A stretch of 64,000 nt of DNA from Nonomuraea roseoviolacea subsp. carminata (lineage in GTDB: Bacteria > Actinomycetota > Actinomycetes > Streptosporangiales > Streptosporangiaceae). The translations under genes and the position numbers were made by a program. Shown here piece after piece: positions 1 to 64,000 of this stretch. The stretch's first letter is position 1. The number at the start of each line of letters is the position of its first letter. A model generated the notes under the pieces. That model ran no database searches and had not been told where the DNA came from. It was given only the letters and a program-made list of their open reading frames with translations. The DNA is taken from positions 806,001-870,000 of the forward strand of contig NZ_JAMZEC010000001.1 of NCBI RefSeq assembly GCF_024172185.1, written 5' to 3'.

Positions 1-215
1 GGGCCGACCGGGTGATCGCCCGGGCCAGGGCGGCCGAGGGCCGGGTGGCGCTGGTGGCCCACGGCCACATGCTGCGGGTGATCGCGGCCCGCTGGCTGGG
101 GCTGCCGCCGCGGGACGGGCGGCTGTTCAAGCTGGAGACGGGCACGTACTCACGACTCGGCTTCGAGCACGCCGAGCCGGTCGTCGTCGCCTGGAACGCC
201 CCCGTCACCCCCTGA
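1..215 (+). CDS. Histidine phosphatase family protein, C-terminal part (partial)
   Basis: The reading frame is open from the window edge (frame beginning at base 3) to the stop at 213-215, so only the last 70 or so residues are present. The stretch ALVAHGHMLRVIAARWLGLP is the second half of a histidine phosphatase / phosphoglycerate-mutase-like fold, where the AHGH motif supplies the second catalytic histidine. The N-terminal RHG motif must lie upstream of the window. The substrate cannot be inferred. A GTG at 12 is in frame but would leave out most of the fold, so it is not taken as a start. Confidence 0.75.
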   Translation, partial: ADRVIARARAAEGRVALVAHGHMLRVIAARWLGLPPRDGRLFKLETGTYSRLGFEHAEPVVVAWNAPVTP

Positions 216-234
216 CCCGGGCCGCTTGAGTCGG

Positions 235-999
235 TCAGGGGGCCAGCCGGCAGCCCGGGAACGGCGCGAGCAGCGTCTCGCGCCACGGCCCGTCGAGGTG
301 GTCGCGGGCCCGCTTGGCCCAGCCGAGCAGCCGGTCGTCGGGCTCGGCCTCGTCGTCGAGGCCGAGCGCGGCGTCGCGGGCGCGCTGGGTGCGCAGGTGG
401 TCGTCCAGGGAGACGCCCCAGAGCGTGACCACCTCGGTGTCGCAGAACAGCACCTCGTACAGGCCGACCAGCTCGTGCCCGTGCTCGGCCATCAGCGGCG
501 CCCGCTCGGCGCGCACGGCCTCCAGGTAGTCGAGGGCGGCGCCGGGCCGCACCCGGGCGCTCTCGAACAGGTAGAACTCGGAGCGGCCGACGTCGGCGAG
601 CGACGGCGTGCCGGGCACGGCGCCGAGCGGGCGGGAGAAGGCGGAGAAGCGCAGGTCGTCGATGTCGGACAGGAAGAGGCGGTCGTCCACGCCGCGGTAG
701 ATGTTCATCATCTGCCGCCAGCCGCCGTCCCAGCCGCCGTGGCACTCCCACAGCGTGACGGCCTTGAACTGGGGGTGCCCGGTGATGCCGACGGCGTAGA
801 ACGCGCCGGCCAGGTCGATGTCGCGGGACCTGATGGACGTGCCCGAGGTCAGGGTCGGGCGGTCGAGGGTCTCGTCCTCGCGTTTGTAGCGGGTCAGCCA
901 GGTGAGGTACTCCAGGGGCCGCCGGGAGTTCATGGGGCGGAAGTCGACCTCTTCGATCAGGTAGATGGCCCGGCGCACCACGCCTCCTCGACCTCGCAT
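235..999 (-). CDS. NIPSNAP-like protein with two alpha-beta repeats
   Basis: About 254 residues starting at the ATG at 999 (MRGRGGVVRR); an in-frame extension upstream to 1137 looks like non-coding readthrough. The C-terminal half (YLFESARVRPG, then a helix, then HELVGLYEVLF and VVTLWGV) has the strand-helix-strand pattern of NIPSNAP/dimeric ferredoxin-like domains. The N-terminal half looks like a degenerate copy of the same pattern. No catalytic motif is visible and no function can be assigned. It is followed on the opposite strand by the end of the phosphatase gene, with a gap of about 20 bases. Confidence 0.6.
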   Translation of the reverse strand: MRGRGGVVRRAIYLIEEVDFRPMNSRRPLEYLTWLTRYKREDETLDRPTLTSGTSIRSRDIDLAGAFYAVGITGHPQFKAVTLWECHGGWDGGWRQMMNIYRGVDDRLFLSDIDDLRFSAFSRPLGAVPGTPSLADVGRSEFYLFESARVRPGAALDYLEAVRAERAPLMAEHGHELVGLYEVLFCDTEVVTLWGVSLDDHLRTQRARDAALGLDDEAEPDDRLLGWAKRARDHLDGPWRETLLAPFPGCRLAP

Positions 1000-1088
1000 G
1001 ACCAAGCGATTGCTCGGCTCAGGCGCGAGCCTAACACGACCCCGGGAGGCGCGGGCAGGGGGCGGGAAAAGGCGGGAAGCGAGCAGGG

Positions 1089-1355
1089 TCAGGACAACAG
1101 TGCCTGCTTGGGCTGCGGTCCTCGGCCGGTCAGCCACGCCAGCACCTGGCGGTGCCCGGACGCGGCGTCCTCGAAGTGGCCCCAGTGCCAGTATCGGGGC
1201 TGGTCGCGCAGGCCGGTCACCCAGGTGCGGTACGAGACGCTGCCGGATTCCGCCGGCGCGACGCCGTACGTGCGGATCACGACCTTGCCGCCGGGCGCGA
1301 ACAGCACGTCGTCGGCGATCGGGTAGAGAGTCATCTGGTCGAGCATGGACCGCAT
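1089..1355 (-). CDS. Small hypothetical protein
   Basis: An 88-residue protein rich in aromatic residues (for example YRTWVTGLRDQPRYWHWGHF) and ending in QALLS. It could alternatively start at the internal methionine four codons in (MLDQMTLYP). It reads in the same direction as the NIPSNAP-like gene, about 90 bases upstream of it. I do not recognise a family. Composition and codon use resemble the neighbours, so it is probably a real gene. Confidence 0.5.
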   Translation of the reverse strand: MRSMLDQMTLYPIADDVLFAPGGKVVIRTYGVAPAESGSVSYRTWVTGLRDQPRYWHWGHFEDAASGHRQVLAWLTGRGPQPKQALLS

Positions 1356-1482
1356 CCTGCCGCCCGCGCGGGGCGGGGCCGTTACGCCCCCGGCGCGCCG
1401 CCGTTAAGCGGGCACGCCGGAGGTTAACACGCGGTTACGCCGTCCCGGGAAGGCCACCGGAGGCGGGGCCCGTGCGGGCGCC

Positions 1483-1513
1483 CGTCAGACGAGGGGGGCG
1501 TCAGACGAGGAGG
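1483..1513. repeat. Tandem duplicate of the DUF397 gene 3' end (about 15 bp x 2)
   Basis: The unit CGTCAGACGAGG is present at 1483 and again at 1499. The second copy contains the stop codon of the DUF397 gene (complement of TCA at 1501). The first copy lies just downstream of the gene, so the last codons and stop have been duplicated in tandem. Confidence 0.7.
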
Positions 1514-1737
1514 CCGTCGAACTCCCCGTCCTTGACCCCGAGCACGAGGGCCCGGATCTCGTCACGGGTGTAGATCAGGGCCGGCCCGTCGGGGAAGCGC
1601 GAGTTGCGCACCGCGACGCCACCGTCGGGGAGCTGGGCGAGCTCCACGCAGTTGCCCTGCGAGTTGCTGTAGCGGCTCTTGCGCCAGGCGACCTGCTTGA
1701 GGTCGGTCGCGGGCATGCCGTTGTAGGTCTGCTTCAT
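1501..1737 (-). CDS. DUF397 domain-containing protein
   Basis: This 78-residue protein carries the DUF397 signature: WRKSRYSNSQGNCVELA near residue 18, then VAVRNSRFPDGPALIYTRDEI. DUF397 proteins of actinomycetes are small partners of XRE/DUF5753 regulators (WhiJ-like systems), and several modulate development or antibiotic production. The start codon follows the TAG of the upstream XRE gene with no gap, so the two are almost certainly translationally coupled. The 3' end is tandemly duplicated downstream. Confidence 0.92.
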   Translation of the reverse strand: MKQTYNGMPATDLKQVAWRKSRYSNSQGNCVELAQLPDGGVAVRNSRFPDGPALIYTRDEIRALVLGVKDGEFDGLLV

Positions 1738-2604
1738 CTACATCTTTCTGAGAAGACCGCCGATGAGCTCGACGGTGCCCCCGGGCGTGGTGCTCTCCAC
1801 GCATAACTGCTCCATGGCCGTGAGGTACGGGTCGATGTCCTCACGTTTGTCCAGGTATAGGGCACCCCAGAGCTGCTCGACATAGACAACGTCCGACAAA
1901 TCGGACTCGGGAAACCGCAAGATGCTGAACGCGCCACCTTCAGCCGCGTGCATACCGTATCTGAAGGGCATCACCTGAAGGGTGATATTGGGCAGTGCGG
2001 CCACTTCCAGCAGGTGCTGGAGCTGTTCGGCCATGACCTCCCGCCCGCCGATGGTCCGCTTGAGCGTGGCCTCGTCGATGACGGCCCACAGGCGCGGCCC
2101 GTCCTTCTGGGTGAAACGCTCCTGCCGCTGCATGCGCAGATGCACGCGGCGTTCGATCTCCGCGGGGCTCGCCTCGGGGTTGCCGAGCTGGAAGACCGCG
2201 CGCGCGTACGCGGCCGTCTGCAGCAGGCCGGGCACGAACTGCACCTCATAGGTGCGGATCACGCTGGCGGCCTCCTCAAGCCCGACGTAGGTGGTGAACC
2301 ACGAGGGCAGCACGGCGGAATACTTGTGCCACCACCCGGGGGTGTTGGCCTCGCGGACCATCTCCAGCAGTGCACGGCGTTCGGCGTCATCGACGACGCC
2401 GTACAGGGTGAGCAGGTCCTCGACGTCACGTGTCTTGAATCCGACGCGCCCGAGCTCCATCCGGCTGATCTTGGACTCGGACGCCCTGATGTGGAATCCG
2501 GCCTGGTCCCTGGTGAGCTCGCTGGCCTCGCGAAGGCGCCGGAGGCTGGCTCCGAGCATGATGCGCCTGACGGTCGAACCAGAACCCGGCGGATCAATGG
2601 ACAC
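1738..2604 (-). CDS. XRE-family regulator with DUF5753 domain (WhiJ/Scr1-like)
   Basis: 288 residues. Residues 15-70 form a helix-turn-helix (LGASLRRLREASELTRDQAGFHI followed by SKISRMELGR). The rest is the DUF5753 domain, including VQFVPGLLQTAAYARAVF and a C-terminal segment with LRFPESDLSDVVYVE. It is a DNA-binding regulator of the WhiJ type that acts with a small DUF397 partner, and the partner gene is directly adjacent. A divergent HATPase gene completes the classic three-part arrangement. The ATG at 2604 gives the normal family N-terminus. Confidence 0.93.
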   Translation of the reverse strand: MSIDPPGSGSTVRRIMLGASLRRLREASELTRDQAGFHIRASESKISRMELGRVGFKTRDVEDLLTLYGVVDDAERRALLEMVREANTPGWWHKYSAVLPSWFTTYVGLEEAASVIRTYEVQFVPGLLQTAAYARAVFQLGNPEASPAEIERRVHLRMQRQERFTQKDGPRLWAVIDEATLKRTIGGREVMAEQLQHLLEVAALPNITLQVMPFRYGMHAAEGGAFSILRFPESDLSDVVYVEQLWGALYLDKREDIDPYLTAMEQLCVESTTPGGTVELIGGLLRKM

Positions 2605-2783
2605 GCGCTGCTCCTTGGTCGTTTCCTTGACACCTAGTCTGTCACTTCACGGTCGAAAGATCATCAACCGCGGCCAAGATCCCCTTTCACGCCGGTTCCG
2701 ACCATTTGAGGGAAACCGTAGCGCCTGCACGCACCCTCTGCACGTGCATTCGCCCTTGCACCTGCACGAGAGTTTGCCGCAGA

Positions 2784-3287
2784 ATGATCTATGTGCAACC
2801 CACCCTGGCTCCCGGCCAATGGACCACGTTCGACTGGTGGCCCCCCGTCGGCTGGTGGCCGGAGGCGGCGCGCGACCTGCTGACTTCCGGCCCCTCCGCG
2901 AGTGCCACGTTCGTCCTTCCCCCCACACCGTCCTCCGTGCACGCCGCCCGCGCCTTCGCCATGGGCGCGCTGAGCGGCTGGAAGCTGGAAGAACTCACAG
3001 AGAACATGGAGCTCGTCGTCTCCGAGCTGGCGACCAACGCGCTCCGCCACGGCCTGCACGTCTCCGACCCCGGCACCCGGCCGCCCGTGCACATGTCCCT
3101 GGTACGCCGCGGTCCGCTCGTCACCAGCGCCTTCACCGACCCGGCCTCCGGGGTCCCGGAGCTGCGCTATCCCGGCCCCCTCGAAGCCGGCGGGCTGGGG
3201 CTGCACATCGTCGAGTCCCTCAGCCTCCGCTGGGGCTGGTCGGCGCTCGCACCACAAGGGAAGATCGTCTGGGCAGTCCTCACGTGA
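2784..3287 (+). CDS. ATP-binding protein, anti-sigma-factor kinase-like (HATPase_c_2)
   Basis: The N-box ELATNALRHG and the glycine-rich GGLGLHIVESLS mark a GHKL ATPase of the SpoIIAB/RsbW-like group common in actinomycetes. With the start at 2784 (MIYVQPT) it is about 167 residues. An upstream in-frame ATG at 2706 would add an unlikely Cys/Arg-rich stretch. It is divergent from the XRE/DUF397 pair, as in WhiJ-like loci, where such kinases are thought to act alongside the regulator. Whether it has a sigma or anti-sigma partner is unknown. Confidence 0.85.
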   Translation: MIYVQPTLAPGQWTTFDWWPPVGWWPEAARDLLTSGPSASATFVLPPTPSSVHAARAFAMGALSGWKLEELTENMELVVSELATNALRHGLHVSDPGTRPPVHMSLVRRGPLVTSAFTDPASGVPELRYPGPLEAGGLGLHIVESLSLRWGWSALAPQGKIVWAVLT

Positions 3288-3364
3288 CCGGGGGTGATCT
3301 GCACTACCGTGGATGCTCATGGCTCACGGTGAGTCCCGCGCGCGACCCCTGAGAGTGCTGACCG

Positions 3365-5803
3365 ATGGATGATCACCTGCTCGGCTGGCTGCGGACACTC
3401 GACGAAGACCGGCTCGGCCGCATTCTCGCGAACCGGCCCGACGCCATCGCCGCGCCCTGGCCGCGGCGGCTCGACACGCTCGCCCAGCGGCTGTGCAACG
3501 GCTTCGCCGTGATGGAGGCGCTGCGCGGCCTCCCGCTGCCGTGCCTGGAGCTCGCCCAGGCGTGCCTCGTGGTCCGCCGTCCCACGCCCGAGCGGGTCGC
3601 GCAGTTCCTCGGCGTGCCGGCCTCCGAGGTGACGCCCTGGCTCGACCGGCTGCACGACCACGCGCTGGCCTGGCCCGACGCCGAGGGCGTGATCCACCTG
3701 GCCGAGGCCGTCTCCCGCTGGTGGCCCACCCCGCTCGGGCTCGGCGAGCCGCTCGACCACTACCTCAACTCCTGGACCATCAGCCTCGACACCCTGCGCG
3801 CCCTGGCCCGCCGCCTCGGCCTGCCCCCCGGCGGCCCCAAGCGCGCCGCGATCGCCCGGGTGAGCGAGGTGCTCGCCGACTCGGCGCACGTGGCGGCGCT
3901 GCTGCGCCACGCCCCCGAGGGCACGCGCGAGCTGCTGGACGCCTTCGCCTGGAACGGCCCCGTCCGCGACGTCGACGGCCACCGGTTCGTCGTGCCGGGC
4001 ACACCCGAGAAGTGGTGCGCCGACCACGGCCTGCTCTACCGCCCGAGCTGGCACGTGGCCGAGATGCCGCGCGAGGTGGCGCTGTGCGTGCGCGGCCCCG
4101 GCCACCACCCGCCGTTCACGCCCGAGCCGCCCGAGGTGGCCACCATCCCCATCGACCCCGAAGAGGTCGACCACCTGATGACGCTGGCCGCGCCGCACGT
4201 GGTGGAGCGGTGCGCGGCCCTGCTCGACAACATCTCCAAGACGCCGCTGCCGCTGCTCAAGACCGGCGGCGTGGGCGTGCGCGAGGTGCGCCGCGTGGCC
4301 AAGGAGACCGGCTGCGACGAGGACGAGACCCGGCTGCTGCTGGAGGTCTGCGCGGTGGCCCGGCTGCTGGCCTGGGACGAGCAGGCGGGCGGCATGGTGC
4401 CGACCGAGCGGTTCGATCGGTGGCGGCTGGACGAGGGCGCCGCGCGGCTGCGGGTGCTGCTGTCGGCGTGGTGGCGCATGGAGCGCTCGTCGCTGCGCCG
4501 CGTCGACGGCCGCTACGGCACCGTCCTCGGCGACGACCGCGCGGGGGCGGCCGTGGCCCGCATCCGCCGGGCGGTGCTGCCGGTGCTGGCGCGCCTGCCG
4601 TCGGGCACCGCGTTCGCCGACCGCGCCGGCCTGGTGGCCGACGTGCACTGGCACGCGCCGCTGCTCGATCAGGAGCTGCTCGGCGAGTGCGCCACGGCGA
4701 CGCTGGAGGAGGCGCGGCTGCTCGGCCTGCTGGCCAACGACTCGCTCACCGACCTCGGCCGGGCCCTGGCCGGGCTGGCCGCGCAGGCGGGCGACGAGAA
4801 CGACGAGGTCGTGCCCCTGGTCGAGCACGACCCGATCCTGGTGGAGGCGTCCACGCGGGCGCTGGCCAGCGTGCGCAGGAGCGCCCTGTTCGGCCCCGAC
4901 CTGACCGCGGTGGTCACCGGGCCGCCCGCCGCCGAGCTGGCCGCGCTGCTCGACCGCGTGGCCGAGCGCGAGTCGCGCGGGGCCGCCTCGGTGTGGCGCT
5001 TCACGCCCGCGAGCGTGCGCGGCGCGCTCGACCACGGCCACGACGCCGACGAGCTGCTGGCGGAGCTGGCCGCGGTCGGCACGGTGCCGCAGCCGCTGGA
5101 GTACCTCGTGCGTGACGTGGCCCGCCGCCACGGCGAGGTGACCGTGACCACGGTCGGCTGCGTGGTGCAGGCGTCCGACCCGGCGCTGCTCGCCGAGATC
5201 GCCGCCAACCGGCGGCTGGCCCGGCTCGGGCTGCGGCTGCTGGCCCCCACGGTGCTGGTCGGCTCGGCCGACGCCGAGCGCACGCTGGCCACGCTGCGCG
5301 AGCACGGCTACGCCCCGGTGCCCGTCGCCGACACCGGCGAGATCACCATCCGTCGGGTCCGCCCCGAGGAGCCGCCCGCGGGCGGCAAGCTGATCCTGCT
5401 GCCCGGCGGTCAGGTGGCCGAGCTGCCGGAACGGCCCGTCCCGTCGGGGGCCGCCGCGCTGGCCGGCCCCGACGGGTTCGCGCACGTCGTGTCCGACCCC
5501 GCGCCCGACCCGTACGAGCACGCCCGCCGGCTGCTCGCGACCGGCCAGAGCGCCCAGCCGGCCGGCCGCACCTGGGCCGTCATCGGGCGGATGGCGACCC
5601 GGCTGCCCACCGCGCAGCAGTCGCTGCTCGGTTTCGTGGTCGACCGGGGCGTGCGGGCCGGCATCACGCTGACCGGCGGCCTGACCGCCACCATCAGCCA
5701 CGGCGAGCTGAAGGGCGGGGCGCTCGACGCGTGGTGCGAGGAAGCGGGCGACTACCTGGAGTTCCCGCTGGGCGAGATCGTCGAGGTCAGGGGAGCTTAC
5801 TAG
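3365..5803 (+). CDS. Helicase-associated (XPB N-terminal-like) domain protein
   Basis: An 812-residue actinobacterial protein that begins MDDHLLGWLRTLDEDRLGRILANRPD and carries the Helicase_C_3 (XPB/Ssl2 N-terminal-like) region in its C-terminal third (about 510-640; EYLVRDVARRHGEVTV and DTGEITIRRVRPEE). There are no Walker A or DEAD motifs, so it is not itself a helicase. The family usually lies near an XPB-type helicase, which is not in this window. Its 3' end overlaps the convergent siderophore-binding-protein gene by 17 bases. Confidence 0.8.
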   Translation: MDDHLLGWLRTLDEDRLGRILANRPDAIAAPWPRRLDTLAQRLCNGFAVMEALRGLPLPCLELAQACLVVRRPTPERVAQFLGVPASEVTPWLDRLHDHALAWPDAEGVIHLAEAVSRWWPTPLGLGEPLDHYLNSWTISLDTLRALARRLGLPPGGPKRAAIARVSEVLADSAHVAALLRHAPEGTRELLDAFAWNGPVRDVDGHRFVVPGTPEKWCADHGLLYRPSWHVAEMPREVALCVRGPGHHPPFTPEPPEVATIPIDPEEVDHLMTLAAPHVVERCAALLDNISKTPLPLLKTGGVGVREVRRVAKETGCDEDETRLLLEVCAVARLLAWDEQAGGMVPTERFDRWRLDEGAARLRVLLSAWWRMERSSLRRVDGRYGTVLGDDRAGAAVARIRRAVLPVLARLPSGTAFADRAGLVADVHWHAPLLDQELLGECATATLEEARLLGLLANDSLTDLGRALAGLAAQAGDENDEVVPLVEHDPILVEASTRALASVRRSALFGPDLTAVVTGPPAAELAALLDRVAERESRGAASVWRFTPASVRGALDHGHDADELLAELAAVGTVPQPLEYLVRDVARRHGEVTVTTVGCVVQASDPALLAEIAANRRLARLGLRLLAPTVLVGSADAERTLATLREHGYAPVPVADTGEITIRRVRPEEPPAGGKLILLPGGQVAELPERPVPSGAAALAGPDGFAHVVSDPAPDPYEHARRLLATGQSAQPAGRTWAVIGRMATRLPTAQQSLLGFVVDRGVRAGITLTGGLTATISHGELKGGALDAWCEEAGDYLEFPLGEIVEVRGAY

Positions 5804-6818
5804 CCTTCCTGAGGTCGGCCACGAGCCCCTCGACGAACGCCGCGTACCCCTGGTAGCTGAACGGCGTCTCGGCCCGCCACGGGTAGAGCTGCCCGGCCTT
5901 GACCGCGGGGAGCTTGGCGAAGGTCGGCTTCCGCATCATCTCCTCGGGCTTGAGCGCCTGCGTGCGGGTGTCGTACAGGATGACGTCGGCGTCGTAGGTG
6001 TCGGCGTTCTCCCAGCTCAGCGTCTGGAAGAAGCCGCCCTCGTCCACCTTGGACGGCTTGACGACGTCGAGCCCGGCGGCGGTCAGGTGGACGATGTCGG
6101 GGTACTCCGGCGGGTTGACCACCCAGAACGCGTCGGCGCCGCCCGACACCATGAGGATCTTCAGGTCCTTGAACGCGGCCAGCTCCTTCGAGGCGGCCTC
6201 CAGCCGGGCCTTGGCCTCGGGCACCCCCTTCATGTCGGCGCCGAGGGAGGCGGCCAGGGCCTCGTAGCGGCCGATCACTTCCGTGGCGCTCTTGCCGGTC
6301 AGCATGATGCCGGCGGTGGGGGCCACCTGCTCGATGGTGTCCTTGGACTTCTCCGGGACGTACCAGAGGGTGTCCTTCACGTACATGTTGCTCACGAGCA
6401 GGTCGGGCTGGAGCGCGATGTACTGCTCGACGTTGAACTCGTCCCACACGTTGCCGAGGCCCGTGACCTTGGTGATGTCGACGTTGCCCGCCTGCGGGTC
6501 CCTGCTGCCGTCCTTGAGCCTGTGCGGGCCGAACACCGCCACCGGCCGCACGCCGAAGTCCCACAGCGCGGCGGCCGAGCCGACCTGGGCCACGACGCGC
6601 GCGGGACGTGCCGGGCGTTCGAGCTTGCGGCCGCGGTCGTCGGTGAACGTCCACGGGCCGCCGCCGGCGGATCCGCTCGGTGCGGGCGATCCGGCCGCCG
6701 TCGTGCCCGTCGTGCTCGTCGTCCCGGTGCCGGACCCGCACGCGGCCAGGGTCAGCGACGCCGCCAGGCCCGCGGCCGCCGTGAGGAAGCCCCTGCGGGC
6801 CAGTACCGGTTCGGACAT
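5787..6818 (-). CDS. Ferric-siderophore ABC transporter substrate-binding lipoprotein
   Basis: 343 residues. The N-terminus has a twin-arginine-like ARRGFLTAAAG segment and a lipobox (LAAC, Cys27), so it should be an exported lipoprotein. The body is a FecB/FepB-type periplasmic-binding fold (WTFTDDRGRKLERPARPARVV, and GLGNVWDEFNVEQYIALQPDLLV). The ATG at 6818 is preferred because AGGAG lies six bases ahead of it; the ATG at 6824 is too close. It is divergent from the permease/ATPase genes and has its own iron box, so the four genes probably form one iron-regulated importer. Confidence 0.93.
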   Translation of the reverse strand: MSEPVLARRGFLTAAAGLAASLTLAACGSGTGTTSTTGTTAAGSPAPSGSAGGGPWTFTDDRGRKLERPARPARVVAQVGSAAALWDFGVRPVAVFGPHRLKDGSRDPQAGNVDITKVTGLGNVWDEFNVEQYIALQPDLLVSNMYVKDTLWYVPEKSKDTIEQVAPTAGIMLTGKSATEVIGRYEALAASLGADMKGVPEAKARLEAASKELAAFKDLKILMVSGGADAFWVVNPPEYPDIVHLTAAGLDVVKPSKVDEGGFFQTLSWENADTYDADVILYDTRTQALKPEEMMRKPTFAKLPAVKAGQLYPWRAETPFSYQGYAAFVEGLVADLRKASKLP

Positions 6819-6828
6819 TTCCATCTCC

Positions 6829-6847
6829 TGAGGTTAGGCTTGCCTTC
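6829..6847 (-). promoter_or_regulatory. DmdR/IdeR-type iron box upstream of the binding-protein gene
   Basis: TGAGGTTAGGCTTGCCTTC matches 14 of 19 positions of the actinobacterial iron box (TTAGGTTAGGCTCACCTAA). It lies immediately upstream of the lipoprotein start, where an iron-loaded DmdR/IdeR repressor would block transcription. Confidence 0.75.
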
Positions 6848-6858
6848 GTCGATCGAGA

Positions 6859-6877
6859 TGAGATTAGCCTTACCTTA
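6859..6877 (+). promoter_or_regulatory. DmdR/IdeR-type iron box upstream of the permease operon
   Basis: TGAGATTAGCCTTACCTTA matches 14 of 19 positions of the reverse complement of the same consensus. It lies 27 bases before the GTG start of the first permease. Two boxes, one per divergent transcription unit, imply joint repression in iron-replete cells. Confidence 0.75.
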
Positions 6878-6903
6878 CTTTGACCGCTACGAGAGGGGGG
6901 CGG

Positions 6904-8001
6904 GTGCGCCCGGCCAAGCAGAGCGAGCCGCCGACCGCGACGGCCGAGGCTCCTTCCGCCGGCGGTGCGAGCGGCGGTGCGAGCGGCGGGGGGACGGGAC
7001 GGCGGCGGGCGGCCCTCCTGACCGGCGGGCTGGTGGCCGCGCTGGGCGTGCTGGTGCTCGTCGCGCTGGCCAGCGTGGCGCTGGGCGCCCGGTCCGTGCC
7101 GCTCTCGACGGTGATCGACGCCTTCCTCGCGCCCGACGCCTCCAGCGACCACACCGTGATCCGCGAGCTGCGGGTCCCCCGCACGCTCCTGGGCATCGGC
7201 GTGGGCGCCGCGCTCGGGCTGGCCGGGGCGATCATGCAGAGCCTCACCCGCAACCCGCTGGCCGACCCCGGCCTGCTCGGGATCAACGAGGGGGCGGCCC
7301 TGGGCGTGACCGTGGCGCTCGCGCTGCTCGGGGTGTCCGATCCGGCGGCCTACGTGTGGTTCGCGTTCGCGGGCGCGGCCGTGGCGGCCGTGCTCGTCTA
7401 CGCGCTCGGCTCGGCGGGCCGGTCGGGCTCGGCCCCGGTGCGGCTGGCGCTGGCGGGCGTGGCCGTGGGCATGGCGCTCACCGCCGCGTGCTCGGCGCTG
7501 CTGCGCATCGACTCCCGGACGTTCGACCGGATGAGGTTCTGGCTGACCGGGTCGCTGGCCGGGCAGGACGCGGGCACGCTGACGCGGCTGGCGCCGTTCA
7601 TGGTGGCGGGCGTCGCCCTCGGGCTGACGCTGGCGCGGCCGCTCAACATGCTGGCGCTCGGTGACGACGCCGGCCGGGCGCTGGGCGTGGCCGTCGCCCG
7701 GACCCGGCTGCTCGCCGGAGTGGCGGTGACGCTGCTCTGCGGGTCGGCGACCGCGGCGGCCGGGCCGCTGTGGTTCGTGGGCCTCGCGGTGCCGCACGCC
7801 GTGCGCGCGCTCGTGGGCGGCGACCAGCGGTGGGTGCTGCCGTACACGGCGGTCGTCGCGCCGGCGCTGCTGCTGGCGGCCGACGTTGCCGGGCGGCTCG
7901 TCGCCCGGCCCGGCGAGGTCCAGGTGGGCATCATGTGCGCGCTGCTGGGCGCCCCGGTGTTCATGCTGATGGCCCGGCGCAGGAGGCTCGCCGCCCTGTG
8001 A
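6904..8001 (+). CDS. FecCD-family iron-siderophore permease 1
   Basis: About 365 residues of a multi-spanning BtuC/FecCD permease, with the family segments IRELRVPRTLLGIGVGAALGLAGAIMQ and TRNPLADPGLLGINEGAALG. The GTG at 6904 is chosen because GAGAGGGGGG lies just upstream; a TTG at 6880 is an alternative. It begins the operon permease 1 - permease 2 - ATPase and probably forms the heterodimeric membrane channel with the next gene product. Confidence 0.93.
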   Translation: MRPAKQSEPPTATAEAPSAGGASGGASGGGTGRRRAALLTGGLVAALGVLVLVALASVALGARSVPLSTVIDAFLAPDASSDHTVIRELRVPRTLLGIGVGAALGLAGAIMQSLTRNPLADPGLLGINEGAALGVTVALALLGVSDPAAYVWFAFAGAAVAAVLVYALGSAGRSGSAPVRLALAGVAVGMALTAACSALLRIDSRTFDRMRFWLTGSLAGQDAGTLTRLAPFMVAGVALGLTLARPLNMLALGDDAGRALGVAVARTRLLAGVAVTLLCGSATAAAGPLWFVGLAVPHAVRALVGGDQRWVLPYTAVVAPALLLAADVAGRLVARPGEVQVGIMCALLGAPVFMLMARRRRLAAL

Positions 8002-8050
8002 GCCCCCGTTCGAAGAGACCCCCCGTACGATCCCGCGCAGGAGACCTTCC

Positions 8051-9100
8051 GTGACCCTGTCCCCCTCTCCCGGCTCGCCCGGCCGGCCCCGGCGGGCGGT
8101 GCGCCTCGGGCCCTGGTCGGTCCGGCCGGCGCCCCGGGCGTTGTCGGTGTGCCTCGGGCTCGTCGTCGTCGGGTTCGTGGTGGCCGTGCTGGCGATCTCC
8201 ACCGGCGAGTTCACCGTTCCGGTGCCGGACGTGCTGCACGCGCTGTTCGGGCAGGGCACGCCCGTCGCCGAGCTCATCGTCGGCAAGCTGCGCGCTCCCC
8301 GGGTCGTCACCGGCCTGCTGGTCGGCGCGGCGTTCGGGATGAGCGGCGCGATCTTCCAGAGCCTCACCCGCAACCCCCTCGGCAGCCCCGACTTCATCGG
8401 GTTCACGGCGGGCGCCTCGACGGGCGGCATCCTCGCCGTCGTCTCCGGCGGCACGGCTCTGCACGTCGCGGGCGGCGCGCTGGCCGGCTGCGTGGCGACG
8501 GCCCTGCTGGTGTACGGGCTGGCCTTCCGGCGCGGGGTGCAGGGCTACCGGCTCGTGCTCGTCGGCATCGGCGCGAACGCGCTGCTCGTCGCGGTCAACT
8601 CGTACCTGCTGACCCGGGCGAACATCAACGACGCCGCCACCGCCGGCGCCTGGCTCACCGGCAGCCTGAGCGGGCGCGGCTGGGACCACGCGATCCCGGT
8701 CGGCGTGGCCGTCGCCGTGCTGCTGCCGGTCTGCGCGTACGTGTCGCGGCCGATGCGGATGATCGAGATGGGCGACGACGCGGCCCGCGCCATGGGGATC
8801 GGCGTGGAGCGCGTGCGGGCGGCGGCCGTCGTCGCCGGGGTGCTGCTGTGCGGCGTGGCCACGGCCGCCGCCGGCCCCGTCGTGTTCGTCGCGCTGGCCG
8901 CGCCGCAGCTCGCCCGGCGGCTGGCCCGCTCCCCCGGCGTCACCATGACGGCCTCGGCGCTCACGGGCGCCGTCCTCCTGACGGGCGCCGACCTGGCCGG
9001 GCAACGGCTGTTCGCGCCCGTCCAGCTCCCCGTCGGGGTGCTCACCGCCGCGATCGGCGGCGTCTACCTCGCCCTCCTCCTGCGAAAGGACCGCCACTGA
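8051..9100 (+). CDS. FecCD-family iron-siderophore permease 2
   Basis: A 349-residue FecCD permease with LRAPRVVTGLLVGAAFGMSGAIFQ and TRNPLGSPDFIGFTAGASTG. The start is the GTG at 8051, behind AGGAGACC. It follows permease 1 after 49 bases, and its TGA shares one base with the ATG of the ATPase gene (TGATG). The substrate is inferred to be a hydroxamate- or catecholate-type ferric siderophore from the family and from the iron boxes. Specificity cannot be read from sequence. Confidence 0.93.
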   Translation: MTLSPSPGSPGRPRRAVRLGPWSVRPAPRALSVCLGLVVVGFVVAVLAISTGEFTVPVPDVLHALFGQGTPVAELIVGKLRAPRVVTGLLVGAAFGMSGAIFQSLTRNPLGSPDFIGFTAGASTGGILAVVSGGTALHVAGGALAGCVATALLVYGLAFRRGVQGYRLVLVGIGANALLVAVNSYLLTRANINDAATAGAWLTGSLSGRGWDHAIPVGVAVAVLLPVCAYVSRPMRMIEMGDDAARAMGIGVERVRAAAVVAGVLLCGVATAAAGPVVFVALAAPQLARRLARSPGVTMTASALTGAVLLTGADLAGQRLFAPVQLPVGVLTAAIGGVYLALLLRKDRH

Positions 9101-9927
9101 TGCCCGAGTCCGCCGCCCGGCTGTCGGGCTCCGGCCTGACGCTCGCCTACGACCAGCGGGTGGTCGCCGAGGACCTGGACGTGACGATCCCCGACGAGTC
9201 GTTCACCGTGATCATCGGGCCGAACGCCTGCGGCAAGTCCACGCTCCTGCGCGCCCTCGCCCGCATGCTCAGGCCGCGCGCGGGCGCCGTCCACCTCGAC
9301 GGCAGCGTGATCACCTCGCTGCCGTCCAAGGAGGTGGCCCGCAGGCTCGGCCTGCTGCCGCAGACCTCGATCGTGCCCGACGGCATCACCGTGGCCGACC
9401 TGGTGGCCCGCGGCCGCTACCCGCACCAGCGGCTGATGCGGCAGTGGTCGCGGGCGGACGAGGCGGCCGTGGCCGAGGCGATGCGCGCCACCGACGTGGC
9501 GGAGCTGGCCGAGCGGATCGTGGACGAGCTGTCGGGCGGGCAGCGGCAGCGGGTGTGGCTGGCCATGGCGCTGGCCCAGGAGACGCCGATCCTGCTGCTG
9601 GACGAGCCGACGACGTTCCTCGACATCTCGCACCAGATCGAGGTGCTGGACCTGTGCGCCGACCTGCACGAGGCGGGCCGCACGATGGTCGCCGTGCTGC
9701 ACGACCTCAACCAGGCGTGCCGCTACGCCACGCACCTCGTCGTCATGCGCGCCGGCCGGATCGTCGCCGAGGGCGAGCCGTCGGCGATCGTGACGCCCGA
9801 GCTGGTGGAGCGGGTGTTCGACCTGCGCTGCGAGATCATCGCCGACCCGCAGACGGGCACCCCGCTCGTCATCCCGGAGGCGCGCCGCCGCGCCGCCGCC
9901 CCGGCCGTCCTCGCGGAGGGGCCCTAG
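9100..9927 (+). CDS. Iron-siderophore ABC transporter ATP-binding protein
   Basis: 275 residues with a complete ABC ATPase: Walker A GPNACGKST, Q-loop LLPQTS, signature LSGGQRQRV, Walker B ILLLDEPTTFLD and switch histidine LHDLNQA. It belongs to the FepC/FecE group. The start ATG overlaps the permease stop by one base. Its last codons (AVLAEGP, TAG) are part of a 37-bp unit that is repeated downstream and interrupted by an insertion sequence. Confidence 0.94.
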   Translation: MPESAARLSGSGLTLAYDQRVVAEDLDVTIPDESFTVIIGPNACGKSTLLRALARMLRPRAGAVHLDGSVITSLPSKEVARRLGLLPQTSIVPDGITVADLVARGRYPHQRLMRQWSRADEAAVAEAMRATDVAELAERIVDELSGGQRQRVWLAMALAQETPILLLDEPTTFLDISHQIEVLDLCADLHEAGRTMVAVLHDLNQACRYATHLVVMRAGRIVAEGEPSAIVTPELVERVFDLRCEIIADPQTGTPLVIPEARRRAAAPAVLAEGP

Positions 9928-9981
9928 CGGACGCGCCCCGGCCGTCCTCGCGGAGGGGCCCTAGGGCCTGTTTTGTGGATC

Positions 9982-10450
9982 TCATGCAAGCCATAGCAGC
10001 AGGCAGGCGATGGTGACAGCTGCCTGGTAGTGAACGGCGAGCTTGTCGTAGCGGGTGGCGATGCCTCTGAACTGCTTGAGCCGGTTGAAACAGCGTTCGA
10101 CGACGTTGCGACGTTTGTAACGGGCAGGGTCGAACGCGCAGCGCCGGTGCCCTCGATGAGCTCGCCCAGCCAGCTGGTCGACGCGTTCAGGGATGGTCGC
10201 GCTGATACCCCGCCGGCGCAGATAGGTACGGATGGCCCGGGAGCTGTAGCCCTTGTCAGCGATGACGTGCTGAGGCCGGGTGCGGGGACGGCCAAGGCCG
10301 AGCCGAGGGACGCGAACGGCTGCCATCACACGGGTGAACTCGGTGCAGTCGTTGATGTTGCCGCCGGTGAGAACGAACGCCAGCGGCAGGCCGCGTCCGT
10401 CGGTGGCCAGGTGGAGTTTGGTGGTCAGTCCGCCGCGCGAGCGCCCGAGC
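9982..10450 (-). CDS. IS427-like transposase, second frame (orfB)
   Basis: The catalytic C-terminal half of a DDE transposase. It contains SRGGLTTKLHLATDGRG, the second aspartate in VIADKGYSS, and the glutamate in ERCFNRLKQFRGIATRYDKLA. The frame has no convincing start of its own; the first methionine is at 10329, within the fold. It continues from orfA in the -1 frame around 10425-10465, so the active enzyme is probably made by programmed -1 frameshifting. The upstream limit given here is approximate. Confidence 0.8.
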
Positions 10451-10847
10451 GCCTGTCCGCCTTGATCCCCAACGTGATGGTTCGTCCTTGCCGGGTTCCC
10501 CCTTTACGGGCGCCCGCGGCGTGCTGGTGGGCCCGGACAATGGTCGAGTCGACGCAGACGGCCGACCAGTCCACCGCTCCTGCCGCATCCTCGTGAGCCT
10601 GGACATGCTCCAGCAGCCGCTGCCACGTCCCATCCGCTGACCAGCGACGGAACCGCTGATAGATCGTCTGCCAAGGGCCATACCGTTCGGGGATGTCCCG
10701 CCAGTCGGCACCGGTGCGGATCTTCCACACGATGCCGTTGAGCACTTGACGGTGATCCCGCCACCGGCCACCTCGTCCTGGGTGGGCCGGCAGTAGCGGC
10801 GCGATACGTTCCCACGCGGCATCGGTTAACTCATGGCGACGGACCAT
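10425..10847 (-). CDS. IS427-like transposase, first frame (orfA)
   Basis: About 140 residues starting MVRRHELTDAAWERIAPLLP (ATG at 10847; an upstream ATG at 10865 is possible). It includes the DUF4096-type N-terminal domain (WRDHRQVLNGIVWKIRTGADWRDIPERYGPW) and the first catalytic aspartate in VCVDSTIVRAHQHA. It stops at 10425 soon after the region where the second frame takes over. Confidence 0.88.
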   Translation of the reverse strand: MVRRHELTDAAWERIAPLLPAHPGRGGRWRDHRQVLNGIVWKIRTGADWRDIPERYGPWQTIYQRFRRWSADGTWQRLLEHVQAHEDAAGAVDWSAVCVDSTIVRAHQHAAGARKGGTRQGRTITLGIKADRRSGARAAD

Positions 10848-10972
10848 GTACCCATCGAGCCACACCCGAGCTCATCGCGCTGCCCGAATCGGCGAATCAG
10901 GAGGTTGAACCCACCTCCTGATCCACAAAACACGCCCTAGCGGACGCCCTTGACCGTCGTCGGGGAGGGGCC

Positions 10973-12226
10973 CTAGCGGACGCCGCAGAGGCGGACGGCG
11001 AGCAGGGCGAGGGCGCGGGTCACCTCGCGCAGCTCCGCCAGCTCCACCTGCTCCCTCGGGGCGTGCGCGAACCGCACGTCGCCCGGCCCGTAGTGCAGCG
11101 ACGGGATGCCGCCCGCCGCGTACAGCCGCAGGTCGCTGCCGTACGGCGCGGCGGCCTCACGCGGCCAGGCGCCCGAGACGTCGGCGACCGCCCGGTTGAC
11201 CTCGCCCAGCAGCGGATGCCCCTCGGGCAGCCGCCCGCTGGCGAACTGACCGCCCGGCCACGTCACCACCGGCGGGTTCTCCCGCAGCCAGGGGCTCGCC
11301 GCCCCGTGCACCGCCTCCTTGAGGGCGGCGCGCGCGTCGGCGGGGTCCTCGTCGAGCCGGACGCCCAGCCGTCCCTCGGCGACCAGCAGGTCGGGCACCG
11401 TGCTCGCCCAGTCGCCGGCCCGCACGGTGCCGATCTCGATGGGGTACGGCAGCGCGTTGTCGCCGTACAGGGGCGGTACGTCGCGGTTGCGCTCCTCCTC
11501 CAGCCGCCGCAGCGCCTCGAACACCGGCCAGAACACCTCGATGGCGCTGACCCCCTCGGTCCGGGTGGCGCCGTGGGCCGCGCGGCCGGGGACCTCCAGC
11601 CGGAAGGTCAGCGCGCCGGCGTTGGCCGTGATGACGGTGCCGCTGGTCGGCTCGGTGAGGACGGCCGCCTCGGCGGTGTGGCCCCGGGCCAGCGTGGCGA
11701 ACGCGCCGAGCCCGCCGTCCTCCTCGCTCATCACGCAGTGGACGGCCAGCGGCCGGGCCAGGCGCACCCCGGCGGCGCGCAGGGCGCGGACGACGGCGAT
11801 GTTGGCGACCAGGCCGGCCTTCATGTCGCAGGCGCCCCGGCCGTGCAGGGTGTCGCCCACGATGCGCGCGGCGAACGGGTCGCTGCCCTCCCACTTGGCC
11901 AGGTCGCCGGTCGGCACGACGTCGACGTGGCCCTGGAGCGCCAGCGCGGGCACGCCCTCGCCGCCGGTGACGCCGACCACGCCGTACGCCTCCGTGCGGG
12001 GCGCCTCGGTGCCGGGGAAGTCCGCGCGGGCCCGCAGCCCGTCGATGTCGATCTTCCACACGTCGACGTCGAGACCGGCCTCGTCGAGCAGCCCGGCGAC
12101 GTGATGCTGGAGCTCCGACTCGGCGTCGGTGCCCGTGACGCTGGGCACCCTGACCGTCTCGGCCAGCAGGCTCACGGTGCCGGGGTCGTCCACGGCGTCC
12201 AGGACCCGGGCTTCCACGTCGCGCAT
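10973..12226 (-). CDS. M20-family metallopeptidase / ArgE-DapE-like deacylase
   Basis: 417 residues. The metal-binding motifs are in order: LQGHVDVVP, GRGACDMKAG (bridging Asp), MSEEDGG (catalytic Glu) and the C-terminal IPSLHYGPGD histidine. The dimerisation domain lies between about residues 190 and 310. Proteins of this group hydrolyse N-acyl amino acids or dipeptides, and the exact substrate is unknown. The 3' end (LCGVR, TAG) sits in the third copy of the 37-bp repeat. It is divergent from the EEP-family gene, about 80 bases away. Confidence 0.9.
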   Translation of the reverse strand: MRDVEARVLDAVDDPGTVSLLAETVRVPSVTGTDAESELQHHVAGLLDEAGLDVDVWKIDIDGLRARADFPGTEAPRTEAYGVVGVTGGEGVPALALQGHVDVVPTGDLAKWEGSDPFAARIVGDTLHGRGACDMKAGLVANIAVVRALRAAGVRLARPLAVHCVMSEEDGGLGAFATLARGHTAEAAVLTEPTSGTVITANAGALTFRLEVPGRAAHGATRTEGVSAIEVFWPVFEALRRLEEERNRDVPPLYGDNALPYPIEIGTVRAGDWASTVPDLLVAEGRLGVRLDEDPADARAALKEAVHGAASPWLRENPPVVTWPGGQFASGRLPEGHPLLGEVNRAVADVSGAWPREAAAPYGSDLRLYAAGGIPSLHYGPGDVRFAHAPREQVELAELREVTRALALLAVRLCGVR

Positions 12227-12304
12227 GAGGCAACCCTAGCCACGCCGCGCCCCCGCCATGAACCCGGTCCTGGGGTGGTGGCGATACAGGGGGGAGGTGC
12301 GGGA

Positions 12305-13264
12305 GTGCGTCGATGGCAGCGGGTCGCGGCGGGGGTCGTCACCGGGGTTCCGGGGGGCGTCCTGGCGGGGTGGGCGGCGGTGCGGTGGAGCGGGTTCGAG
12401 CCGGGCTGGCCGTGGGTGCCGGTGGTGGCGTTCACGCCGTACGCGGGGGGCGCGGCGGTGGTGGTGCTGCTGGCGGCGGGTCTCCTGCGGCTGCGGGCGG
12501 CGACGGCGCTGGCCCTGGTGGCGGCCGTGGGGCTGGGCGCGGCCGTGCTGCCCCGGGCGTTGCCGGACGGCGACGCGGGCGGGGCGGGGTTGCGGGTTCT
12601 GAGCGCGAACCTGCTCGTCGGCTCGGCCGACCCGGCGGCTCTCATGGCGCTGGTGGAGCGGCTGCGGCCCGACGTCCTGGCGCTTCAGGAGCTGACGCCC
12701 GCGGCGGTGGAGCGGCTGGAGACGGCCGGGTTGCGCCGCGCCCTGCCCTACGTGGTCGCGCGTCCGGGGCCCGGGGCCGGCGGGTCGGCGTTGTACGCGC
12801 GGCACCGGCTGACGCCGGTCGCGGGACCGCCGCCGGGCACGTTCGAGCAGGCGGCCGGGGTGCTGGAGCTTCCGGGAGGCCCGCGGGTGGAGGTGGTGTC
12901 CGTGCACCCGTGCGCCGTCCACGTCTCCGAGACCCGGCCGTGCTGGCGGCGCGAGCTGGACGCCCTCCCCCGCGCCGACGGGACCCTGAGAGTGCTGGCC
13001 GGCGACTTCAACGCGACCCTCGACCACCTGCCGCTGCGCCGCCTGCTGGCCTCCGGCTACCGCGACGCGGCCGACGCCGCCGGGCGCGGGCTCACGCCGA
13101 CCTGGCCCGCGCGCGGGTGGCACGGCCTGCCCGGCGTGGCGATCGACCACGTGCTCGTACCGGAAGGGGTGTCGGTGCGCGGGTACGACGTCCAGGCGCC
13201 GGTGGGCAGCGACCACCGTCCCGTCTTCGCCGAGCTGGTCCTGCCCGCGTCCCACGGATCATGA
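12305..13264 (+). CDS. Membrane-anchored endonuclease/exonuclease/phosphatase family protein
   Basis: 319 residues from the GTG at 12305, behind GGGGGGAGG. Three hydrophobic segments lie at about 6-24, 38-62 and 66-84. An EEP domain follows: LSANLLVGSADP, DVLALQEL (metal-binding Glu), LAGDFNATLD and GSDHRPV. The family includes phosphodiesterases and nucleases. The membrane anchor suggests an extracytoplasmic active site. The substrate is unknown. Confidence 0.87.
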   Translation: MRRWQRVAAGVVTGVPGGVLAGWAAVRWSGFEPGWPWVPVVAFTPYAGGAAVVVLLAAGLLRLRAATALALVAAVGLGAAVLPRALPDGDAGGAGLRVLSANLLVGSADPAALMALVERLRPDVLALQELTPAAVERLETAGLRRALPYVVARPGPGAGGSALYARHRLTPVAGPPPGTFEQAAGVLELPGGPRVEVVSVHPCAVHVSETRPCWRRELDALPRADGTLRVLAGDFNATLDHLPLRRLLASGYRDAADAAGRGLTPTWPARGWHGLPGVAIDHVLVPEGVSVRGYDVQAPVGSDHRPVFAELVLPASHGS

Positions 13265-13313
13265 AAGCGCTGGTCGGGCGCGGCGGCCTCCCGGCGGATC
13301 GTAAACTTGGCCC

Positions 13314-13634
13314 GTGGCAGAGCCCAAGTTCGAGATTCAGATGCTGCACGACCGGGTGATGATCCGGCTGGAGCAGAAGGCCGAGGAGCGGCGCAGCGGC
13401 TCGGGGATCGTGATCCCGGCGACCGTCAAGCTCGCCAACCGGCTGGCCTGGGGAGAGGTCTGCGGCGTCGGGGCCAACGTGCGCTCGGTCAAGGTCGGCG
13501 ACAAGGTGCTGCTCAACCCTGAGGAGCAGTTCGAGGTGGAGCTGCACGCCCAGGTCTACCTGGTCATGCGCGAGCGCGACCTGCACGCCGTGGCGACGCA
13601 GGAGACCGACCACGGCACGGGGCTCTACCTCTGA
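13314..13634 (+). CDS. GroES-family co-chaperone-like protein
   Basis: A 106-residue protein with the GroES-like beta-barrel signature: MLHDRVMIRLEQKAEERRSGSGIVIP, then WGEVCGVGANVRSVKVGDKVLL. It starts at a GTG at 13314. The mobile-loop region is short and the C-terminal half (EVELHAQVYLVMRERDLHAV) differs from canonical GroES. No groEL is adjacent. Stand-alone GroES-like proteins of this kind are common in actinomycetes, and their partner is not established. Confidence 0.85.
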   Translation: MAEPKFEIQMLHDRVMIRLEQKAEERRSGSGIVIPATVKLANRLAWGEVCGVGANVRSVKVGDKVLLNPEEQFEVELHAQVYLVMRERDLHAVATQETDHGTGLYL

Positions 13635-13646
13635 CCCTGCTGCCGT

Positions 13647-14657
13647 TCACGCCGGGCTGGGCTGTGAGGCGCGGTTGAAGGTCAGCCACAGCTCGGCGGT
13701 CCACGTGCGGGCCGGGATGACGGCCAGCGCGCGCGTGACCCTGCCGTCCAGGCCCACGACGGTCAGCCGGTACGCGCCGTTCTGCGGCATGACGGCGATG
13801 ACGTGGTCCTCGTCCCACCAGCCGAACAGCGCGGCCGGCCGTACCGCGACGCGCCTGGTGATCCGGCCGGTGGCCGGGTCGGCGACGCACAGGCGCTCGG
13901 CGGAGCGCGGCGGGCACCACAGCGCCAGGCGGCGACCGGAGGGCGAGTAGGGGTCCTCGGGGCCGGCGGGCCGGCCGAGCGCGGTGTGGGTGCTGAGGAC
14001 GGCGCCGTCGGCGGCGCGGTAGGCGCGCAGCCCGTCGCCGTACCGCGCGATCAGCTCTCCGGCGGGCGTCCACGTGAACGCCGCGCGCGTGTCCAGGCCG
14101 GCGACCATGACCGTGCGGGCGGTGCCCGCCGCCGCGTCCACGACGGTGAAGCCGGCGGCGCGCCAGGACCCTCCCGTCTTGCGCTCGACGGTCAGGACGA
14201 CCCGCCTGCCGTCCCTGGACCACGCGACGGACGAGGCGGCGAGCGGCTTGGCGACGGTCGGGACGCGCCGCAGCGCGCCGGTGGTCCGGTCGCCCAGCAG
14301 GAGGGCGTCCTTGCTCGCCCGGTAGGTGGTCGGCACCGCGGCGAGGGTGCGCCCGTCGGGCGAGACCGCGGCCTCCGACACGCCCGCGCGCACGGTGAAC
14401 GCGTCGCCGGTGCGGGCGCGCACGTACGTGGCCTTGGTGCCGAGCCCGTACGTGGACAGCCGCGCGGGATCCCGCGACGCCTGCTGGTAGGTCACGCCGA
14501 CGCCCGGCAGCGGCAGGGCCGTCGCCCTCCCCGTGGACGCGGTCGGCGTGGGTGTGGGGATCGGCGTGGGGGTCGGCGCGGTGAGGCCGGACGGCGCGAG
14601 GAGCGTCAGGGAGAGCACGGCGGCGGCGAAGGCTGGCACTCCCCGCACACTAGACAC
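13647..14657 (-). CDS. Secreted beta-propeller-like hypothetical protein
   Basis: 336 residues. The hydrophobic N-terminal AFAAAVLSLTLLAPSGLTA is a signal peptide and is followed by a Pro/Thr linker of about 18 residues. The remainder contains repeated blades of TolB/WD40 type, for example AAVSPDGRTLAAVP, VAWSRDGRRVVLTV and FTWTPAGELIARY. The start is a GTG at 14657; the in-frame GTG codons at 14648 and 14639 are alternatives. The role is unknown, and a surface or periplasmic scaffold is plausible. It is convergent with the GroES-like gene. Confidence 0.75.
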   Translation of the reverse strand: MSSVRGVPAFAAAVLSLTLLAPSGLTAPTPTPIPTPTPTASTGRATALPLPGVGVTYQQASRDPARLSTYGLGTKATYVRARTGDAFTVRAGVSEAAVSPDGRTLAAVPTTYRASKDALLLGDRTTGALRRVPTVAKPLAASSVAWSRDGRRVVLTVERKTGGSWRAAGFTVVDAAAGTARTVMVAGLDTRAAFTWTPAGELIARYGDGLRAYRAADGAVLSTHTALGRPAGPEDPYSPSGRRLALWCPPRSAERLCVADPATGRITRRVAVRPAALFGWWDEDHVIAVMPQNGAYRLTVVGLDGRVTRALAVIPARTWTAELWLTFNRASQPSPA

Positions 14658-14721
14658 CGCGCGCCGCGATATCCCGCGCGATAACGGCCCGGTATGACAC
14701 GGGCCGTCGGCGGGTGGCGGG

Positions 14722-15207
14722 TCAGATGAAGCGCTGGGCGAGCTGGAGCAGGTCGATGCCGACCGCCTTCATGCCGAAGTACACGATCGCGGCGGCGGCG
14801 GCCACCGTGACGAGCAGCACGACGATGCGCACGGCCCAGCCCTGCTCCTTGTACCACTCGGTCCAGGCGCGCAGGGTGCGCTTGCCGAACTCCAGCACCC
14901 GCCGCGCCCAGTGGAACTCGGTGGCGAGGATGGCCAGCCCCGCGAACACCACGAGCCAGCCCGGCCCCGGGAACGGCACCATGATGAGGCCGCCCACGAC
15001 CGTGACGGCGCCGATCGCGCCGACGACGATCTTGAGGGTCAGGGCGCCCGTGCGGGTGGAGCGGACGCCGTCCAGCCAGCCGTGCAGGCCGCCGCGGCGC
15101 GCTGGCATGTCGGAGGCGTGCGCGGCCTCGTCCTTCACCGCGTCGGCGTCCCCGGTCTCTGAGTCGTGGATCGGCACAGTCCCCCCGGACGTTCGTTCGT
15201 GCCCCAA
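14722..15207 (-). CDS. TIGR02611/PGPGW-family membrane protein
   Basis: 161 residues with the hallmark PFPGPGWLVVFAGLAILATE in the first membrane hairpin, followed by HWARRVLEFGKRTLRAW. A further transmembrane helix lies at about residues 126-145. The N-terminal 45 residues are hydrophilic and probably cytoplasmic. It is a conserved actinobacterial membrane protein of unknown function. The start could be the ATG at 15207 or a later GTG. Confidence 0.85.
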   Translation of the reverse strand: MGHERTSGGTVPIHDSETGDADAVKDEAAHASDMPARRGGLHGWLDGVRSTRTGALTLKIVVGAIGAVTVVGGLIMVPFPGPGWLVVFAGLAILATEFHWARRVLEFGKRTLRAWTEWYKEQGWAVRIVVLLVTVAAAAAIVYFGMKAVGIDLLQLAQRFI

Positions 15208-15317
15208 GGATACGGCCCGATCGTCCGGACATATGCGACCCGAAGCTTAACGATCTATAAACCCCGCCGAAAGTAAAAATATCCGTCCAAGAGGCACTAT
15301 CTTTCAAACATCGGTTA

Positions 15318-16235
15318 ATGTGCGCTATGCCCGAGGTCATGCTTCGCACTGTCACCGGCCCGATCCGCGCCGCCTCGGTGGAGGGCGCCGTCCTCCCCCA
15401 CGAGCACCTGCGCACCGACATGCGCTGGGCGGTCGGCATCGACTCCGATCCCCACCGCTGGCTCGACGAGGAGCACACGGTCACCGACGAGCTCCTCGAC
15501 CTGCGCAGGTCCGAGGGGCTGAACCTGGTCGTGGACCTCACCTGCCTCGGCATGGGCCGCGACGCCGCCGGCCTGGCCCGCCTCGCCGCCGCCGCGCGGG
15601 TGCCCGTGATCGCCTCGACCGGCGTGTTCAGCGAGCCGTTCTCCCCGGCGCGCGACGCGGACGTGCCCACGCTCACCCGGCTGCTCATGGACGAGATCTC
15701 CAACGGCCTCGACGGCACCGGCGTGTTCCCCGGCGTGATCGGCGAGGTCGGCTGCTGGGGCGCCGAGCCCACGCCCGCCGAGGAGCGCGCCCTGATCGCC
15801 GCCGCCCACGCCTCGATCGCCACCCGCCTCCCGGTCGCCACCCACGGCCGCGACGCGCTCGGGGTGCTGGAGATCCTGCTCGCCCAGGGGCTGCCGGCCT
15901 CGCGGGTCGCCGCCGGGTACGCGGGCTCCGACCTCCCCGAGGCCCGCAAGATCGCCGAGATGGGCGCGTACGTGAGCGTGACCGCGCTCGGCAACGGCGT
16001 GGACGCCGCCGTCCGGGTCGCGCTCGGGCTCATCGAGGAGGGGCACGGCGAGCGGCTGCTGCTGAGCACGGGGACGAGCCGGGTGTCGCAGCTCGCCAAG
16101 TACGCGGGGCCGGGGTACGCGAACCTGTTCCACGCGGTGCTGCCGCGCCTGCGCGAGGCCGGGGTGGACGAGGACATGATCCGGCTGGTCACCCACGGTA
16201 ACCCGCTGCGCTGGCTCACCTCCGGCGCCGCCTGA
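15318..16235 (+). CDS. Phosphotriesterase-family protein with incomplete metal site
   Basis: 305 residues in the phosphotriesterase/aryldialkylphosphatase family of TIM-barrel amidohydrolases. The first HxH is present (PHEHLR), a glutamate occupies the bridging position (IGEVGCWG), and the strand-5 histidine is present (ATHGRDAL). The strand-6 histidine is replaced (AAGYAGSDL, usually GHxD-like), and the strand-8 aspartate position reads LSTGTSR instead of LSTDxxR. A normal binuclear site is therefore doubtful. The start is 15318 or the ATG at 15327. The upstream 100 bases are unusually AT-rich for this window, consistent with a promoter. Confidence 0.85.
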   Translation: MCAMPEVMLRTVTGPIRAASVEGAVLPHEHLRTDMRWAVGIDSDPHRWLDEEHTVTDELLDLRRSEGLNLVVDLTCLGMGRDAAGLARLAAAARVPVIASTGVFSEPFSPARDADVPTLTRLLMDEISNGLDGTGVFPGVIGEVGCWGAEPTPAEERALIAAAHASIATRLPVATHGRDALGVLEILLAQGLPASRVAAGYAGSDLPEARKIAEMGAYVSVTALGNGVDAAVRVALGLIEEGHGERLLLSTGTSRVSQLAKYAGPGYANLFHAVLPRLREAGVDEDMIRLVTHGNPLRWLTSGAA

Positions 16236-16353
16236 CCCGTCCCCTCCTCCGCCGCTCGGCCCGTCCCCACGCCCGCCTCCGCCGCTGGGAGCGGCCGTCC
16301 GTGGGGCGGGAAATGGCTAGGATCGAGGCGATACGAGCCTGGCCGGGTGGGGG

Positions 16354-17529
16354 ATGGTGAGCGAGGACACGCACAGCGGCGGCCGGTCGCGCGGGCGGTT
16401 CGCGCGGCTGTCGCGCCGGAGCACGGCACGCCGGTCGGGCGGGACGTTCGCGCGACTGGGCGACGTGCCCGTCGTGGTGATGCTGGCGTGGGCCGGCTGG
16501 CTGGCGGTCCCGTGGTCGTTCAGCGGCCTCGCCCAGGCGCGGGCCGCCGCCGCTGCGGCCGCCGAGGCCGGTCTCCCTCCGGCTCCGGCCGTTCCTGAGG
16601 CCGCCGCCCCGCCCGTCCCGCCACTCCCGTCGCTCCCGAGCCAGAACGCCGCCGGCGCCGGTCTCGCCGAGGCAGCTCTCGCCGCGCCCGGCAAGGCGTG
16701 GGGCCTCCCTCCGGCCCGTGACCTCCCCACCACCGTCATCCGGCCCGCCGCCGCCCAGGCCCCGGCCCCTCCTCAGGCCCCGGACGCTGCCCCGAACCCG
16801 GCCCCTGCCCAGGCCCCGGCCCCTGCCCACGCCCCGGCCGCTCCCCCGGAGGCGGCGCGGGAGGCGTTCGCGGCGGAGCGGGCGTGGATCGCGGGCGAGG
16901 TGCACGACGCCGCCGGCCACGGGCTGGCGGCCATCGCCATGCAGGCCGGGGTCGCCCTGGTCACCCTGGACGACGATCCCGAGCAGGCGCGGGTCTCGTT
17001 ACGGGCCATCCGCGAGACGAGCCTGACCGCCCTGGCGCAGCTGCGCGCCGCCCTCGACCGCCTCGACCCGCGCCCCGGCGAGGCCCCGTCCGTCATGGCC
17101 GTCGCGGACACCGCGCGCGGGACGGACGGCGGGCTCGGCGCGCTCGTTGACGGGGTACGGGCCGCGGGCCTTCGCGTGGAGGTCGAGCCGGAGGCTCCCG
17201 CCGTGCCGCCCCGTCTCCAGGACGCCGTCTACCGCGTGGTGCGGGAGTCCCTCACGAACGTCCTGCGCCACGCCGGGCCCTCCGCCACGGCCAGGGTCAC
17301 GCTGTCCGGCGAGCCGGGCGCGTACGTCGTGGAAGTCGTCAACCACGCGGCCGGGACATGGGAACTCGGCGGCGAGCCGGGCGTCGGCGGGCGCGGCCTG
17401 GCCGGGATGCGCGCCGGGGTGACCGCGCTCGGCGGGCAGCTCATGGCGGGCCCCCGCGAGGACGGCGGTTTCCGCGTCCTCGCCCGCTTCCCCCTGAGCC
17501 CGAGCCCCGGTCCCGGGGAGGTCGCGTGA
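16354..17529 (+). CDS. NarL-type sensor histidine kinase with Ala/Pro-rich linker
   Basis: 391 residues. One hydrophobic segment lies near 38-58. It is followed by a long Ala/Pro-rich low-complexity region (about 60-168) and a HisKA_3 dimerisation helix with the phospho-acceptor His184 (IAGEVHDAAGHGLAAIAMQAG). A HATPase domain comes next (VVRESLTNVLRHAG and GGRGLAGMRAGVTALGG). The single membrane segment and the long linker are unusual for the family. The last four bases overlap the response-regulator start (GTGA), so the two form an operon. Confidence 0.9.
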   Translation: MVSEDTHSGGRSRGRFARLSRRSTARRSGGTFARLGDVPVVVMLAWAGWLAVPWSFSGLAQARAAAAAAAEAGLPPAPAVPEAAAPPVPPLPSLPSQNAAGAGLAEAALAAPGKAWGLPPARDLPTTVIRPAAAQAPAPPQAPDAAPNPAPAQAPAPAHAPAAPPEAAREAFAAERAWIAGEVHDAAGHGLAAIAMQAGVALVTLDDDPEQARVSLRAIRETSLTALAQLRAALDRLDPRPGEAPSVMAVADTARGTDGGLGALVDGVRAAGLRVEVEPEAPAVPPRLQDAVYRVVRESLTNVLRHAGPSATARVTLSGEPGAYVVEVVNHAAGTWELGGEPGVGGRGLAGMRAGVTALGGQLMAGPREDGGFRVLARFPLSPSPGPGEVA

Positions 17530-18176
17530 TCCGGGTCGCCGTCGCCGACGACCAGGCCGTCGTGCGCATGGGCCTGCGGGCCCTGCTGGAGCGCGAGCCC
17601 GACCTGGAGTGCGCCGGCGAGGCGGCCGACGGCGCCGCCGCGCTCGACCTGCTCCGCCGTACCCGTCCCGACGTGCTGCTGCTCGACATCCGCATGCCCG
17701 GCATGGACGGCCTGGCCACGCTGCGCGCCATCGCCGCCGACCCCGAGCTGGCGGGCACGCGGATCGTGGTGGTGACGACGTTCGCCGTCGACGAGTACGT
17801 CTTCGCCGCCCTCCAGGCCGGCGCCAGCGGCTTCCTGCTCAAGGACAGCGCCCCCGACGAGCTGGTGAACGCGGTCAGGGTGGTCGCGGCGGGCGAGGCG
17901 CTGCTGTCGCCGTCGATCACCCGCAAGGTCATCTCCCTGTTCGGCCGCAGCGGCGCCGAGCCGGTGCGCGGGCTGGACACGCTCACCCCGCGCGAGCGGG
18001 AGATGGTGGCGTGGGTGGCGACCGGCCGTTCCAACGAGGAGATCGCCGGGGAGCTGGTGATCAGCCCCGACACGGTCCGCACCCACGTGAGCCGGGCCAT
18101 GGTGAAGCTGGGGGCGCGCGACCGGGCCCAGCTCGTGGTGTTCGCCATGCGGGCGGGCCTGGCGGTCCCGGGGTAG
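17526..18176 (+). CDS. LuxR/NarL-family response regulator
   Basis: 216 residues. The receiver domain has the phospho-acceptor Asp54 in VLLLDIRMPGMDG and the conserved lysine in GFLLKDSAPDEL. The C-terminal LuxR helix-turn-helix includes LTPREREMVAWVATGRSNEEIA and VRTHVSRAMVKLGARDRAQLV. It overlaps the kinase gene by four bases and is its cognate partner. No target promoter is obvious nearby; the next gene is convergent. Confidence 0.94.
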   Translation: MIRVAVADDQAVVRMGLRALLEREPDLECAGEAADGAAALDLLRRTRPDVLLLDIRMPGMDGLATLRAIAADPELAGTRIVVVTTFAVDEYVFAALQAGASGFLLKDSAPDELVNAVRVVAAGEALLSPSITRKVISLFGRSGAEPVRGLDTLTPREREMVAWVATGRSNEEIAGELVISPDTVRTHVSRAMVKLGARDRAQLVVFAMRAGLAVPG

Positions 18177-18181
18177 CGGGC

Positions 18182-19471
18182 TCAGCGCAGGAAGCCCTCG
18201 TAGGTGCGCTGCTGGAGCTGCGCCTCGATCTGCTTGACCGTCTCCAGCCCCACGCCCACCATGATGAGCACGCTGGTGCCGCCGAACGGGAAGTTCTGCT
18301 GCGTCCCGGGATCCCTGAGGATCATGAACGCGATCATCGGCAGCAGCGCGAGCACGCCGAGGTAGAGCGCCCCGGCGGCGGTCAGGCGCGACAGCACGTA
18401 GGCGAGGTAGCCGGCCGTCGGCCGTCCCGGCCGGATGCCCGGCACGAACCCGCCGTACCTGCGCATGGAGTCGGCCACCTCCACCGGGTTGAAGCTGATC
18501 GACACGTAGAAGTACGCGAACCCCACGACCAGCAGCACGTACGCGGTGAGGTAGAGCGGATGCGTCCCCGTGGCGAGGACCCGCGACAGCCACCCGCCCA
18601 CCCCGTCGCCCAGCAGCGGCGCGGCCATGGAGGGCAGGTAGAGCAGCGACGAGGTGAAGATGACCGGCACGATCCCCGCCTGGTTGACCTTGAGCGGGAT
18701 GTAGGTGCTGGTCCCGCCGTACATGCGGCGCCCGACCATGCGCTTGGCGTACTGGACGGGCAGGCGGCGCTGCGCCTGCTCCACGTACACGACGCCCGCG
18801 ACGAGGAACGCGCCCGTCACCAGCATCACGCCGAAGGAGAACGGGCTGACCATGAAGATCGTCGACATGTAGGACGGGAAGACGGCCACGACCTGGGTGA
18901 ACATCAGCAGCGACATCCCGTTGCCGATCCCCCGGTCGGTGATCAGCTCGCCGAGCCACATGACGAGGCAGGCGCCCGCGACCATGGTGACCACGATGAC
19001 GGCGACGGCTAGCAGGCTCTGGTCGCGCAGCAGCGGCGTCGCGCAGCCGGGCAGCAGGTTGCCGGCGCGGGCCAGGGCCGTGACCGTGGTGGCGTTGAGG
19101 ACGGCCAGCCCGACGGTGAGGTAGCGGGTGTACTGGGTGATCCTGGCCTGCCCGTTCTGTCCTTGCTTGCGTAGCGCGTCCAGGCGGGGCACCACCACGG
19201 CGAGCAGTTGCATGACGATGCCCGCGGTGATGTACGGCATGGCGCCGAGCGCGAAGACGGACAGCTTCAGCATGGCGCCGCCGCTGAGGAGCTGCATCAT
19301 GTCGACCAGCCCGCCCCGCGCGGAGCCCAGGCACCGCCGGACGGCGACCACGTCCACGCCGGGCGCGGGCAGCATCTGCCCGAACCGGAACAACGCCAGC
19401 AGACCCAGCGTGAACAGCAGTTTCCGGCGGAGCTCCGGCACACGGAACGCCCTGATCAGCACAGTGAGCAT
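18182..19471 (-). CDS. secY: SecY-type protein translocase channel subunit, stand-alone copy
   Basis: 429 residues, full length, with the usual ten-helix pattern and strongly conserved motifs: PYITAGIVMQLL, GELITDRGIGNGMSLLMF, QRRLPVQYAKRMVGRR, GGTSTYIPLKVNQAGIVPVIF, GGFVPGIRPGRPTAGYL and the C-terminal LETVKQIEAQLQQR. It lacks the usual spc-operon neighbours (rplO, adk, map) and stands alone between a response regulator and a TetR gene. It is therefore probably a second copy. A perfect 22-bp palindrome lies upstream. The start is ATG at 19471. Confidence 0.92.
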   Translation of the reverse strand: MLTVLIRAFRVPELRRKLLFTLGLLALFRFGQMLPAPGVDVVAVRRCLGSARGGLVDMMQLLSGGAMLKLSVFALGAMPYITAGIVMQLLAVVVPRLDALRKQGQNGQARITQYTRYLTVGLAVLNATTVTALARAGNLLPGCATPLLRDQSLLAVAVIVVTMVAGACLVMWLGELITDRGIGNGMSLLMFTQVVAVFPSYMSTIFMVSPFSFGVMLVTGAFLVAGVVYVEQAQRRLPVQYAKRMVGRRMYGGTSTYIPLKVNQAGIVPVIFTSSLLYLPSMAAPLLGDGVGGWLSRVLATGTHPLYLTAYVLLVVGFAYFYVSISFNPVEVADSMRRYGGFVPGIRPGRPTAGYLAYVLSRLTAAGALYLGVLALLPMIAFMILRDPGTQQNFPFGGTSVLIMVGVGLETVKQIEAQLQQRTYEGFLR

Positions 19472-19527
19472 GGCTCACGAGTCTGGCCCGGGACCGGCCG
19501 GGGGTCGTCCGCTCAGCCGATGCACCC

Positions 19528-19549
19528 GTGTACGCGGATCCGCGTACAC
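19528..19549. promoter_or_regulatory. Perfect 22-bp palindrome upstream of secY (probable operator)
   Basis: The half-site GTGTACGCGGA is followed directly by its exact reverse complement TCCGCGTACAC. It lies 57 bases upstream of the secY start and just after the stop of the TetR gene. The TGTACG...CGTACA form is typical of TetR-family operators. A terminator role for the TetR gene is possible but less likely because no T-tract follows. Confidence 0.6.
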
Positions 19550-19558
19550 CGGCCCGCT

Positions 19559-20179
19559 TCATGAAGGTGGGAAGACCGCCGCGAGGACGCCGGGCAGGCG
19601 CGGGACCAGCCGGGTGAAGCGGCCCTCCGCGCAGCCCGCGTCCGGCTCGTTGGCGAGCTGCTGGGACACCAGCCCGGCGATGAGGCTCGCGGCCAGGGCG
19701 AGCCCGTCGTCGCCGGCCGCGTCGGGGTGCAGCTCGCCGCGCTCCACCGCGCCCCTGATCAGGGCGGCGAAGTGGGCGTGGATGTCCTGGGCGGGCGCGT
19801 ACGCCTGCGGCGACGGCGTGAAGCCGGGCACCGGCCGCCAGAACAGGAGCTGCGCGAGCACCTGGTTGTCCATGATCCACCGGGCGCCCGCCTCGTAGGA
19901 GGCCCCGAGGGCGCGCAGGCCGGGCGGATGCGGCTCGGCGGCCCGGCGGACGGCGTCGAGGTACTGGCGCTGGCCGCGCTCGAACAGCGCGTCGTACACG
20001 GCGGTGCGCGACGGGAAGTACCGGTAGAGCGACGGCGGCTGGACGCCGAGCCGCCGGGCCACCGTGGACAGGCTCAGCCCCGCCACCCCCTCCTCCGCCA
20101 TCACGCCGAGCGCCAGCCCGAGGATCTCGTCCTGCGTCTGCGCCCTGCGCCGGGCCCTGCGATCCGGAATGTCAGCCAC
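19559..20179 (-). CDS. TetR-family transcriptional regulator
   Basis: 206 residues. The N-terminal helix-turn-helix covers about residues 10-60 (ILGLALGVMAEEGVAGLSLSTVARRLGV and PSLYRYFPSRTAVYDALF). The C-terminal part is of the TetR_C_13 type (ARWIMDNQVLAQLLFWRPVPGF). It starts at a GTG at 20179. It is divergent from the UvrA-like gene with a palindromic operator between them, so it probably represses that gene and itself. Confidence 0.9.
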   Translation of the reverse strand: MADIPDRRARRRAQTQDEILGLALGVMAEEGVAGLSLSTVARRLGVQPPSLYRYFPSRTAVYDALFERGQRQYLDAVRRAAEPHPPGLRALGASYEAGARWIMDNQVLAQLLFWRPVPGFTPSPQAYAPAQDIHAHFAALIRGAVERGELHPDAAGDDGLALAASLIAGLVSQQLANEPDAGCAEGRFTRLVPRLPGVLAAVFPPS

Positions 20180-20206
20180 GGCATGTAGCTTACGCTATGG
20201 GTATTA

Positions 20207-20221
20207 GCTAATGGCATTAGC
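20207..20221. promoter_or_regulatory. TetR-type operator between tetR and the UvrA-like gene
   Basis: GCTAATGGCATTAGC is a perfect 7+1+7 palindrome, within a stretch that also holds ATTAGCTAAT and AGCTAA elements. It is 20 bases before the UvrA-like start, where bound repressor would block initiation of transcription. Confidence 0.6.
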
Positions 20222-20240
20222 AGAAGCTAAGGGGGATTGC

Positions 20241-22463
20241 ATGTCGCGCGACATCGTGCTCACCGGACTGCGCCAGAACAACCTCAAGGACGTCTCGCTG
20301 CGGGTGCCCAAGGAGCGGCTCACGGTGTTCACCGGGGTGTCGGGGTCGGGCAAGTCGTCGATCGTGTTCGAGACGATCGCCGCCGAGTCGCGGCGCCAGC
20401 TCAACGCCACGTTCAGCGCGTTCGTCCGCAACCGGCTGCCCTCCTTCGAGCGCCCGCGCGCCGAGCGGCTGGCCGGGCTGACGGCCGCCGTCGTGGTGGA
20501 CCAGAAGCCCGTCGGCGGCAACGCGCGCTCCACGGTCGGCACGATGACCGAGATCCACCCCATGCTGCGGGTGCTGTTCTCGCGCCGGGGCGAGCCGTCG
20601 GCGGGCCCGGCCACCGCCTACTCCTTCAACGACCCGCAGGGCATGTGCCCTGAGTGCCACGGCATCGGCCGGACCATGGAGGTGGATCTCGACCTGCTGC
20701 TGGACCGCGACCTGTCGCTGGAGGAGGGCGCCATCCGCATCCACCCCGTCGGCTCGTACGCCTGGAAGCTCTACGCGGCGAGCGGCCTGTTCGACCCCGC
20801 GAAGCCGCTGCGCGACTTCACCGGCGAGGAGCTCGACCTGCTGCTGTACGGCGGCGGCTTCAAGGTCGAGCGCGGCGGCGGCTACGAGAACACCTACGAG
20901 GGCGTCGTCACCCGCTTTAACCGGCTGCACCTCAACCGCGCGGTCGACGCCCTCGACGAGACCGCGCGCCGGGTGGTCCGCGAGGCACGCTGCCCGGCCT
21001 GCCGGGGCGCGCGGCTCAACGCGGCGGCGCTCGCCTCGCGCATCGGCGGGCGCAACCTCGCCGACCTGTGCGCCCTGGAGGTCGCCGACCTGATCGGCGT
21101 GCTGGACGAGCTGGACGACCCGGTCGCCGGCGAGGCGGTCGAGGCGCTGCGCCGCATCGAGGCGATCGGCCTCGGCTACCTGACGCTCGACCGCGAGACC
21201 CCCACGCTGTCGGGCGGCGAGGCGCAGCGCCTGAAGACCGTGCGCCACCTCGGCAGCAGCCTGACCGGCCTGACGTACGTCTTCGACGAGCCCAGCGCCG
21301 GCCTGCACCCGCGCGACGTGCACCTGCTCGGCGACCTGCTGCTGGAGCTGCGCGACAAGGGCAACACCGTGCTGGTCGTCGAGCACGACCGCGACCTGAT
21401 CGAGCTCGCCGACCACGTCGTGGACCTGGGGCCGGGCGCCGGGGCCGACGGCGGCCGGGTGGTGTACGAGGGGACGGTCGCCGGGCTGCGCGCGAGCGGC
21501 ACGCTGACCGGCCGCATGCTGGAGCGGGTGACCGGCTTCAAGGACACCCGCCGCGAGCCGACCGGCTGGCTGACCGTCGGCGGCGCCCGCACGCACAACC
21601 TCAGGGACGTGACGGTCCGCCTGCCGCTGGGCGTGCTCACGGCGGTCACCGGCGTGGCGGGGTCGGGCAAGAGCACGCTGGCCACGGTCGAGCTCACGGC
21701 CCGCCACCCCGGCGTGATCCTGGTCGACCAGTCGGCCATCGCCGCGTCGGTGCGCTCGACCGTGGCGACGTACCTGGGCGCCATGGATCCGCTGCGGCGG
21801 ATGTTCGCCCGCGCCCACGGGGTGCGGGCGGCGCTGTTCAGCGCCAACTCGGAGGGCGCCTGCCCGGCGTGCGGCGGACGCGGCGAGATCACCACGGACC
21901 TGGCGTTCATGGACCCGGTCACCCGCGTGTGCGACGCGTGCGAGGGCACCCGCTTCCGGCCGGAGGCGCTGTCGTACCGGGTCGGCGGGCGGACCATCGC
22001 CGAGGTGCTGGCGCTGACGGCCGACGAGGCGGCCCGCGCCTACGACCTGCCGGGACCCGCCCGGCTGGCGGACCTGGGGCTCGGCCACCTGACGCTGGGC
22101 CGCGCGCTCACCACCCTGTCGGGCGGGGAGCGGCAGCGGCTCAAGCTGGCGCACCGGCTGCGGGAGGAGGGCAACGTCTACGTCTTCGACGAGCCGACCA
22201 CCGGCCTGCACATGGCCGACGTCGGCACGCTGCTCGCGCTGCTCGACCGGCTGGTCGACGCCGGCAACACGGTCGTCGTGGTCGAGCACGACCTGGAGGT
22301 GGTCAAGCACGCCGACTGGGTGATCGACCTGGGGCCGGAGGCCGGGCGGCACGGGGGCGAGGTGGTGTTCGAGGGCACGCCGCCCGAGCTGAGCCGGGCC
22401 GCCACGGCGACGGGCGCGTACCTGGCCCGCTCGCTCGGGACCCTTCAGCTCACCACCCGTTAG
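20241..22463 (+). CDS. UvrA-like ABC protein (DrrC-type, drug resistance or DNA repair)
   Basis: 740 residues, shorter than the roughly 950 of housekeeping UvrA. It has two ABC modules (Walker A GVSGSGKSS and GVAGSGKST; signatures [10 protein letters not shown] and LSGGERQRLK) and UvrA-type zinc-binding cysteine pairs (CPECHGIG, CPACRGARL, CPACGGRG, CDACEGTRF). Shortened UvrA-like proteins such as DrrC of the daunorubicin cluster protect DNA against intercalating drugs. The start at 20241 follows AAGGGGG; an upstream ATG at 20211 lies inside the operator region. It is divergent from and probably controlled by the TetR gene. Confidence 0.9.
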   Translation: MSRDIVLTGLRQNNLKDVSLRVPKERLTVFTGVSGSGKSSIVFETIAAESRRQLNATFSAFVRNRLPSFERPRAERLAGLTAAVVVDQKPVGGNARSTVGTMTEIHPMLRVLFSRRGEPSAGPATAYSFNDPQGMCPECHGIGRTMEVDLDLLLDRDLSLEEGAIRIHPVGSYAWKLYAASGLFDPAKPLRDFTGEELDLLLYGGGFKVERGGGYENTYEGVVTRFNRLHLNRAVDALDETARRVVREARCPACRGARLNAAALASRIGGRNLADLCALEVADLIGVLDELDDPVAGEAVEALRRIEAIGLGYLTLDRETPTLSGGEAQRLKTVRHLGSSLTGLTYVFDEPSAGLHPRDVHLLGDLLLELRDKGNTVLVVEHDRDLIELADHVVDLGPGAGADGGRVVYEGTVAGLRASGTLTGRMLERVTGFKDTRREPTGWLTVGGARTHNLRDVTVRLPLGVLTAVTGVAGSGKSTLATVELTARHPGVILVDQSAIAASVRSTVATYLGAMDPLRRMFARAHGVRAALFSANSEGACPACGGRGEITTDLAFMDPVTRVCDACEGTRFRPEALSYRVGGRTIAEVLALTADEAARAYDLPGPARLADLGLGHLTLGRALTTLSGGERQRLKLAHRLREEGNVYVFDEPTTGLHMADVGTLLALLDRLVDAGNTVVVVEHDLEVVKHADWVIDLGPEAGRHGGEVVFEGTPPELSRAATATGAYLARSLGTLQLTTR

Positions 22464-22469
22464 CCGCCG

Positions 22470-23261
22470 TCACCCCGTAGCGGTCGTCACCCGGTAGTCG
22501 TCGTCGCGCGCGTCCATGATCGCCATGTGCCCCGGCAGGTGTCCGATCGCGAACTCCACCCCGCTGGCCATGATCGCCGCCTGCGGCGTCACCCCGCACG
22601 CCCAGAACACCGGCACCTCGCCCCGCCGCACCTCGACCGGATCGCCGAAGTCCGGCCGGGCGAGGTCCGCGACGCCGATCGCCGCCGGGTCGCCCACGTG
22701 GACCGGCGCGCCGTGCACCATCGGGTACCGGCCGCTCACCTCGATCGCGACGTCCACCAGCTCCTCCGGCACCGGCCGCATCGACACGACGAGCGGCCCC
22801 GACAGCGTCGCCGTCGGCTCGCACGGGACGCTCGTGCGGTACATCGGCACGTTCATCCCCAGTTCCAGGTGGCGTACCGGCACGCCGGCCGCGAGCAGCG
22901 CGCCCTCGAAGGTGAAGCTGCAGCCGATGAGGAACGGCACGAGGTCGTCGCGCCACCGCGCCACCACGTCGCCGACGTCGGCGACCGGCCGCCCGTCCCG
23001 GTAGACGCGGTAACCCGGCAGATCGGTGCGCAGGTCACCGCGGAACAGGGCGGTGGAGCGCGCCCCCGGCTCCCCCACGTCGAGGACCGGGCACGCCTGA
23101 GCGTTGCGGTGGGCGAACAGCAGCAGCTCGTAGGCGAGCGGCCGGGGCACGGCGATCAGATTGGCCTGCGTCCAGCCCCTGCACCAGCCGGCGGTGGGCG
23201 ACCGCTCGCCCGCGCGGAACCGCTCGCGCGCCTGCGCGGGCGTCAGGTCTGCGACATCCAC
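22470..23261 (-). CDS. DUF1445 / UPF0317 putative hydro-lyase
   Basis: 263 residues. Recognisable segments are [66 protein letters not shown] and [17 protein letters not shown] with [13 protein letters not shown]. The family is annotated as putative hydro-lyase or D-glutamate cyclase, with few members tested. It lies downstream of two small minus-strand genes and a divergent LysR regulator, so it may belong to that regulon. The gap to the convergent UvrA-like gene is only six bases. Confidence 0.88.
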
Positions 23262-23285
23262 GCTTCGACACTACGCCCGGGGTGC

Positions 23286-23371
23286 CGCTCAGCTCTCCAC
23301 CGAGAAGGTGGGGCTCGCTCAGCTCTCCACCGAGAAGACGGGGTCGCTCAGGTCTCCACCGAGAAGGTGTG
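23286..23371. repeat. 29-30 bp tandem repeat (3 copies) containing a gene stop codon
   Basis: Copies start at 23286, 23316 and 23345, each built on CGCTCAG(C/G)TCTCCACCGAGAAG. The last copy encodes the final codons (TFSVET) and stop of the neighbouring minus-strand gene. The two outer copies are duplicates of that 3' end lying in the downstream intergenic space. Confidence 0.85.
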
Positions 23372-23626
23372 CGGGCCGAGGCCCACCCGGTCGCCCTGGG
23401 GCACCACGTACCCCTGGGCGACGAGTGTCGCCAGGCTGCGCCGCAGCCCGTCCTCCTCCAGGCCCGTGGCGCGGCACAGCGCGCCGACGTCCACGCTGCC
23501 GCCGCCCTGTGCCTGCGCGGCGACGGCCTCGTAGACGTGCACGTCCACATCCGACAGCGCCTGCACGTCGTGGGCCCGCGCGTCCTCAGGCCCAGGCTCA
23601 TGCTCGTGCTCGTTGTGGTGGGTCAT
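23348..23626 (-). CDS. Small hypothetical protein, possible winged-helix-like fold
   Basis: 92 residues with an acidic, His-rich N-terminus (about 20 residues) and a helical body: VDVHVYEAVAAQA, VDVGALCRATGLEEDGLRRSLATLVAQGYVVPQGDRVGLG. The helix-helix-helix-strand pattern resembles a winged helix-turn-helix, but no family is recognised. The ATG overlaps the stop of the upstream small gene (TGATG). The gene 3' end is triplicated downstream. Confidence 0.65.
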   Translation of the reverse strand: MTHHNEHEHEPGPEDARAHDVQALSDVDVHVYEAVAAQAQGGGSVDVGALCRATGLEEDGLRRSLATLVAQGYVVPQGDRVGLGPHTFSVET

Positions 23627-23850
23627 CAGCGTGCCCTCGCTCCCTCCCGCAGCCGCTCGGGGTCCACGTCCCGTTCGGGGTAGCGGCGCAGGTACTCGCT
23701 CTCCAGCTCGTTCGTCCGCGAGGTGTGACGGGCGAGCGCGTCGTCGGAGCCGTGCAAGAAGGTGTCGGTCCGGGTGGCGTGCAGTTGCCGCAGCTCACGC
23801 AGCAGATCGTCGTCACTCAGGTCTCTGGGGTCTATTCCCATGGTCGTCAT
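23626..23850 (-). CDS. DUF6158-like small protein
   Basis: 74 residues starting at the ATG at 23850 (MTTMGIDPRDLSDDDLLREL). The charged, helical sequence (LRQLHATRTDTFLHGSDDALARHTSRTNELESEYLRRYPERDVD) matches the pattern of small DUF6158-type actinobacterial proteins of unknown function. It is the first gene of a minus-strand group divergent from the LysR regulator and overlaps the next gene by one base. Confidence 0.7.
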   Translation of the reverse strand: MTTMGIDPRDLSDDDLLRELRQLHATRTDTFLHGSDDALARHTSRTNELESEYLRRYPERDVDPERLREGARAR

Positions 23851-23883
23851 GGGGTGCCCCCTACCCTGAATGACCTCGACAAT

Positions 23884-23906
23884 ATCTGTCACATTTCCTG
23901 ACAGAT
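23884..23906. promoter_or_regulatory. Palindrome between DUF6158-like and LysR genes (probable LTTR operator)
   Basis: Perfect 8-bp arms ATCTGTCA and TGACAGAT are separated by seven bases. The position between divergent genes, 40 bases before the LysR start, fits a LysR-type regulator binding site that controls itself and the divergent genes. Confidence 0.6.
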
Positions 23907-23921
23907 GGGATTGCCGCGAAC

Positions 23922-23940
23922 AGAAGTGAGCCTTACCTTC
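23922..23940 (+). promoter_or_regulatory. Possible iron box overlapping the LysR leader
   Basis: AGAAGTGAGCCTTACCTTC matches 13 of 19 positions of the reverse-complement iron-box consensus and resembles the box at 6859 (core AGCCTTACCTT). It ends five bases before the LysR start codon. One match weaker than the two siderophore boxes, so tentative. Confidence 0.35.
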
Positions 23941-23945
23941 CCGGT

Positions 23946-24878
23946 ATGGACCTTGAGCTCCGGCACCTCAGGATCGTCCGGGCGGTCGCCGACGCGGGAA
24001 GCGTGAGCAAGGCCGCGTCCACGCTGGGCCTGGCGCAGCCGGCCCTGTCCGCCCAACTCAAACGCATCGAGAGAGCGCTCGGCGGCACCCTGTTCGAACG
24101 CGACAGGCTCGGGGCCCGGCCCACCCGCCTCGGCGAGCTGGTGCTCGCCCGCGCCCGCGTCCTCCTCCCGGCCGCCCAGGAACTCCAGGACGAGGCGGCC
24201 CGCTTCGTCACCCGCCCCTCCCCCGGGTTCCGCATCGGCGCCACGTACGGGCCCGTGCTCGGCGGCCTCGTGGACCGGCTGGCGGCGGAGCACCCGGTCA
24301 CCACGTACACGAGCTGGTCGGCCCGCGAGCTGGCCTCGATGGTGGAGCTGGGCCGCCTGGACTACGCGCTCGTCGGGGCCTGCGGCGACAGCGGCGCCCC
24401 AGGCGGCGCGCTGCTGTGGGACTCGATCAGCCTGGACCCGATCTTCGTGCTCGTCCCCGAGCAGCACCCGGCGGCCGGCGAGAAGGAGGTGGAGCTGGCG
24501 GACCTGGCGGACGAGCAGTGGGCCGTCACGCCGGGCGACGCCTGCTTCGCCGACTGCTTCGCGATGGCGTGCGCCCGCGCCGGGTTCACGCCCGGCACGA
24601 TCTACGAGACCGACGTGGCCACCTGCGCGCACCTCGCCCAGGTCGGCCGCGCGGTGGCGCTCTGCCAGGCCACGCACGTACCGGAACCGGGGCTGGTGAT
24701 GGTGCCGCTGGCGGGGGCGCCGTTACGCTGGCGCCAGCTCCTCGGCCGCGACCCCGCCGCGCCGGACGCCACCTGGGTCCTGTCCCACGCCAAGCAGGCC
24801 CACCTGGACGCGGTACGCCGCAACCCGGCCTACAGCGACTGGCTCGTCCGCAACCCGTCCTTCGGCACCGCCCCGTGA
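23946..24878 (+). CDS. LysR-family transcriptional regulator
   Basis: 310 residues. The N-terminal helix-turn-helix is MDLELRHLRIVRAVADAGSV then ASTLGLAQPALSAQLKRIERALGGTLFERD. A periplasmic-binding-protein-like effector domain follows (FRIGATYGPVLGGLVDRLAAEHP onward). The cofactor is not predictable. Divergence from the small-gene/DUF1445 group and an intervening palindrome suggest that group as its target. The 3' end is convergent with the phosphatase gene. Confidence 0.93.
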   Translation: MDLELRHLRIVRAVADAGSVSKAASTLGLAQPALSAQLKRIERALGGTLFERDRLGARPTRLGELVLARARVLLPAAQELQDEAARFVTRPSPGFRIGATYGPVLGGLVDRLAAEHPVTTYTSWSARELASMVELGRLDYALVGACGDSGAPGGALLWDSISLDPIFVLVPEQHPAAGEKEVELADLADEQWAVTPGDACFADCFAMACARAGFTPGTIYETDVATCAHLAQVGRAVALCQATHVPEPGLVMVPLAGAPLRWRQLLGRDPAAPDATWVLSHAKQAHLDAVRRNPAYSDWLVRNPSFGTAP

Positions 24879-24896
24879 CCCTGGTCCTTCAGCGGC

Positions 24897-25448
24897 TCAT
24901 ACGGGCCAGGTCGCCACCGTGAACTCCCACCCCGGCCGCCATGCGAACGGCGCGTCCACCAGCTCCTCCAACGGCACGCCCTCCAGCAGGTTCTGCAACG
25001 CCCACCGGTTGGCGGAGTGCGCGACGACGAGCACCGTGCGCCCCTGCCACTCCTTCATGCAGTCCTCCAGGAAGGAGGCGGTCGCGGCCACCACGTCCCG
25101 GTAGCTCTGCCCTCCGGGCCAGGGCACGTCGATGTACCGGCGCCGCAGGGCCGCCACCTCGCTCACGGGCCGCCCGTTGTAGATCCCGTAGTCGCACTCC
25201 CGCAACCGCGCATCCAGCCGCACCTCCTTGCCGGCCCCGTCGCGGACGGGAAAGGCGATCTCCACGGTCTGGACGGCCCGCCGCAGGTCGGAGCAGTAGA
25301 CCACGTCCACGTCCCGCCGCCGGACCCCGAGCTCGACGGCCAGCTCCCGCCCACGCTGCGACAGCTCACCGGGCAGGACGCCGGTGGCGATGCCGATCTC
25401 GTTGTCCACGGTGACGGAGTGCGTCTCGTAGACCAGTCTCACGCCCAT
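24897..25448 (-). CDS. Histidine phosphatase family protein with ETHS active-site motif
   Basis: 183 residues of the histidine phosphatase (phosphoglycerate-mutase-like) superfamily. The usual N-terminal RHG is replaced by LVYETHS, keeping the phospho-accepting histidine but losing the arginine. Later family elements are present: GELSQRGRELA, VYCSDLRRAVQT, LRECDYGIYNGRP and LVVAHSANRWAL. This subgroup recurs in actinomycetes and may have a distinct substrate. The start is the ATG at 25448. Confidence 0.87.
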   Translation of the reverse strand: MGVRLVYETHSVTVDNEIGIATGVLPGELSQRGRELAVELGVRRRDVDVVYCSDLRRAVQTVEIAFPVRDGAGKEVRLDARLRECDYGIYNGRPVSEVAALRRRYIDVPWPGGQSYRDVVAATASFLEDCMKEWQGRTVLVVAHSANRWALQNLLEGVPLEELVDAPFAWRPGWEFTVATWPV

Positions 25449-25609
25449 CCCCAGACGCTACCGGCCCACCCTGGGAACCCCTGACCCACTCGATCAACGC
25501 GTGGGAGCGTGGAATGATGTGCTCGCAGCGAACCCTCCCCCGGCGCGACGGGCCTATGCTCTACCCTTAGCCTGCGCCCCGGGGTCGGGACCGCGGACAA
25601 CTGAATCCA

Positions 25610-25683
25610 GGGGCGGTAGCTCAGCCGGTCAGAGCATCGGACTCATAATCCGTGGGTCGTGGGTTCAAGTCCCACCCGCCCTA
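25610..25683 (+). tRNA. tRNA with CAT anticodon (Met, or Ile2 before lysidine modification)
   Basis: A complete cloverleaf: acceptor GGGGCGG with CCGCCCT, D-arm GCTC...GAGC, anticodon stem TCGGA/TCCGT with loop CTCATAA (CAT at 25644-25646), five-base variable region, and T-arm GTGGG-TTCAAGT-CCCAC. CCA is not encoded. The first acceptor pair would be G-U. Elongator Met and Ile2 tRNAs share the CAT anticodon, and sequence alone does not separate them here. Confidence 0.92.
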
Positions 25684-25829
25684 CTCTCTCCACCATCGCA
25701 AAGCCGTGATCGCATGCCGGCGGCTCCCGGGAGTCGTTGACGAGCATCGGGCCCGTCCGGGTTGTGTGCGGGAACGTGGTCGGGTGATGCTGGGTCGGCC
25801 CCGGAGCGATACTTCGATGTGGAGACGCC

Positions 25830-26807
25830 ATGGACGTGGTCAGCTTCGCCGAGGTCCCGACGCAGGAGCGGTTCGCCTTCTGGCGCGAGATGAGCTCGAA
25901 GATGTGGATGCCGCTGGACGCGCACTGCGAACCACGTCTGGAGAGCGCGTTTCAAGCTCACGTCGCCCTCAGCGGCCTCGGCCTCGTGCAGGCGACCTTG
26001 CTGACCGCGCCCTCGTTGACGATCCGGCGTACGCCCCGCCTGATCCGCCGTTCCGACCCCGAGACCTTCTTCGTGACCTGCGCCGTCCGGGGTCACGCCA
26101 TCGGCGAACAAGCCGGCCGGCAGGCGGAGCTGCATGTCGGGGATCTGATGCTTCGGACCAGTTCGCAGCCCTATCTGACCACCTTCGAGTCGAGGGGCCC
26201 CGCGGACGGGCAGGTGCTGTCGCTGCAGTTCCCGCGCTCCTTGCTGCCCCTGCCCGAGCGCGGCCTGCGGGAGCTCAACGCGGTGCCGATCCGCGGAACT
26301 CGGGGCATGGCTGCGCTGGCCTCGCAGTTCCTGCTCCGACTGGCCCGGCATCTGGAGGAGTTCAGCCCGGCCGAGGCGACGCGGGTCTCCCACCTGACCC
26401 TCGACGTCCTGACCGCCGCGCTGGCCGGCGCGCTGGACGCCCGGAGCGCGGTGCCGCCGGGCAGCCGGCAACGCGCGTTGCTCGCCCAGATCCACGCCTT
26501 CGTCCAAGCGCACCTGGGTGATGCGGACCTGACTCCGGCCGCGATCGCCGCGGCGCACCACATCTCCCTGCGGTATCTGAACAAGCTGTTCCACGCCGAA
26601 GGGCACACCGTGGCCGGCTGGATCCGCGAGCGCCGCCTGAAGCAGTGCCGGCGCGATCTCGCCGAGCCGCATCTGGCCGGCCACCCGATCAACGCGATCG
26701 CGGCCCGGTGGGGGTTCACCAGCCCGGCGCATTTCAGCCAGGTGTTCCGCAGCGCCTACGGGATGTCGCCAAGCGAGTTCCGCCGGCAGTGCGCGAGCAC
26801 GAGATAG
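25830..26807 (+). CDS. AraC-family transcriptional regulator
   Basis: 325 residues. The N-terminal AraC-binding-like domain (about 10-190) has FAFWREMSSKMW and a cupin-like pattern. The C-terminal double helix-turn-helix runs from about 225: LTPAAIAAAHHISLRYLNKLFHAEG and INAIAARWGFTSPAHFSQVFRSAYGMSPSEFRR. It precedes the small secreted-protein gene in the same direction. Whether it regulates that gene or the EndoH-like gene is not shown. Confidence 0.93.
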   Translation: MDVVSFAEVPTQERFAFWREMSSKMWMPLDAHCEPRLESAFQAHVALSGLGLVQATLLTAPSLTIRRTPRLIRRSDPETFFVTCAVRGHAIGEQAGRQAELHVGDLMLRTSSQPYLTTFESRGPADGQVLSLQFPRSLLPLPERGLRELNAVPIRGTRGMAALASQFLLRLARHLEEFSPAEATRVSHLTLDVLTAALAGALDARSAVPPGSRQRALLAQIHAFVQAHLGDADLTPAAIAAAHHISLRYLNKLFHAEGHTVAGWIRERRLKQCRRDLAEPHLAGHPINAIAARWGFTSPAHFSQVFRSAYGMSPSEFRRQCASTR

Positions 26808-26950
26808 TGCCCGCAGACTGAACATCCGTGCACGCAGCTGCAACGACGGCCCCAGCCCGCGGCGGCATCCTTTTGCCTTGGCGGGGTCGACTCCGTCACC
26901 ACACGTAGGCAGCAACGTCACGGAAACCCATGAGCAGAGGAGAGACCCTC

Positions 26951-27355
26951 ATGGAGACAGCAGGGAAGTTCAGGAAGGCCCGCCTTCTGGGTGCCCTCCT
27001 GACGATGGCGACCGCTCTCACGGTCACCTCGACAGTGGCAGCATCACCTGCTTCCGCCAAGGTCACCGATCTCAAGAAGGTGGCCGGGATCAGCAGGTGC
27101 CTGGGGCTCTGGGCCCAGGACGGCAGGATCAAGCTCCAGCACCAGAGCCGCTGCGGCCCCAACGGCTCCTACCACATCCACGTCTGGAGCCCTGGACACG
27201 ACACCAACAGCGGTACCTACACCTACGCCGGCGTCGCACTGACGTTCAACAACCCTTGGCCGGTGCCCGCGGGCACCAACATCTGCGCGGAGCTCTGGCA
27301 CCATGAGCCCGGTGGCGGATATTCGAGCTGGGGCCTTCCCTGCGACACGATGTAA
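26951..27355 (+). CDS. Small secreted four-cysteine protein
   Basis: 134 residues starting at the ATG at 26951, behind GAGGAGAG. A signal peptide (LLGALLTMATALTVTSTVAA, cleavage near ASA-KV) precedes a mature region of about 95 residues. Four cysteines (SRCLGLW, SRCGPNG, NICAELWH, PCDTM) suggest two disulfides, with many aromatic and His residues. I do not recognise a family. It is convergent with the EndoH-like gene across a strong hairpin. Confidence 0.75.
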   Translation: METAGKFRKARLLGALLTMATALTVTSTVAASPASAKVTDLKKVAGISRCLGLWAQDGRIKLQHQSRCGPNGSYHIHVWSPGHDTNSGTYTYAGVALTFNNPWPVPAGTNICAELWHHEPGGGYSSWGLPCDTM

Positions 27356-27390
27356 CGCCGGCCGACTCCCGTAACGGCTGCGGGGGCCAC

Positions 27391-27444
27391 GAGGTCTCCG
27401 GTATTCGGTTGGTCCTGGTCGACTCACCGCTTACCGGAGACCTC
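27391..27444. terminator. Bidirectional terminator-like hairpin
   Basis: Perfect 13-bp arms GAGGTCTCCGGTA and TACCGGAGACCTC enclose a 28-base loop, midway between the convergent secreted-protein and EndoH-like genes. There is no T-tract, which is usual in high-GC actinomycetes. Confidence 0.7.
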
Positions 27445-27460
27445 GCCCATCGCCGATCCC

Positions 27461-28363
27461 CTAGGGGTTGTAGACGGCGGAGCTCCCGTAGAGCTTGTTG
27501 GTGAACGCCGAGATGTAGGACGCGGTGTTCGCCGACGTGAGGTTGTAGGTGAGGAAGACGCCGTACCCCTCGGCGACCGTGCGCCGGGCGAGGCTCGCGG
27601 CGGTGGACGAGCTGGTGGCGGTGTACGACACGGCGGCCGGGGAGAGGCGGGACCTGGAGGTCGGGCCGTTCGGCACGGCCCAGGTGCCGTAATACGGGTT
27701 CCAGGCGTAGTCGAAGGTGTTGGCGACGCTCACGCCGTTGTAGCTCAGGCGATCCGCGGCCGGGCCGATGTCGTACAGCGTGATGAGCTTGTCCGGCAGC
27801 TTCCGGCGCAGGGCCGAGACCAGGTAGACGAAGGAGTAGGCGTTCGGCTGGCCGGTGCCGTTGTTGCCGTACTCGGCGTACTCGTCGTCGAAGTCGATGC
27901 CGTCGAGTCCGTACGTCGTCACCGCGTCGGCCAGTTGCTGGGCGAACGCGTCGGCGGCCTGCCGGGTCGGGAAGTTCGCGAAGCCGGCGCCCTGGTGGTT
28001 GCCGAGGACGGACAGCAGGACCTTGATGCCCTTCTCCTGCAGCGGGCGGATCTCGGTCGCCACGTTGTCGAGCACCCGCTGCACGTTCTCGTTGAAGTAC
28101 AGGTAGGCGTTCGTGCCGTCGTAGTTGATGTTCGCCGCGAAGATGACCGCGATGTCGAACACCTGCGCGCCGCCCCTGGCGAGCGTGTACTTGGCGGCGT
28201 TGGTCATGCTCTCGTTGTTGACCTCGATGTAGACGACCGAGATCGGTCCGGTCTTGGCGCCCGAGCGGCCCTCGGCGTGCGCCGTCGCGGGTAACGCGAC
28301 GCCGGCGGCGGTCACGGCCAGGGCTGACAGCAGGGTCCTTCTCCGCATCAGGGGTGCGCTCAT
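27461..28363 (-). CDS. EndoH-like endo-beta-N-acetylglucosaminidase (GH18)
   Basis: 300 residues. A Tat-type signal (MRRRTLLSALAVTAAGVALP, cleavage after AHA) is followed by a GH18 fold close to Streptomyces EndoH: VVYIEVNNESMTNAAKYTL, IKVLLSVLGNHQGAGFANF, the catalytic DGIDFDDEYAEYG (Asp159, Glu161) and AWNPYYGTW. EndoH enzymes cleave the chitobiose core of N-linked high-mannose glycans. The start at 28363 has GAGGAG at good spacing; the ATG at 28378 overlaps that ribosome-binding site. Confidence 0.93.
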   Translation of the reverse strand: MSAPLMRRRTLLSALAVTAAGVALPATAHAEGRSGAKTGPISVVYIEVNNESMTNAAKYTLARGGAQVFDIAVIFAANINYDGTNAYLYFNENVQRVLDNVATEIRPLQEKGIKVLLSVLGNHQGAGFANFPTRQAADAFAQQLADAVTTYGLDGIDFDDEYAEYGNNGTGQPNAYSFVYLVSALRRKLPDKLITLYDIGPAADRLSYNGVSVANTFDYAWNPYYGTWAVPNGPTSRSRLSPAAVSYTATSSSTAASLARRTVAEGYGVFLTYNLTSANTASYISAFTNKLYGSSAVYNP

Positions 28364-28417
28364 CGGTCGGCTCCTCATCGCAGGGGGGTGGCGTTGCTAT
28401 ATCGGTTAAGTCCAGTT

Positions 28418-28444
28418 CACCGCCTGCCGGGTGGACAGGCGGTG
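28418..28444. other. Hairpin in the EndoH upstream region
   Basis: The arms CACCGCCTG and CAGGCGGTG have a nine-base loop. The hairpin lies in the 286-base gap between the EndoH-like gene start and the PKS stop. It could end PKS transcription or take part in EndoH regulation. AT-rich ATCGGTTAA and ATCGGTATA motifs flank it. I see no gene in the gap. Confidence 0.45.
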
Positions 28445-28649
28445 GTGGGAGATAAATCGGTATAGTGCCTCGATCATCGACATCCCCGGGCACGCTGTCA
28501 AGGTGTCGCCGGCTCAGGACGGCCGTCGCGCCGCGGCCCGGTGAGGGTCTTCCTCGCGCGGTGAGGTCAGGCCATGCGAAGAGGGCGGGCCCCCGGGAGT
28601 CCCATCAAGGAACGCCCGGGCGGCCTGCCCTCCGTGTACGACTACATGA

Positions 28650-31600
28650 CTACATCCGCGCGGCGGCGTCCCCCTGGCCGGCCGAGGCGGACAACAGCCC
28701 GGCGATGTAGTCGGCGACCGCGGCGACCGTCGGCTGCTGCCACAGCAGGGTCGCCGGCAGCGAGCATCGGAACCGCTTCTCCAGCCGCCGCCGCACGACC
28801 ACCGTCAGCACCGAGTCGAGCCCCTGCTCGACCAGCGGCCGGTGCGGCTGCAGGTCGGCGGGGGCCAGCCGCATCTCCTTGGCGATCTGCGCCCCGACCT
28901 CCTCCAGGAGGAACGCCCGCAGCTCCTCCGGCCCCAGGTCCACGATGGACTCGGCGGGCCGCACGCCTTCGGCGCCGCTCTCCGCGGCGGGCGGCGCGTC
29001 GATGACCGGGTAGCGCAGCCCCGACAACCAGCCGGCGACGGCGCCGGCGCGGTCAGCCATCCGCACGTGAACGGTGTCGGCGCGGTCAGTCACCCGCACG
29101 TGAACGGTGTCGGCGCGGTCAGTCACCCGCACGTGAACGGTGTCGGCGCGGTCGGGGTCGAGCCACACCTCGATGTCCACCGTCTCCGGCGGCTGCCCGA
29201 CCGTGACCAGCCGGTCCACGTGCGTCACCATGCGGAGCAGCGGGTCGCCGGGGAACACGCTCGGCGCCACCGACATCGCCGCGTCCAGGACGGGCGCCCA
29301 CGTGGCGGCCGGCCCGCACCGGACCCGGGCGCGCAGCGCGCCGTCGCCGCGCAGCAACTCCTCGACCGTCCAGTCGAACCCGGTTCCCGGTACGCCGACG
29401 GCGGCGAGCCGCTGCATGACGAGGCCCGGGTCCGCCGACTCCAAGCGCCGTGCCGGTGGAACCGGCGCCTCTCCCGGTTCGGCGGGCACCGTGGCGGTGG
29501 CGATCATCTGCCAGGCGGCGTCCGGATCGCCCGCGGCGCGGGCGGCCAGCCGCAGCCCGGTCCCCTGCCGGACGACCTGGACCTCGCGGCGCTCGGCGGT
29601 CAGCAGCGGCGCCGACATCGTCACCTCACCGAGCGCCTGCGCTTCGGCGGCGGCGAAGAAGGTGGCCGCCAGCACCGCGGCCGGCACGATCTCCACGCCC
29701 TCGATGGCGTGGCTGCCGGGATAGGGCCTGCTCTGGTCGTCCACGCCGGTCCGCCAGAGTCGTACGTCGGTGCCCGCGAGGTCGAGACCGTCGCCGAGCA
29801 GGGTGTGCGTGTCCGGGTCGTGGCCGCGTCCGCCGGTGTCGGGGGCCGACGGCGCACGCCAGTGCCTGCGGCGCTGCCACGGGTACGAGGGGAGCACGAC
29901 CGGTCCGCCGGCCGGTTGCAGCCGGTGCCAGTCCACGTCGAGGCCGGCGCAGTACGCCGCGGCGACACTGGCCGGCAGGGTGACGCGCGGGGAGCGGTTG
30001 CGCCGCAACGACGCGCCGACGAACACCTCCTCGTGGCCGCCCGCGCCCAGCGTCTCCAGCACCGAGTGGGTGACCACCGGGTGCGGGGAGATCTCGACGA
30101 ACGCCCGGTATCCGTCGGCCGCGGCCGCCGCGACCGCCTCGGCCAGGCGCACCGGCCGGCGCAGGTTGGCCGCCCAGTATTCGGCGTCGAAGCCGTGTTC
30201 CGTCCGTGGATCGTCCAGCACGGTCGAGTAGACGCGGATGCCGGGGGCACCCTCCGTCAGGCCGGCCGCGGCGGTGGTCAACTCGGCCAGCAGCGGATCC
30301 ATCTGGGGCCCGTGGAAAGCCACGTCCGAGGCGACCCGGCGGGCCGGGATGCCCTCCTCCAGCCAGCCGGCCAGCACCTCGGCCACGGCGTCCGGATCGC
30401 CGGAGACGACGGTCGAGCCGGGCGACGACGCGATCGCGGCCACCACGTCGGTGCGGTCTCCCAGCAGCCGCGCCGTCTCGCCGAACGGCAACGGCACCAT
30501 GACCATCGCGCCCCGGCCGGCGACCCGCCGCAGCAGCAGGGACCGCCGGCAGATCAACCGGGCGCCGTCCAGGCGGCTCAGCGCGCCGGCCGTCACGGCG
30601 GCGGCGATCTCGCCGACCGAATGGCCGATCACCGCGTGCGGGCGCACCCCGTGCTCGCGCCACAGCTCGACGAGGCCGAGCTGCATCACGAAGATCATGG
30701 TCTGGATGCGGTCGACCTCGGTCAGCTCGTCCTCGGTGAGCGCCTTCCGCGGCGAGAAGCCGATCTCGGCGGCGAAGACCGGCTCCAGCTCGTCGACCAC
30801 CGCGGCGAAGGCCGGCGAGGTCTCCAGCAGTTCCCGGCCCATGCCGGTCCACTGCGAGCCGTGCCCGGAGAAGACGAACACCGGGCCGGGACCGGGATCA
30901 GCGAGCACCCGCCCGGTGGTCACCGCGTCGTGCGGGGCTCCGGCCGACAGGGCGCGCAGCCGGTCGGCGAGCGCGGCCGGGTCCTCCGCCGCCACGACCG
31001 CCCGCTGCGGCAGGTGGGCGCGGCGCAGCGCGAGCGTGTGCCCCACGTCGGCCGCGGACAACCGGCCGACGACGCCGGCGAGGTTGCCGGCGGCCTGCCG
31101 CAGCGCCGCCTGCGACGCGGCCGACACGGGGTACAGCCGCGCGACCGACACGGAGTACGGCCGCGCGGGCGACACCAGGTACGGCCGGCCCACGGCCTCT
31201 TCGGCGGGTGACCGGGCGGCGGCCACCTCGGCGGGCGGCTCGGTCGCGGTCCCTGCGGCGGGTGGCTGGGACGCGGCCCCTTCGGCGGCAGGCTGGGACA
31301 CGGTCCAGTCGGCGGCGGGCCGGGGCGGTGGCGCCTGTTCGAGGACGACGTGGGCGACGGTGCCGCCGTAGCCGAAGGCGGAGACCGCGGCCCGGCGCGG
31401 ATGCGCGGAGCCCGGCCACGGCGCCGGCGCGTCGACCACGCGCAGCCCCGCGCCCGCCCAGTCGACGGCCGGGGTGGGCGTGTCGAGCCGGCTCGGCGGG
31501 ATCTCCCCGCGCTCCAGCGCCAGAACCGCCTTGACCAGGCCGGCGATGCCGGCGGCCCCTTCGAGGTGACCGATGTTGGACTTGGCCGAGCCGATGAGGC

Positions 31601-32621
31601 ACGGCTGCTCCGGCGGCCGGCCCTTCCCGTAGACCGCGCTCAGCGCGCCGGCTTCGAGCGGGTCGCCGATCGCGGTGCCGGTGCCGTGCGCCTCGACGTA
31701 GCCGACCGTGCCCGGCTCGACGCCCGCCTGCCGCAGCGCGCGGCGCATGACGTGCTCCTGCGCCTGGCCGCACGGCGCCATGATGCCCACGGTGCGGCCG
31801 TCCTGGTTGACCGCGCTGCCGCGGATGGTCGCCAGGACGCGGTCCCCGTCGCGTACGGCGTCGGCGAGCCGTTTGAGCACCACGACCACCGCGCCCTCGC
31901 CCCGCCCGTAGCCGTCGGCGGCGGCGTCGAACGACTTGCTGCGCCCGTCCGGCGCCAGCGTGGCCGCGGCGTCCAGGGTCAGCGTCTCGCCGGGGGACAG
32001 GATGAGGTTGACCCCGCCGGCCAGCGCCACGTCGGTCTCGCCGGCCCGCAGGGCCTGCACGGCCAGGTGGACGGCGACCAGCGACGCCGAGCACGCCGTG
32101 TCCACCGCCATGCTCGGACCGCGCAGGTCGAGCGCGTACGACACCCGGTTGGCCACCGCGCAGGTGGCGGCGCCGATCCCGGTCCACGCCTCGATGTCGG
32201 GCAGGTCCTCCAGCAGCCGGTGCCCGTAGTCGCCGGTGCAGACGCCCACGTACACGCCCGCGTCCGTGCCGGCCAGTGAGGTCGGCGGCACGCCGGCGTG
32301 CTCCAGCGCCTCCCACGCGGTCTCCATCACGAGGCGCTGCTGCGGGTCCATCAGCTCCGCCTCGCGCGGCGAGAGGCCGAAGAACTCCGCGTCGAAGTCG
32401 GCGACCCCGTCGAGGAAGCTGCCGCGGGCGAGGGTGCGGCGCACCGCCGCCGCGTACGACGGGCCGCGCTCGGCGTAGTCGCGCCAGCGGTCGGCGGGCG
32501 CCGGTCCGCTGGCGTCCCGTCCCTCGCACAGCAGGGTCCAGTACTCGTCCGCCGAGCCGACGCCGCCGGGCAGGCGGCAGCCGACACCGATCAGCGCGAT
32601 CTTCTCGGCAGGTCGGTCCAT
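28650..32621 (-). CDS. Iterative type I polyketide synthase, orsellinic-acid-synthase type (KS-AT-DH/TH-ACP)
   Basis: About 1,323 residues from the ATG at 32621 (GGAGG eight bases ahead). KS (about 8-430): DTACSASL, EAHGTGT, NIGHLEGAAG. AT (about 570-860): GHSVGEIAAA and a VAFHGPQM specificity motif. DH/thioester-hydrolase-like domain (about 930-1180): HAIEGVEIVPAAVL and LDAAMS. ACP: EQGLDSVL. There is no KR. KS-AT-DH-ACP of this size matches AviM/CalO5, which make orsellinic acid iteratively from acetyl and malonyl units. A KAS III-like gene sits immediately upstream, as with AviM/AviN. An 11-residue in-frame repeat lies between DH and ACP. Confidence 0.9.
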   Translation of the reverse strand: MDRPAEKIALIGVGCRLPGGVGSADEYWTLLCEGRDASGPAPADRWRDYAERGPSYAAAVRRTLARGSFLDGVADFDAEFFGLSPREAELMDPQQRLVMETAWEALEHAGVPPTSLAGTDAGVYVGVCTGDYGHRLLEDLPDIEAWTGIGAATCAVANRVSYALDLRGPSMAVDTACSASLVAVHLAVQALRAGETDVALAGGVNLILSPGETLTLDAAATLAPDGRSKSFDAAADGYGRGEGAVVVVLKRLADAVRDGDRVLATIRGSAVNQDGRTVGIMAPCGQAQEHVMRRALRQAGVEPGTVGYVEAHGTGTAIGDPLEAGALSAVYGKGRPPEQPCLIGSAKSNIGHLEGAAGIAGLVKAVLALERGEIPPSRLDTPTPAVDWAGAGLRVVDAPAPWPGSAHPRRAAVSAFGYGGTVAHVVLEQAPPPRPAADWTVSQPAAEGAASQPPAAGTATEPPAEVAAARSPAEEAVGRPYLVSPARPYSVSVARLYPVSAASQAALRQAAGNLAGVVGRLSAADVGHTLALRRAHLPQRAVVAAEDPAALADRLRALSAGAPHDAVTTGRVLADPGPGPVFVFSGHGSQWTGMGRELLETSPAFAAVVDELEPVFAAEIGFSPRKALTEDELTEVDRIQTMIFVMQLGLVELWREHGVRPHAVIGHSVGEIAAAVTAGALSRLDGARLICRRSLLLRRVAGRGAMVMVPLPFGETARLLGDRTDVVAAIASSPGSTVVSGDPDAVAEVLAGWLEEGIPARRVASDVAFHGPQMDPLLAELTTAAAGLTEGAPGIRVYSTVLDDPRTEHGFDAEYWAANLRRPVRLAEAVAAAAADGYRAFVEISPHPVVTHSVLETLGAGGHEEVFVGASLRRNRSPRVTLPASVAAAYCAGLDVDWHRLQPAGGPVVLPSYPWQRRRHWRAPSAPDTGGRGHDPDTHTLLGDGLDLAGTDVRLWRTGVDDQSRPYPGSHAIEGVEIVPAAVLAATFFAAAEAQALGEVTMSAPLLTAERREVQVVRQGTGLRLAARAAGDPDAAWQMIATATVPAEPGEAPVPPARRLESADPGLVMQRLAAVGVPGTGFDWTVEELLRGDGALRARVRCGPAATWAPVLDAAMSVAPSVFPGDPLLRMVTHVDRLVTVGQPPETVDIEVWLDPDRADTVHVRVTDRADTVHVRVTDRADTVHVRMADRAGAVAGWLSGLRYPVIDAPPAAESGAEGVRPAESIVDLGPEELRAFLLEEVGAQIAKEMRLAPADLQPHRPLVEQGLDSVLTVVVRRRLEKRFRCSLPATLLWQQPTVAAVADYIAGLLSASAGQGDAAARM
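29050..29150. repeat. 33-bp in-frame tandem repeat within the PKS gene
   Basis: Three near-identical copies of a 33-base unit, plus a diverged partial copy, encode RADTVHVRVTD repeated between the DH-like and ACP domains. The copies are nearly identical at the DNA level, so the expansion is recent. Residue number changes without breaking the frame. Confidence 0.85.
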
Positions 32622-32669
32622 CACACATGCCTCCCGTGGTCGAACCCGATCGTCGATGCGCCCGGCCGC

Positions 32670-33716
32670 TCAGCCGGGCCTGCCGGAGGCGTACTCCTCG
32701 GGGATGTCGCGGATCCGCAGGACCGCGCAGGCCAGGGTCTTGCCGGCGCCCACCCCGACGAGGAGCACGTAGTCGCCGGCCGCCAGCGCGCCGCCGGCCA
32801 GCAGGTGGTCGAGGGCGACGAACTGGTCGCTCACCCCGAGGTGACCGATGCCGGCGCCGTACTCCCAGGTGGTGTCGGCCAGCGTCAGCCCGAGCCAGCT
32901 CGCCCGCTCCTCCACGTTGTCCCAGCGGCCATGGGGGAACGCCACGCGCGCCACCTCGTCGAGCGTGATCCCGGCCTCCTTGAGCGTGCGGTCGACCAGC
33001 ACCATCAACGTCGACTGGATCGCCCGCATGACCCCGGCGCCGTCGCGGGCCAGCAGCCGCCTGCGGAACTCACGGTGGCGGGAGGCGAAGTCGAGCGGTC
33101 TGCCCACGGTCGCGTCCGGCGGGAACATCGGCACGCCGCCGTCGTTGACCGCCTCGGCTTCCGGCAGCACGGTCACGTTGACCGCGCGCAGCTCCGCGAA
33201 GCCCGGCTCCGTGGTGACCAGCAGCGCGCACCCGCCGTCACCCACCACGTAGCCCTCCATCATGCGCCACCGGTCGACCAGCGGGCTGCCGTGGTTGTCG
33301 GCGCCGACCAGCAGGGCGGTGCCGCCCGGCCGCAGGTAGCCGGCGGCGAGCTGGAGCGCGCCGAACAGCCCGCAGCATCCCTGCCGCAGCTCCATCGCCA
33401 GGACGTCGCCGCCGACCAGGTGCCGCTGCAGGTAGAACTGCGGCTGCCAGCCCTCCGGCCCCTGGTGCCAGACGTCGGCGTACAGCATGAGGTCGAGGTC
33501 GCGCGGCGACATCCCGCCGGAGCGCTCGAAGGCGTGCCGGGCCGCGCGGAGCGCGAGTTCGGGGGCCGGCACGTCGCCGGCCACCGCGGCGCCGCGCAGG
33601 CGGAAGTGCTCCCTGTCCTCGGCCGGGTAGCGGCCCTCGGCGACCGCCGTCTCGATGCTGACCACCGGCGGCAGATGGACGCCGATGCTGCGCAGGTAGA
33701 TGTCGGGTGTACGCAT
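32670..33716 (-). CDS. KAS III-like acyltransferase (ChlB3/AviN/CerJ type)
   Basis: 348 residues of the thiolase/KAS III fold. The active-site cysteine is in ELRQGCCGLFGAL (Cys114) and a histidine is in FPHGRWDN (His262). The usual KAS III asparagine is replaced by a GHLGVSD motif. Cys-His-Asp enzymes with this motif transfer aryl or acyl groups from an ACP to sugars or other acceptors, or offload orsellinic-type PKSs, as ChlB3/ChlB6, CalO4, AviN and CerJ do. It lies 48 bases upstream of the PKS in the same direction, so the two probably form an operon. Confidence 0.9.
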   Translation of the reverse strand: MRTPDIYLRSIGVHLPPVVSIETAVAEGRYPAEDREHFRLRGAAVAGDVPAPELALRAARHAFERSGGMSPRDLDLMLYADVWHQGPEGWQPQFYLQRHLVGGDVLAMELRQGCCGLFGALQLAAGYLRPGGTALLVGADNHGSPLVDRWRMMEGYVVGDGGCALLVTTEPGFAELRAVNVTVLPEAEAVNDGGVPMFPPDATVGRPLDFASRHREFRRRLLARDGAGVMRAIQSTLMVLVDRTLKEAGITLDEVARVAFPHGRWDNVEERASWLGLTLADTTWEYGAGIGHLGVSDQFVALDHLLAGGALAAGDYVLLVGVGAGKTLACAVLRIRDIPEEYASGRPG

Positions 33717-33960
33717 CCGTGCTCCTTCATCGCGGCATGCCGCGGCGCGGGGCGGGGTGGAACGAATGACCCTCTGCTGGGGAGAGAAGAGCTTGTCGGT
33801 AGAGCTGCCGGGTTACCGATCACAGGCCGGCGGCACGTGCGGCGGGCCTCGCGACCTCGGACGCCTGTGTCCGGGGAGGCAGCGCCGATGCTAATCGAAT
33901 GGATCTTCCATGACTAGTGGTGTCATTCTCCGGTCGGACCATGCATAATCTTCACCTCCG

Positions 33961-35202
33961 ATGATCAACAACAGCTCGTCCAGGTCCCAGGACCAGGCTC
34001 CGGCCACCGGCCGGAAGCGCACCGGCCGGCTCGTCCTCGTGCTCGCGGCGCTCACCGCGGTCGCTCCGCTGGCCGTCGACATGTACGTGCCCGGCTTCCC
34101 CGGCCTGGCCGGGACCTTCGGCGCCGCGGCCTCCTCGGTCCAGCTCTCGCTGACGGCCTTCCTCGTCGGGCTCGCCGCGGGGCAGCTCCTCCTGGGGCCG
34201 GTCAGCGACATGGTGGGCCGCCGGCGCGTCCTGCTGTCCGGCGCCGCGCTGTTCACGGTGCTGTCGCTGACCTGCGCCGTCTCCCCCGGCATCGAGATCT
34301 TCGACGCGGCGCGGCTGGTGCAGGGAGTCGCCGGGGCGGCGGGCATGGTGGTCGCCCGGGCCGTGCTCACCGACCGCTTCCACGGCACCCCGGAGGCGGG
34401 CCGCCACTTCGCGACGCTGTCCGCGATCGTGTTCACCGCCCCGGTGGCGGCGCCGGTGCTCGGCGGGGCGATCCTCGGCGTCGGCTCCTGGCGGCTGGTG
34501 TTCGTCGCGCTGGCGGGCTTCGGCGTCCTGCTGATCGCGGGTATCCTCGCCTGGGTGCCGGAGAGCCTGCCCGCCGCACGCAGGCGGCCGGGCGGGGTGA
34601 CCGGCGTGGTCAAGGCCGTCGCGATGCTGGCCGGGCGGCGCGCCCTCGTGGGGTACGTGCTCGCCTCGTCCTTCACCGGGGCGGCGCTCTTCACCTACAT
34701 CGCCGGCTCGACGTTCGTCTTCCAGGACGGCTACGGCCTGTCGGCCACCCGGTACAGCCTCGTCTTCGCCACCAACGCCCTCGGCATGCTGGCCTCCAGC
34801 CTCGTGTTCGGCCGCCTGTCCGCCCGCGTCCCGGTGCGCACGCTGCTGGTCGCGGGGCTGGCCGTGGCCGGATCGGGTACGGCGGCCCTGGTGGGGTCGC
34901 TGGTCATGACCGGCGGGTCCTTCGCCACCACCTGGGCCTGCCTGCTCGTCACCGTCGCCGGTCTCGGCACGGCGCTGCCCGCCACCACGACGACCGTCCA
35001 GTCCCTCGGCCATGACGCTCCGGGAGCGGTCTCCGGCCTGCTCGGCGGCAGCCAGTTCGTCCTCGGCGCGGCCGCCTCGCCCCTGTCGGGCCTGCTGGGC
35101 GACGGCGCGCTCCCCATGGCCGCCGTCATGCTGGCGGCCTTTGGCCTCGCCGCGCTGTCGCTCGTCCTGGTACGCGGCGCCGGGGGCCCGTCGCCGTCCT
35201 GA
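33961..35202 (+). CDS. Bcr/CflA-family MFS multidrug efflux transporter
   Basis: 413 residues, twelve membrane segments. Typical Bcr/CflA signatures are AVDMYVPGFPGLAGTFGAAASSVQLSLTAF, GPVSDMVGRRRVLLSGA and RLVQGVAGAAGMVVARAVLTDRF. It is divergent from the KAS III/PKS pair across 244 bases that hold no gene. It is therefore a natural candidate to export the polyketide product or provide self-protection. No Shine-Dalgarno sequence is evident before the ATG. Confidence 0.9.
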   Translation: MINNSSSRSQDQAPATGRKRTGRLVLVLAALTAVAPLAVDMYVPGFPGLAGTFGAAASSVQLSLTAFLVGLAAGQLLLGPVSDMVGRRRVLLSGAALFTVLSLTCAVSPGIEIFDAARLVQGVAGAAGMVVARAVLTDRFHGTPEAGRHFATLSAIVFTAPVAAPVLGGAILGVGSWRLVFVALAGFGVLLIAGILAWVPESLPAARRRPGGVTGVVKAVAMLAGRRALVGYVLASSFTGAALFTYIAGSTFVFQDGYGLSATRYSLVFATNALGMLASSLVFGRLSARVPVRTLLVAGLAVAGSGTAALVGSLVMTGGSFATTWACLLVTVAGLGTALPATTTTVQSLGHDAPGAVSGLLGGSQFVLGAAASPLSGLLGDGALPMAAVMLAAFGLAALSLVLVRGAGGPSPS

Positions 35203-35232
35203 CCGGAGCGGCCCGCCTGGCATCATGCCCCC

Positions 35233-35955
35233 ATGCTGCAAGTGTGTCCCAACGGCGCCCGCGACCGGAGCACGTGCCCGCATCTGCCCGTCTCGCCGGC
35301 CGAACTGGCCGCGGCGGTCAGGGAAGCCGTCGCCGCCGGCGCGCAGGACGTCCACCTCCACCCGAAGACCCCCGAGGGGGCCGACAGCCTCGCCCCGGAG
35401 CACGTGGCCGCCGCGGTCACCGCGGTGCGCGCGGCCGTGCCCGGCGTACCGGTCGGGGTCACCACCGGCGCGTGGGCGGCGCCGGATCCCCGCCGGCGGG
35501 CCGAGCTCATCCGGTCCTGGTCGGTGCTGCCCGACCACGCCTCGGTCAACTGGCACGAAGAGGGCGCGGAGGAGGTGGCCGAGGCGTTGCTGGAGCGTGG
35601 TGTCGGGATCGAGGCCGGCGTCTTCTCGGGGACGCCGGCGGCGCGCAGGTTCCTGGCCTCGCCGCTCGCGGGCCGGGTCCTGCGGGTGCTGGCGGAGGTG
35701 ACCGACACCGACCCGCGCACGGCGCCGGCCGCCGCGCGCACGCTGCTGGGTGAGCTGGGCGACGGCCTGCGGGCGCCGGTGCTGCTGCACGCCGAGGAGG
35801 GGGCGGCGTGGCCGGTGCTCCGCCTGGCGGGTGAGCTGGGGCTCGACACGCGCATCGGCCTGGAGGACGTGCTGGAGCTGCCCGACGGAACTCCGGCGGT
35901 GACCAACGCCGAGCTGGTCCGCGCGGCCCGCGCCATGCTCACCGCTACCCGCTGA
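35233..35955 (+). CDS. 3-keto-5-aminohexanoate cleavage (BKACE) family protein
   Basis: 240 residues, shorter than the usual 270-300. BKACE features are visible: AGAQDVHLHPKTPEG (zinc-binding HxH), VGVTTGAW, ASVNWHEEGAEEVAEALLERGVGIEAGVFS and LGLDTRIGLEDVL. The family condenses a beta-keto acid with acetyl-CoA to give acetoacetate and a CoA ester. The usual N-terminal strand (ITxAxTG) is missing, so activity may be altered. Its 3' end is repeated downstream. Confidence 0.82.
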   Translation: MLQVCPNGARDRSTCPHLPVSPAELAAAVREAVAAGAQDVHLHPKTPEGADSLAPEHVAAAVTAVRAAVPGVPVGVTTGAWAAPDPRRRAELIRSWSVLPDHASVNWHEEGAEEVAEALLERGVGIEAGVFSGTPAARRFLASPLAGRVLRVLAEVTDTDPRTAPAAARTLLGELGDGLRAPVLLHAEEGAAWPVLRLAGELGLDTRIGLEDVLELPDGTPAVTNAELVRAARAMLTATR

Positions 35956-36047
35956 CCGGCCCGCGCGGCCCACGCCGTGCTGGCCATGCCCCCCTGACCG
36001 GTCCGCGTGGCCGCGCCATGCTCACCGCGACCCGCTGACCGGTCCGC
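35908..36047. repeat. Degenerate tandem repeat of the BKACE gene 3' end (3 copies)
   Basis: Units of about 42-50 bases, each with GCCATGCTCACCGC(T/G)ACCCGCTGACCGG or a variant, occupy about 35908-35959, 35960-36001 and 36002-36047. The first is the end of the coding region, stop included. The others lie between the gene and the convergent YdeI-like gene. Confidence 0.75.
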
Positions 36048-36063
36048 CGCCGCCCGGCGGGGC

Positions 36064-36645
36064 TCAGGGGTGGATCTTCTTGTGCTCCCGCAGCATCGCC
36101 ACGAACTTCTCGATGCGCGCCGCCCGGGTCGTGGCCTTCTTGGCGTCGCCCACCCGGTGGAGGATCGAGAAGCGGTTCCTGCTGTCCAGGGTGGCGAAGA
36201 ACGCCGCCGCGGCCGGGTCGGCGTCCAGCGCCGCCCGCAGGTCGTCGGGCACCTCCGCTGTCCGCTGCGGCTCGTAGGCGGCCTCCCACCTGCCGTCGGC
36301 CCTGGCCGCCTCGATCTGCGCCAGGCCGGCCGGGCGCATCGCCCCGGCGGTGATGAGCTCCTCGGCCCGCACGCGGTTCACCTTCGACCACTTGCTCCTG
36401 GCGGTGCGCGGGGTGAAGCGCTGCAACCAGTGCTCGGCGTCGTACGAGCGCTTCTGCCCGTCGATCCAGCCGAAGCACAGCGCGACGTCGAGCGCCTCGG
36501 CGTAACTGACCGAGGGGATGCCGGAGCCCTTCTTGGCGATCTTCAGCCAGAGCCCTGGCGACGCGTCGTGCTCGGCCTCCAGCCAGGTCTCGAACGCGGT
36601 CCGGGAGGGGAAGGCGAGGGTGGGGAGGTCTTGCTTCTCCGTCAC
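36064..36645 (-). CDS. YdeI/OmpD-associated family protein
   Basis: About 193 residues starting at the GTG at 36645 (VTEKQDLPTLAF), with AAGGAG about 11 bases upstream; a GTG at 36657 is an alternative. Family features are FETWLEAEHDASPGLWLKIAKKGSG, ALDVALCFGWIDGQKR and the C-terminal RAARIEKFVAMLREHKKIHP. Members are described as bacteriocin-protection or stress-related, with no defined biochemistry. It is divergent from the glycan operon. Confidence 0.87.
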   Translation of the reverse strand: MTEKQDLPTLAFPSRTAFETWLEAEHDASPGLWLKIAKKGSGIPSVSYAEALDVALCFGWIDGQKRSYDAEHWLQRFTPRTARSKWSKVNRVRAEELITAGAMRPAGLAQIEAARADGRWEAAYEPQRTAEVPDDLRAALDADPAAAAFFATLDSRNRFSILHRVGDAKKATTRAARIEKFVAMLREHKKIHP

Positions 36646-36818
36646 GGCTGGCAGCACTCCTTCGATCGGGGACTCTCAAGGGCCGTCCTGCACCAGCATC
36701 CTGTCCCAAAAGCCACCGCCTTCGTCCACGAAGGTCCCTTCACAGCGCTTGGAGCGGTGCAAGATCCCTGTTTTCGGTCGCGGTCTTGACAGTGCCACGG
36801 CCCGTGGTCTTGGCTGAC

Positions 36819-36832
36819 TGGGAGCGCTCCCA
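36819..36832. promoter_or_regulatory. CebR/CelR-type operator 1
   Basis: TGGGAGCGCTCCCA is a perfect 14-bp palindrome identical to the binding site of the LacI-family cellobiose repressors CebR (Streptomyces) and CelR (Thermobifida). It lies 55 bases before the start of the membrane protein gene that opens the glycan operon. Confidence 0.88.
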
Positions 36833-36842
36833 GACCCGTCGT

Positions 36843-36856
36843 TGGGAGCGCTCCCA
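36843..36856. promoter_or_regulatory. CebR/CelR-type operator 2
   Basis: A second perfect TGGGAGCGCTCCCA, extended by one matching base on each side (T...A). It is 24 bases centre to centre from operator 1 and 31 bases before the GTG start of the membrane protein gene. Two close sites allow tight or cooperative repression. Confidence 0.88.
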
Positions 36857-36886
36857 ACCCCCCGCCGTGACACAACTGGAGCAAGG

Positions 36887-37567
36887 GTGTCGAGATCAAC
36901 GTCCGTCGCCGGCCCGCCCACCGAGTCCGTCACGAGCGGCCGCCGCTGGGCGCCGCACCTGTGGTGGATCGCGCTGGCCCTCGGCCTGGCCGGCGCCGTG
37001 TTCGTCTGGCTCGGCACGGACCACAGCCGCGCGATCGGCGCGGCCTGGCAGCTCGTGGCCAAGCTGGTCGTGTTCGCCTGCCTCTGCTGCGCGATCGCGT
37101 TCTTCCCGTCCTCGTCGCGGCGCCTCCACTGGCTGCTGTACGTCCCCTTCGTCTTCTTCACCGGCTACGTGATCCCGCGCATCAGCTGGTTCTACTACGG
37201 CGACACCGGCCGGGCCTGGCCCGACGACTTCTACACCCACGTCTACCTGCTGCTCTATCCCGGGATCGTGCTCACGGTCGCCGCCGCGTACCGGCTGGGC
37301 GGCGGCTCCCCCGGACGCTGCCTGAAGGTCATGGCGACCGGGGTGCTCATCGTGTTCTCGGGCTGGCTCGACATCATGTGGTACACGATCAACCCGGTCC
37401 CGCGCCCGGAGACCATGGACGCCCCGCACATCAGCCTGATCACCGGCGGCCCCATCTCGTTCGGCGCGACGATCCTGTTCGCGCTGGCTCACCTGCCGAT
37501 CATCGTGGGGGTCAACCTGCTCCCCCTCGACCGATGGATCGGCCGTCTGCTCGGAACCCGCCCGTAG
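36887..37567 (+). CDS. Six-helix membrane protein, first gene of the glycan operon
   Basis: 226 residues from the GTG at 36887 (VSRSTSVAG). About six membrane segments are visible: WWIALALGLAGAVFVWLG, LVAKLVVFACLCCAIAFF, LHWLLYVPFVFFTGYVIP, VYLLLYPGIVLTVAAAY, VMATGVLIVFSGWLDIMWY and FGATILFALAHLPIIVGVNL. I do not recognise a family. Its position after two CebR/CelR-type boxes and before a string of glycan genes suggests a role in synthesis, export or polymerisation of the product. Confidence 0.75.
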   Translation: MSRSTSVAGPPTESVTSGRRWAPHLWWIALALGLAGAVFVWLGTDHSRAIGAAWQLVAKLVVFACLCCAIAFFPSSSRRLHWLLYVPFVFFTGYVIPRISWFYYGDTGRAWPDDFYTHVYLLLYPGIVLTVAAAYRLGGGSPGRCLKVMATGVLIVFSGWLDIMWYTINPVPRPETMDAPHISLITGGPISFGATILFALAHLPIIVGVNLLPLDRWIGRLLGTRP

Positions 37568-37623
37568 TTCGCGGAAGCGCCCGCATGTCCCACCCGAACG
37601 AGACGATCGCGCGAAGGTAACGC

Positions 37624-38475
37624 ATGCCGACATCCCCTGCCCTCTCCCCCACCCTTGAGATCTCCGTGGCGGCGCCGGCCTACAACGAGGCGGACAACAT
37701 CGCCGCGGCCGTGCTGGAATGGCGTGACTACCTGGCCGGGAACCCGGCGGTCGGCGCCTGGGAGATCGTCGTCTGCGACGACGGAAGCACGGACGCGACC
37801 AGGGCCATCCTCACGGCGCTGCAGGAGGAGTGCCCGCAGCTCGTCGTCGTCGGCTTCGACCGCAACCGCGGCGCGGGCGCGGCCGTCGCCGAGGCCATCG
37901 CGCACACCCGGCTGGCGTGGGTCGCGCTCCTCGACTCCGACGGCCAGTTCCCGATCACCAACCTCGACCGGTTCGTGGACCGCGTCCGGGCCGGTGACGG
38001 CCTCGCCTTCTCCGGGGCGCGGGTCAGGAAGGCCGACAGCCTGCCGTACCGGTGGGGGTCGGCGGCCAGCGGCGCGGTCAGCAACCTCCTGCACCACACC
38101 GGGTACCGCGACTTCAACTCGATCTTCAAGGTGGTGCACGGCCCCCTGTTGCGCGCCCTGCGCCTGGAGTCGGGCGGGATGAACTGCTCGACGGAGATCA
38201 CGGCGCGGGTGGCGGAGCTCGGGCACACGTGGCAGGAGATCCCGATCGCGCACCGGGTACGCGGCGGCGGGCAGCGCGGGTGGCGGTTCTGGCGCGGGGC
38301 CCGCGATCGGGCGCTGTTCGTCGGCTATCTCGGCTATCGCCACTGGCTCCTGCGGCGCGGCGTGCTGCGCCTCCCCGACGCTCCAGGCGTGCCGATCGGC
38401 TCACCCGACGCTCCGGGCGTGCCGGCCGGCTCCGCGGCGTACGTCATGGCCGCCGGTCCGGAGCGGGTCCGTTGA
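37624..38475 (+). CDS. Family 2 glycosyltransferase (DPM-like)
   Basis: 283 residues. A GT-A fold is shown by EISVAAPAYNEADNIAAAVLEW, WEIVVCDDGSTDAT, the DxD-like LDSDGQFP and the acceptor region GYRDFNSIFKV, with GMNCSTEITARVAELG. The pattern is close to dolichol- or polyprenyl-phosphate sugar transferases. The C-terminal tail carries a doubled PDAPGVP(I/A)GS motif. The last four bases overlap the next gene (TTGA), implying translational coupling. Confidence 0.9.
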   Translation: MPTSPALSPTLEISVAAPAYNEADNIAAAVLEWRDYLAGNPAVGAWEIVVCDDGSTDATRAILTALQEECPQLVVVGFDRNRGAGAAVAEAIAHTRLAWVALLDSDGQFPITNLDRFVDRVRAGDGLAFSGARVRKADSLPYRWGSAASGAVSNLLHHTGYRDFNSIFKVVHGPLLRALRLESGGMNCSTEITARVAELGHTWQEIPIAHRVRGGGQRGWRFWRGARDRALFVGYLGYRHWLLRRGVLRLPDAPGVPIGSPDAPGVPAGSAAYVMAAGPERVR

Positions 38476-39707
38476 GGTCGCCCCACGCCGGCCGGATCGA
38501 GGTGGCGATGTTCAGCGGCGGCCGCGGCGGGGCCGGCATCGGACGGCACCTGCTGCGCACGCCGGGCGTCGCCCTCTCCGTGCTGATCAACGGGTACGAC
38601 AACGGCCTGTCCACCGGCGCCCTGCGCCGCCAGCTGCCCGGGATGCTGGGCCCGTCGGACTTCCGCAAGAACCTCCTGCTCCATCTCGACGGCGACGACC
38701 CCCGCGACGCGGCGCTCGTCGCGGTCCTGGAGTACCGCTTCCCGGCCGGCAGCACCCGGCGGGACCTGGACGAGCTCGTCCACGCCCTCGGCTCGCCCGG
38801 CCGCCGCGAGTTCGCCGCGCTGCCCCGCCGGACCCGGGCGGCGATCGTCCGGGACCTCACCGCCTTCCGGCACCGGCTCGACGCGGACCCCCGCGGATTC
38901 GACCTCGCCGACTGCGCCCTGGGCAACCTCGTCTTCGCCGGCGCCTACCTCCGCGCGGGCGAGGACTTCAACGCCGCGGTCCGGTCCTGCGCCTGGACGT
39001 TCCGCTCACCGGCGCGGCTGGTCAACGTCACCGGCGGGGAGAACGCCTACCTGGCCGCGCTCAAGGAGAACGGCCGGGTCCTGGCGGACGAGGCCGACCT
39101 CGTCGCCCCCCAGGACGCCGCCGCCGTCACCGACCTGTTCCTGCTGCGCGAGCCGCTGACCACGCGCGAGCGGGCGGAGCTGGACACGTGGCCCGTCGAG
39201 CGGCGGCGGCGAGCCCTGGCGGGCCGCTCCACCCCGGTCTCGCCGAACCCCGAGGCGCTGCGGGCCCTCCGGGACGCCGATCTGATCGTGTACGCCCCGG
39301 GCACGCCGCACTCGTCGTTGTTCCCCAGCTACCTCACCCCCGGCGTCCCGGAGGCGATCAGGGCCGCCCGCGCCCGGGCCAAGGTGCTCGTCGTCAACCT
39401 CCGCGAGGACCACGACGTCCAAGGGCTGACCGCCGCCGACCTCGTGGACCTCACGCTGGCGTATCTCGGCGACCCGCTCAACGAGCGCGGCACCGTCACC
39501 CACGTCCTGTGCCATCACGCCGGAGCCCCGGGGTCCGGCGTGCCGGCGACGCCGTACGGGCTCGCGGACGGCGGCACCTGGGCCGGGGCGCGGTGGATCA
39601 TCACCGACCTGGAGGACCCGGAACGCCCCGGCACGCACCGCGGCGACCGCACCGCCGCCGTCCTCACCGGCATCGCCGGCGCGGCGGCCCTGGTGCGGGC
39701 CGGATGA
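38472..39707 (+). CDS. CofD/YvcK-like (UPF0052) 2-phospholactate-transferase-family protein
   Basis: 411 residues. The N-terminal Rossmann-like VAMFSGGRGGAGIGRHLL, LINGYDNGLSTGALRRQL, DCALGNLVFAGAYL, LRDADLIVYAPGTPHSSLFPS, and KVLVVNLREDHDVQG are hallmarks of the CofD/YvcK superfamily. CofD transfers a phospholactyl group to Fo in F420 synthesis; YvcK relatives influence cell-wall precursor supply. Neither role usually sits in a glycan operon. The TTG at 38472 is chosen because it overlaps the preceding stop; the ATG at 38508 would cut the first strand. It overlaps the next gene by ATGA. Confidence 0.82.
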   Translation: MRSPHAGRIEVAMFSGGRGGAGIGRHLLRTPGVALSVLINGYDNGLSTGALRRQLPGMLGPSDFRKNLLLHLDGDDPRDAALVAVLEYRFPAGSTRRDLDELVHALGSPGRREFAALPRRTRAAIVRDLTAFRHRLDADPRGFDLADCALGNLVFAGAYLRAGEDFNAAVRSCAWTFRSPARLVNVTGGENAYLAALKENGRVLADEADLVAPQDAAAVTDLFLLREPLTTRERAELDTWPVERRRRALAGRSTPVSPNPEALRALRDADLIVYAPGTPHSSLFPSYLTPGVPEAIRAARARAKVLVVNLREDHDVQGLTAADLVDLTLAYLGDPLNERGTVTHVLCHHAGAPGSGVPATPYGLADGGTWAGARWIITDLEDPERPGTHRGDRTAAVLTGIAGAAALVRAG

Positions 39708-40441
39708 GCCCGCGGAGGGCGGCCGCCGGCGAGATCGCCCGGCGGCGGGTCTGGCTCTGCGACCTCGACGGCACGCTGGTGGACTCCGCGCCGGCCCACC
39801 GGGCCGCCTTCCGCGCCGCGCTGGCCGAGGTCGCGCCCGGCCTGGCGGGCTCGTTCCGCTACGACGCCCACGCCGGCGCCAGCACCGCGGACGTGGCGGC
39901 CGCCCTGGGCGCCGGCCCGGAGGTCGCCGCCCGGCTGGTCCGGCGCAAGCAGCAGATCTACCGCGGCCACGTCGAAGCGGGCCGGGTGGAGGTGCTCCCC
40001 GGGGCGCGCCGGCTCCTCGACCGGCTGGTCTCCGGCGGCCGCACCGCCTACCTGGTCACCAGCGGCAGCCGCGGCTCGGTCGAACGGGTCCTCTCCGCCA
40101 CCGCGCTGGGCGGGTACTTCCGCGGCGTGCTCACCGCCGACGACGTCCCGACGAGCAAGCCGCACCCGGGCTGCTACCTGGAGGCCCGCCGCCGCTGGGC
40201 GATCGAGCCCGGCGACGCGGTGGCCGTGGAGGACTCCGCGCACGGGGTGGCCGCCGCGGTGCGCGCGGGCCTGGTGACGCTCCAGGTGCACGCGGCCGAG
40301 CCCGCCCCGGGCGCGATCGCGATGAACGGCCTGGACGACGTCGTCTCCCTTCTCGACGCGGAAGCCTCCCTCCTCGACGCGGAAGTTCCCCTCCTCGACG
40401 CGGAAGCCTCCCTCCTCGACGCGGAAGGCGGATGTCCGTGA
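39704..40441 (+). CDS. HAD-superfamily (subfamily IA) phosphatase
   Basis: 245 residues. HAD motif I is WLCDLDGTLVD, motif II is LVTSGSRGSVE, the lysine is in DVPTSKPHPGCY and motif III is AVEDSAHGVAAAVRAG. It probably dephosphorylates a sugar or polyol phosphate made for the glycan. The C-terminus carries four copies of an eight-residue unit (LLDAEASL/VP), which looks like a recent DNA-level expansion. It overlaps its neighbours at both ends. Confidence 0.9.
   Translation: MSPRRAAAGEIARRRVWLCDLDGTLVDSAPAHRAAFRAALAEVAPGLAGSFRYDAHAGASTADVAAALGAGPEVAARLVRRKQQIYRGHVEAGRVEVLPGARRLLDRLVSGGRTAYLVTSGSRGSVERVLSATALGGYFRGVLTADDVPTSKPHPGCYLEARRRWAIEPGDAVAVEDSAHGVAAAVRAGLVTLQVHAAEPAPGAIAMNGLDDVVSLLDAEASLLDAEVPLLDAEASLLDAEGGCP
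40345..40428. repeat. 24-bp in-frame tandem repeat at the HAD gene 3' end (4 copies)
   Basis: Four copies built on CTCCTCGACGCGGAAG, spaced 24 bases, encode LLDAEASL-type repeats in the last 30 residues of the HAD protein. They stop just before the overlapping start of the nucleotidyltransferase gene. Confidence 0.88.
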
Positions 40442-41202
40442 CCGGGCGAGGTGTCTGCGCGGTGATCCCGGCGGCCGGGCGCGGCACCAGGCTCGGCGCC
40501 GCCGTACCGAAGATCATGATCGAGGTCGCCGACGGCGTCACGGTGTGGCACCTGCTGCACCGGCGGCTGCGGCCGTACGTGGACCACCTCCACGTCGTCG
40601 TCTCCCCGGAGGGTGAGGCCGCGTTCCGCCGCCTCGTGGCCGGCGAGATCGCCGGCGGCGCCGTGTCGGTGAGCGTGCAGGAACGGCCGACGGGCATGGG
40701 CGACGCCGTCTTCGGCGCGGCCCCGCACTGGGAGGCCCACGACACGGCCCTGGTGGTCTGGGGCGACCAGGTCAACCTGGCGCCGGCGACCGTGCGCGAG
40801 GTCGTGCGCGCCCACCGGCAGGCCGCGGGCCCCGCCCTCACCCTCCCCCTCGTCCCGCTGCCGGACCCCTACGTCGAGTACGAGGTCGTCTCCGGCGGGC
40901 TGCGCCGGGTGCGGATGTCCCGGGAGGGCGACGCGTGCCGGCCCGGCGGGCTCAGCGACGTCGGCGTGTTCTGCCTCAGCACCGCCGGCCTGCGCGAGGC
41001 ATGGGAACGGTATCTGGCCACCGCCGCGCGCGGCTCCGTCACCGGCGAGGTCAACTTCCTGCCGTTCCTCCCCCACCTGTCGCTCGTCCACGGCTGGGAG
41101 GTGCGGACTGTGCCGGTCACCGACCCCGGCGAGGCGCGCGGCGTCAACACCCCGGACGACCTGGAGTTCGCCCGGCGGGCGTTCCAGCGGTGGGCGCGCT
41201 GA
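40432..41202 (+). CDS. Sugar-phosphate-type nucleotidyltransferase
   Basis: 256 residues. The N-terminal VIPAAGRGTRLGAAVPKIMIEV is the nucleotide-binding G-x-G-T-R...P-K motif of pyrophosphorylases, and ALVVWGDQVNLAP is the metal-binding Asp region. It should activate a phosphorylated substrate as an NDP derivative. The start may be the ATG at 40432 or the GTG at 40438, which would give a four-base overlap with the HAD stop. Next to a CofD-like gene, it recalls the CofC-CofD pair. The substrate is unknown. Confidence 0.87.
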   Translation: MSVTGRGVCAVIPAAGRGTRLGAAVPKIMIEVADGVTVWHLLHRRLRPYVDHLHVVVSPEGEAAFRRLVAGEIAGGAVSVSVQERPTGMGDAVFGAAPHWEAHDTALVVWGDQVNLAPATVREVVRAHRQAAGPALTLPLVPLPDPYVEYEVVSGGLRRVRMSREGDACRPGGLSDVGVFCLSTAGLREAWERYLATAARGSVTGEVNFLPFLPHLSLVHGWEVRTVPVTDPGEARGVNTPDDLEFARRAFQRWAR

Positions 41203-42476
41203 CCGCCCGGGGCCGGGACCCGCTGGCGCGGCTGCTCCGCGGTCACCGGTGGGCGGCCGGGCCCACGCTGATGAGCACCCTGGCCAGTGGGACGGCCGCG
41301 GCCACCACGCTCGTCATCGCCCGCGGGACGGGCGCGGCGGTCTTCGGCCGCTACTCGCTGGTCATGTCGCTCGCCCTGGTGGTGTCGGTCGGCATGCTGA
41401 TGAGCCTGCACTACGTGCTGCTCCAGGAGCTGCCCAGGGCCGCGCCCGCCGCGCGCCCGGCCCTGGTGACGACGGCCCTGTTCGCCACGCTCGCCCTGGG
41501 CGCCGGGCTGGCCGCGGTGGCGGCGCCGCTCACCCCGCTCCTGACCGCCGTCTCGGGGGCCGACGCCGGATCGGTGTGGTTCGCGCTGGCGCTGGCCCTG
41601 GCGCTGACCCTGAACCAGCTCACCGAGAGCTTCCTGCGCGGCCTGGCGAGGTACGCGTTCGTGGCCGCGCTCAAGCTGGCCGTCGCCGGGCTCCACCTGG
41701 CCGTGACCGTCTTCAGCCTGCTCGTCCTCGGCGTCCACGACGCGAGCTTCTACCTCACCGCGTTGATCGTCGCCTATGTCGCTTTGGCGCTCGTGGCCGT
41801 GACGGCTCTCCCCGTCGTCCCGCGGTCGTGGTCGCCGGCGCTGGCGCGCTCGCTCTACCGGCACGGCGCGTACGTGACCGTCATCGCCGCCCTGACCGGT
41901 GTCCTGTTCGGCGTCGACGTGGTCTTCCTCAACCACTGGGCCGACGCGGCCGACGTCGGCGTGTACTCCGTCTACAGCGGTTTCCCGAGGCGGCTGCTCG
42001 GCGTGGTGTTCGTCGAGGGAATCGGTCTCGCGCTGTTCCCGGCCCTGGCGACCATGGACAAGCCCGCGCTGCTGCGGCGCGTCGCGCGGATCGCGCCCGT
42101 CGCCGGGGGCGTCACGGCGGTCCTCCTGTTCGGGGCGAGCGCGGTCTTCTTCCTGCTGATGCGCGGGCAGTACCCGTACTCCCCGGCCCTGATGGCGCTG
42201 TCCGCGCTGGGGATCGGCGGGCACGCGGTCTTCCACCTCTACTACGCGGCGCTGTCCATGGACGGCGTGCGCGGCGCCAAGGTCCTCATCGCCTGCCTCG
42301 CCGCCGGAGCCCCGCCCGCCCTGGCCGGCCAGGTGGCCTGCGTCGCCCGGTGGGGCCTGACCGGGGCGCTGGTGAGCTTCGCCCTGACCAACCTCCTCCT
42401 CGTGGCCGTCGTGGCCGTCACCGCCGGACGGGTGTACCGGCGGGCTGAGATTCCCGTACCGGAGGCACGCCGTTGA
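41190..42476 (+). CDS. Polysaccharide flippase-like membrane protein (Wzx/MOP superfamily)
   Basis: About 428 residues with some twelve hydrophobic segments (for example TLMSTLASGTAAATTLVIARGTGAAVFGRYSLVMSLALVVSV). GAYVTVIAALTGVLFGVDVVFLNHW and VGVYSVYSGFPRRLLGVVF are typical of lipid-linked oligosaccharide flippases. It starts at a GTG at 41190, 13 bases inside the nucleotidyltransferase gene, and overlaps the GT4 gene by TTGA. It is expected to move a lipid-linked glycan across the membrane. Confidence 0.85.
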   Translation: MGALTARGRDPLARLLRGHRWAAGPTLMSTLASGTAAATTLVIARGTGAAVFGRYSLVMSLALVVSVGMLMSLHYVLLQELPRAAPAARPALVTTALFATLALGAGLAAVAAPLTPLLTAVSGADAGSVWFALALALALTLNQLTESFLRGLARYAFVAALKLAVAGLHLAVTVFSLLVLGVHDASFYLTALIVAYVALALVAVTALPVVPRSWSPALARSLYRHGAYVTVIAALTGVLFGVDVVFLNHWADAADVGVYSVYSGFPRRLLGVVFVEGIGLALFPALATMDKPALLRRVARIAPVAGGVTAVLLFGASAVFFLLMRGQYPYSPALMALSALGIGGHAVFHLYYAALSMDGVRGAKVLIACLAAGAPPALAGQVACVARWGLTGALVSFALTNLLLVAVVAVTAGRVYRRAEIPVPEARR

Positions 42477-43732
42477 AGATCGCCTATGTCGTCACCCAGT
42501 TCCCGCCCAACATCAGCGCGGGACTCGGCCGGTACGTCGAGCAGATGGTCCCGTACCTGGCCCGCGACCACCGGCTGGCCGTGTTCACGCTGAACGACGG
42601 CCGCCTGCCGGCGCACGAGCGGGACGGCGCCGTCACCGTGCACCGGCCCCTCGGCCGCCTGCTGGGGGCGGTCAGCGGCGGGCGGCGGCTGAACCGCACC
42701 CGTCGCGCCGAGTTCCTGCTGCTCACGGCCACCGTGGTGCTGAGCAACTGGCGGTACTTCGCGCTGCTGCGCCGCGCCGGCCCCGGCGGGCGGCCCGACC
42801 TGGTCGCCGTCCACGACGCGACGAACTTCCTGTGTGGCCTGCTGTGCCACTACGTGCTGCGGCTGCCGGTCGTGTACCACGTGCACACCGCCGAGTACGG
42901 CGCCGCCCGGCACCGTGACGTCGCCGACCCGCTCGGCGTGTTCGCGGGGCTGGAACGGTGGCTCGGCCGGATCGCCCGCCGGGTCGTGGTCCCGACGCCC
43001 GACATGCGCGAGGAGCTGGCCGCCGCCGGCTGGGACCGCGCGGCGATCGAGGTGGTGTCCCTCGGCGGCACCTTCGAGCGCGTGCTCGCCGACCCGGCCT
43101 TCGACCGGCGTGAGCTCCGCGCCCGTGCCATGGACCTGCGGGCCCGTCTGGGGATCCCCGCGACGGCCCCGGTGCTGCTGTTCGTCGGCCGCCTCGACCG
43201 GCAGAAGGGCGTCCACCAGCTCCTCGCGGCCATGCCCGAGATCGTCCGGGCGCTGCCCGACCTGCGGCTCGTGCTCGTCGGGGAGGGCGACCTCGCCGGG
43301 GTCCGGCGCACGGTGGAGGAGTCGGGACTGCGCGGGCACGTCCTCGCCTCCGGGGAGTTCGTCGGCCGGGACGAGCTGCTGCGCCACTACGAGATGGCCG
43401 ACGCCTGCGTCTTCCCCTCGCTGTTCGAGCCGTTCGGGCTGGTGGCGACGGAGGCGATGGCCCTGGCCAGGCCCACGATCCTCGGCGACGGGTTCTCCCG
43501 GGTCTTCCTCGGCGACCCGGCGCGGCCCGCCGCGCGGTTCGTGCGCGCCGCCGATCCCGGCGACATCGCCGCCGGCGTGATCGAGGTCATGACCGACCCG
43601 GAGCTGCGCCGCGCGCTGGCCGAGCGGGGAGAGCGCTTCGTCCGGGAGCGGCTGAGCTGGGCCCGCGCGGCCGGCGAGACGCTCGCGGTGTACCAGGCGG
43701 CCGTACGGACCAGTATGGGAGTGTCCCGATGA
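42473..43732 (+). CDS. Family 4 glycosyltransferase
   Basis: 419 residues, GT-B fold. N-terminal KIAYVVTQFPPNISAGLGRYVEQM and YHVHTAEYG; C-terminal donor site VLLFVGRLDRQKGVHQLLAAM and ACVFPSLFEPFGLVATEAMALARP with the E-x7-E pattern. It retains the donor sugar configuration, but the identity is unknown. It starts at a TTG at 42473 behind GGAGG and overlaps the flippase stop by four bases. Confidence 0.92.
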   Translation: MKIAYVVTQFPPNISAGLGRYVEQMVPYLARDHRLAVFTLNDGRLPAHERDGAVTVHRPLGRLLGAVSGGRRLNRTRRAEFLLLTATVVLSNWRYFALLRRAGPGGRPDLVAVHDATNFLCGLLCHYVLRLPVVYHVHTAEYGAARHRDVADPLGVFAGLERWLGRIARRVVVPTPDMREELAAAGWDRAAIEVVSLGGTFERVLADPAFDRRELRARAMDLRARLGIPATAPVLLFVGRLDRQKGVHQLLAAMPEIVRALPDLRLVLVGEGDLAGVRRTVEESGLRGHVLASGEFVGRDELLRHYEMADACVFPSLFEPFGLVATEAMALARPTILGDGFSRVFLGDPARPAARFVRAADPGDIAAGVIEVMTDPELRRALAERGERFVRERLSWARAAGETLAVYQAAVRTSMGVSR

Positions 43733-44730
43733 CCACGGTGTCCCTCGTCATCCCCTGCTACAACGCGGCCAGGACGCTGCGGCTGTGCCTGGAGGCGGTG
43801 GCGGCCCAGACCCGGCGGCCGGACGAGGTCGTCGTGGTCGACGACGCGAGCGGCGACGACTCCACGGCGATCGCGGCCGAGTTCGGCTGCCGCGTGATCC
43901 GGCTGCCCGAGAACCGCGGGGTGTCGGCCGCCAGGAACGCCGGTGTGGCCGGCACGACCGGCGACATCGTGTTCTTCCTGGACTCCGACGTGGCGCTACG
44001 GCCCGACGCGGTCGCCAACGCGGTCGGCATCCTCGAACGCCATCCGGAATACGGCTGCGTGTACGGCATGTACGAGCCCGAGCCGCTCATCGACGACGGG
44101 CCCGTCGAGTGGTACCGGATCCTGCACGCCGTCAACTGGTACACCCGGCTGGCCGGTGAGGTCCACAGCGTGGTCTTCGCCCTGGCGGCGATCCGCCGGG
44201 AGGCGTTCCTGGAGACCGGCGACCTCGACGAGGGCCTGCGCGACTGCGAGGACATCGAGTACGCCGGACGGCTCGCGCGACGCCACCGGATCCTGCTCAG
44301 CGACACGGTCCGGGGCCGCCACGACGACGGGCACCGGCTGCTGCCGATCCTCGCCGAGCAGTGGCGGCGCTCCCTGCCGCTGGTGCCGCTGGCGCTCGCC
44401 GGGACCAGAGAAGGGGGCGGCCGGCGGGAGTACACGAACCGTCCCGGCGGGATCCTGGCCTGCGCGCTCGCGCTGGTCTGCCTGCCGTTCGCGCTGGTGC
44501 ATCCCCTCGCCCTCCTGGCGGTCGCCGCGTTCCTGGTGGCGTTCGCGCTCGCCGACCCGCCGCTGCTGAGGCTCGTCCACCGGCGCCGCGGGACGGCCTT
44601 CACCGGCTACTTCCTCCTCGTCCACCTCGCCGTCCACGTCGTGCTGGTGGCGGGACTGGTCACCGGCTCGGCCCGGCTGCTGCGCCCGCGGCGGCCCGGG
44701 GTCGTCCCGAGGCAGGCCACGTCCGAGTGA
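43729..44730 (+). CDS. Family 2 glycosyltransferase with C-terminal membrane segments
   Basis: 333 residues. GT-A motifs: VSLVIPCYNAARTLRLCLEAV, EVVVVDDASGDDST, FFLDSDVAL and CEDIEYAGRLARRH. Two to three hydrophobic helices follow after about residue 240 (LACALALVCLPFALVHPLALLAVAAFLVAFAL and FLLVHLAVHVVLVAGLVTG). It overlaps GT4 by ATGA and is the last gene of the overlapping run. It probably elongates a lipid-linked glycan at the membrane. Confidence 0.9.
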   Translation: MTTVSLVIPCYNAARTLRLCLEAVAAQTRRPDEVVVVDDASGDDSTAIAAEFGCRVIRLPENRGVSAARNAGVAGTTGDIVFFLDSDVALRPDAVANAVGILERHPEYGCVYGMYEPEPLIDDGPVEWYRILHAVNWYTRLAGEVHSVVFALAAIRREAFLETGDLDEGLRDCEDIEYAGRLARRHRILLSDTVRGRHDDGHRLLPILAEQWRRSLPLVPLALAGTREGGGRREYTNRPGGILACALALVCLPFALVHPLALLAVAAFLVAFALADPPLLRLVHRRRGTAFTGYFLLVHLAVHVVLVAGLVTGSARLLRPRRPGVVPRQATSE

Positions 44731-44824
44731 GGCCCGCCCGCCGTCCCGGGGCGAACTGATCCACCCGGCCGCCGACCTATGATTCTTTTCATTCGGTATC
44801 TGGCTGAATGTCGGAAAGGCGGTC

Positions 44825-47125
44825 ATGACCCACCCCCTCAGCCGACGGTCCGCACTGCTGGGCGCCGCCGCCCTGGCCGGCCTCGCCCTGGCGCCGAGAC
44901 CGGCCGCGGCGGCGAACGTGGCCGTCGGCGCCGCCGCGTTCGACGCCGCGCGTGAGCGGTGGGTGAGCCTGCTGGCCGGAGGGTCGTACGACCCCGCCTA
45001 CCTGGAACGGACGCAGGCCGTCGAGGGCTCGGCCAACGCGGTGCTGCGCAAGCTCGCGCCCGACCCCGGCCGCCCGAGCCTGTGGCCCGACCTGCCCCTG
45101 GACGACCCCGGGACCGGCAACTTCAACCGCTCCTACAACCGCATGCGCGCGCTGGCGCTGGGCTGGGCCACGCCGGGCACCGCCATGCACGGCGACCGGC
45201 AGGTCGCCGAGACCGCGGCCGGCGCCCTGGACTTCCTGTACGAGCACGCCTACAACGAGGGCCTCGACCGGCGGGGCAGCAACTGGTACTGGTGGGAGAT
45301 CGGCGTCCCCCGCTCGCTGACCGACACCTGCGCCCTCATGTACGACGGCCTGCCCAGGGACCGCGTCGAGCGCTGGCTGCGCCCGTTACGCCGCTGGTGC
45401 CCCGACCCCGAGCGGCGCGTCAGCCACCCCGGCGTCGTCGAGACCGGCGCCAACCGGGCGGGCAAGGCCATGGCGGTGGCGATGCGCGGCCTGCTCACCC
45501 ACGACGCGGGCCTGATCGAGCGGGCCAGGGACGCGGTCTCCGCCCTGCTGCGGCCGACCTCCGGCCCAGGCGACGGCTTCTACCGCGACGGGTCGTTCAT
45601 CCAGCACGGCGTGTACCCCTACAACGGCAGCTACGGCGTGGACTACCTGGACAGCGTGGCCAAGCTCATCGCCATGCTGGCGCGCTCGCCGTGGCAGATC
45701 ACCGGCGTCGGCGACGTCTACGACATCGTGGACCGCTCGTTCGTCCCGTTCGTCTTCGACGGGCTGATGATGGACTGCGTGCGCGGCCGGCAGATCTCGG
45801 TGCAGGGCCACCGCGACTACCACTCGGGGCAGAAGGCGGTCGAGGCCATCCTCACCCTGCTGGAGGCCGCGCCCGAGGGCCACGCCCGGCGGTGGCGGCC
45901 GATGGTGAAGGGCTGGCTCACCCGCAACCAGGCCATACCGTACGACACGCTCGCGCCGCTGCCGAGCATCGCCCAGGCCAGGGCCCTGCTGGAGGACGCG
46001 TCTGTGCCGGTCAGCCCGCGGACGACGGGCACGTACGTCTTCGCCGACATGGACCGGGTCGTGCACCGCCGCCCCACCTGGGCGTACGCGATCGCGATGA
46101 GCTCGGAGCGGGTCGGCGCGGCCGAGGCCATGAACCGGGAGAACCTGCACGGCTGGTACACCGGCGACGGCATGACCTACCTCTACACCGACGACCTCAC
46201 CCACTGGAACGACGACCTGTGGCCCACGATCGACCCGTACCGGCTGCCGGGCACGACGGTCGACCGCCGCAGGCGCGCCGATCTGCCGCACGGCGGGCGC
46301 GCCCTGCCACCCACCCCGTGGGCGGGCGGCGTCGCGCTCGACGGCGAGTACGGCGTGGCGGCCATGAGGCTGATCGCCGACGGCTCCTCGCTGCGGGCCA
46401 GGAAGGCGTGGTTCCTGCTCGACGACGCGGTGATCGCCCTCGGCGCCGGGATCACCGCCTCCGACGGCCGCCGCGCCGAGACGATCGTGGAGAACCGCAA
46501 CACGCACGACACGCACCCGCCGCTGGCCCGGGGCGACGGCTGGGTCCACCTGTCCGGCGTGGCGGGCTACGCGCTGCTCGACGGCGCCAAGGCGAAGGTG
46601 ATCCGCGAGAAGCGCACCGGCCGCTGGCGCGACATCGACAAGGGCGCCACCACCGGAGGCGACACGACCCCCGTCACCAGGCACTACACGACGATCCTCA
46701 TCGACCACGGCGTGGACCCGCACCGCGCCCGCTACGCCTACGCCGTGCTGCCCGGCGCCTCCGTCGCGCAGACCAAGGCCTATGCCCGCCGGGTCGAGAT
46801 CCTCGCCAACTCCGCAACCGCGCAGGCCGTCTCCCGCGGCGACCTGCTCGCCGCCGTCTTCTGGCGCGCCGGGACCGTCGAGACCCCGCACGGGCCGCTC
46901 ACCGCCGACGGCCCGTGCGTTCTGCTGATCCGCCGCGACCACCGGCGGGTACGGCTCGCGGTCTCCGACCCGTCCAGGACCGCCGACGAGGTGCGGATCA
47001 CGCTGCCGTGGCCGGTGCGGTCGGTCAAGGAGGGCGACCACGGGGTGCGCAGGTCCAAGCGAGCGGTCAAGGTGAAGGTCGGCGGCAGCCGCGGCCACGC
47101 CCGCACCGCCGTGGTGCGCGTCTGA
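44825..47125 (+). CDS. Secreted polysaccharide lyase family 8 enzyme
   Basis: 766 residues. A Tat signal (SRRSALLGAAALAGLALAP, cleavage after AAA) is followed by an alpha/alpha toroid with SNWYWWEIGVPRSL. The catalytic set is Asn210 in ETGANRAGKA, His261 in FIQHGVYPYNG and Tyr270 in GSYG. A beta-rich C-terminal domain follows. PL8 enzymes cleave hyaluronate, chondroitin or xanthan by beta-elimination. It follows the glycan operon after 94 bases, so it may trim or release that polymer, or degrade environmental glycosaminoglycans. GGAAAGG precedes the ATG. Confidence 0.92.
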   Translation: MTHPLSRRSALLGAAALAGLALAPRPAAAANVAVGAAAFDAARERWVSLLAGGSYDPAYLERTQAVEGSANAVLRKLAPDPGRPSLWPDLPLDDPGTGNFNRSYNRMRALALGWATPGTAMHGDRQVAETAAGALDFLYEHAYNEGLDRRGSNWYWWEIGVPRSLTDTCALMYDGLPRDRVERWLRPLRRWCPDPERRVSHPGVVETGANRAGKAMAVAMRGLLTHDAGLIERARDAVSALLRPTSGPGDGFYRDGSFIQHGVYPYNGSYGVDYLDSVAKLIAMLARSPWQITGVGDVYDIVDRSFVPFVFDGLMMDCVRGRQISVQGHRDYHSGQKAVEAILTLLEAAPEGHARRWRPMVKGWLTRNQAIPYDTLAPLPSIAQARALLEDASVPVSPRTTGTYVFADMDRVVHRRPTWAYAIAMSSERVGAAEAMNRENLHGWYTGDGMTYLYTDDLTHWNDDLWPTIDPYRLPGTTVDRRRRADLPHGGRALPPTPWAGGVALDGEYGVAAMRLIADGSSLRARKAWFLLDDAVIALGAGITASDGRRAETIVENRNTHDTHPPLARGDGWVHLSGVAGYALLDGAKAKVIREKRTGRWRDIDKGATTGGDTTPVTRHYTTILIDHGVDPHRARYAYAVLPGASVAQTKAYARRVEILANSATAQAVSRGDLLAAVFWRAGTVETPHGPLTADGPCVLLIRRDHRRVRLAVSDPSRTADEVRITLPWPVRSVKEGDHGVRRSKRAVKVKVGGSRGHARTAVVRV

Positions 47126-47134
47126 GCGCTCCGC

Positions 47135-48850
47135 TCACTCGCGCGCCACCGGCTCCAGGGAGAGGTCCCAGAACTCGGCGTAGCGGCCGCCGCGGCGCAG
47201 CAGCTCGTCGTGGCCGCCCTCCTCCACGACCCGGCCGCCGTCCAGGAAGACGATGCGGTCGGCGCGGCGGACGGTCCGCAGCCGGTGCGCCACCATCACC
47301 ACCGTCCGTCCCGCCATCAGCCGCTCGATGCCCTCGTGGACGGCCGCCTCGTTCACCGGGTCCAGCGCGGAGGTCACCTCGTCCAGCAGCACGATCGGCG
47401 CGTCCTTCAGCAGCGCCCGCGCGATGGAGACGCGCTGGCGCTCGCCGCCCGACAGCAGCGCGCCGCCCTCGCCGACGTTCGTCGCCCAGCCGCCGGGCAG
47501 CCGCTCGACCACCTCGTCCAGGCGCGCCGCGGCCGCCGCCGCCCGCACCTCGGCCTCGGTGGCGCCGGGGCGGCCGAGCCGCACGTTCTCCTCGATCGTG
47601 CCGTCGAACAGGTAGACGTCCTGGAACACCATCGCGATCCGCGCCATCAGCGCCTCCGTGCCGATCGCGCGCACGTCCACGCCGCCCAGCCGCACCGCTC
47701 CCCCGTCCACGTCGTGGAAGCGCGCGAGCAACTGCAGCAGCGTGCTCTTGCCGGCGCCCGACGGCCCGACGACGGCCAGCCGCCGCCCCTCTGGCACCGA
47801 CAGCGACACGCCGTCGAGCACCGTACGGTCGCCGTGCCGGAAGACGGCGGAGGCGAACTCCAGGTCGTGGCGTACCGGCTGGACCGGTTCGGGCGCCTCC
47901 GGCAGCGGCTCGGTGCGCAGCACCGCGTCGAGCCTGGCCAGCACGGAGCGCGCGCCGCGGAGCTTGCCGCCGATGCCCGACAGCGACAGCAGCGGATCCG
48001 CGCAGCGGGCGGCCAGCACCAAGATCGTCAGCACCTCCGCCACGCCGACGGTCCCGCCCAGCGCGAGGTACGCGCCCAGGACCAGCAGCGCGGTGAACAC
48101 CGCCTGCACCACGAGCGTCAGGCCCAGGGTGCCGGGCAGCGACGACAGCACCGAACGCCGGGAGGCCCGCCGGATCTCCCGCAGCGCGTCGTCGAGCAGT
48201 CCGAAGCGTTCGGCGGTCCGGCCGCCGGCCCGCAGCACCGGCTGGGCCTGGAGGTACTCGATGACCCGCCCGGCGGCCTCGTGGTCGCGTTCGTGGCGCT
48301 CCTCGTCGTCGGCGGCCGTCGAGCGTCCCGTCCAGATCTGGACGGCCGCCACGACCGGCGCGGCGACCAGCGCGGCCAGCCCCATCGGCGGGTTGTAGGC
48401 GAGCATCACGGCCACGATCGTCAGCGGCGTCACGCAGGCGGTCAGGAACGGCGCCAGCAGGTGCACGATCACGCTCATGGCCTGCAGGACGCCGCTGCCG
48501 GCCAGCACGGACACCTCGCCGACGCGGTCCGGGCCGTACCAGCCGACGGGCAGCCGGGCCAGGTGGTCGCCGAGCCGGTGGAACATGCCGCGCAGCAGCG
48601 CGGTCGCGACGCGGAAACCGGACAGGTCGCTGCGGTAACGCAGCGCCGCGTAGGCGGCGACCGCGGTCCCGAACGCGACCAGCCAGGGCCCGGCGTCGCC
48701 GGGCGCGCCCCCGAACAGCGCCCGCAGCACCGGCACCAGCAGCGCGTACGACAGCCCCTCGGCCACCGCGGTCGTCGTCATCAGCGCCACGGTGCGGCGC
48801 ACCGGCCGGGCGTACTCGTCTCCCAGGACGAGCAGCAACATGCGGATCAT
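47135..48850 (-). CDS. ABC transporter, fused permease/ATPase (exporter pair A, subunit 2)
   Basis: 571 residues. Six membrane helices span about 1-300. The ATPase has VGPSGAGKST, LSGGERQRVS and IVLLDEVTSALD. Sequence features of the membrane domain (RRTVALMTTTAVAEGLSYALLVPVL, LPVGWYGPDRVGEV) resemble the YbtPQ/IrtAB-like group of siderophore-related half-transporters. The resemblance is not proof. It overlaps the preceding gene by ATGA, so the two should form a heterodimer. It is convergent with the PL8 gene. Confidence 0.87.
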   Translation of the reverse strand: MIRMLLLVLGDEYARPVRRTVALMTTTAVAEGLSYALLVPVLRALFGGAPGDAGPWLVAFGTAVAAYAALRYRSDLSGFRVATALLRGMFHRLGDHLARLPVGWYGPDRVGEVSVLAGSGVLQAMSVIVHLLAPFLTACVTPLTIVAVMLAYNPPMGLAALVAAPVVAAVQIWTGRSTAADDEERHERDHEAAGRVIEYLQAQPVLRAGGRTAERFGLLDDALREIRRASRRSVLSSLPGTLGLTLVVQAVFTALLVLGAYLALGGTVGVAEVLTILVLAARCADPLLSLSGIGGKLRGARSVLARLDAVLRTEPLPEAPEPVQPVRHDLEFASAVFRHGDRTVLDGVSLSVPEGRRLAVVGPSGAGKSTLLQLLARFHDVDGGAVRLGGVDVRAIGTEALMARIAMVFQDVYLFDGTIEENVRLGRPGATEAEVRAAAAAARLDEVVERLPGGWATNVGEGGALLSGGERQRVSIARALLKDAPIVLLDEVTSALDPVNEAAVHEGIERLMAGRTVVMVAHRLRTVRRADRIVFLDGGRVVEEGGHDELLRRGGRYAEFWDLSLEPVARE

Positions 48851-50664
48851 CGGGGCTCGTCTCCTCGGGGCGCGCCGCTCTCGCCGGCGGCGGCCGATCG
48901 GTGGGACTTCCAGAACGCGGCGAACCTGCCGTCGCGGGCCAGCAGCTCGGCGGGCGTGCCGTGCTCGACGATCACGCCGTCCTCCAGCATCACGACGGTG
49001 TCGGCGTCGGCGATCGTCTCCAGGCGATGGGCGATGACCAGGACGGTCCGGTCGCCCGCCAGTGTCGCCAGGGCCCGGCGCACCGCCTGCTCGGTGCGCG
49101 GGTCGGCGAAGGCGGTCGCCTCGTCGAGCACCAGGACGGGCGCGTCGGCGAGCAGTGCCCGCGCGATCGCGACGCGCTGTGCCTCGCCGCCCGACAGCCC
49201 GGCGTCCTCGCCGATCACCGAGTCGTACCCGCGGGGCAGTTCGAGGATCCGGTCGTGGATGTCGGCCAGGCGGGCGGCGCGCATGACGTCCTCGCGGCCG
49301 GCCCGCGGCACGGCCAGCGCGATGTTGTCGGCGACCGACGCGCGCAGCAGCCGGACGTCCTGGAAGACGAAGGACACCTTCTCGTACAGCTCCCGGCTGC
49401 CGATCTCGCGCAGGTCGGCGCCGCCCAGGACGACCGAGCCGTGGGTCGGGTCGAAGAACCGCGGCAGGAGCTGGACCAGCGTGGACTTCCCGCTCCCCGA
49501 CGGCCCGACGACCGCCGTGACCGTGCCCGGCTCCAGCACCAGGTCGATCCCGCGCAGCACCTCGCGCCCGGCCTCATAGCCGAAGCGCACGTCCCGCAGT
49601 TCCACCCGGTGGCCCCGGGGCGCGACCGGGCGCGCGGGCTCCGGCAGTGGCGGCACGGCCAGCACGTCGCCGATCCGGCCGAGGGCGCGCCGGGCGGCCT
49701 GCAGATCGTCGAAGCCGTGGCCGAGCGCCGCCACCGGAGCGGTCAGGCCGAGTCCCAGCAGCAGGAAGGGCAGCAGCGCGGCCGGCTCCATGGCGCCGTT
49801 CGTGATCAGAGCCGCGCCGCCGGCGAGCACGACCAGCAGCACGAACGGCGGCGACAGCGCGAGCTGCATCCCCGCGGCGACCGGCGCCATGCCGCGCACC
49901 CAGCGCAGGAAGGCGTCGGTGAACTCGTCCGCGGCCGTGCGGAACCTGCGGTGGGCGCGACCGGCCCCGCCGAACGCCTTGACCACCGCGATGCCCTGCG
50001 CGAACTCGACGGCGGCGTTCGAGATCCGGCCCATGCCCGCGTCGAACTCCTTCTGCTCGCGCAGCCGGGCCGGGGTCATCATGAGGGGGACCAGCGCCAC
50101 CGCCAGCACCACGGGCGCCAGCGTGATCAGCGTCAGCCGCCAGTCGACGGCGAACAGGTAGACCAGCGACACCAGCGGCACGACGAAGGCGGCGACGAGC
50201 TCGCCGGGAGCGTGGGCGACGACCGGGTGGACGGCGCTCACGTCGTCGCCCACCACCTTGGCCAGCTCGCCGGTCCGGCGCCGGGAGAGCCAGCCGATCG
50301 GCACGCGTCCCAGCCGCGCGGCGAGCCGCCGGCGCAACGCGAGCTGCACCTGGCCGTCGACGAGGTGCCCGATCCCGGACGACGCGGCCGTGAACAGCAG
50401 CCGCACGAGCAGGCCGGCCGCACCCACGAGCACGACGGTCCAGACGTGGTCCTGGTCGGCCGGGCCGGGCGACAGCAGGGCGCGGCCGAGCTCGGCGACC
50501 GCCAGCAGCGGCGCCAGACCGGCGACCGCGCCGACCACCTGCAGGAGGACGACGGCGGCGAAACTCCACGCGTGGGGGCGCAGCAGCCGCGCCAAGCTCT
50601 GTTCCGCAGGGTCCACCGCCGGGACCGGGGGTGGCGCGGACCGTTCCCTCACCTGTTGCGTCAT
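48847..50664 (-). CDS. ABC transporter, fused permease/ATPase (exporter pair A, subunit 1)
   Basis: About 605 residues from the ATG at 50664 ([12 protein letters not shown]). An in-frame extension to 50799 is unlikely because it runs back into the upstream gene. The membrane domain includes [24 protein letters not shown] and [24 protein letters not shown]. The ATPase has [20 protein letters not shown] and [13 protein letters not shown]. Both nucleotide sites of the pair look intact. The substrate is unknown; siderophore or drug transport is the usual role of this type. Confidence 0.87.
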
Positions 50665-50740
50665 CACGGCCGCCATCGTCGTGCAGCCGTCGTTCAGGGG
50701 CGTCCTGCGGACGGAGTCTTCTGCCGCTACCGCACCGGGA

Positions 50741-52234
50741 TCAACGACCGGCCGCGCTACTACGCCGGGAGTAGTCCCGGGCCACGACGGCCCGCTCACG
50801 CACGAGCAGCCCGCCGAGGGCGGCGGCGAGGACGGGCAGGCCGACGACCACGGCCGCGACAGCGGCCCACGGGGTCTCGAAGGGCAGCACCCGTGGCGGG
50901 TCCTCCCAGGTGGTCGACATCGTCAGGGGCCAGATCAGCAGCATCCCGACGGGACATCCGGCGAGCGCGCCGAGCACCACCCCGCACAGCGCGCCCATCC
51001 CCGCCCGGGAGGCGCCGAACCACCGCAGAGCCGCCGATCCGGCGCCGGCCCGCCGCAGCACCTGCCCCGGACGCGCCCGCGCCGCCGCGCCGATCCCGGT
51101 CGCCGACGCGCCGCCGAGGGCGAGGAGGAGCAGCGCCGCGGCGACGACCCGCCAGCCGATCATGGGCTGGTATCCCCGCTCGACATAGGCGTCCGCGATG
51201 TCGCCCAGCCGGCTGCGGAGCCGCGCCCGCTCGTCCTCCGAGGCTCGGTGGAGGGAGGGATCGACGATCAGCTCGTTCGGCACCAGCCGGAGGCCCCGGT
51301 CACGGGCGATCTTCGCCGGGATGAAGATCGTCTCCATGTGCGGATCGACGGTTCCGGCCACGACCGCCGGGATGGTCTCGACCTTCACCGCGCTGTCGCG
51401 ACCGTTCACGCGGTAGTCGATCTCGACCGAGTCGACCCGCACGTCGTCGGTCGTGACCACCACGGCCTTGTCGGGGTCGTACGGCGTCGCCTGGTCGCCC
51501 GTGAGATACCTCAGCAGCGTCTCGTCGCCGATGACCTGGGACCAGTAGGCGGATTCGTCCGACAGATCGACGTCGTCGGCACTCGCGTTGAAGGTCTGGT
51601 CTCCGAACAGAGAGCCGCTCAGGGTCTCGGTCTGCGTGACGGGCACTCCAGGCAACTCCCGCTGGACCGCCGCACGTACGTCGCCGAGGTGCCCCGCCTC
51701 GAAATACCCCACCAGGAGGGCGCCGGGCCGGGCCCTGGGGACGTACTGGGCGCTGCTCTGCCCCGTCATGCCGACCGCGACGACCGTCAACGCGATGCCG
51801 AGGGCGGTCGCCATCGCCGTCACCGTGATGGCGCTGGCCGTGATCTCACGACGTCCGGCCAGGTCACGGGCCGCCAGGCGGACGGGCAGCGGCAGCCGTT
51901 CCGCGTACCCGGCGAGGATCTCCAGCAGCCGCGAGGCGAACGGCCCCAGGCCGAGGAGGAGCAGCCCCGCGCCCGTCAGGGCCATCAGCATGAGCCCGAT
52001 CGCCTCCAGGGCTCCGTAGTGCGAGTCCTCGTACGCCGACCACGCGCTGAGCGCCATCAAGCAGAGGCCGACGAGCGACAGGGCCCATCCCCAGCTCACA
52101 TAGGGCCGGCCGAGGCACGTGTGGCGGTTCGGCGGGGCGGACGACGTCGCGAGCGTCACGGCCGCCGCCGCGAACGCGACGGGAACGACCATGCCCTCGG
52201 CGATCCTGGCGAGGGCCTCAAGCTCGGCGATCAT
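50741..52234 (-). CDS. FtsX-like permease, N-terminally shortened and without its ATPase
   Basis: 497 residues. It begins within what is normally the middle of an 800-residue two-domain FtsX/MacB permease: three hydrophobic helices, then RLPLPVRLAARDLAGRREITASAITVTAMATALGIAL, an extracytoplasmic domain (about 190-370) and three C-terminal helices. No partner ATPase lies beside it and no clear ribosome-binding site precedes the ATG at 52234. It may be a remnant of a longer gene or a shortened form. It reads towards the ABC exporter pair. Confidence 0.65.
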   Translation of the reverse strand: MIAELEALARIAEGMVVPVAFAAAAVTLATSSAPPNRHTCLGRPYVSWGWALSLVGLCLMALSAWSAYEDSHYGALEAIGLMLMALTGAGLLLLGLGPFASRLLEILAGYAERLPLPVRLAARDLAGRREITASAITVTAMATALGIALTVVAVGMTGQSSAQYVPRARPGALLVGYFEAGHLGDVRAAVQRELPGVPVTQTETLSGSLFGDQTFNASADDVDLSDESAYWSQVIGDETLLRYLTGDQATPYDPDKAVVVTTDDVRVDSVEIDYRVNGRDSAVKVETIPAVVAGTVDPHMETIFIPAKIARDRGLRLVPNELIVDPSLHRASEDERARLRSRLGDIADAYVERGYQPMIGWRVVAAALLLLALGGASATGIGAAARARPGQVLRRAGAGSAALRWFGASRAGMGALCGVVLGALAGCPVGMLLIWPLTMSTTWEDPPRVLPFETPWAAVAAVVVGLPVLAAALGGLLVRERAVVARDYSRRSSAAGR

Positions 52235-52332
52235 GAACGGATCGTAGCCACCCGCCCTCCACCGCCACGACCGCGTACCGTTTCACATAGGTCACATATC
52301 CACCATTAGTCGCGAAAGGCCGGTCTCGTCAC

Positions 52333-53085
52333 GTGCCCCTGATCTCCGTCATCACGCCCAGTTACCGGCCGGTGCGCGAGCAGCTCCTGGAAGCCTACGA
52401 GTCGGTGCGTTCGCAGGAGTTACCCCGGGGCTGGGAGGTCGAGTGGATCATCCAGGAGGACGGTGACACCGGCGCCGCCCTGGAGATCCTCCCCGAGGAC
52501 CCCGTCGTGCGCTTCGCCACGGGCCGGCGGGGCGGCGTCGCCCTGACGCGGAACATGGCGCTCGCGCGGGCCCGCGGCGATCTGGTGAAGAACCTGGACC
52601 ACGACGACGTCCTCACCCCCGGCGTGCTCGCCCGCGACATCGAGGTGCTCTCGTCGGACCCGCTGGTGCAGTGGACGACCTCCCCGGTGCTGGACCTGCT
52701 GCCCGACGGCTCGACGGTCGCCTTCGACAGCGACCCGGAGCCAGGACGGATGGAGCCGGGGTACGTCTTCGACCACTGGCGCACCCACGGCTACCGGCTC
52801 CCGGTCCACCCCACGAGCATCTGCATCCGCCGGCCGCTGGCCGTGGCACTCGGCGGCTGGATGGGCGTTCCGGGGTCGGACGACACGGGGCTGCTGGTGC
52901 CGGCCAGCGTCGTCAGCTACGGCTACTTCCACGGCGAGGCGGGCCTGCTGTACCGCAAGTGGCCGGGCCAGGAGACGGCGGCCGCCGGCCACTACGCGCC
53001 CATGGAGTGGAGCCTGCGCATGCGGCTGATCGAGGAACGGGCGGAGACGGTGCGCAAGCTGTGGCCGGATGTCGTGGGGGTCTGA
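52333..53085 (+). CDS. Family 2 glycosyltransferase-like protein
   Basis: 250 residues from a GTG at 52333. GT-A motifs: PLISVITPSYRPVREQLLEAYESV, VEWIIQEDGDTGAALEIL, GVALTRNMALARARGDLVKNLDHDDVLTPG (metal-binding acidic cluster). It is separate from the main glycan operon and apparently monocistronic. Convergent with the lipoprotein gene after three bases. Donor and acceptor are unknown. Confidence 0.87.
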   Translation: MPLISVITPSYRPVREQLLEAYESVRSQELPRGWEVEWIIQEDGDTGAALEILPEDPVVRFATGRRGGVALTRNMALARARGDLVKNLDHDDVLTPGVLARDIEVLSSDPLVQWTTSPVLDLLPDGSTVAFDSDPEPGRMEPGYVFDHWRTHGYRLPVHPTSICIRRPLAVALGGWMGVPGSDDTGLLVPASVVSYGYFHGEAGLLYRKWPGQETAAAGHYAPMEWSLRMRLIEERAETVRKLWPDVVGV

Positions 53086-53088
53086 TCA

Positions 53089-53640
53089 TCATGTGGGGTG
53101 GTCGAGGAGGAGGGGTTTGAGCTGGCGGAAGAATTCGGTCGCGTCGGCCAGGGAGTCGCGGCCGGGGGCGTGTTCGATGATGTTGATGGTGAGGAGGCGC
53201 TTGTAGTCGGGCGTCCATCCGTAGACGGTGGCGATCGTCTGGTCCTGCTCGTTCTTCCGCCACGCCGCGAACCCGGGCCCTAGCTGGTCAGGAAGGTCGA
53301 CCCCTCGGTTCGATCTTTTGGTGTTCTCCAGATCTTCCTGGCGATCCGTGGAAGGGTCGAAGAGTTCGATGAGGAGTCCTCCGCCGTCCTCTCGGCCTGT
53401 CCTGTCCATAACCGTGCACGACTCGAAGTGACGCCCCATGTCCATTTTCGTGCCGAGGACCTTGTAGCGGTCGAGCCCGGTGGCAATCTTGATGGCGCTG
53501 GCCGATATCAGGTCACATTCTTGCGGCGCGGCGGTCACGTCGCCCAGCGGCCGGGTGTCCTGTGGAGGAGGCGGGGATGAGCACGCCGCTGCGAGGCCGA
53601 GGACGGCGAGAATGGTCAGTATCCATGACCGGCCTCTCAT
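53089..53640 (-). CDS. DUF3558-like lipoprotein, third gene of a low-GC module
   Basis: 183 residues from the ATG at 53640, which overlaps the stop of the preceding gene (ATGA). A lipoprotein signal (WILTILAVLGLAAAC, lipobox Cys) is followed by a DUF3558-like domain: QECDLISASAIKIATGL, GRHFESCTVMD, and FAAWRKNEQDQTIATVYGW. Base composition is low for this genome (53% GC over 53281-53340). It could be an immunity-type or accessory surface protein for the upstream large protein, but this is inference. Confidence 0.75.
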   Translation of the reverse strand: MRGRSWILTILAVLGLAAACSSPPPPQDTRPLGDVTAAPQECDLISASAIKIATGLDRYKVLGTKMDMGRHFESCTVMDRTGREDGGGLLIELFDPSTDRQEDLENTKRSNRGVDLPDQLGPGFAAWRKNEQDQTIATVYGWTPDYKRLLTINIIEHAPGRDSLADATEFFRQLKPLLLDHPT

Positions 53641-55703
53641 GAGCCATGGCCCGAGTAATACTTTTCGGCCTTGTTGAAGCCGAGCTCGATGGACTCGTCC
53701 GGGCGGCTGAAGACGCGGCCGGTCGTGGGTAAGCCCAACCACTCGGTGTAGGCATCTCGCTGGTCGGCGTTCATGTCATCCCATGACCTCATCTTCCCGT
53801 CGACCATGAAGTCGCCCTGTGAACCCGCGGAGAAGTCCTTGTGGTAATACGGGTGCGTCACGGCAGGCACGGACCCGTCCCCGAAAAGCCCGTGGCGCAT
53901 CATTGCTGCCGCAGTGAGATCGGTGAACATATGCTGGGCCACCCCCATTGTGGTGTCCGCGTCCTGGCGAGCTCGATCCTCATTGCTGGACTTCATCTTG
54001 CCGAAGATCGCTCCTTTGGCCTCGTCGACCAGGAGCCCGACGAACTTCCCCTGCGGCCCCGGAGCCAGGCCGACCACCTTCTCAGCCATACCCTTGAAGG
54101 CCGCGAGCCGCGCATCGTCAGCCTTCGCTTCCTCAATGTCCGAGACGTTAGCAGCATCAGTGATCAGCCAGGTGGTAACGCTGAGATCACGCACCGCGCT
54201 TGCGAATTGGGCGCCTCCGCTTCGACTCATGCGCTCCTCCAGGATGTCCTGTCGCACAGCGTCGAGTTCCTGTCGCGAAGCACCGGGGTGCGCCGTCTGC
54301 CATTGCGAGGACTTGGCGCCGATCTCCGCTGCGACGTTTGCAGCGAGTTCGTCCAGCAACTTGGCGGAATATACCCCGTGTGCAGCGGCCACCGTCTCCA
54401 AAGCGTCGTCGTCCGCGAACGCCCACGTCATCGCCTTCTGAATGTCGCTCCCATTGAAGGTGGCGCCATAGGGCTCCGCACCCCGCAGGCTCTTGTCTGG
54501 ATCCGGACTTGCCACCACGCCGGGCACTTTGTCAGTGAAGGACTGCGCGTCGCGGTGCACATCCCCGATGTAATGGCCCAAGACCGTACCGAGGTTCCCC
54601 CGCGTATGCGGCAGATTCCCCTGAACCTTGGGATCGCTCCAGAACCGGACCGCCCAAGAAGCGATCAACGCCGACCTGTACCCCCGCGATCCCCCCGGCG
54701 GCAGATCATGGTCCCGGAACTCTGTGCTCGCCGCCTGTATCGCCCACCCCAGGTCGCCGTCGGCGTCGCCGTCCCACGGGTGCTTGCGCATCAGGTACGC
54801 CAGCGGTCTGCGCTGCGGGTCGGTGAAGAAGTCCTGGGCCACGGCGGGATGGTGGGCCAGGGCGACCAGCGCCGTCCCCATGGGGCTGAGGTCTCCCGGT
54901 GAGACGTCCTTGGGGCCGGGCTTCGTCCAGGGGTCTCGCGGGAGGCTCGGGTCGGGCGGGTGGGCCACGTCCTTGTCGTACAGCTTCCGCACCACCGTGA
55001 GCAGGAACGCGGGGTCGAAGTCGCCGTCCTGGAGCAGCTTCTTGACCGCGAACGCGTTCTGCGGGTTCTCGACGTCCTCGACCAGCCGGTCGGCGTAGTC
55101 GGCGGGCAGCCTCATCGAGCCCACGCCCCGCGACGCCGTGCCCAGGATCCGGCTGAGCAGGGCGGCGAGCCGGTCCTGGGTCCGGACGTCGCGCTGGGAC
55201 GGGCGCTCCGACTGTGTGAGGCCGGCCCCGTACGTCCGGGCGATCAGGGCCTTGAGCTCGCGCGGCGGGATCTCCTTGGCGAGGGCCAGGGCGAAGTACG
55301 GGTCGTTCCTGTGCCGCTCGACGTCGGCCACGCTCTTCGCGTCGAGCGCGTGATCCTTGATCCGCTCCCGGAGCCTGGCGGCCAGGGTCCTGGCGGACGC
55401 CGCCCCCTCGGCGGGGGACTTCGACAGCCAGTCGGACTCGTTGGCCCACAGCGTGCCGCCCTTGCCGGGCTCGCGGTCGGGGGTGGCGAGGATCAGGTCG
55501 AGGCGGCCCTGGAGGGCGGGGATCCGGTCGCTCATCTGGTGACCGATGGCGCGGACCGGGGTCGGGCCCCACAGCGGGATGTCCAGCGCGGTCAGCGCCC
55601 GCTCCACCTGGAGGCCGACGTCCGGGATGGTGCCGCTGACCCGCTTCATGCCGTTGATGAGCTGCGTCATCAGCGCGGGGTTGATGCCGACCATGGGGCT
55701 CAT
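53637..55703 (-). CDS. Large helical protein with WXG-like N-terminus and GC-shifted C-terminal half
   Basis: 688 residues from the ATG at 55703 (MSPMVGINPALMTQ), which overlaps the upstream small gene by ATGA. The N-terminal 110 residues are helical with a WANESDWL turn, reminiscent of LXG/WXG proteins secreted by type VII systems. The central part is conserved-looking and helical (GTALVALAHHPAVAQDFF). The C-terminal half (after about residue 330) has clearly lower GC. There is no signal peptide and no recognised enzymatic domain. With its small partner and lipoprotein it resembles a secreted effector module. The family is not certain. Confidence 0.65.
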   Translation of the reverse strand: MSPMVGINPALMTQLINGMKRVSGTIPDVGLQVERALTALDIPLWGPTPVRAIGHQMSDRIPALQGRLDLILATPDREPGKGGTLWANESDWLSKSPAEGAASARTLAARLRERIKDHALDAKSVADVERHRNDPYFALALAKEIPPRELKALIARTYGAGLTQSERPSQRDVRTQDRLAALLSRILGTASRGVGSMRLPADYADRLVEDVENPQNAFAVKKLLQDGDFDPAFLLTVVRKLYDKDVAHPPDPSLPRDPWTKPGPKDVSPGDLSPMGTALVALAHHPAVAQDFFTDPQRRPLAYLMRKHPWDGDADGDLGWAIQAASTEFRDHDLPPGGSRGYRSALIASWAVRFWSDPKVQGNLPHTRGNLGTVLGHYIGDVHRDAQSFTDKVPGVVASPDPDKSLRGAEPYGATFNGSDIQKAMTWAFADDDALETVAAAHGVYSAKLLDELAANVAAEIGAKSSQWQTAHPGASRQELDAVRQDILEERMSRSGGAQFASAVRDLSVTTWLITDAANVSDIEEAKADDARLAAFKGMAEKVVGLAPGPQGKFVGLLVDEAKGAIFGKMKSSNEDRARQDADTTMGVAQHMFTDLTAAAMMRHGLFGDGSVPAVTHPYYHKDFSAGSQGDFMVDGKMRSWDDMNADQRDAYTEWLGLPTTGRVFSRPDESIELGFNKAEKYYSGHGS

Positions 55704-55945
55704 CGGGGGGCGGCCCCCCGATGGTCGGACGGCCTCAGGGAGTCCAGCAGGGACAGGGCGCGGGTGAACATGTCCTTGAAGCCCTGGTCCCACGCGCGCA
55801 GGTCGGCGGCGAGCCTGTCCCCCGCCTCGCCCTTGAGCGCCCCGTCGTCGACCAGCCGGACGAGCGCGATCACGTCGTTCGCGTGCTGGTCGCGTAATCG
55901 CTCGATCTGGCGCCGGGCGGCGTCGATCTCTTCCTGCGTCGCCAT
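55700..55945 (-). CDS. Small helical protein (possible WXG100-like partner)
   Basis: 81 residues, almost entirely helical and charged (MATQEEIDAARRQIERLRDQHANDVIALVRLVDDG and LAADLRAWDQGFKDMFTRALSLLDSL). It ends in a four-base overlap with the large gene. Size and helical hairpin shape fit a WXG100-like or chaperone partner, although a W-x-G turn is not present as such. It is preceded by 173 bases without a gene, presumably the promoter. Confidence 0.7.
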   Translation of the reverse strand: MATQEEIDAARRQIERLRDQHANDVIALVRLVDDGALKGEAGDRLAADLRAWDQGFKDMFTRALSLLDSLRPSDHRGAAPR

Positions 55946-56118
55946 GGTCCCCCGATCTCATGGACGTGGGAGATGCCGGGATCGATCGCATGGTAACCAC
56001 GGGGAAGGCCGGGTTGAAGTCGAATGTCGCGTACGCGGCGATATTGCTATGGATGATCTGACGGACGGCGGTGGCGGCCGGCGTTCCCGGCCGCCACCGT
56101 CGTGTCCGGGCCCGACCG

Positions 56119-58071
56119 CTAGTCCACCTCGGCGACCGCCTGGGCGAACTGGGCGGAGTACAGCCGGGCGTAGGCGCCGTCGGCCTCCAGCAGCGACTCG
56201 TGCGTGCCCTGCTCGACGATCCGCCCGTTCTCCATGACCAGGATCAGGCTGGCGTCGCGGATCGTGGACAGCCGGTGGGCGATCACGAAGCTGGTGCGGC
56301 CCTCGCGCAGCGAGCTCATCGCCCGCTGGATGAGCACCTCGGTACGGGTGTCGACCGAGCTGGTGGCCTCGTCCAGGATGAGGATCGCCGGCTCGGACAG
56401 GAACGCCCGGGCGATCGTGATGAGCTGCTTCTCGCCCGCGCTGACCGTCGCGCCCTCCTCGTCGATCATCGTGTCGTAGCCGTCGGGCAGCGTGTGCGCG
56501 ACGCGGTCCACGTGGGCGGCCCGCGCGGCGGCCTCGATCCGCTCACGCGTGGCGCCCTCCGCGCCGTAGCCGATGTTCTCCGCGATCGTGCCGCCGAACA
56601 GCCAGGCGTCCTGCAGCACCATGCCGATCTGGGCGCGCAGCTCCTCCCGGGACATCTCGGCGATGTCGACGCCGTCGAGCGTGATCCGGCCGCCGGTCAC
56701 CTCGTAGAAGCGCATGATGAGGTTGACCAGGGTGGTCTTGCCCGCGCCGGTGGGGCCGACGATGGCCACGGTCTGGCCGGGTTCGACGGTCAGCGACAGG
56801 TTCTCGATCAGCGGCCGGTCCGGCGCGTAGCGGAAGGACACGTTCTCGAACGCCACACGCCCCCTGGCCCGCTCGGGACGGGCGGGCGCGGCCGGGTCCG
56901 GCGACTGCTCCGGCGCCTCCAGCAGCTCGAAGACCCGCTCGGCCGAGGCGACGCCCGACTGCACCAGGTTCGCCATGCCGGCCACCTGGGTCAGCGGCTG
57001 GCTGAACTGCCGGGAGTACTGGATGAACGCCTGCACGTCGCCCAGCGAGATGGAGCCCGAGGCCACCTTGAGCCCGCCGACCACGGCCACCAGCACGTAG
57101 TTGACGTTGCCGATGAACATCATCGCCGGCTGGATGATCCCGGAGATGAACTGGGCGCGGAAACTGGAGGCGAACAGGGCCTCGTTGTGCCGCTCGAAGG
57201 TCTCGGCGGCCTCCTGCTGCCGGCCGAACACCTTGACCAGCGTGTGGCCGCCGTACATCTCCTCGATGTGGCCGTTGAGCTTGCCCGTCGAGGACCACTG
57301 CTTGACGAACTGCGGCTGCGAGCGCTTGCCGACCGCCGCGGTCACGTACACCGACACCGGCACCGTGACCAGCGCGATGAGCGCCAGGACCGGCGAGATC
57401 CAGAACATCATCACCAGCACCGCCACGACCGTCAGCACCGACGAGATGAGCTGGCTCATCGTCTGCTGCAGCGTCTGCGCGATGTTGTCGGTGTCGTTGG
57501 TGGCGCGGCTGAGGATCTCGCCGCGCGGCTGGCCGTCGAAGTAGCTCAGCGGCAGCCGCGCCAGCTTCTCCTCGATCAGCCGGCGCAGCCGGGACGCCGC
57601 CCGCTGCACGACGGTCGTGGTCAGCCGGAACTGGACGATCCCGAGCAGCGCCGCCAGCAGGTAGATCGCCAGCACCCAGCCCAGCACCTGGGCGAGCGCG
57701 GTGAAGTCGATGCCGTGGCCGGGCACCACGTTCATCGACGCGACCATGTCGGCGAACGTGCCCTGGCCCCGGGCGCGCAGCCCGGCCACGGCCTGGTCCT
57801 TGGTGATCCCCGCGGGCAGGCGGGCCCCGATGATGCCGGAGAAGATCAGGTCCGTGGCGTGGCCGAGGATCTTGGGGCCGGTCACGGTCAGGGCGACGCT
57901 GGTCGTCCCGAGGGCCAGGACGACGGCCAGCAGTGCGCGCTCGGGGCGCAGCAGCCGCAGCAGGCGGCGCAGGGAGCCGCCGAAGTCGAGGGCCTTCTCG
58001 GCGGGCCCGGACATCATCCGGGCCGGCCCGAAGCCGGGCTGGGGCCGGCGCGGGGGCGCCTGGTTCGTCAT
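56119..58071 (-). CDS. ABC exporter pair B, canonical-site subunit
   Basis: 650 residues from the ATG at 58071, overlapping the upstream gene by ATGA. The membrane domain carries a DNPxxF-like FYLV-type exporter architecture (LPLSYFDGQPRGEILSRATNDTDNIAQTL). Walker A is VGPTGAGKTT and Walker B is LILDEATSSVD with the catalytic Glu. The signature motif is VSAGEKQL instead of LSGGQ. Together with the partner this predicts one degenerate ATP site, as in heterodimeric drug exporters (LmrCD, BmrCD, TM287/288). Confidence 0.9.
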   Translation of the reverse strand: MTNQAPPRRPQPGFGPARMMSGPAEKALDFGGSLRRLLRLLRPERALLAVVLALGTTSVALTVTGPKILGHATDLIFSGIIGARLPAGITKDQAVAGLRARGQGTFADMVASMNVVPGHGIDFTALAQVLGWVLAIYLLAALLGIVQFRLTTTVVQRAASRLRRLIEEKLARLPLSYFDGQPRGEILSRATNDTDNIAQTLQQTMSQLISSVLTVVAVLVMMFWISPVLALIALVTVPVSVYVTAAVGKRSQPQFVKQWSSTGKLNGHIEEMYGGHTLVKVFGRQQEAAETFERHNEALFASSFRAQFISGIIQPAMMFIGNVNYVLVAVVGGLKVASGSISLGDVQAFIQYSRQFSQPLTQVAGMANLVQSGVASAERVFELLEAPEQSPDPAAPARPERARGRVAFENVSFRYAPDRPLIENLSLTVEPGQTVAIVGPTGAGKTTLVNLIMRFYEVTGGRITLDGVDIAEMSREELRAQIGMVLQDAWLFGGTIAENIGYGAEGATRERIEAAARAAHVDRVAHTLPDGYDTMIDEEGATVSAGEKQLITIARAFLSEPAILILDEATSSVDTRTEVLIQRAMSSLREGRTSFVIAHRLSTIRDASLILVMENGRIVEQGTHESLLEADGAYARLYSAQFAQAVAEVD

Positions 58072-59804
58072 GCCGCGGCCTCCTGTTCGGTGAGCTGGGA
58101 CAGCACGATCTCGCGGTACGTCGGGCAGCCGGCCATGAGCTTGGCGTGGTCGCCGCTGCCCACCACCCGGCCGTCGTCGAGCACGAGGATGCGGTCGGCG
58201 TCGCGGATCGTGTTCACCCGCTGGGCCACGATGACGATCGTGGCGTCGGTGATCTCCTCGGCCAGCGCGGCGCGCAGCCGGGCGTCGGTCGCGTAGTCGA
58301 GGGCGGAGAAGGAGTCGTCGAACAGGTAGATCTCGGGCCGGTGCACCAGGGCCCTGGCGATGGCCAGGCGCTGGCGCTGGCCGCCGGAGACGTTCGTGCC
58401 GCCCTGGGAGATCGGCTCGTCCAGGCCGCCGGGCATCGCCTCGACGAACTCCCGGGCCTGGGCCACCTCCAGGGCCCGCCACAGCTCCTCGTCGGTGGCG
58501 TCCGGCCGGCCGTACCGGAGGTTGGAGGCGACCGTGCCGGAGAACAGGTAGGGCGTCTGCGGGACCAGGCCGACCGCGCGGGAGAGCGCGGCCGGGTCGA
58601 GGTCGCGCACGTCGACCCCGTCGACCCGCACCTCGCCGGCGGTCGCGTCGAACAGGCGCGGGATGAGGTTGAGCAGCGTCGTCTTGCCGCTGCCCGTGCT
58701 GCCGATGATCGCGATGGTACGGCCCGGCCGCGCCGTGAAGCTCACGCCGCACAGCACCGGCTCCTCGGCGCCCGGGTAACGGAAGTCCACGGACCGCAGT
58801 TCCAGCTCGCCGATCCGGGTGCTCGGGGTGACGGGAGCGGCCGGCGGGGCGACGGTCGGCTCGGCGCCGAACACCTCCTCGATGCGCTCGGCGCACACCT
58901 CGGCCCGGGGGATCATCATGAACATGAACGTCGCCATCATCACCGACATGAGGATCTGCATGAGGTAGGAGATCACCGCGGTCAGCGCGCCCACCTCCAT
59001 GGTGCCGTCGGCGATGCGGTGGCCGCCGAACCACACCACGGCGACGCTGGAGACGTTCACCACCAGCATCACCGAGGGGAACATCAGCGCCATCAGCCGG
59101 CCGACCCGCAGCGACACGTCGGTCAGCCGGTCGTTGGCCACGCCGAAGCGCTCGCGCTCGTGCCGGTCGCGGACGAAGGCCCGGATGACCCGGATGCCGG
59201 TGATCTGCTCGCGCAGCACCTGGTTGATCCGGTCGATGCGCTCCTGCATCGTGCGGAAGAGCGGGCGCATCCGCATAACGATCACGCCCACCAGGACGAT
59301 CATCACGGGCAGCACGACGAGCAGCAGCGACGACAGCGCCGTGTCCTGGCGCAGCGCCAGCACGATGCCGCCGACGCACATGATCGGAGCGGCCACCATC
59401 ATCGTGAGCGTCATCAGCACGAGCAACTGGACCTGCTGCACGTCGTTGGTGGTGCGGGTGATCAGGGACGGCGCGCCGAACCGGTTGACCTCCTGGGCGG
59501 AGAATTCCTGCACCCGGTGGAAGATCGCGGCCCGCAGGTCCCTGCCGAGGGCCATCGAGGTGCGCGCGCCGTAGTACACGGCCACGATCGAGCAGACGAT
59601 CTGGACGAGCGTCACCCCGAGCATCACCAGCCCGACGCGGGCGATGTAGCCGGTGTCGCCCTTGATGACGCCGTCGTCGATGATGTCGGCGTTCAGGGTG
59701 GGGAGGTAGAGCGTGGCCAGCGTCTGCACGAACTGGAAGAGGACCACGAGCGTGATCTCCTTCCCGTACGGCCTGAGCCGGGCCCGCAGGAGCCGCAGCA
59801 GCAT
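58068..59804 (-). CDS. ABC exporter pair B, degenerate-site subunit
   Basis: 578 residues. The ATG at 59804 overlaps the TetR stop (TGATG); the GTG just before it is less likely. Walker A is IGSTGSGKTT and the signature is VSGGQRQR. The Walker B end reads IYLFDDSFSALD, with Asp in place of the catalytic Glu. This is the classic non-catalytic subunit of heterodimeric ABC exporters. It forms an operon with the upstream TetR regulator and the downstream partner. Confidence 0.91.
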   Translation of the reverse strand: MLLRLLRARLRPYGKEITLVVLFQFVQTLATLYLPTLNADIIDDGVIKGDTGYIARVGLVMLGVTLVQIVCSIVAVYYGARTSMALGRDLRAAIFHRVQEFSAQEVNRFGAPSLITRTTNDVQQVQLLVLMTLTMMVAAPIMCVGGIVLALRQDTALSSLLLVVLPVMIVLVGVIVMRMRPLFRTMQERIDRINQVLREQITGIRVIRAFVRDRHERERFGVANDRLTDVSLRVGRLMALMFPSVMLVVNVSSVAVVWFGGHRIADGTMEVGALTAVISYLMQILMSVMMATFMFMMIPRAEVCAERIEEVFGAEPTVAPPAAPVTPSTRIGELELRSVDFRYPGAEEPVLCGVSFTARPGRTIAIIGSTGSGKTTLLNLIPRLFDATAGEVRVDGVDVRDLDPAALSRAVGLVPQTPYLFSGTVASNLRYGRPDATDEELWRALEVAQAREFVEAMPGGLDEPISQGGTNVSGGQRQRLAIARALVHRPEIYLFDDSFSALDYATDARLRAALAEEITDATIVIVAQRVNTIRDADRILVLDDGRVVGSGDHAKLMAGCPTYREIVLSQLTEQEAAA

Positions 59805-60436
59805 CACGGGGCGCTTTCTGTGGAGGGATCCGGGGGTGGGGAGGGCCGTACGAGCAGCCCGTCGAGCAGCACGGAGACGATCTCGTCGTCGTCCATGTCG
59901 TTGAACTCGTCGCCGTGGCCGAAGCCACCGCGGAACACACTCACCGTGGTCAGCATCATCAGCAGTTGCGCCGTGGCCTCAGGGGAACGGCGCAGCCGGT
60001 CGCGGTCGGGTTCGATGATGGCGGCGAGCGCGCTCTGGATCCGGCCCCGCCTCTCGCCCATCCGCTCCAGGAACTCCGCGTCGTCGGCCATCAGCTCTCT
60101 GGGTGTGGTCATGAGCTTGGCGTTGGCCATCATCCCCGCCCGCATCGTCCTGACCACCTGACGAAGCCGGGCGCGCAGTTCGAGCCGCGTGCCGACGGCC
60201 GTGATCGCGTCCACCGCCGGTTGCGGGTCGAACGCGCTCATCACCGCCGCGCGCAGCAGCGAGACCTTGTCGGGGAAGACGCCGAAGATCGTGCCCTCGG
60301 CCACGCCCGCGGCCTCGGCGATCTGGCGGGTGGAGACCGCGGTGCCGTGCTCGCGCAGCAGCGGGATCGTGGCGGCGATCAGCGCGGCGCGGCGGTCCTC
60401 GGGCGCCATCGCGGGCACCCTTCGCCTCTTGGTCAT
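59804..60436 (-). CDS. TetR-family regulator of exporter pair B
   Basis: 210 residues. Helix-turn-helix: ALIAATIPLLREHGTAVSTRQIAEAAGVAEGTIFGVFPDKVSLLRAAV. The C-terminal ligand domain is less conserved and contains MMANAKLMTTPRELMADDAEFLERM. It is the first gene of the exporter operon and has a strong palindrome just upstream, so it probably represses its own operon until a drug-like ligand binds. Confidence 0.92.
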   Translation of the reverse strand: MTKRRRVPAMAPEDRRAALIAATIPLLREHGTAVSTRQIAEAAGVAEGTIFGVFPDKVSLLRAAVMSAFDPQPAVDAITAVGTRLELRARLRQVVRTMRAGMMANAKLMTTPRELMADDAEFLERMGERRGRIQSALAAIIEPDRDRLRRSPEATAQLLMMLTTVSVFRGGFGHGDEFNDMDDDEIVSVLLDGLLVRPSPPPDPSTESAP

Positions 60437-60450
60437 GCGGGTGAGCTTAA

Positions 60451-60472
60451 TGAGCGAGTACTCACTCGCTCA
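60451..60472. promoter_or_regulatory. TetR-type operator of exporter pair B
   Basis: Perfect 9-bp arms TGAGCGAGT and ACTCGCTCA are separated by four bases (ACTC). The site lies 15 bases upstream of the tetR start, and its form (GAGTNNNNACTC core) is characteristic of TetR-family operators. Confidence 0.8.
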
Positions 60473-60550
60473 ACCTATTTAACCCTCTCGCCCCGTTATG
60501 ACGCAGTGTTATGACTCGGTGGCGAGCCGGCGCGGACTGGCGAAGGCCGC

Positions 60551-60744
60551 TCAGAGTGAGCTCAGGGTCCCCTGGTGGAAGTACACCCGCCAGCCGTCCC
60601 CGGACCGGCGCCACACGGAGCTGCGGCGGGCGCGGCGCCCGGCGTTGTCGCTGACGTAGGTCAGGTGGACGATGTCGGGCGGTCGAGAAGCCGGAGCTCC
60701 CCGGCGATGGCGGCCTGTATCGGATCTGTCCGCTCGTCCGTCAT
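60551..60744 (-). pseudogene. DUF4440/SnoaL-like protein, internally deleted
   Basis: An intact N-terminus (MTDERTDPIQAAIAGELRLLDRP) and an intact C-terminus (DIVHLTYVSDNAGRRARRSS, then WRVYFHQGTLSSL and stop) are typical of a DUF4440 protein of about 120 residues. They are joined after only about 64 codons in different frames: the 194-base span is not a multiple of three. The middle (about 180-200 bases) has been lost. It is a relic; no active-site region remains. Confidence 0.8.
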
Positions 60745-60782
60745 GCCATGGACCCTAAGGGCTCCGCGCCCTGCCCGGCGGT

Positions 60783-61697
60783 TCAGGCCGCGACGAGTCC
60801 GGCCGAGGCCAGGACGCGCAGATGTTCCAGCAGGCCCCGGGGGGTGTCGGCGAGCGGCTGGACGCAGACGTGGTCCGCTCCTGCGTCGAGGTGCTCCCGT
60901 ACGCGCCCGATCACGGTGTCCGGCTCGCCCCACACCACGATGGCGTCGACCAGCGCGTCGCTGCCGCCGCCGGACACGTCCTCCTCGGACCAGCCCAGGT
61001 CGCGCAGGTTGTTGGCGTAGTTCGGCAGGCCCAGGTAGAGCGCCATGAACCGGCGGGCGATCCCCCGCGCCCGCTCCGGGTCCGTGTCGAGCACCACGGT
61101 CTGCTCCGGCGCCAGCACCGGGCCCGCGCCGAGGACCTCGCGGGCGCGGGCGGTGTGGTCGGGGGTGACGAAGTAGGGATGCGCGCCCTGGGCGCGCCGG
61201 GCGGCGAGCTCCAGCATCCTGGGCCGGAGCGCGGCCAGCAGCCGCGGCGGCGGTTCCGGCAGCGGGCCGCCGTACTCCGCGGCGTCCATGGCGTCGAGGT
61301 AGGCGTTCATCGCCGCGAACGGCCTGCGGTAGTCGTGGCCTCTCGCCGACACCGTGGGCGCGTGGCTGACCCCCAGACCGAGCACGAACCGTCCGCCGGA
61401 CGCCTCCGCGAGGGTGTTCGCGCCGTTGGCGGTCGCGACGGCGTCGCGGGCCCAGATGTTGGCGATCCCGGTGGCGACCGTCAGCCGATGCGTCGCGCCG
61501 AGCAGGATGGACGCGTGGGTCAGCACCTCCTTGCCGGTCGGGGTCTCCCCGATCCAGAGCGCACCGTAGCCCAGGCTCTCGATGTGGGCGGCCACCTCGC
61601 GCCCCACCGAGGCGGCTTGCCCGCTCAGCGTGCTGTTCCAGACCCCTACGCGTCCCAGGCGCCGCTTCAACGCCTCGGCCTCGCCCGCATCCGTCAT
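60783..61697 (-). CDS. LLM-class F420-dependent oxidoreductase (TIGR03620-like)
   Basis: 304 residues from the ATG at 61697, with GGAGG five bases ahead; the preceding GTG is too close. Luciferase-like TIM-barrel features: GRVGVWNSTLSGQAASVGREVAAHIESLGYGALWIGE, TVATGIANIWARDAVATANGANTLAEASGGRFVLGLGVSH and VWGEPDTVIGRVREHLDAGADHVCVQ. It should use reduced F420 or FMN. It is divergent from the P450/peptide genes across about 170 bases; a link is possible but not shown. Confidence 0.9.
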   Translation of the reverse strand: MTDAGEAEALKRRLGRVGVWNSTLSGQAASVGREVAAHIESLGYGALWIGETPTGKEVLTHASILLGATHRLTVATGIANIWARDAVATANGANTLAEASGGRFVLGLGVSHAPTVSARGHDYRRPFAAMNAYLDAMDAAEYGGPLPEPPPRLLAALRPRMLELAARRAQGAHPYFVTPDHTARAREVLGAGPVLAPEQTVVLDTDPERARGIARRFMALYLGLPNYANNLRDLGWSEEDVSGGGSDALVDAIVVWGEPDTVIGRVREHLDAGADHVCVQPLADTPRGLLEHLRVLASAGLVAA

Positions 61698-61867
61698 CAC
61701 GTCCTCCGCCGGCCTGTCACCGTGGGCCGCCTCCGGCCCGCCCCGGTCTCACGATAGGCAGCGGGACGTCTTCGCAGGTCAACGGCCGATTCATGACTTG
61801 CCGCGTTCTCTCCTGACGGGGTGCGCCCGGTCCGGGGATCTCAGGCATTGACCGGGAGAAAAACGTG

Positions 61868-62020
61868 ATGGATAGTCACGTTGTCCTTTCGACCAGCAAG
61901 GCCAGCGAGGATGGTGAGGGAGTCGTGCGACTGTTGCGTCACGTTGCCGCCCGTCTTGTCGGCAAGGTCCGCGTCAGCGGCAAGTACCCGTACTGGCCGT
62001 ACCACGGCGGCGGCAAGTAA
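61868..62020 (+). CDS. Putative RiPP precursor peptide (50 aa, aromatic C-terminal core)
   Basis: Starting at the ATG at 61868 (GGGAG nine bases upstream; a GTG at 61865 is an alternative) there are 50 codons and a TAA at 62018. The first 37 or so residues look like a leader: an acidic stretch (SKASEDGEG) and an amphipathic helix (VVRLLRHVAARLVGKVRV). The C-terminus is KYPYWPYHGGGK, with Tyr40, Tyr42, Trp43, Tyr45 and His46 in seven residues. A cytochrome P450 gene begins 14 bases later. Short peptide plus P450 is the layout of biarylitides and tryptorubin-type atropopeptides, in which the P450 crosslinks Tyr, Trp and His side chains. No homologue was looked up, so the assignment rests on context. 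Confidence 0.72.
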   Translation: MDSHVVLSTSKASEDGEGVVRLLRHVAARLVGKVRVSGKYPYWPYHGGGK

Positions 62021-62034
62021 GCAGCACCCGCCGG

Positions 62035-63393
62035 TTGGACCCGGCACGCCCGCCGGGGCCTCGCGGCCACTGGCTGATGGGCAACGCCGCCGCGTACGAG
62101 AAGGACCGCGCCGGCTTCCTGCGCCGTCATCACCGTGACTACGGCGACGTGTTCTCCTTCGACGAGCGGATCGTCTTCACCGTTGATCCGCGACTCGCCC
62201 ACCAGGTCCTGACCGCCACCAACCGGGACTACGTCACGGAGCCGGCGCCGTTCGCCGGGTCGTCTGCTCCGGGCGACGCGGGTGAGGCGGCCCGCCCGTG
62301 GATGCGGGCGCGCCGCGTGCTGCGTCCCGCCGTGGCCGACGCCGCGCCGATGGTCACGGGCATGGACGGGCGGTTCGTCGCGATCCTGGACGACGTGCTG
62401 GACCGGACGGCGGGCCGCGAGGCCGAGGTGCTGCCGCTGATGCTCGACGTCGCCGGGCGGGCCGTGGCCGAGCTGTGCCTCGGCGAGGACGCGGCGGGCG
62501 TCCCGGACCTGCTGGCGGCCGTCAACGCGGCGCTGCTGCCGTTCGAGGACGCGGGCTACCAGCTTCCCGCGTGGATCCCGTCGCCGCGCAACCGCCGGTT
62601 CTTCCGCGTCCATCGCCGTACGTCCGAGACCCTGACCGGGCTGGTGCGCGCGCGACGACGCGCCGGGGCCGCCCTCACGCCGCCCCGGGACCTGCTGGAC
62701 GTCCTGCTCGCGGCGGGTCCGGCGATGAGCGACGGGGCGGTGACGTCCGCGCTGTGGACCGTGCTGATCGGCGGGCACGGGGTGCCCGCGGCGGCGCTGA
62801 CCTCCGTGGTCCGCGAGCTCGCGATGCGCCCCGACCTGACCGCCGCCCTCGCGCACGAAGCCGCCCGACTGGACGAAGCCGAGCGGCCGGGCGGAGGCGA
62901 GCGGCCGGGCGGAGGCGGGCGGCCGGGGCCGGGCAGGGGAACAGACGGGGCGGGGTGTCCGCGGGCGCGGCTGCCGCTGGCCGAGGCGGTCGTCCATGAG
63001 GTCCTGCGGCTGTGCCCGCCCGCGTGGACGATGACGCGGGTCGCGTGCGCCGCCGTCGACTTCGGCCGGTGGCGGTTGCGTCCGGGGGACGAGGTGCTGT
63101 CCATCCCGTACCTGATCCACCGCGACCCGCGCTGGTGGCCCGACCCGGACGTCTTCGACCCGTCCCGGTGGCCCGCCGTGCGGCCCGCGCCCGGCACGTA
63201 CCTGCCGTTCGGCTCCGGCCCCCGGCGCTGCCTGGGCGCGGCGGCGGCGCTGCGCCAGCTCACCCTCGCGGCGTCCCACATCGCCCGGCGCTTCCACGTA
63301 CGCGCGCCGGACGCGGCCGCCGCGGAGCCCGCGTTCTGCGGCCGCCTCGCGCCGGCGGGCCTGCGTGCGGCGTTCCACCCCGTCGAGCCCTGA
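62035..63393 (+). CDS. Cytochrome P450, candidate crosslinking enzyme for the adjacent peptide
   Basis: 452 residues from a TTG at 62035. The heme-binding loop is FGSGPRRCLG (Cys ligand), the ExxR pair is in VVHEVLRL, and PWMRARRVLRP is the C-helix. The I-helix reads VLIGGHGVPAAALTS: the usual acid and threonine (AGxE/D-T) are missing, which suits a P450 that couples aromatic rings rather than inserting oxygen. A Gly/Arg/Pro-rich insert (ERPGGG repeated, about residues 280-305) precedes the K-helix. It needs ferredoxin and reductase supplied elsewhere. It is convergent with the MarR gene. Confidence 0.92.
   Translation: MDPARPPGPRGHWLMGNAAAYEKDRAGFLRRHHRDYGDVFSFDERIVFTVDPRLAHQVLTATNRDYVTEPAPFAGSSAPGDAGEAARPWMRARRVLRPAVADAAPMVTGMDGRFVAILDDVLDRTAGREAEVLPLMLDVAGRAVAELCLGEDAAGVPDLLAAVNAALLPFEDAGYQLPAWIPSPRNRRFFRVHRRTSETLTGLVRARRRAGAALTPPRDLLDVLLAAGPAMSDGAVTSALWTVLIGGHGVPAAALTSVVRELAMRPDLTAALAHEAARLDEAERPGGGERPGGGGRPGPGRGTDGAGCPRARLPLAEAVVHEVLRLCPPAWTMTRVACAAVDFGRWRLRPGDEVLSIPYLIHRDPRWWPDPDVFDPSRWPAVRPAPGTYLPFGSGPRRCLGAAAALRQLTLAASHIARRFHVRAPDAAAAEPAFCGRLAPAGLRAAFHPVEP
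62880..62935. repeat. Low-complexity repeat within the P450 gene
   Basis: The unit GAGCGGCCGGGCGGAGGC is present twice, followed by a diverged copy (GGGCGGCCGGGGCC). It encodes ERPGGGERPGGGGRPG, in frame, between the I-helix region and the K-helix. This insertion is not part of the P450 fold. Confidence 0.75.
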
Positions 63394-63468
63394 TCACAGG
63401 CGCCCGACGAGCCTCTTGAGCGGACGGACCCCGTAAGCGGGCGGGCCTCATGAACGGGCGCCTCGTGA
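63394..63468. terminator. Long-range hairpin between P450 and marR
   Basis: AGGCGCCCG at 63398 pairs with CGGGCGCCT at 63455, and flanking TCAC/GTGA lengthen the stem with one bulged base. It lies between convergent genes. The 48-base loop is long, so it is only a tentative terminator. Confidence 0.4.
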
Positions 63469-63479
63469 GAGGCGGGAGG

Positions 63480-63920
63480 TCAGTCGGCGGGGAGGCCGGT
63501 GCGGCGGGCGAGCGTGCTCAGAGTGACGCGCAGCGTCTCCGCCCCCTCCTGGTCGAGCCCCTCCAAGAGCTCCGCGTCGAGCTCGGCCGCCGCCCGCGCG
63601 CACTCGGCCAGCAGGTCGCGCCCCTCGGCCGTCAGCGTGAGGATCTGCCGGCGCCGGTCGGACGGGTCGCGCTCGCGCCGCACCGCCCCCAGCTCCTCCA
63701 GCCGGTCGGCGAGCGAGACCACCAGACTGGGCGCCACGCTCATGATCTTGGCGACGTCGAGCTGGGAGGCCGCCACCCCGGAGTCGAGCACCGCCAGCAG
63801 TCCCACGTGCTTGGGCTTGAGGTCGTGGGCCGCCAGGCGCGCCGTGAACCGGTCGGTCAGCACGGCCCCGAGCGTGCCGAGCCGGAAGGTGAGCGTCGAG
63901 GTGAGCTTGACGGCGTTCAT
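63480..63920 (-). CDS. MarR-family transcriptional regulator
   Basis: 146 residues with the winged helix of MarR: HDLKPKHVGLLAVLDSGVAASQLDVAKIMSVAPSLVVSLADRLEELGAVRRERDPSDRRRQILTLT. The start is the ATG at 63920. A strong palindrome lies between it and a divergent gene that runs off the window, which is the usual autoregulated arrangement. Its convergent orientation to the P450 gives no evidence that it controls the peptide locus. Confidence 0.92.
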   Translation of the reverse strand: MNAVKLTSTLTFRLGTLGAVLTDRFTARLAAHDLKPKHVGLLAVLDSGVAASQLDVAKIMSVAPSLVVSLADRLEELGAVRRERDPSDRRRQILTLTAEGRDLLAECARAAAELDAELLEGLDQEGAETLRVTLSTLARRTGLPAD

Positions 63921-63943
63921 GGTGGCAATGCTACCGTCTCTTC

Positions 63944-63964
63944 ATCATTCAGCTTCTGAACGAT
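63944..63964. promoter_or_regulatory. MarR-type operator
   Basis: The arms ATCATTCAG and CTGAACGAT (eight of nine positions complementary) flank a three-base centre. The site is between the MarR start and the divergent ATG at 63979. Confidence 0.7.
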
Positions 63965-63978
63965 TTGGAACGTGAATC

Positions 63979-64000
63979 ATGCTTGACGCCACCACCGTGC
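63979..64000 (+). CDS. Start of a gene divergent from marR (partial)
   Basis: Only seven codons (MLDATTV) lie within the window. GGAAC precedes the ATG and the MarR-type palindrome lies 15 bases upstream, so it is likely the target of the MarR regulator. Nothing can be said about its function. Confidence 0.4.

Follow-up and report, generated by a model that had tools for sequence, protein, structure and literature searches.

A short Tyr-x-Tyr-Trp peptide and its adjacent cytochrome P450 in Nonomuraea roseoviolacea: a recurring pair that most likely constitutes a locus for a cross-linked ribosomal peptide

The window analyzed here is a stretch of 64,000 nucleotides from Nonomuraea roseoviolacea subsp. 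carminata, corresponding to positions 806001-870000 of contig 1 of a genome of 9.75 Mb in three contigs. Its plus strand carries, close to the end, a promoter, a small gene for a peptide of most likely 31 residues (MRLLRHVAARLVGKVRVSGKYPYWPYHGGGK; GTG start, 61925-62020), and the gene of a cytochrome P450 of 452 residues (TTG start, 62035-63393; PF00067, E 8.5e-44), the proposed cross-linking enzyme. The peptide frame, ending KYPYWPYHGGGK, stops at 62020 and is separated from the P450 gene by 14 nt, exactly as claimed in an earlier, sequence-only reading of this DNA. The start of the P450 is conserved in position among 8 close loci (TTG in 7, GTG in 1). Two genes on the opposite strand frame the pair, one for a luciferase-like oxidoreductase of the F420 type (60783-61700; TIGR03620) and one for a MarR-type regulator (63480-63920; domain and NCBIfam match). 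The minus strand also encodes nearby, at 58068-60436, a regulator of the TetR type and a protein resembling ABC exporters. A plasmid search gave three matches, the best with an E value of 1, and PADLOC gave no match.

A consensus scan of 61700-63600 revealed a single promoter-like site (61848-61876; 9 of 12 matches, with 0.0 expected from shuffled sequences), made of a -35 hexamer TTGACC (61848-61853), a 17-nt spacer, and a -10 hexamer GATAGT (61871-61876). The pattern TTGACC-17-[GC]ATAGT recurred in all 8 close loci (seven from Nonomuraea and one from Bailinhaonella), which were aligned over the 240 nt located 5' of the P450 start and its first 33 nt. The sequence-only reading had proposed a gene of 50 residues with its own ribosome-binding site, starting with the ATG at 61868. 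This ATG sits in the spacer of the conserved promoter, so that its ribosome-binding site would fall inside the promoter. At the equivalent position, ATG was found in 3 of the 8 close loci, and ATT, AGC, or ATC in the other 5. Furthermore, 5 of the 8 loci lack 8 or 11 nt between promoter and peptide, so that the 50-residue frame is lost in them (it is kept in 3); the -10 hexamer is 48 nt from the start codon in the window and L029, 57 nt in L030, 40 nt in L031-L033, and 37 nt in L034 and L045. By contrast, all 8 loci have a start codon at the place of 61925, namely ATG in Bailinhaonella and GTG in the other 7. It follows a conserved GAGGAxGGTGAG (GAGGATGGTGAG in the window, 61907-61918), to which the ribosome-binding role can be assigned. 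We therefore rejected the start at 61868, by comparison only, because of its overlap with the promoter and the loss of its frame in 5 of 8 loci. GTG 61925 is most likely the start of the precursor, which then comprises 31 residues. This is judged from the comparison with the five loci outside the three closest ones (the window, L029, and L030), since the latter retain both the ATG and an uninterrupted longer frame, with 9 nt inserted in L030. Although 24 of the 38 peptide-bearing loci described below offer more than one in-frame start, in all 32 loci of the window's type, other genera included, the equivalent start makes the first Tyr of the core residue 21 or 22.

Relatives of the pair were gathered by their P450 from named contigs, 54 Nonomuraea genomes, 345 genomes of the order, and 323 genomes of one genus (taken to be Streptomyces), the searches of the order and of the genus, with 5 candidates scored per genome, providing lower bounds. 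P450s at least 35% identical to the window's were counted as the family, which amounted to 39 loci once duplicates had been removed (L041-L044, L060, and L064, from the same contigs, and L159-L163, with the same upstream regions as L045, L067, L047, L054, and L055). A homologous peptide was found upstream of the P450 in 38 of these 39 loci, with a Tyr-x-Tyr-Trp (YxYW) core in 32 and a Tyr-x-Trp (YxW) core in 6; in the remaining one, L066 of Rhodococcus rhodnii, no upstream peptide of this kind was found. The pairing thus recurs, in line with the check proposed in the sequence-only reading. It occurs in Nonomuraea, Bailinhaonella, Streptomyces, Micromonosporaceae, Pseudonocardiaceae, and Luteipulveratus; 10 of the 54 Nonomuraea genomes (the window's included) have the YxYW type and three more the YxW type. 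The distance from the end of the peptide to the P450 was 12-114 nt in the 32 YxYW loci, 12-119 nt over all 38, and 12-18 nt in the 10 YxYW loci of Nonomuraea.

Further evidence was obtained with a sequence profile built from five Nonomuraea peptides. Among 92 loci, it recovered 25 held-out ones (23 distinct), all of the YxYW type, with E values of 2.8e-5 or lower, i.e. 23 of 23 distinct non-seed YxYW loci. This is a fair test, whereas an earlier seed profile mostly matched its own seeds. For the 56 remaining loci the five-peptide profile gave no match at E ≤ 1, and the YxW loci among the 92 were missed. No profile match at E ≤ 1 was obtained in L071 and L073-L120, of which L073-L077 were also inspected by eye. 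In a search of the phylum with the P450 profile, in which 4 candidates were scored in each of 396 genomes, at least one genome, that of the window, was recovered; a search of the class with the peptide profile, with 20 candidates scored in each of 394 genomes, likewise recovered at least one. The pair recurs beyond chance.

We also compared the surroundings of 30 loci (flanks of up to 6 kb, simple ORF calling) and found no third gene common to the loci in general. The commonest neighbor family was present in 7 of the 30, with the same position in four of these, which belong to one branch; one cluster of 5 loci was the P450 itself, and the remaining families occurred in 3 or 4 loci. The unit is therefore the peptide-P450 pair. 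As no exporter family recurred in more than a few of these 30 loci, an export role for the ABC-type neighbor is without support. In the WNFF/WNIF branch (L035, L036, L037, and L067, from two genera), a long ORF downstream of the P450 gene, on the other strand, ends near the end of this gene in 4 of 4 loci; it is possibly a third gene of that branch.

The window's peptide can be divided into a leader part (residues 1-20, 61925-61984, the end being predicted) and a core part, YPYWPYHGGGK (residues 21-31, 61985-62017). In 27 distinct YxYW peptides, Tyr1, Tyr3, and Trp4 of the core (Tyr21, Tyr23, and Trp24 in the window) were invariant, together with two leader glycines, the invariance of the three aromatic residues being partly circular since the loci were gathered and sorted by the YxYW motif. 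The conserved leader residues are R5, R10, L11, G13, R16, and G19, and the most strongly kept positions besides the glycines were Arg -16 (26 of 27), Leu -10 (24), and Arg -5 (24). The C-terminal aromatic residues had been expected to be conserved more strictly than the leader, and the two Tyr and the Trp do outdo most leader positions, with the same partial circularity. When YxW and YxYW peptides were considered together, Tyr1 and the Trp were the sole core residues kept in 38 of 38, and Tyr3 was found in 32, counts that are again partly circular because the motif had served to gather the peptides. Core position 6 (Tyr26 in the window) was occupied by Tyr in 22 and His in 1 of the 23 members of the window's clade (see below). 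The weight that had been placed on the histidine (His46 in the numbering of the 50-residue frame) and on the GGGK tail was misplaced: His at core position 7 was found in 11 of 26 peptides, and the residues beyond this position vary (GGE, HGK, YDK, QLR, YPE, and others), the core of Nonomuraea montanisoli and N. rhodomycinica being YPYWPYHGGE.

The peptide frame had been predicted to be conserved in close relatives, and this proved correct for the frame of 31 residues. Over residues 2-27, the pN/pS ratio was 0.23 in this frame, as compared with 1.42 and 2.17 in the two other frames, and 229 of 407 differences fell at third positions (28 pairs from the 8 close loci). This stretch, leader included, is under selection at the amino acid level. 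Genes of this kind are easily missed: in the window, the peptide gene starts with GTG and the P450 gene with TTG, and a search with five representative peptides gave no NCBIfam match.

The AlphaFold2 model of the P450 displayed a full P450 fold, with a pLDDT of 89.3 when 54 sequences were used (57.9 with 10). In the 54-row alignment, which leaves out L059, L055, and L172, Cys399 (codon at 63229-63231), the predicted heme ligand in FGSGPRRCLG, was invariant. All 39 family members have the ExxR motif, and 38 have the heme motif, the exception being L059 (Streptomyces sp. P3), still counted among the 39, in which the frame is lost ahead of this motif. In L055 (Streptomyces griseoruber), the P450 frame extends to 639 residues, which may reflect a fusion or a missing stop. 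The I-helix of the window's P450 contains GGHGVP (residues 246-251, 62770-62787) in the place of the HETT seen in 6 of 11 control P450s. All 39 family members have [HYLF]-G-[VI]-P at this place and are devoid of the acid-alcohol pair. The acid and the alcohol of the I-helix are used in ordinary O2 activation by P450s, and their loss may suit a one-electron aryl coupling. The loss of HETT is not unique to the family, since the other 5 control P450s depart from HETT too; among the controls outside the family, L157, L070, and L167 lack HETT and carry a Pro in the same stretch. The two residues that precede the [HYLF]-G-[VI]-P motif are Gly-Gly in the 23 rows of the window's clade and Ala-Ala, Ala-Ser, or Ala-Gly in the other 16, so that Gly-Gly is seen where core position 6 is Tyr or His. 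We regard this match as a lead rather than a test, because each of the two changes may be a single event. In the biarylitide enzyme P450Blt, the I-helix residues A231, H234, and E238 are named as specificity controls (PMC10929621). The nearest solved structures among the matches listed in sequence and fold searches of the PDB were general P450s (CYP184A1, CYP170A1, CYP120A1, and BM3), and no RiPP cross-linker was singled out among them.

In a tree of 50 P450s, the 32 YxYW rows grouped together (support 99/97). They comprised the window's clade of 23 rows, with W-x-Y in the core (100/100), and a clade of 8 rows (99/96) with N-F, N-I, I-I, D-I, or A-F after the Trp (as in the sister core YTYWNFFN), beside which L062 was placed (94/85). 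Five of the six YxW rows also grouped together (94/97), in an unresolved fork outside YxYW, where several outer rows are on long branches and their placement is unsure. The core class follows the P450 clade.

Nam et al. (2023) reportedly defined a superfamily of cyptides, whose groups have distinct aromatic patterns. The name has been proposed for P450-linked RiPPs (PMC11450843, PMC12299652, PMC12352619), and 19 novel gene clusters are mentioned in this context (PMC12299652). Like cyptides, the present pair combines a short precursor with one adjacent P450, C-terminal aromatic residues, and a minimal locus. By these features it fits this superfamily, as a putative branch with the core YxYW and the leader RLxG[RK]xRxxG. 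To call it a new RiPP family, as in the sequence-only reading, was thus an overstatement. We found no description of the YxYW branch in the titles and opening lines of abstracts listed in searches of open papers, nor, by title, a paper on such a peptide among the 20 listed of 300 matches to a motif search, which says little as the key cyptide-group papers were not covered.

A Tyr-x-Trp core is absent from the window's peptide (Y-P-Y-W) and present in relatives such as L065 (RYPWIP), whose P450s are 35-41% identical to the window's. According to the title of a 2025 paper, the enzyme MpoB is said to act on a YPW motif. P450-cross-linked RiPPs with YPW, YxW, and WxxW cores have been described (PMC11002830, PMC12299652). 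Pseudosporamide is N-acetyl-Tyr-Pro-Trp with a biaryl bond (PMC7277628), micitide has a Tyr-Trp C-C link, and in lapparbin the enzyme SlpB joins C6 of Tyr to N1 of Trp (PMC13250620, PMC13383641, PMC11002830, PMC12299652). The present peptides share with micitide 982 and pseudosporamide a Tyr followed by a Trp; unlike these, the window's core is YxYW(P)Y, YxW being found in its relatives only. Lapparbin is likewise a cyptide with linked Tyr and Trp. Judged by their cores, L065 and L063 (RYIWIP) look like the Tyr-x-Trp kind of product.

Further known groups were considered for the pair, and membership in the atropopeptides and the biarylitides was rejected. Like the atropopeptides (tryptorubin, scabrirubin; bitryptides), it consists of two genes, one for a short precursor and one for a P450. 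The definition of atropopeptides combines a specific P450, a leader motif of the KSLK type, and a Trp at core position 2 (PMC11450843). None of the six published variants of the KSLK motif was found in the 38 loci, whereas 19 of 19 loci with a tryptorubin-like core, recovered as a positive control from 323 genomes of one genus (taken to be Streptomyces), contained KSLK. The P450s of these control loci matched the window's at only 47-76 bits, as compared with 110-120 bits for the non-family L074, L077, and L158. Counted from the conserved Tyr as a presumed first residue of the core, the window's Trp occupies position 4, so that its agreement with position 2 depends on where the leader is cleaved. 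As in biarylitides, a P450 is proposed to link aromatic residues; unlike them, the precursor has 31 residues, biarylitides being derived from a pentapeptide precursor (PMC13417212). The difference from both groups, claimed beforehand, is thus borne out by precursor length, leader motif, and P450 bit scores. Finally, the best NCBIfam match of the P450 was ApyO of the aminopyruvatide pathway (NF050147), with 128 bits, far below the cut-off of 525. ApyO links Tyr-x-Tyr (PMC13192836).

Aromatic-tailed peptides were also seen outside the main group. L154, L155, and L156 (Nonomuraea G011, G021, and G037) are YxW relatives with the leader GKMGGRY and the cores YHWATPTG, YHWAW, and YWWFH; only two residues follow the core Trp in L155 and L156. 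Beyond the 39 loci, with P450s less than 35% identical to the window's, other such peptides were found upstream in L157, L166-L173, and L175, and none was discerned upstream of the P450s of L070, L158, and L174. L168-L172 (taken to be Streptomyces) have, ahead of a P450 (31-34% identity), a precursor of about 70 residues whose N-terminus is hydrophobic and resembles a signal peptide and whose end is rich in Tyr (AYGYYYVQGR, AYYYYYVQAR); this is possibly another family of P450-modified peptides, with an unusual leader. In L157 (Nonomuraea G034), a basic peptide of 23 residues ending in RPYPTWT, with a possible Tyr-x-x-Trp core, lies 91 to 22 nt before the P450 (31% identity). L167, L166, and L175 (taken to be Streptomyces) have short peptides with aromatic ends (GTYLYPYPT, VAGFYKY, SGRYEMYIWAL) before related P450s.

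The precursor-P450 pair is real, under selection, and recurrent, and it most likely forms a locus for a cross-linked RiPP. We consider it probable that this is a minimal locus in which a single P450 makes one or more aryl cross-links within Tyr-x-Tyr-Trp(-x-Tyr), the chemistry being inferred. The idea of a minimal P450-only RiPP, already present in the sequence-only reading, holds with respect to the recurrence of the pairing, the selection on the frame, and the two-gene unit, but not with respect to the start and length of the peptide, its ribosome-binding site, or its status as a new family. The promoter would direct the synthesis of an mRNA with a short 5' stretch, encoding the 31-residue precursor from GTG 61925 and, 14 nt further, the P450. 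We infer that the P450 acts on the peptide by recognizing its basic leader (R-x-x-R-H-x-x-A-R-L-x-G-[RK]-x-R-x-x-G). The aromatic C-terminus would thereby enter the heme pocket of the enzyme, which would couple side chains oxidatively with the loss of 2 H per ring. Because of the register with the YxW-core relatives, the primary cross-link would be expected at core positions 1 and 3 (Tyr21-Tyr23), with Trp24 as an alternative or additional partner. A host protease would then cut off the leader.

The residues joined may be different ones. A single ring between Tyr21 and Trp24 (i, i+3), with Tyr23 as a bystander, would equal the Tyr-Trp ring of the YxW relatives with one residue inserted, and it would account for the fact that Tyr1 and the Trp alone are kept in all 38 peptides. 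Tyr23 is nevertheless also invariant in the 32-row YxYW branch, and the spacing that is conserved is that from the leader to position 3, two observations that are partly circular; we hold this ring to be quite possible, though not our preferred one. A modification other than ring formation, i.e. hydroxylation, dehydrogenation, or nitration, has precedents, since the RiPP P450 RufO nitrates Tyr (PMC12186263) and SroB also hydroxylates Trp (PMC11002830), but it is improbable in view of the conservation together of two or three spaced aromatic residues and of the absence, in 39 of 39 P450s, of the acid-alcohol pair of ordinary O2 activation. Still less probable is that the peptide is no substrate but a Tyr- and Trp-rich regulatory leader controlling the P450 by attenuation or coupling, as its place between promoter and P450, the 12-18 nt gap in the 10 YxYW Nonomuraea loci, and the Tyr and Trp codons near its end might suggest. 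Against this reading, residues 2-27 are under selection together with the leader part they include, the scan of 61700-63600 revealed no terminator-like site, the gap varies between 12 and 119 nt among the 38 loci, and the core class follows the P450 clade.

With the P450 as a cross-linking enzyme, a second link, Trp24-x-Tyr26, may be formed in the window's clade. A bicyclic product made by one P450 throughout this 23-row clade, with successive i, i+2 rings Tyr1-x-Tyr3 and Trp4-x-Tyr6, is a rather doubtful proposal. The Gly-Gly of the I-helix could open the pocket. The W-x-Tyr ring cannot be universal, since the core of L165 (YIYWYHAR) has no residue between the Trp and the following Tyr. If the bicyclic reading is true, a single ring would be expected in the sister clade, whose position 6 is Phe or Ile.

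There is a demand for P450 macrocyclases of short ribosomal peptides, both as biocatalysts and as sources of rigid cyclic peptides. Within a class of ribosomal peptides that was described only recently, the pair looks like an uncharacterized branch, in which a related leader is retained while the core shifts between YxW, YxYW, and YxYWxY along the P450 tree, with matching differences in the I-helix. This natural series makes the choice of aromatic residues by the P450, and the number of rings, directly testable.
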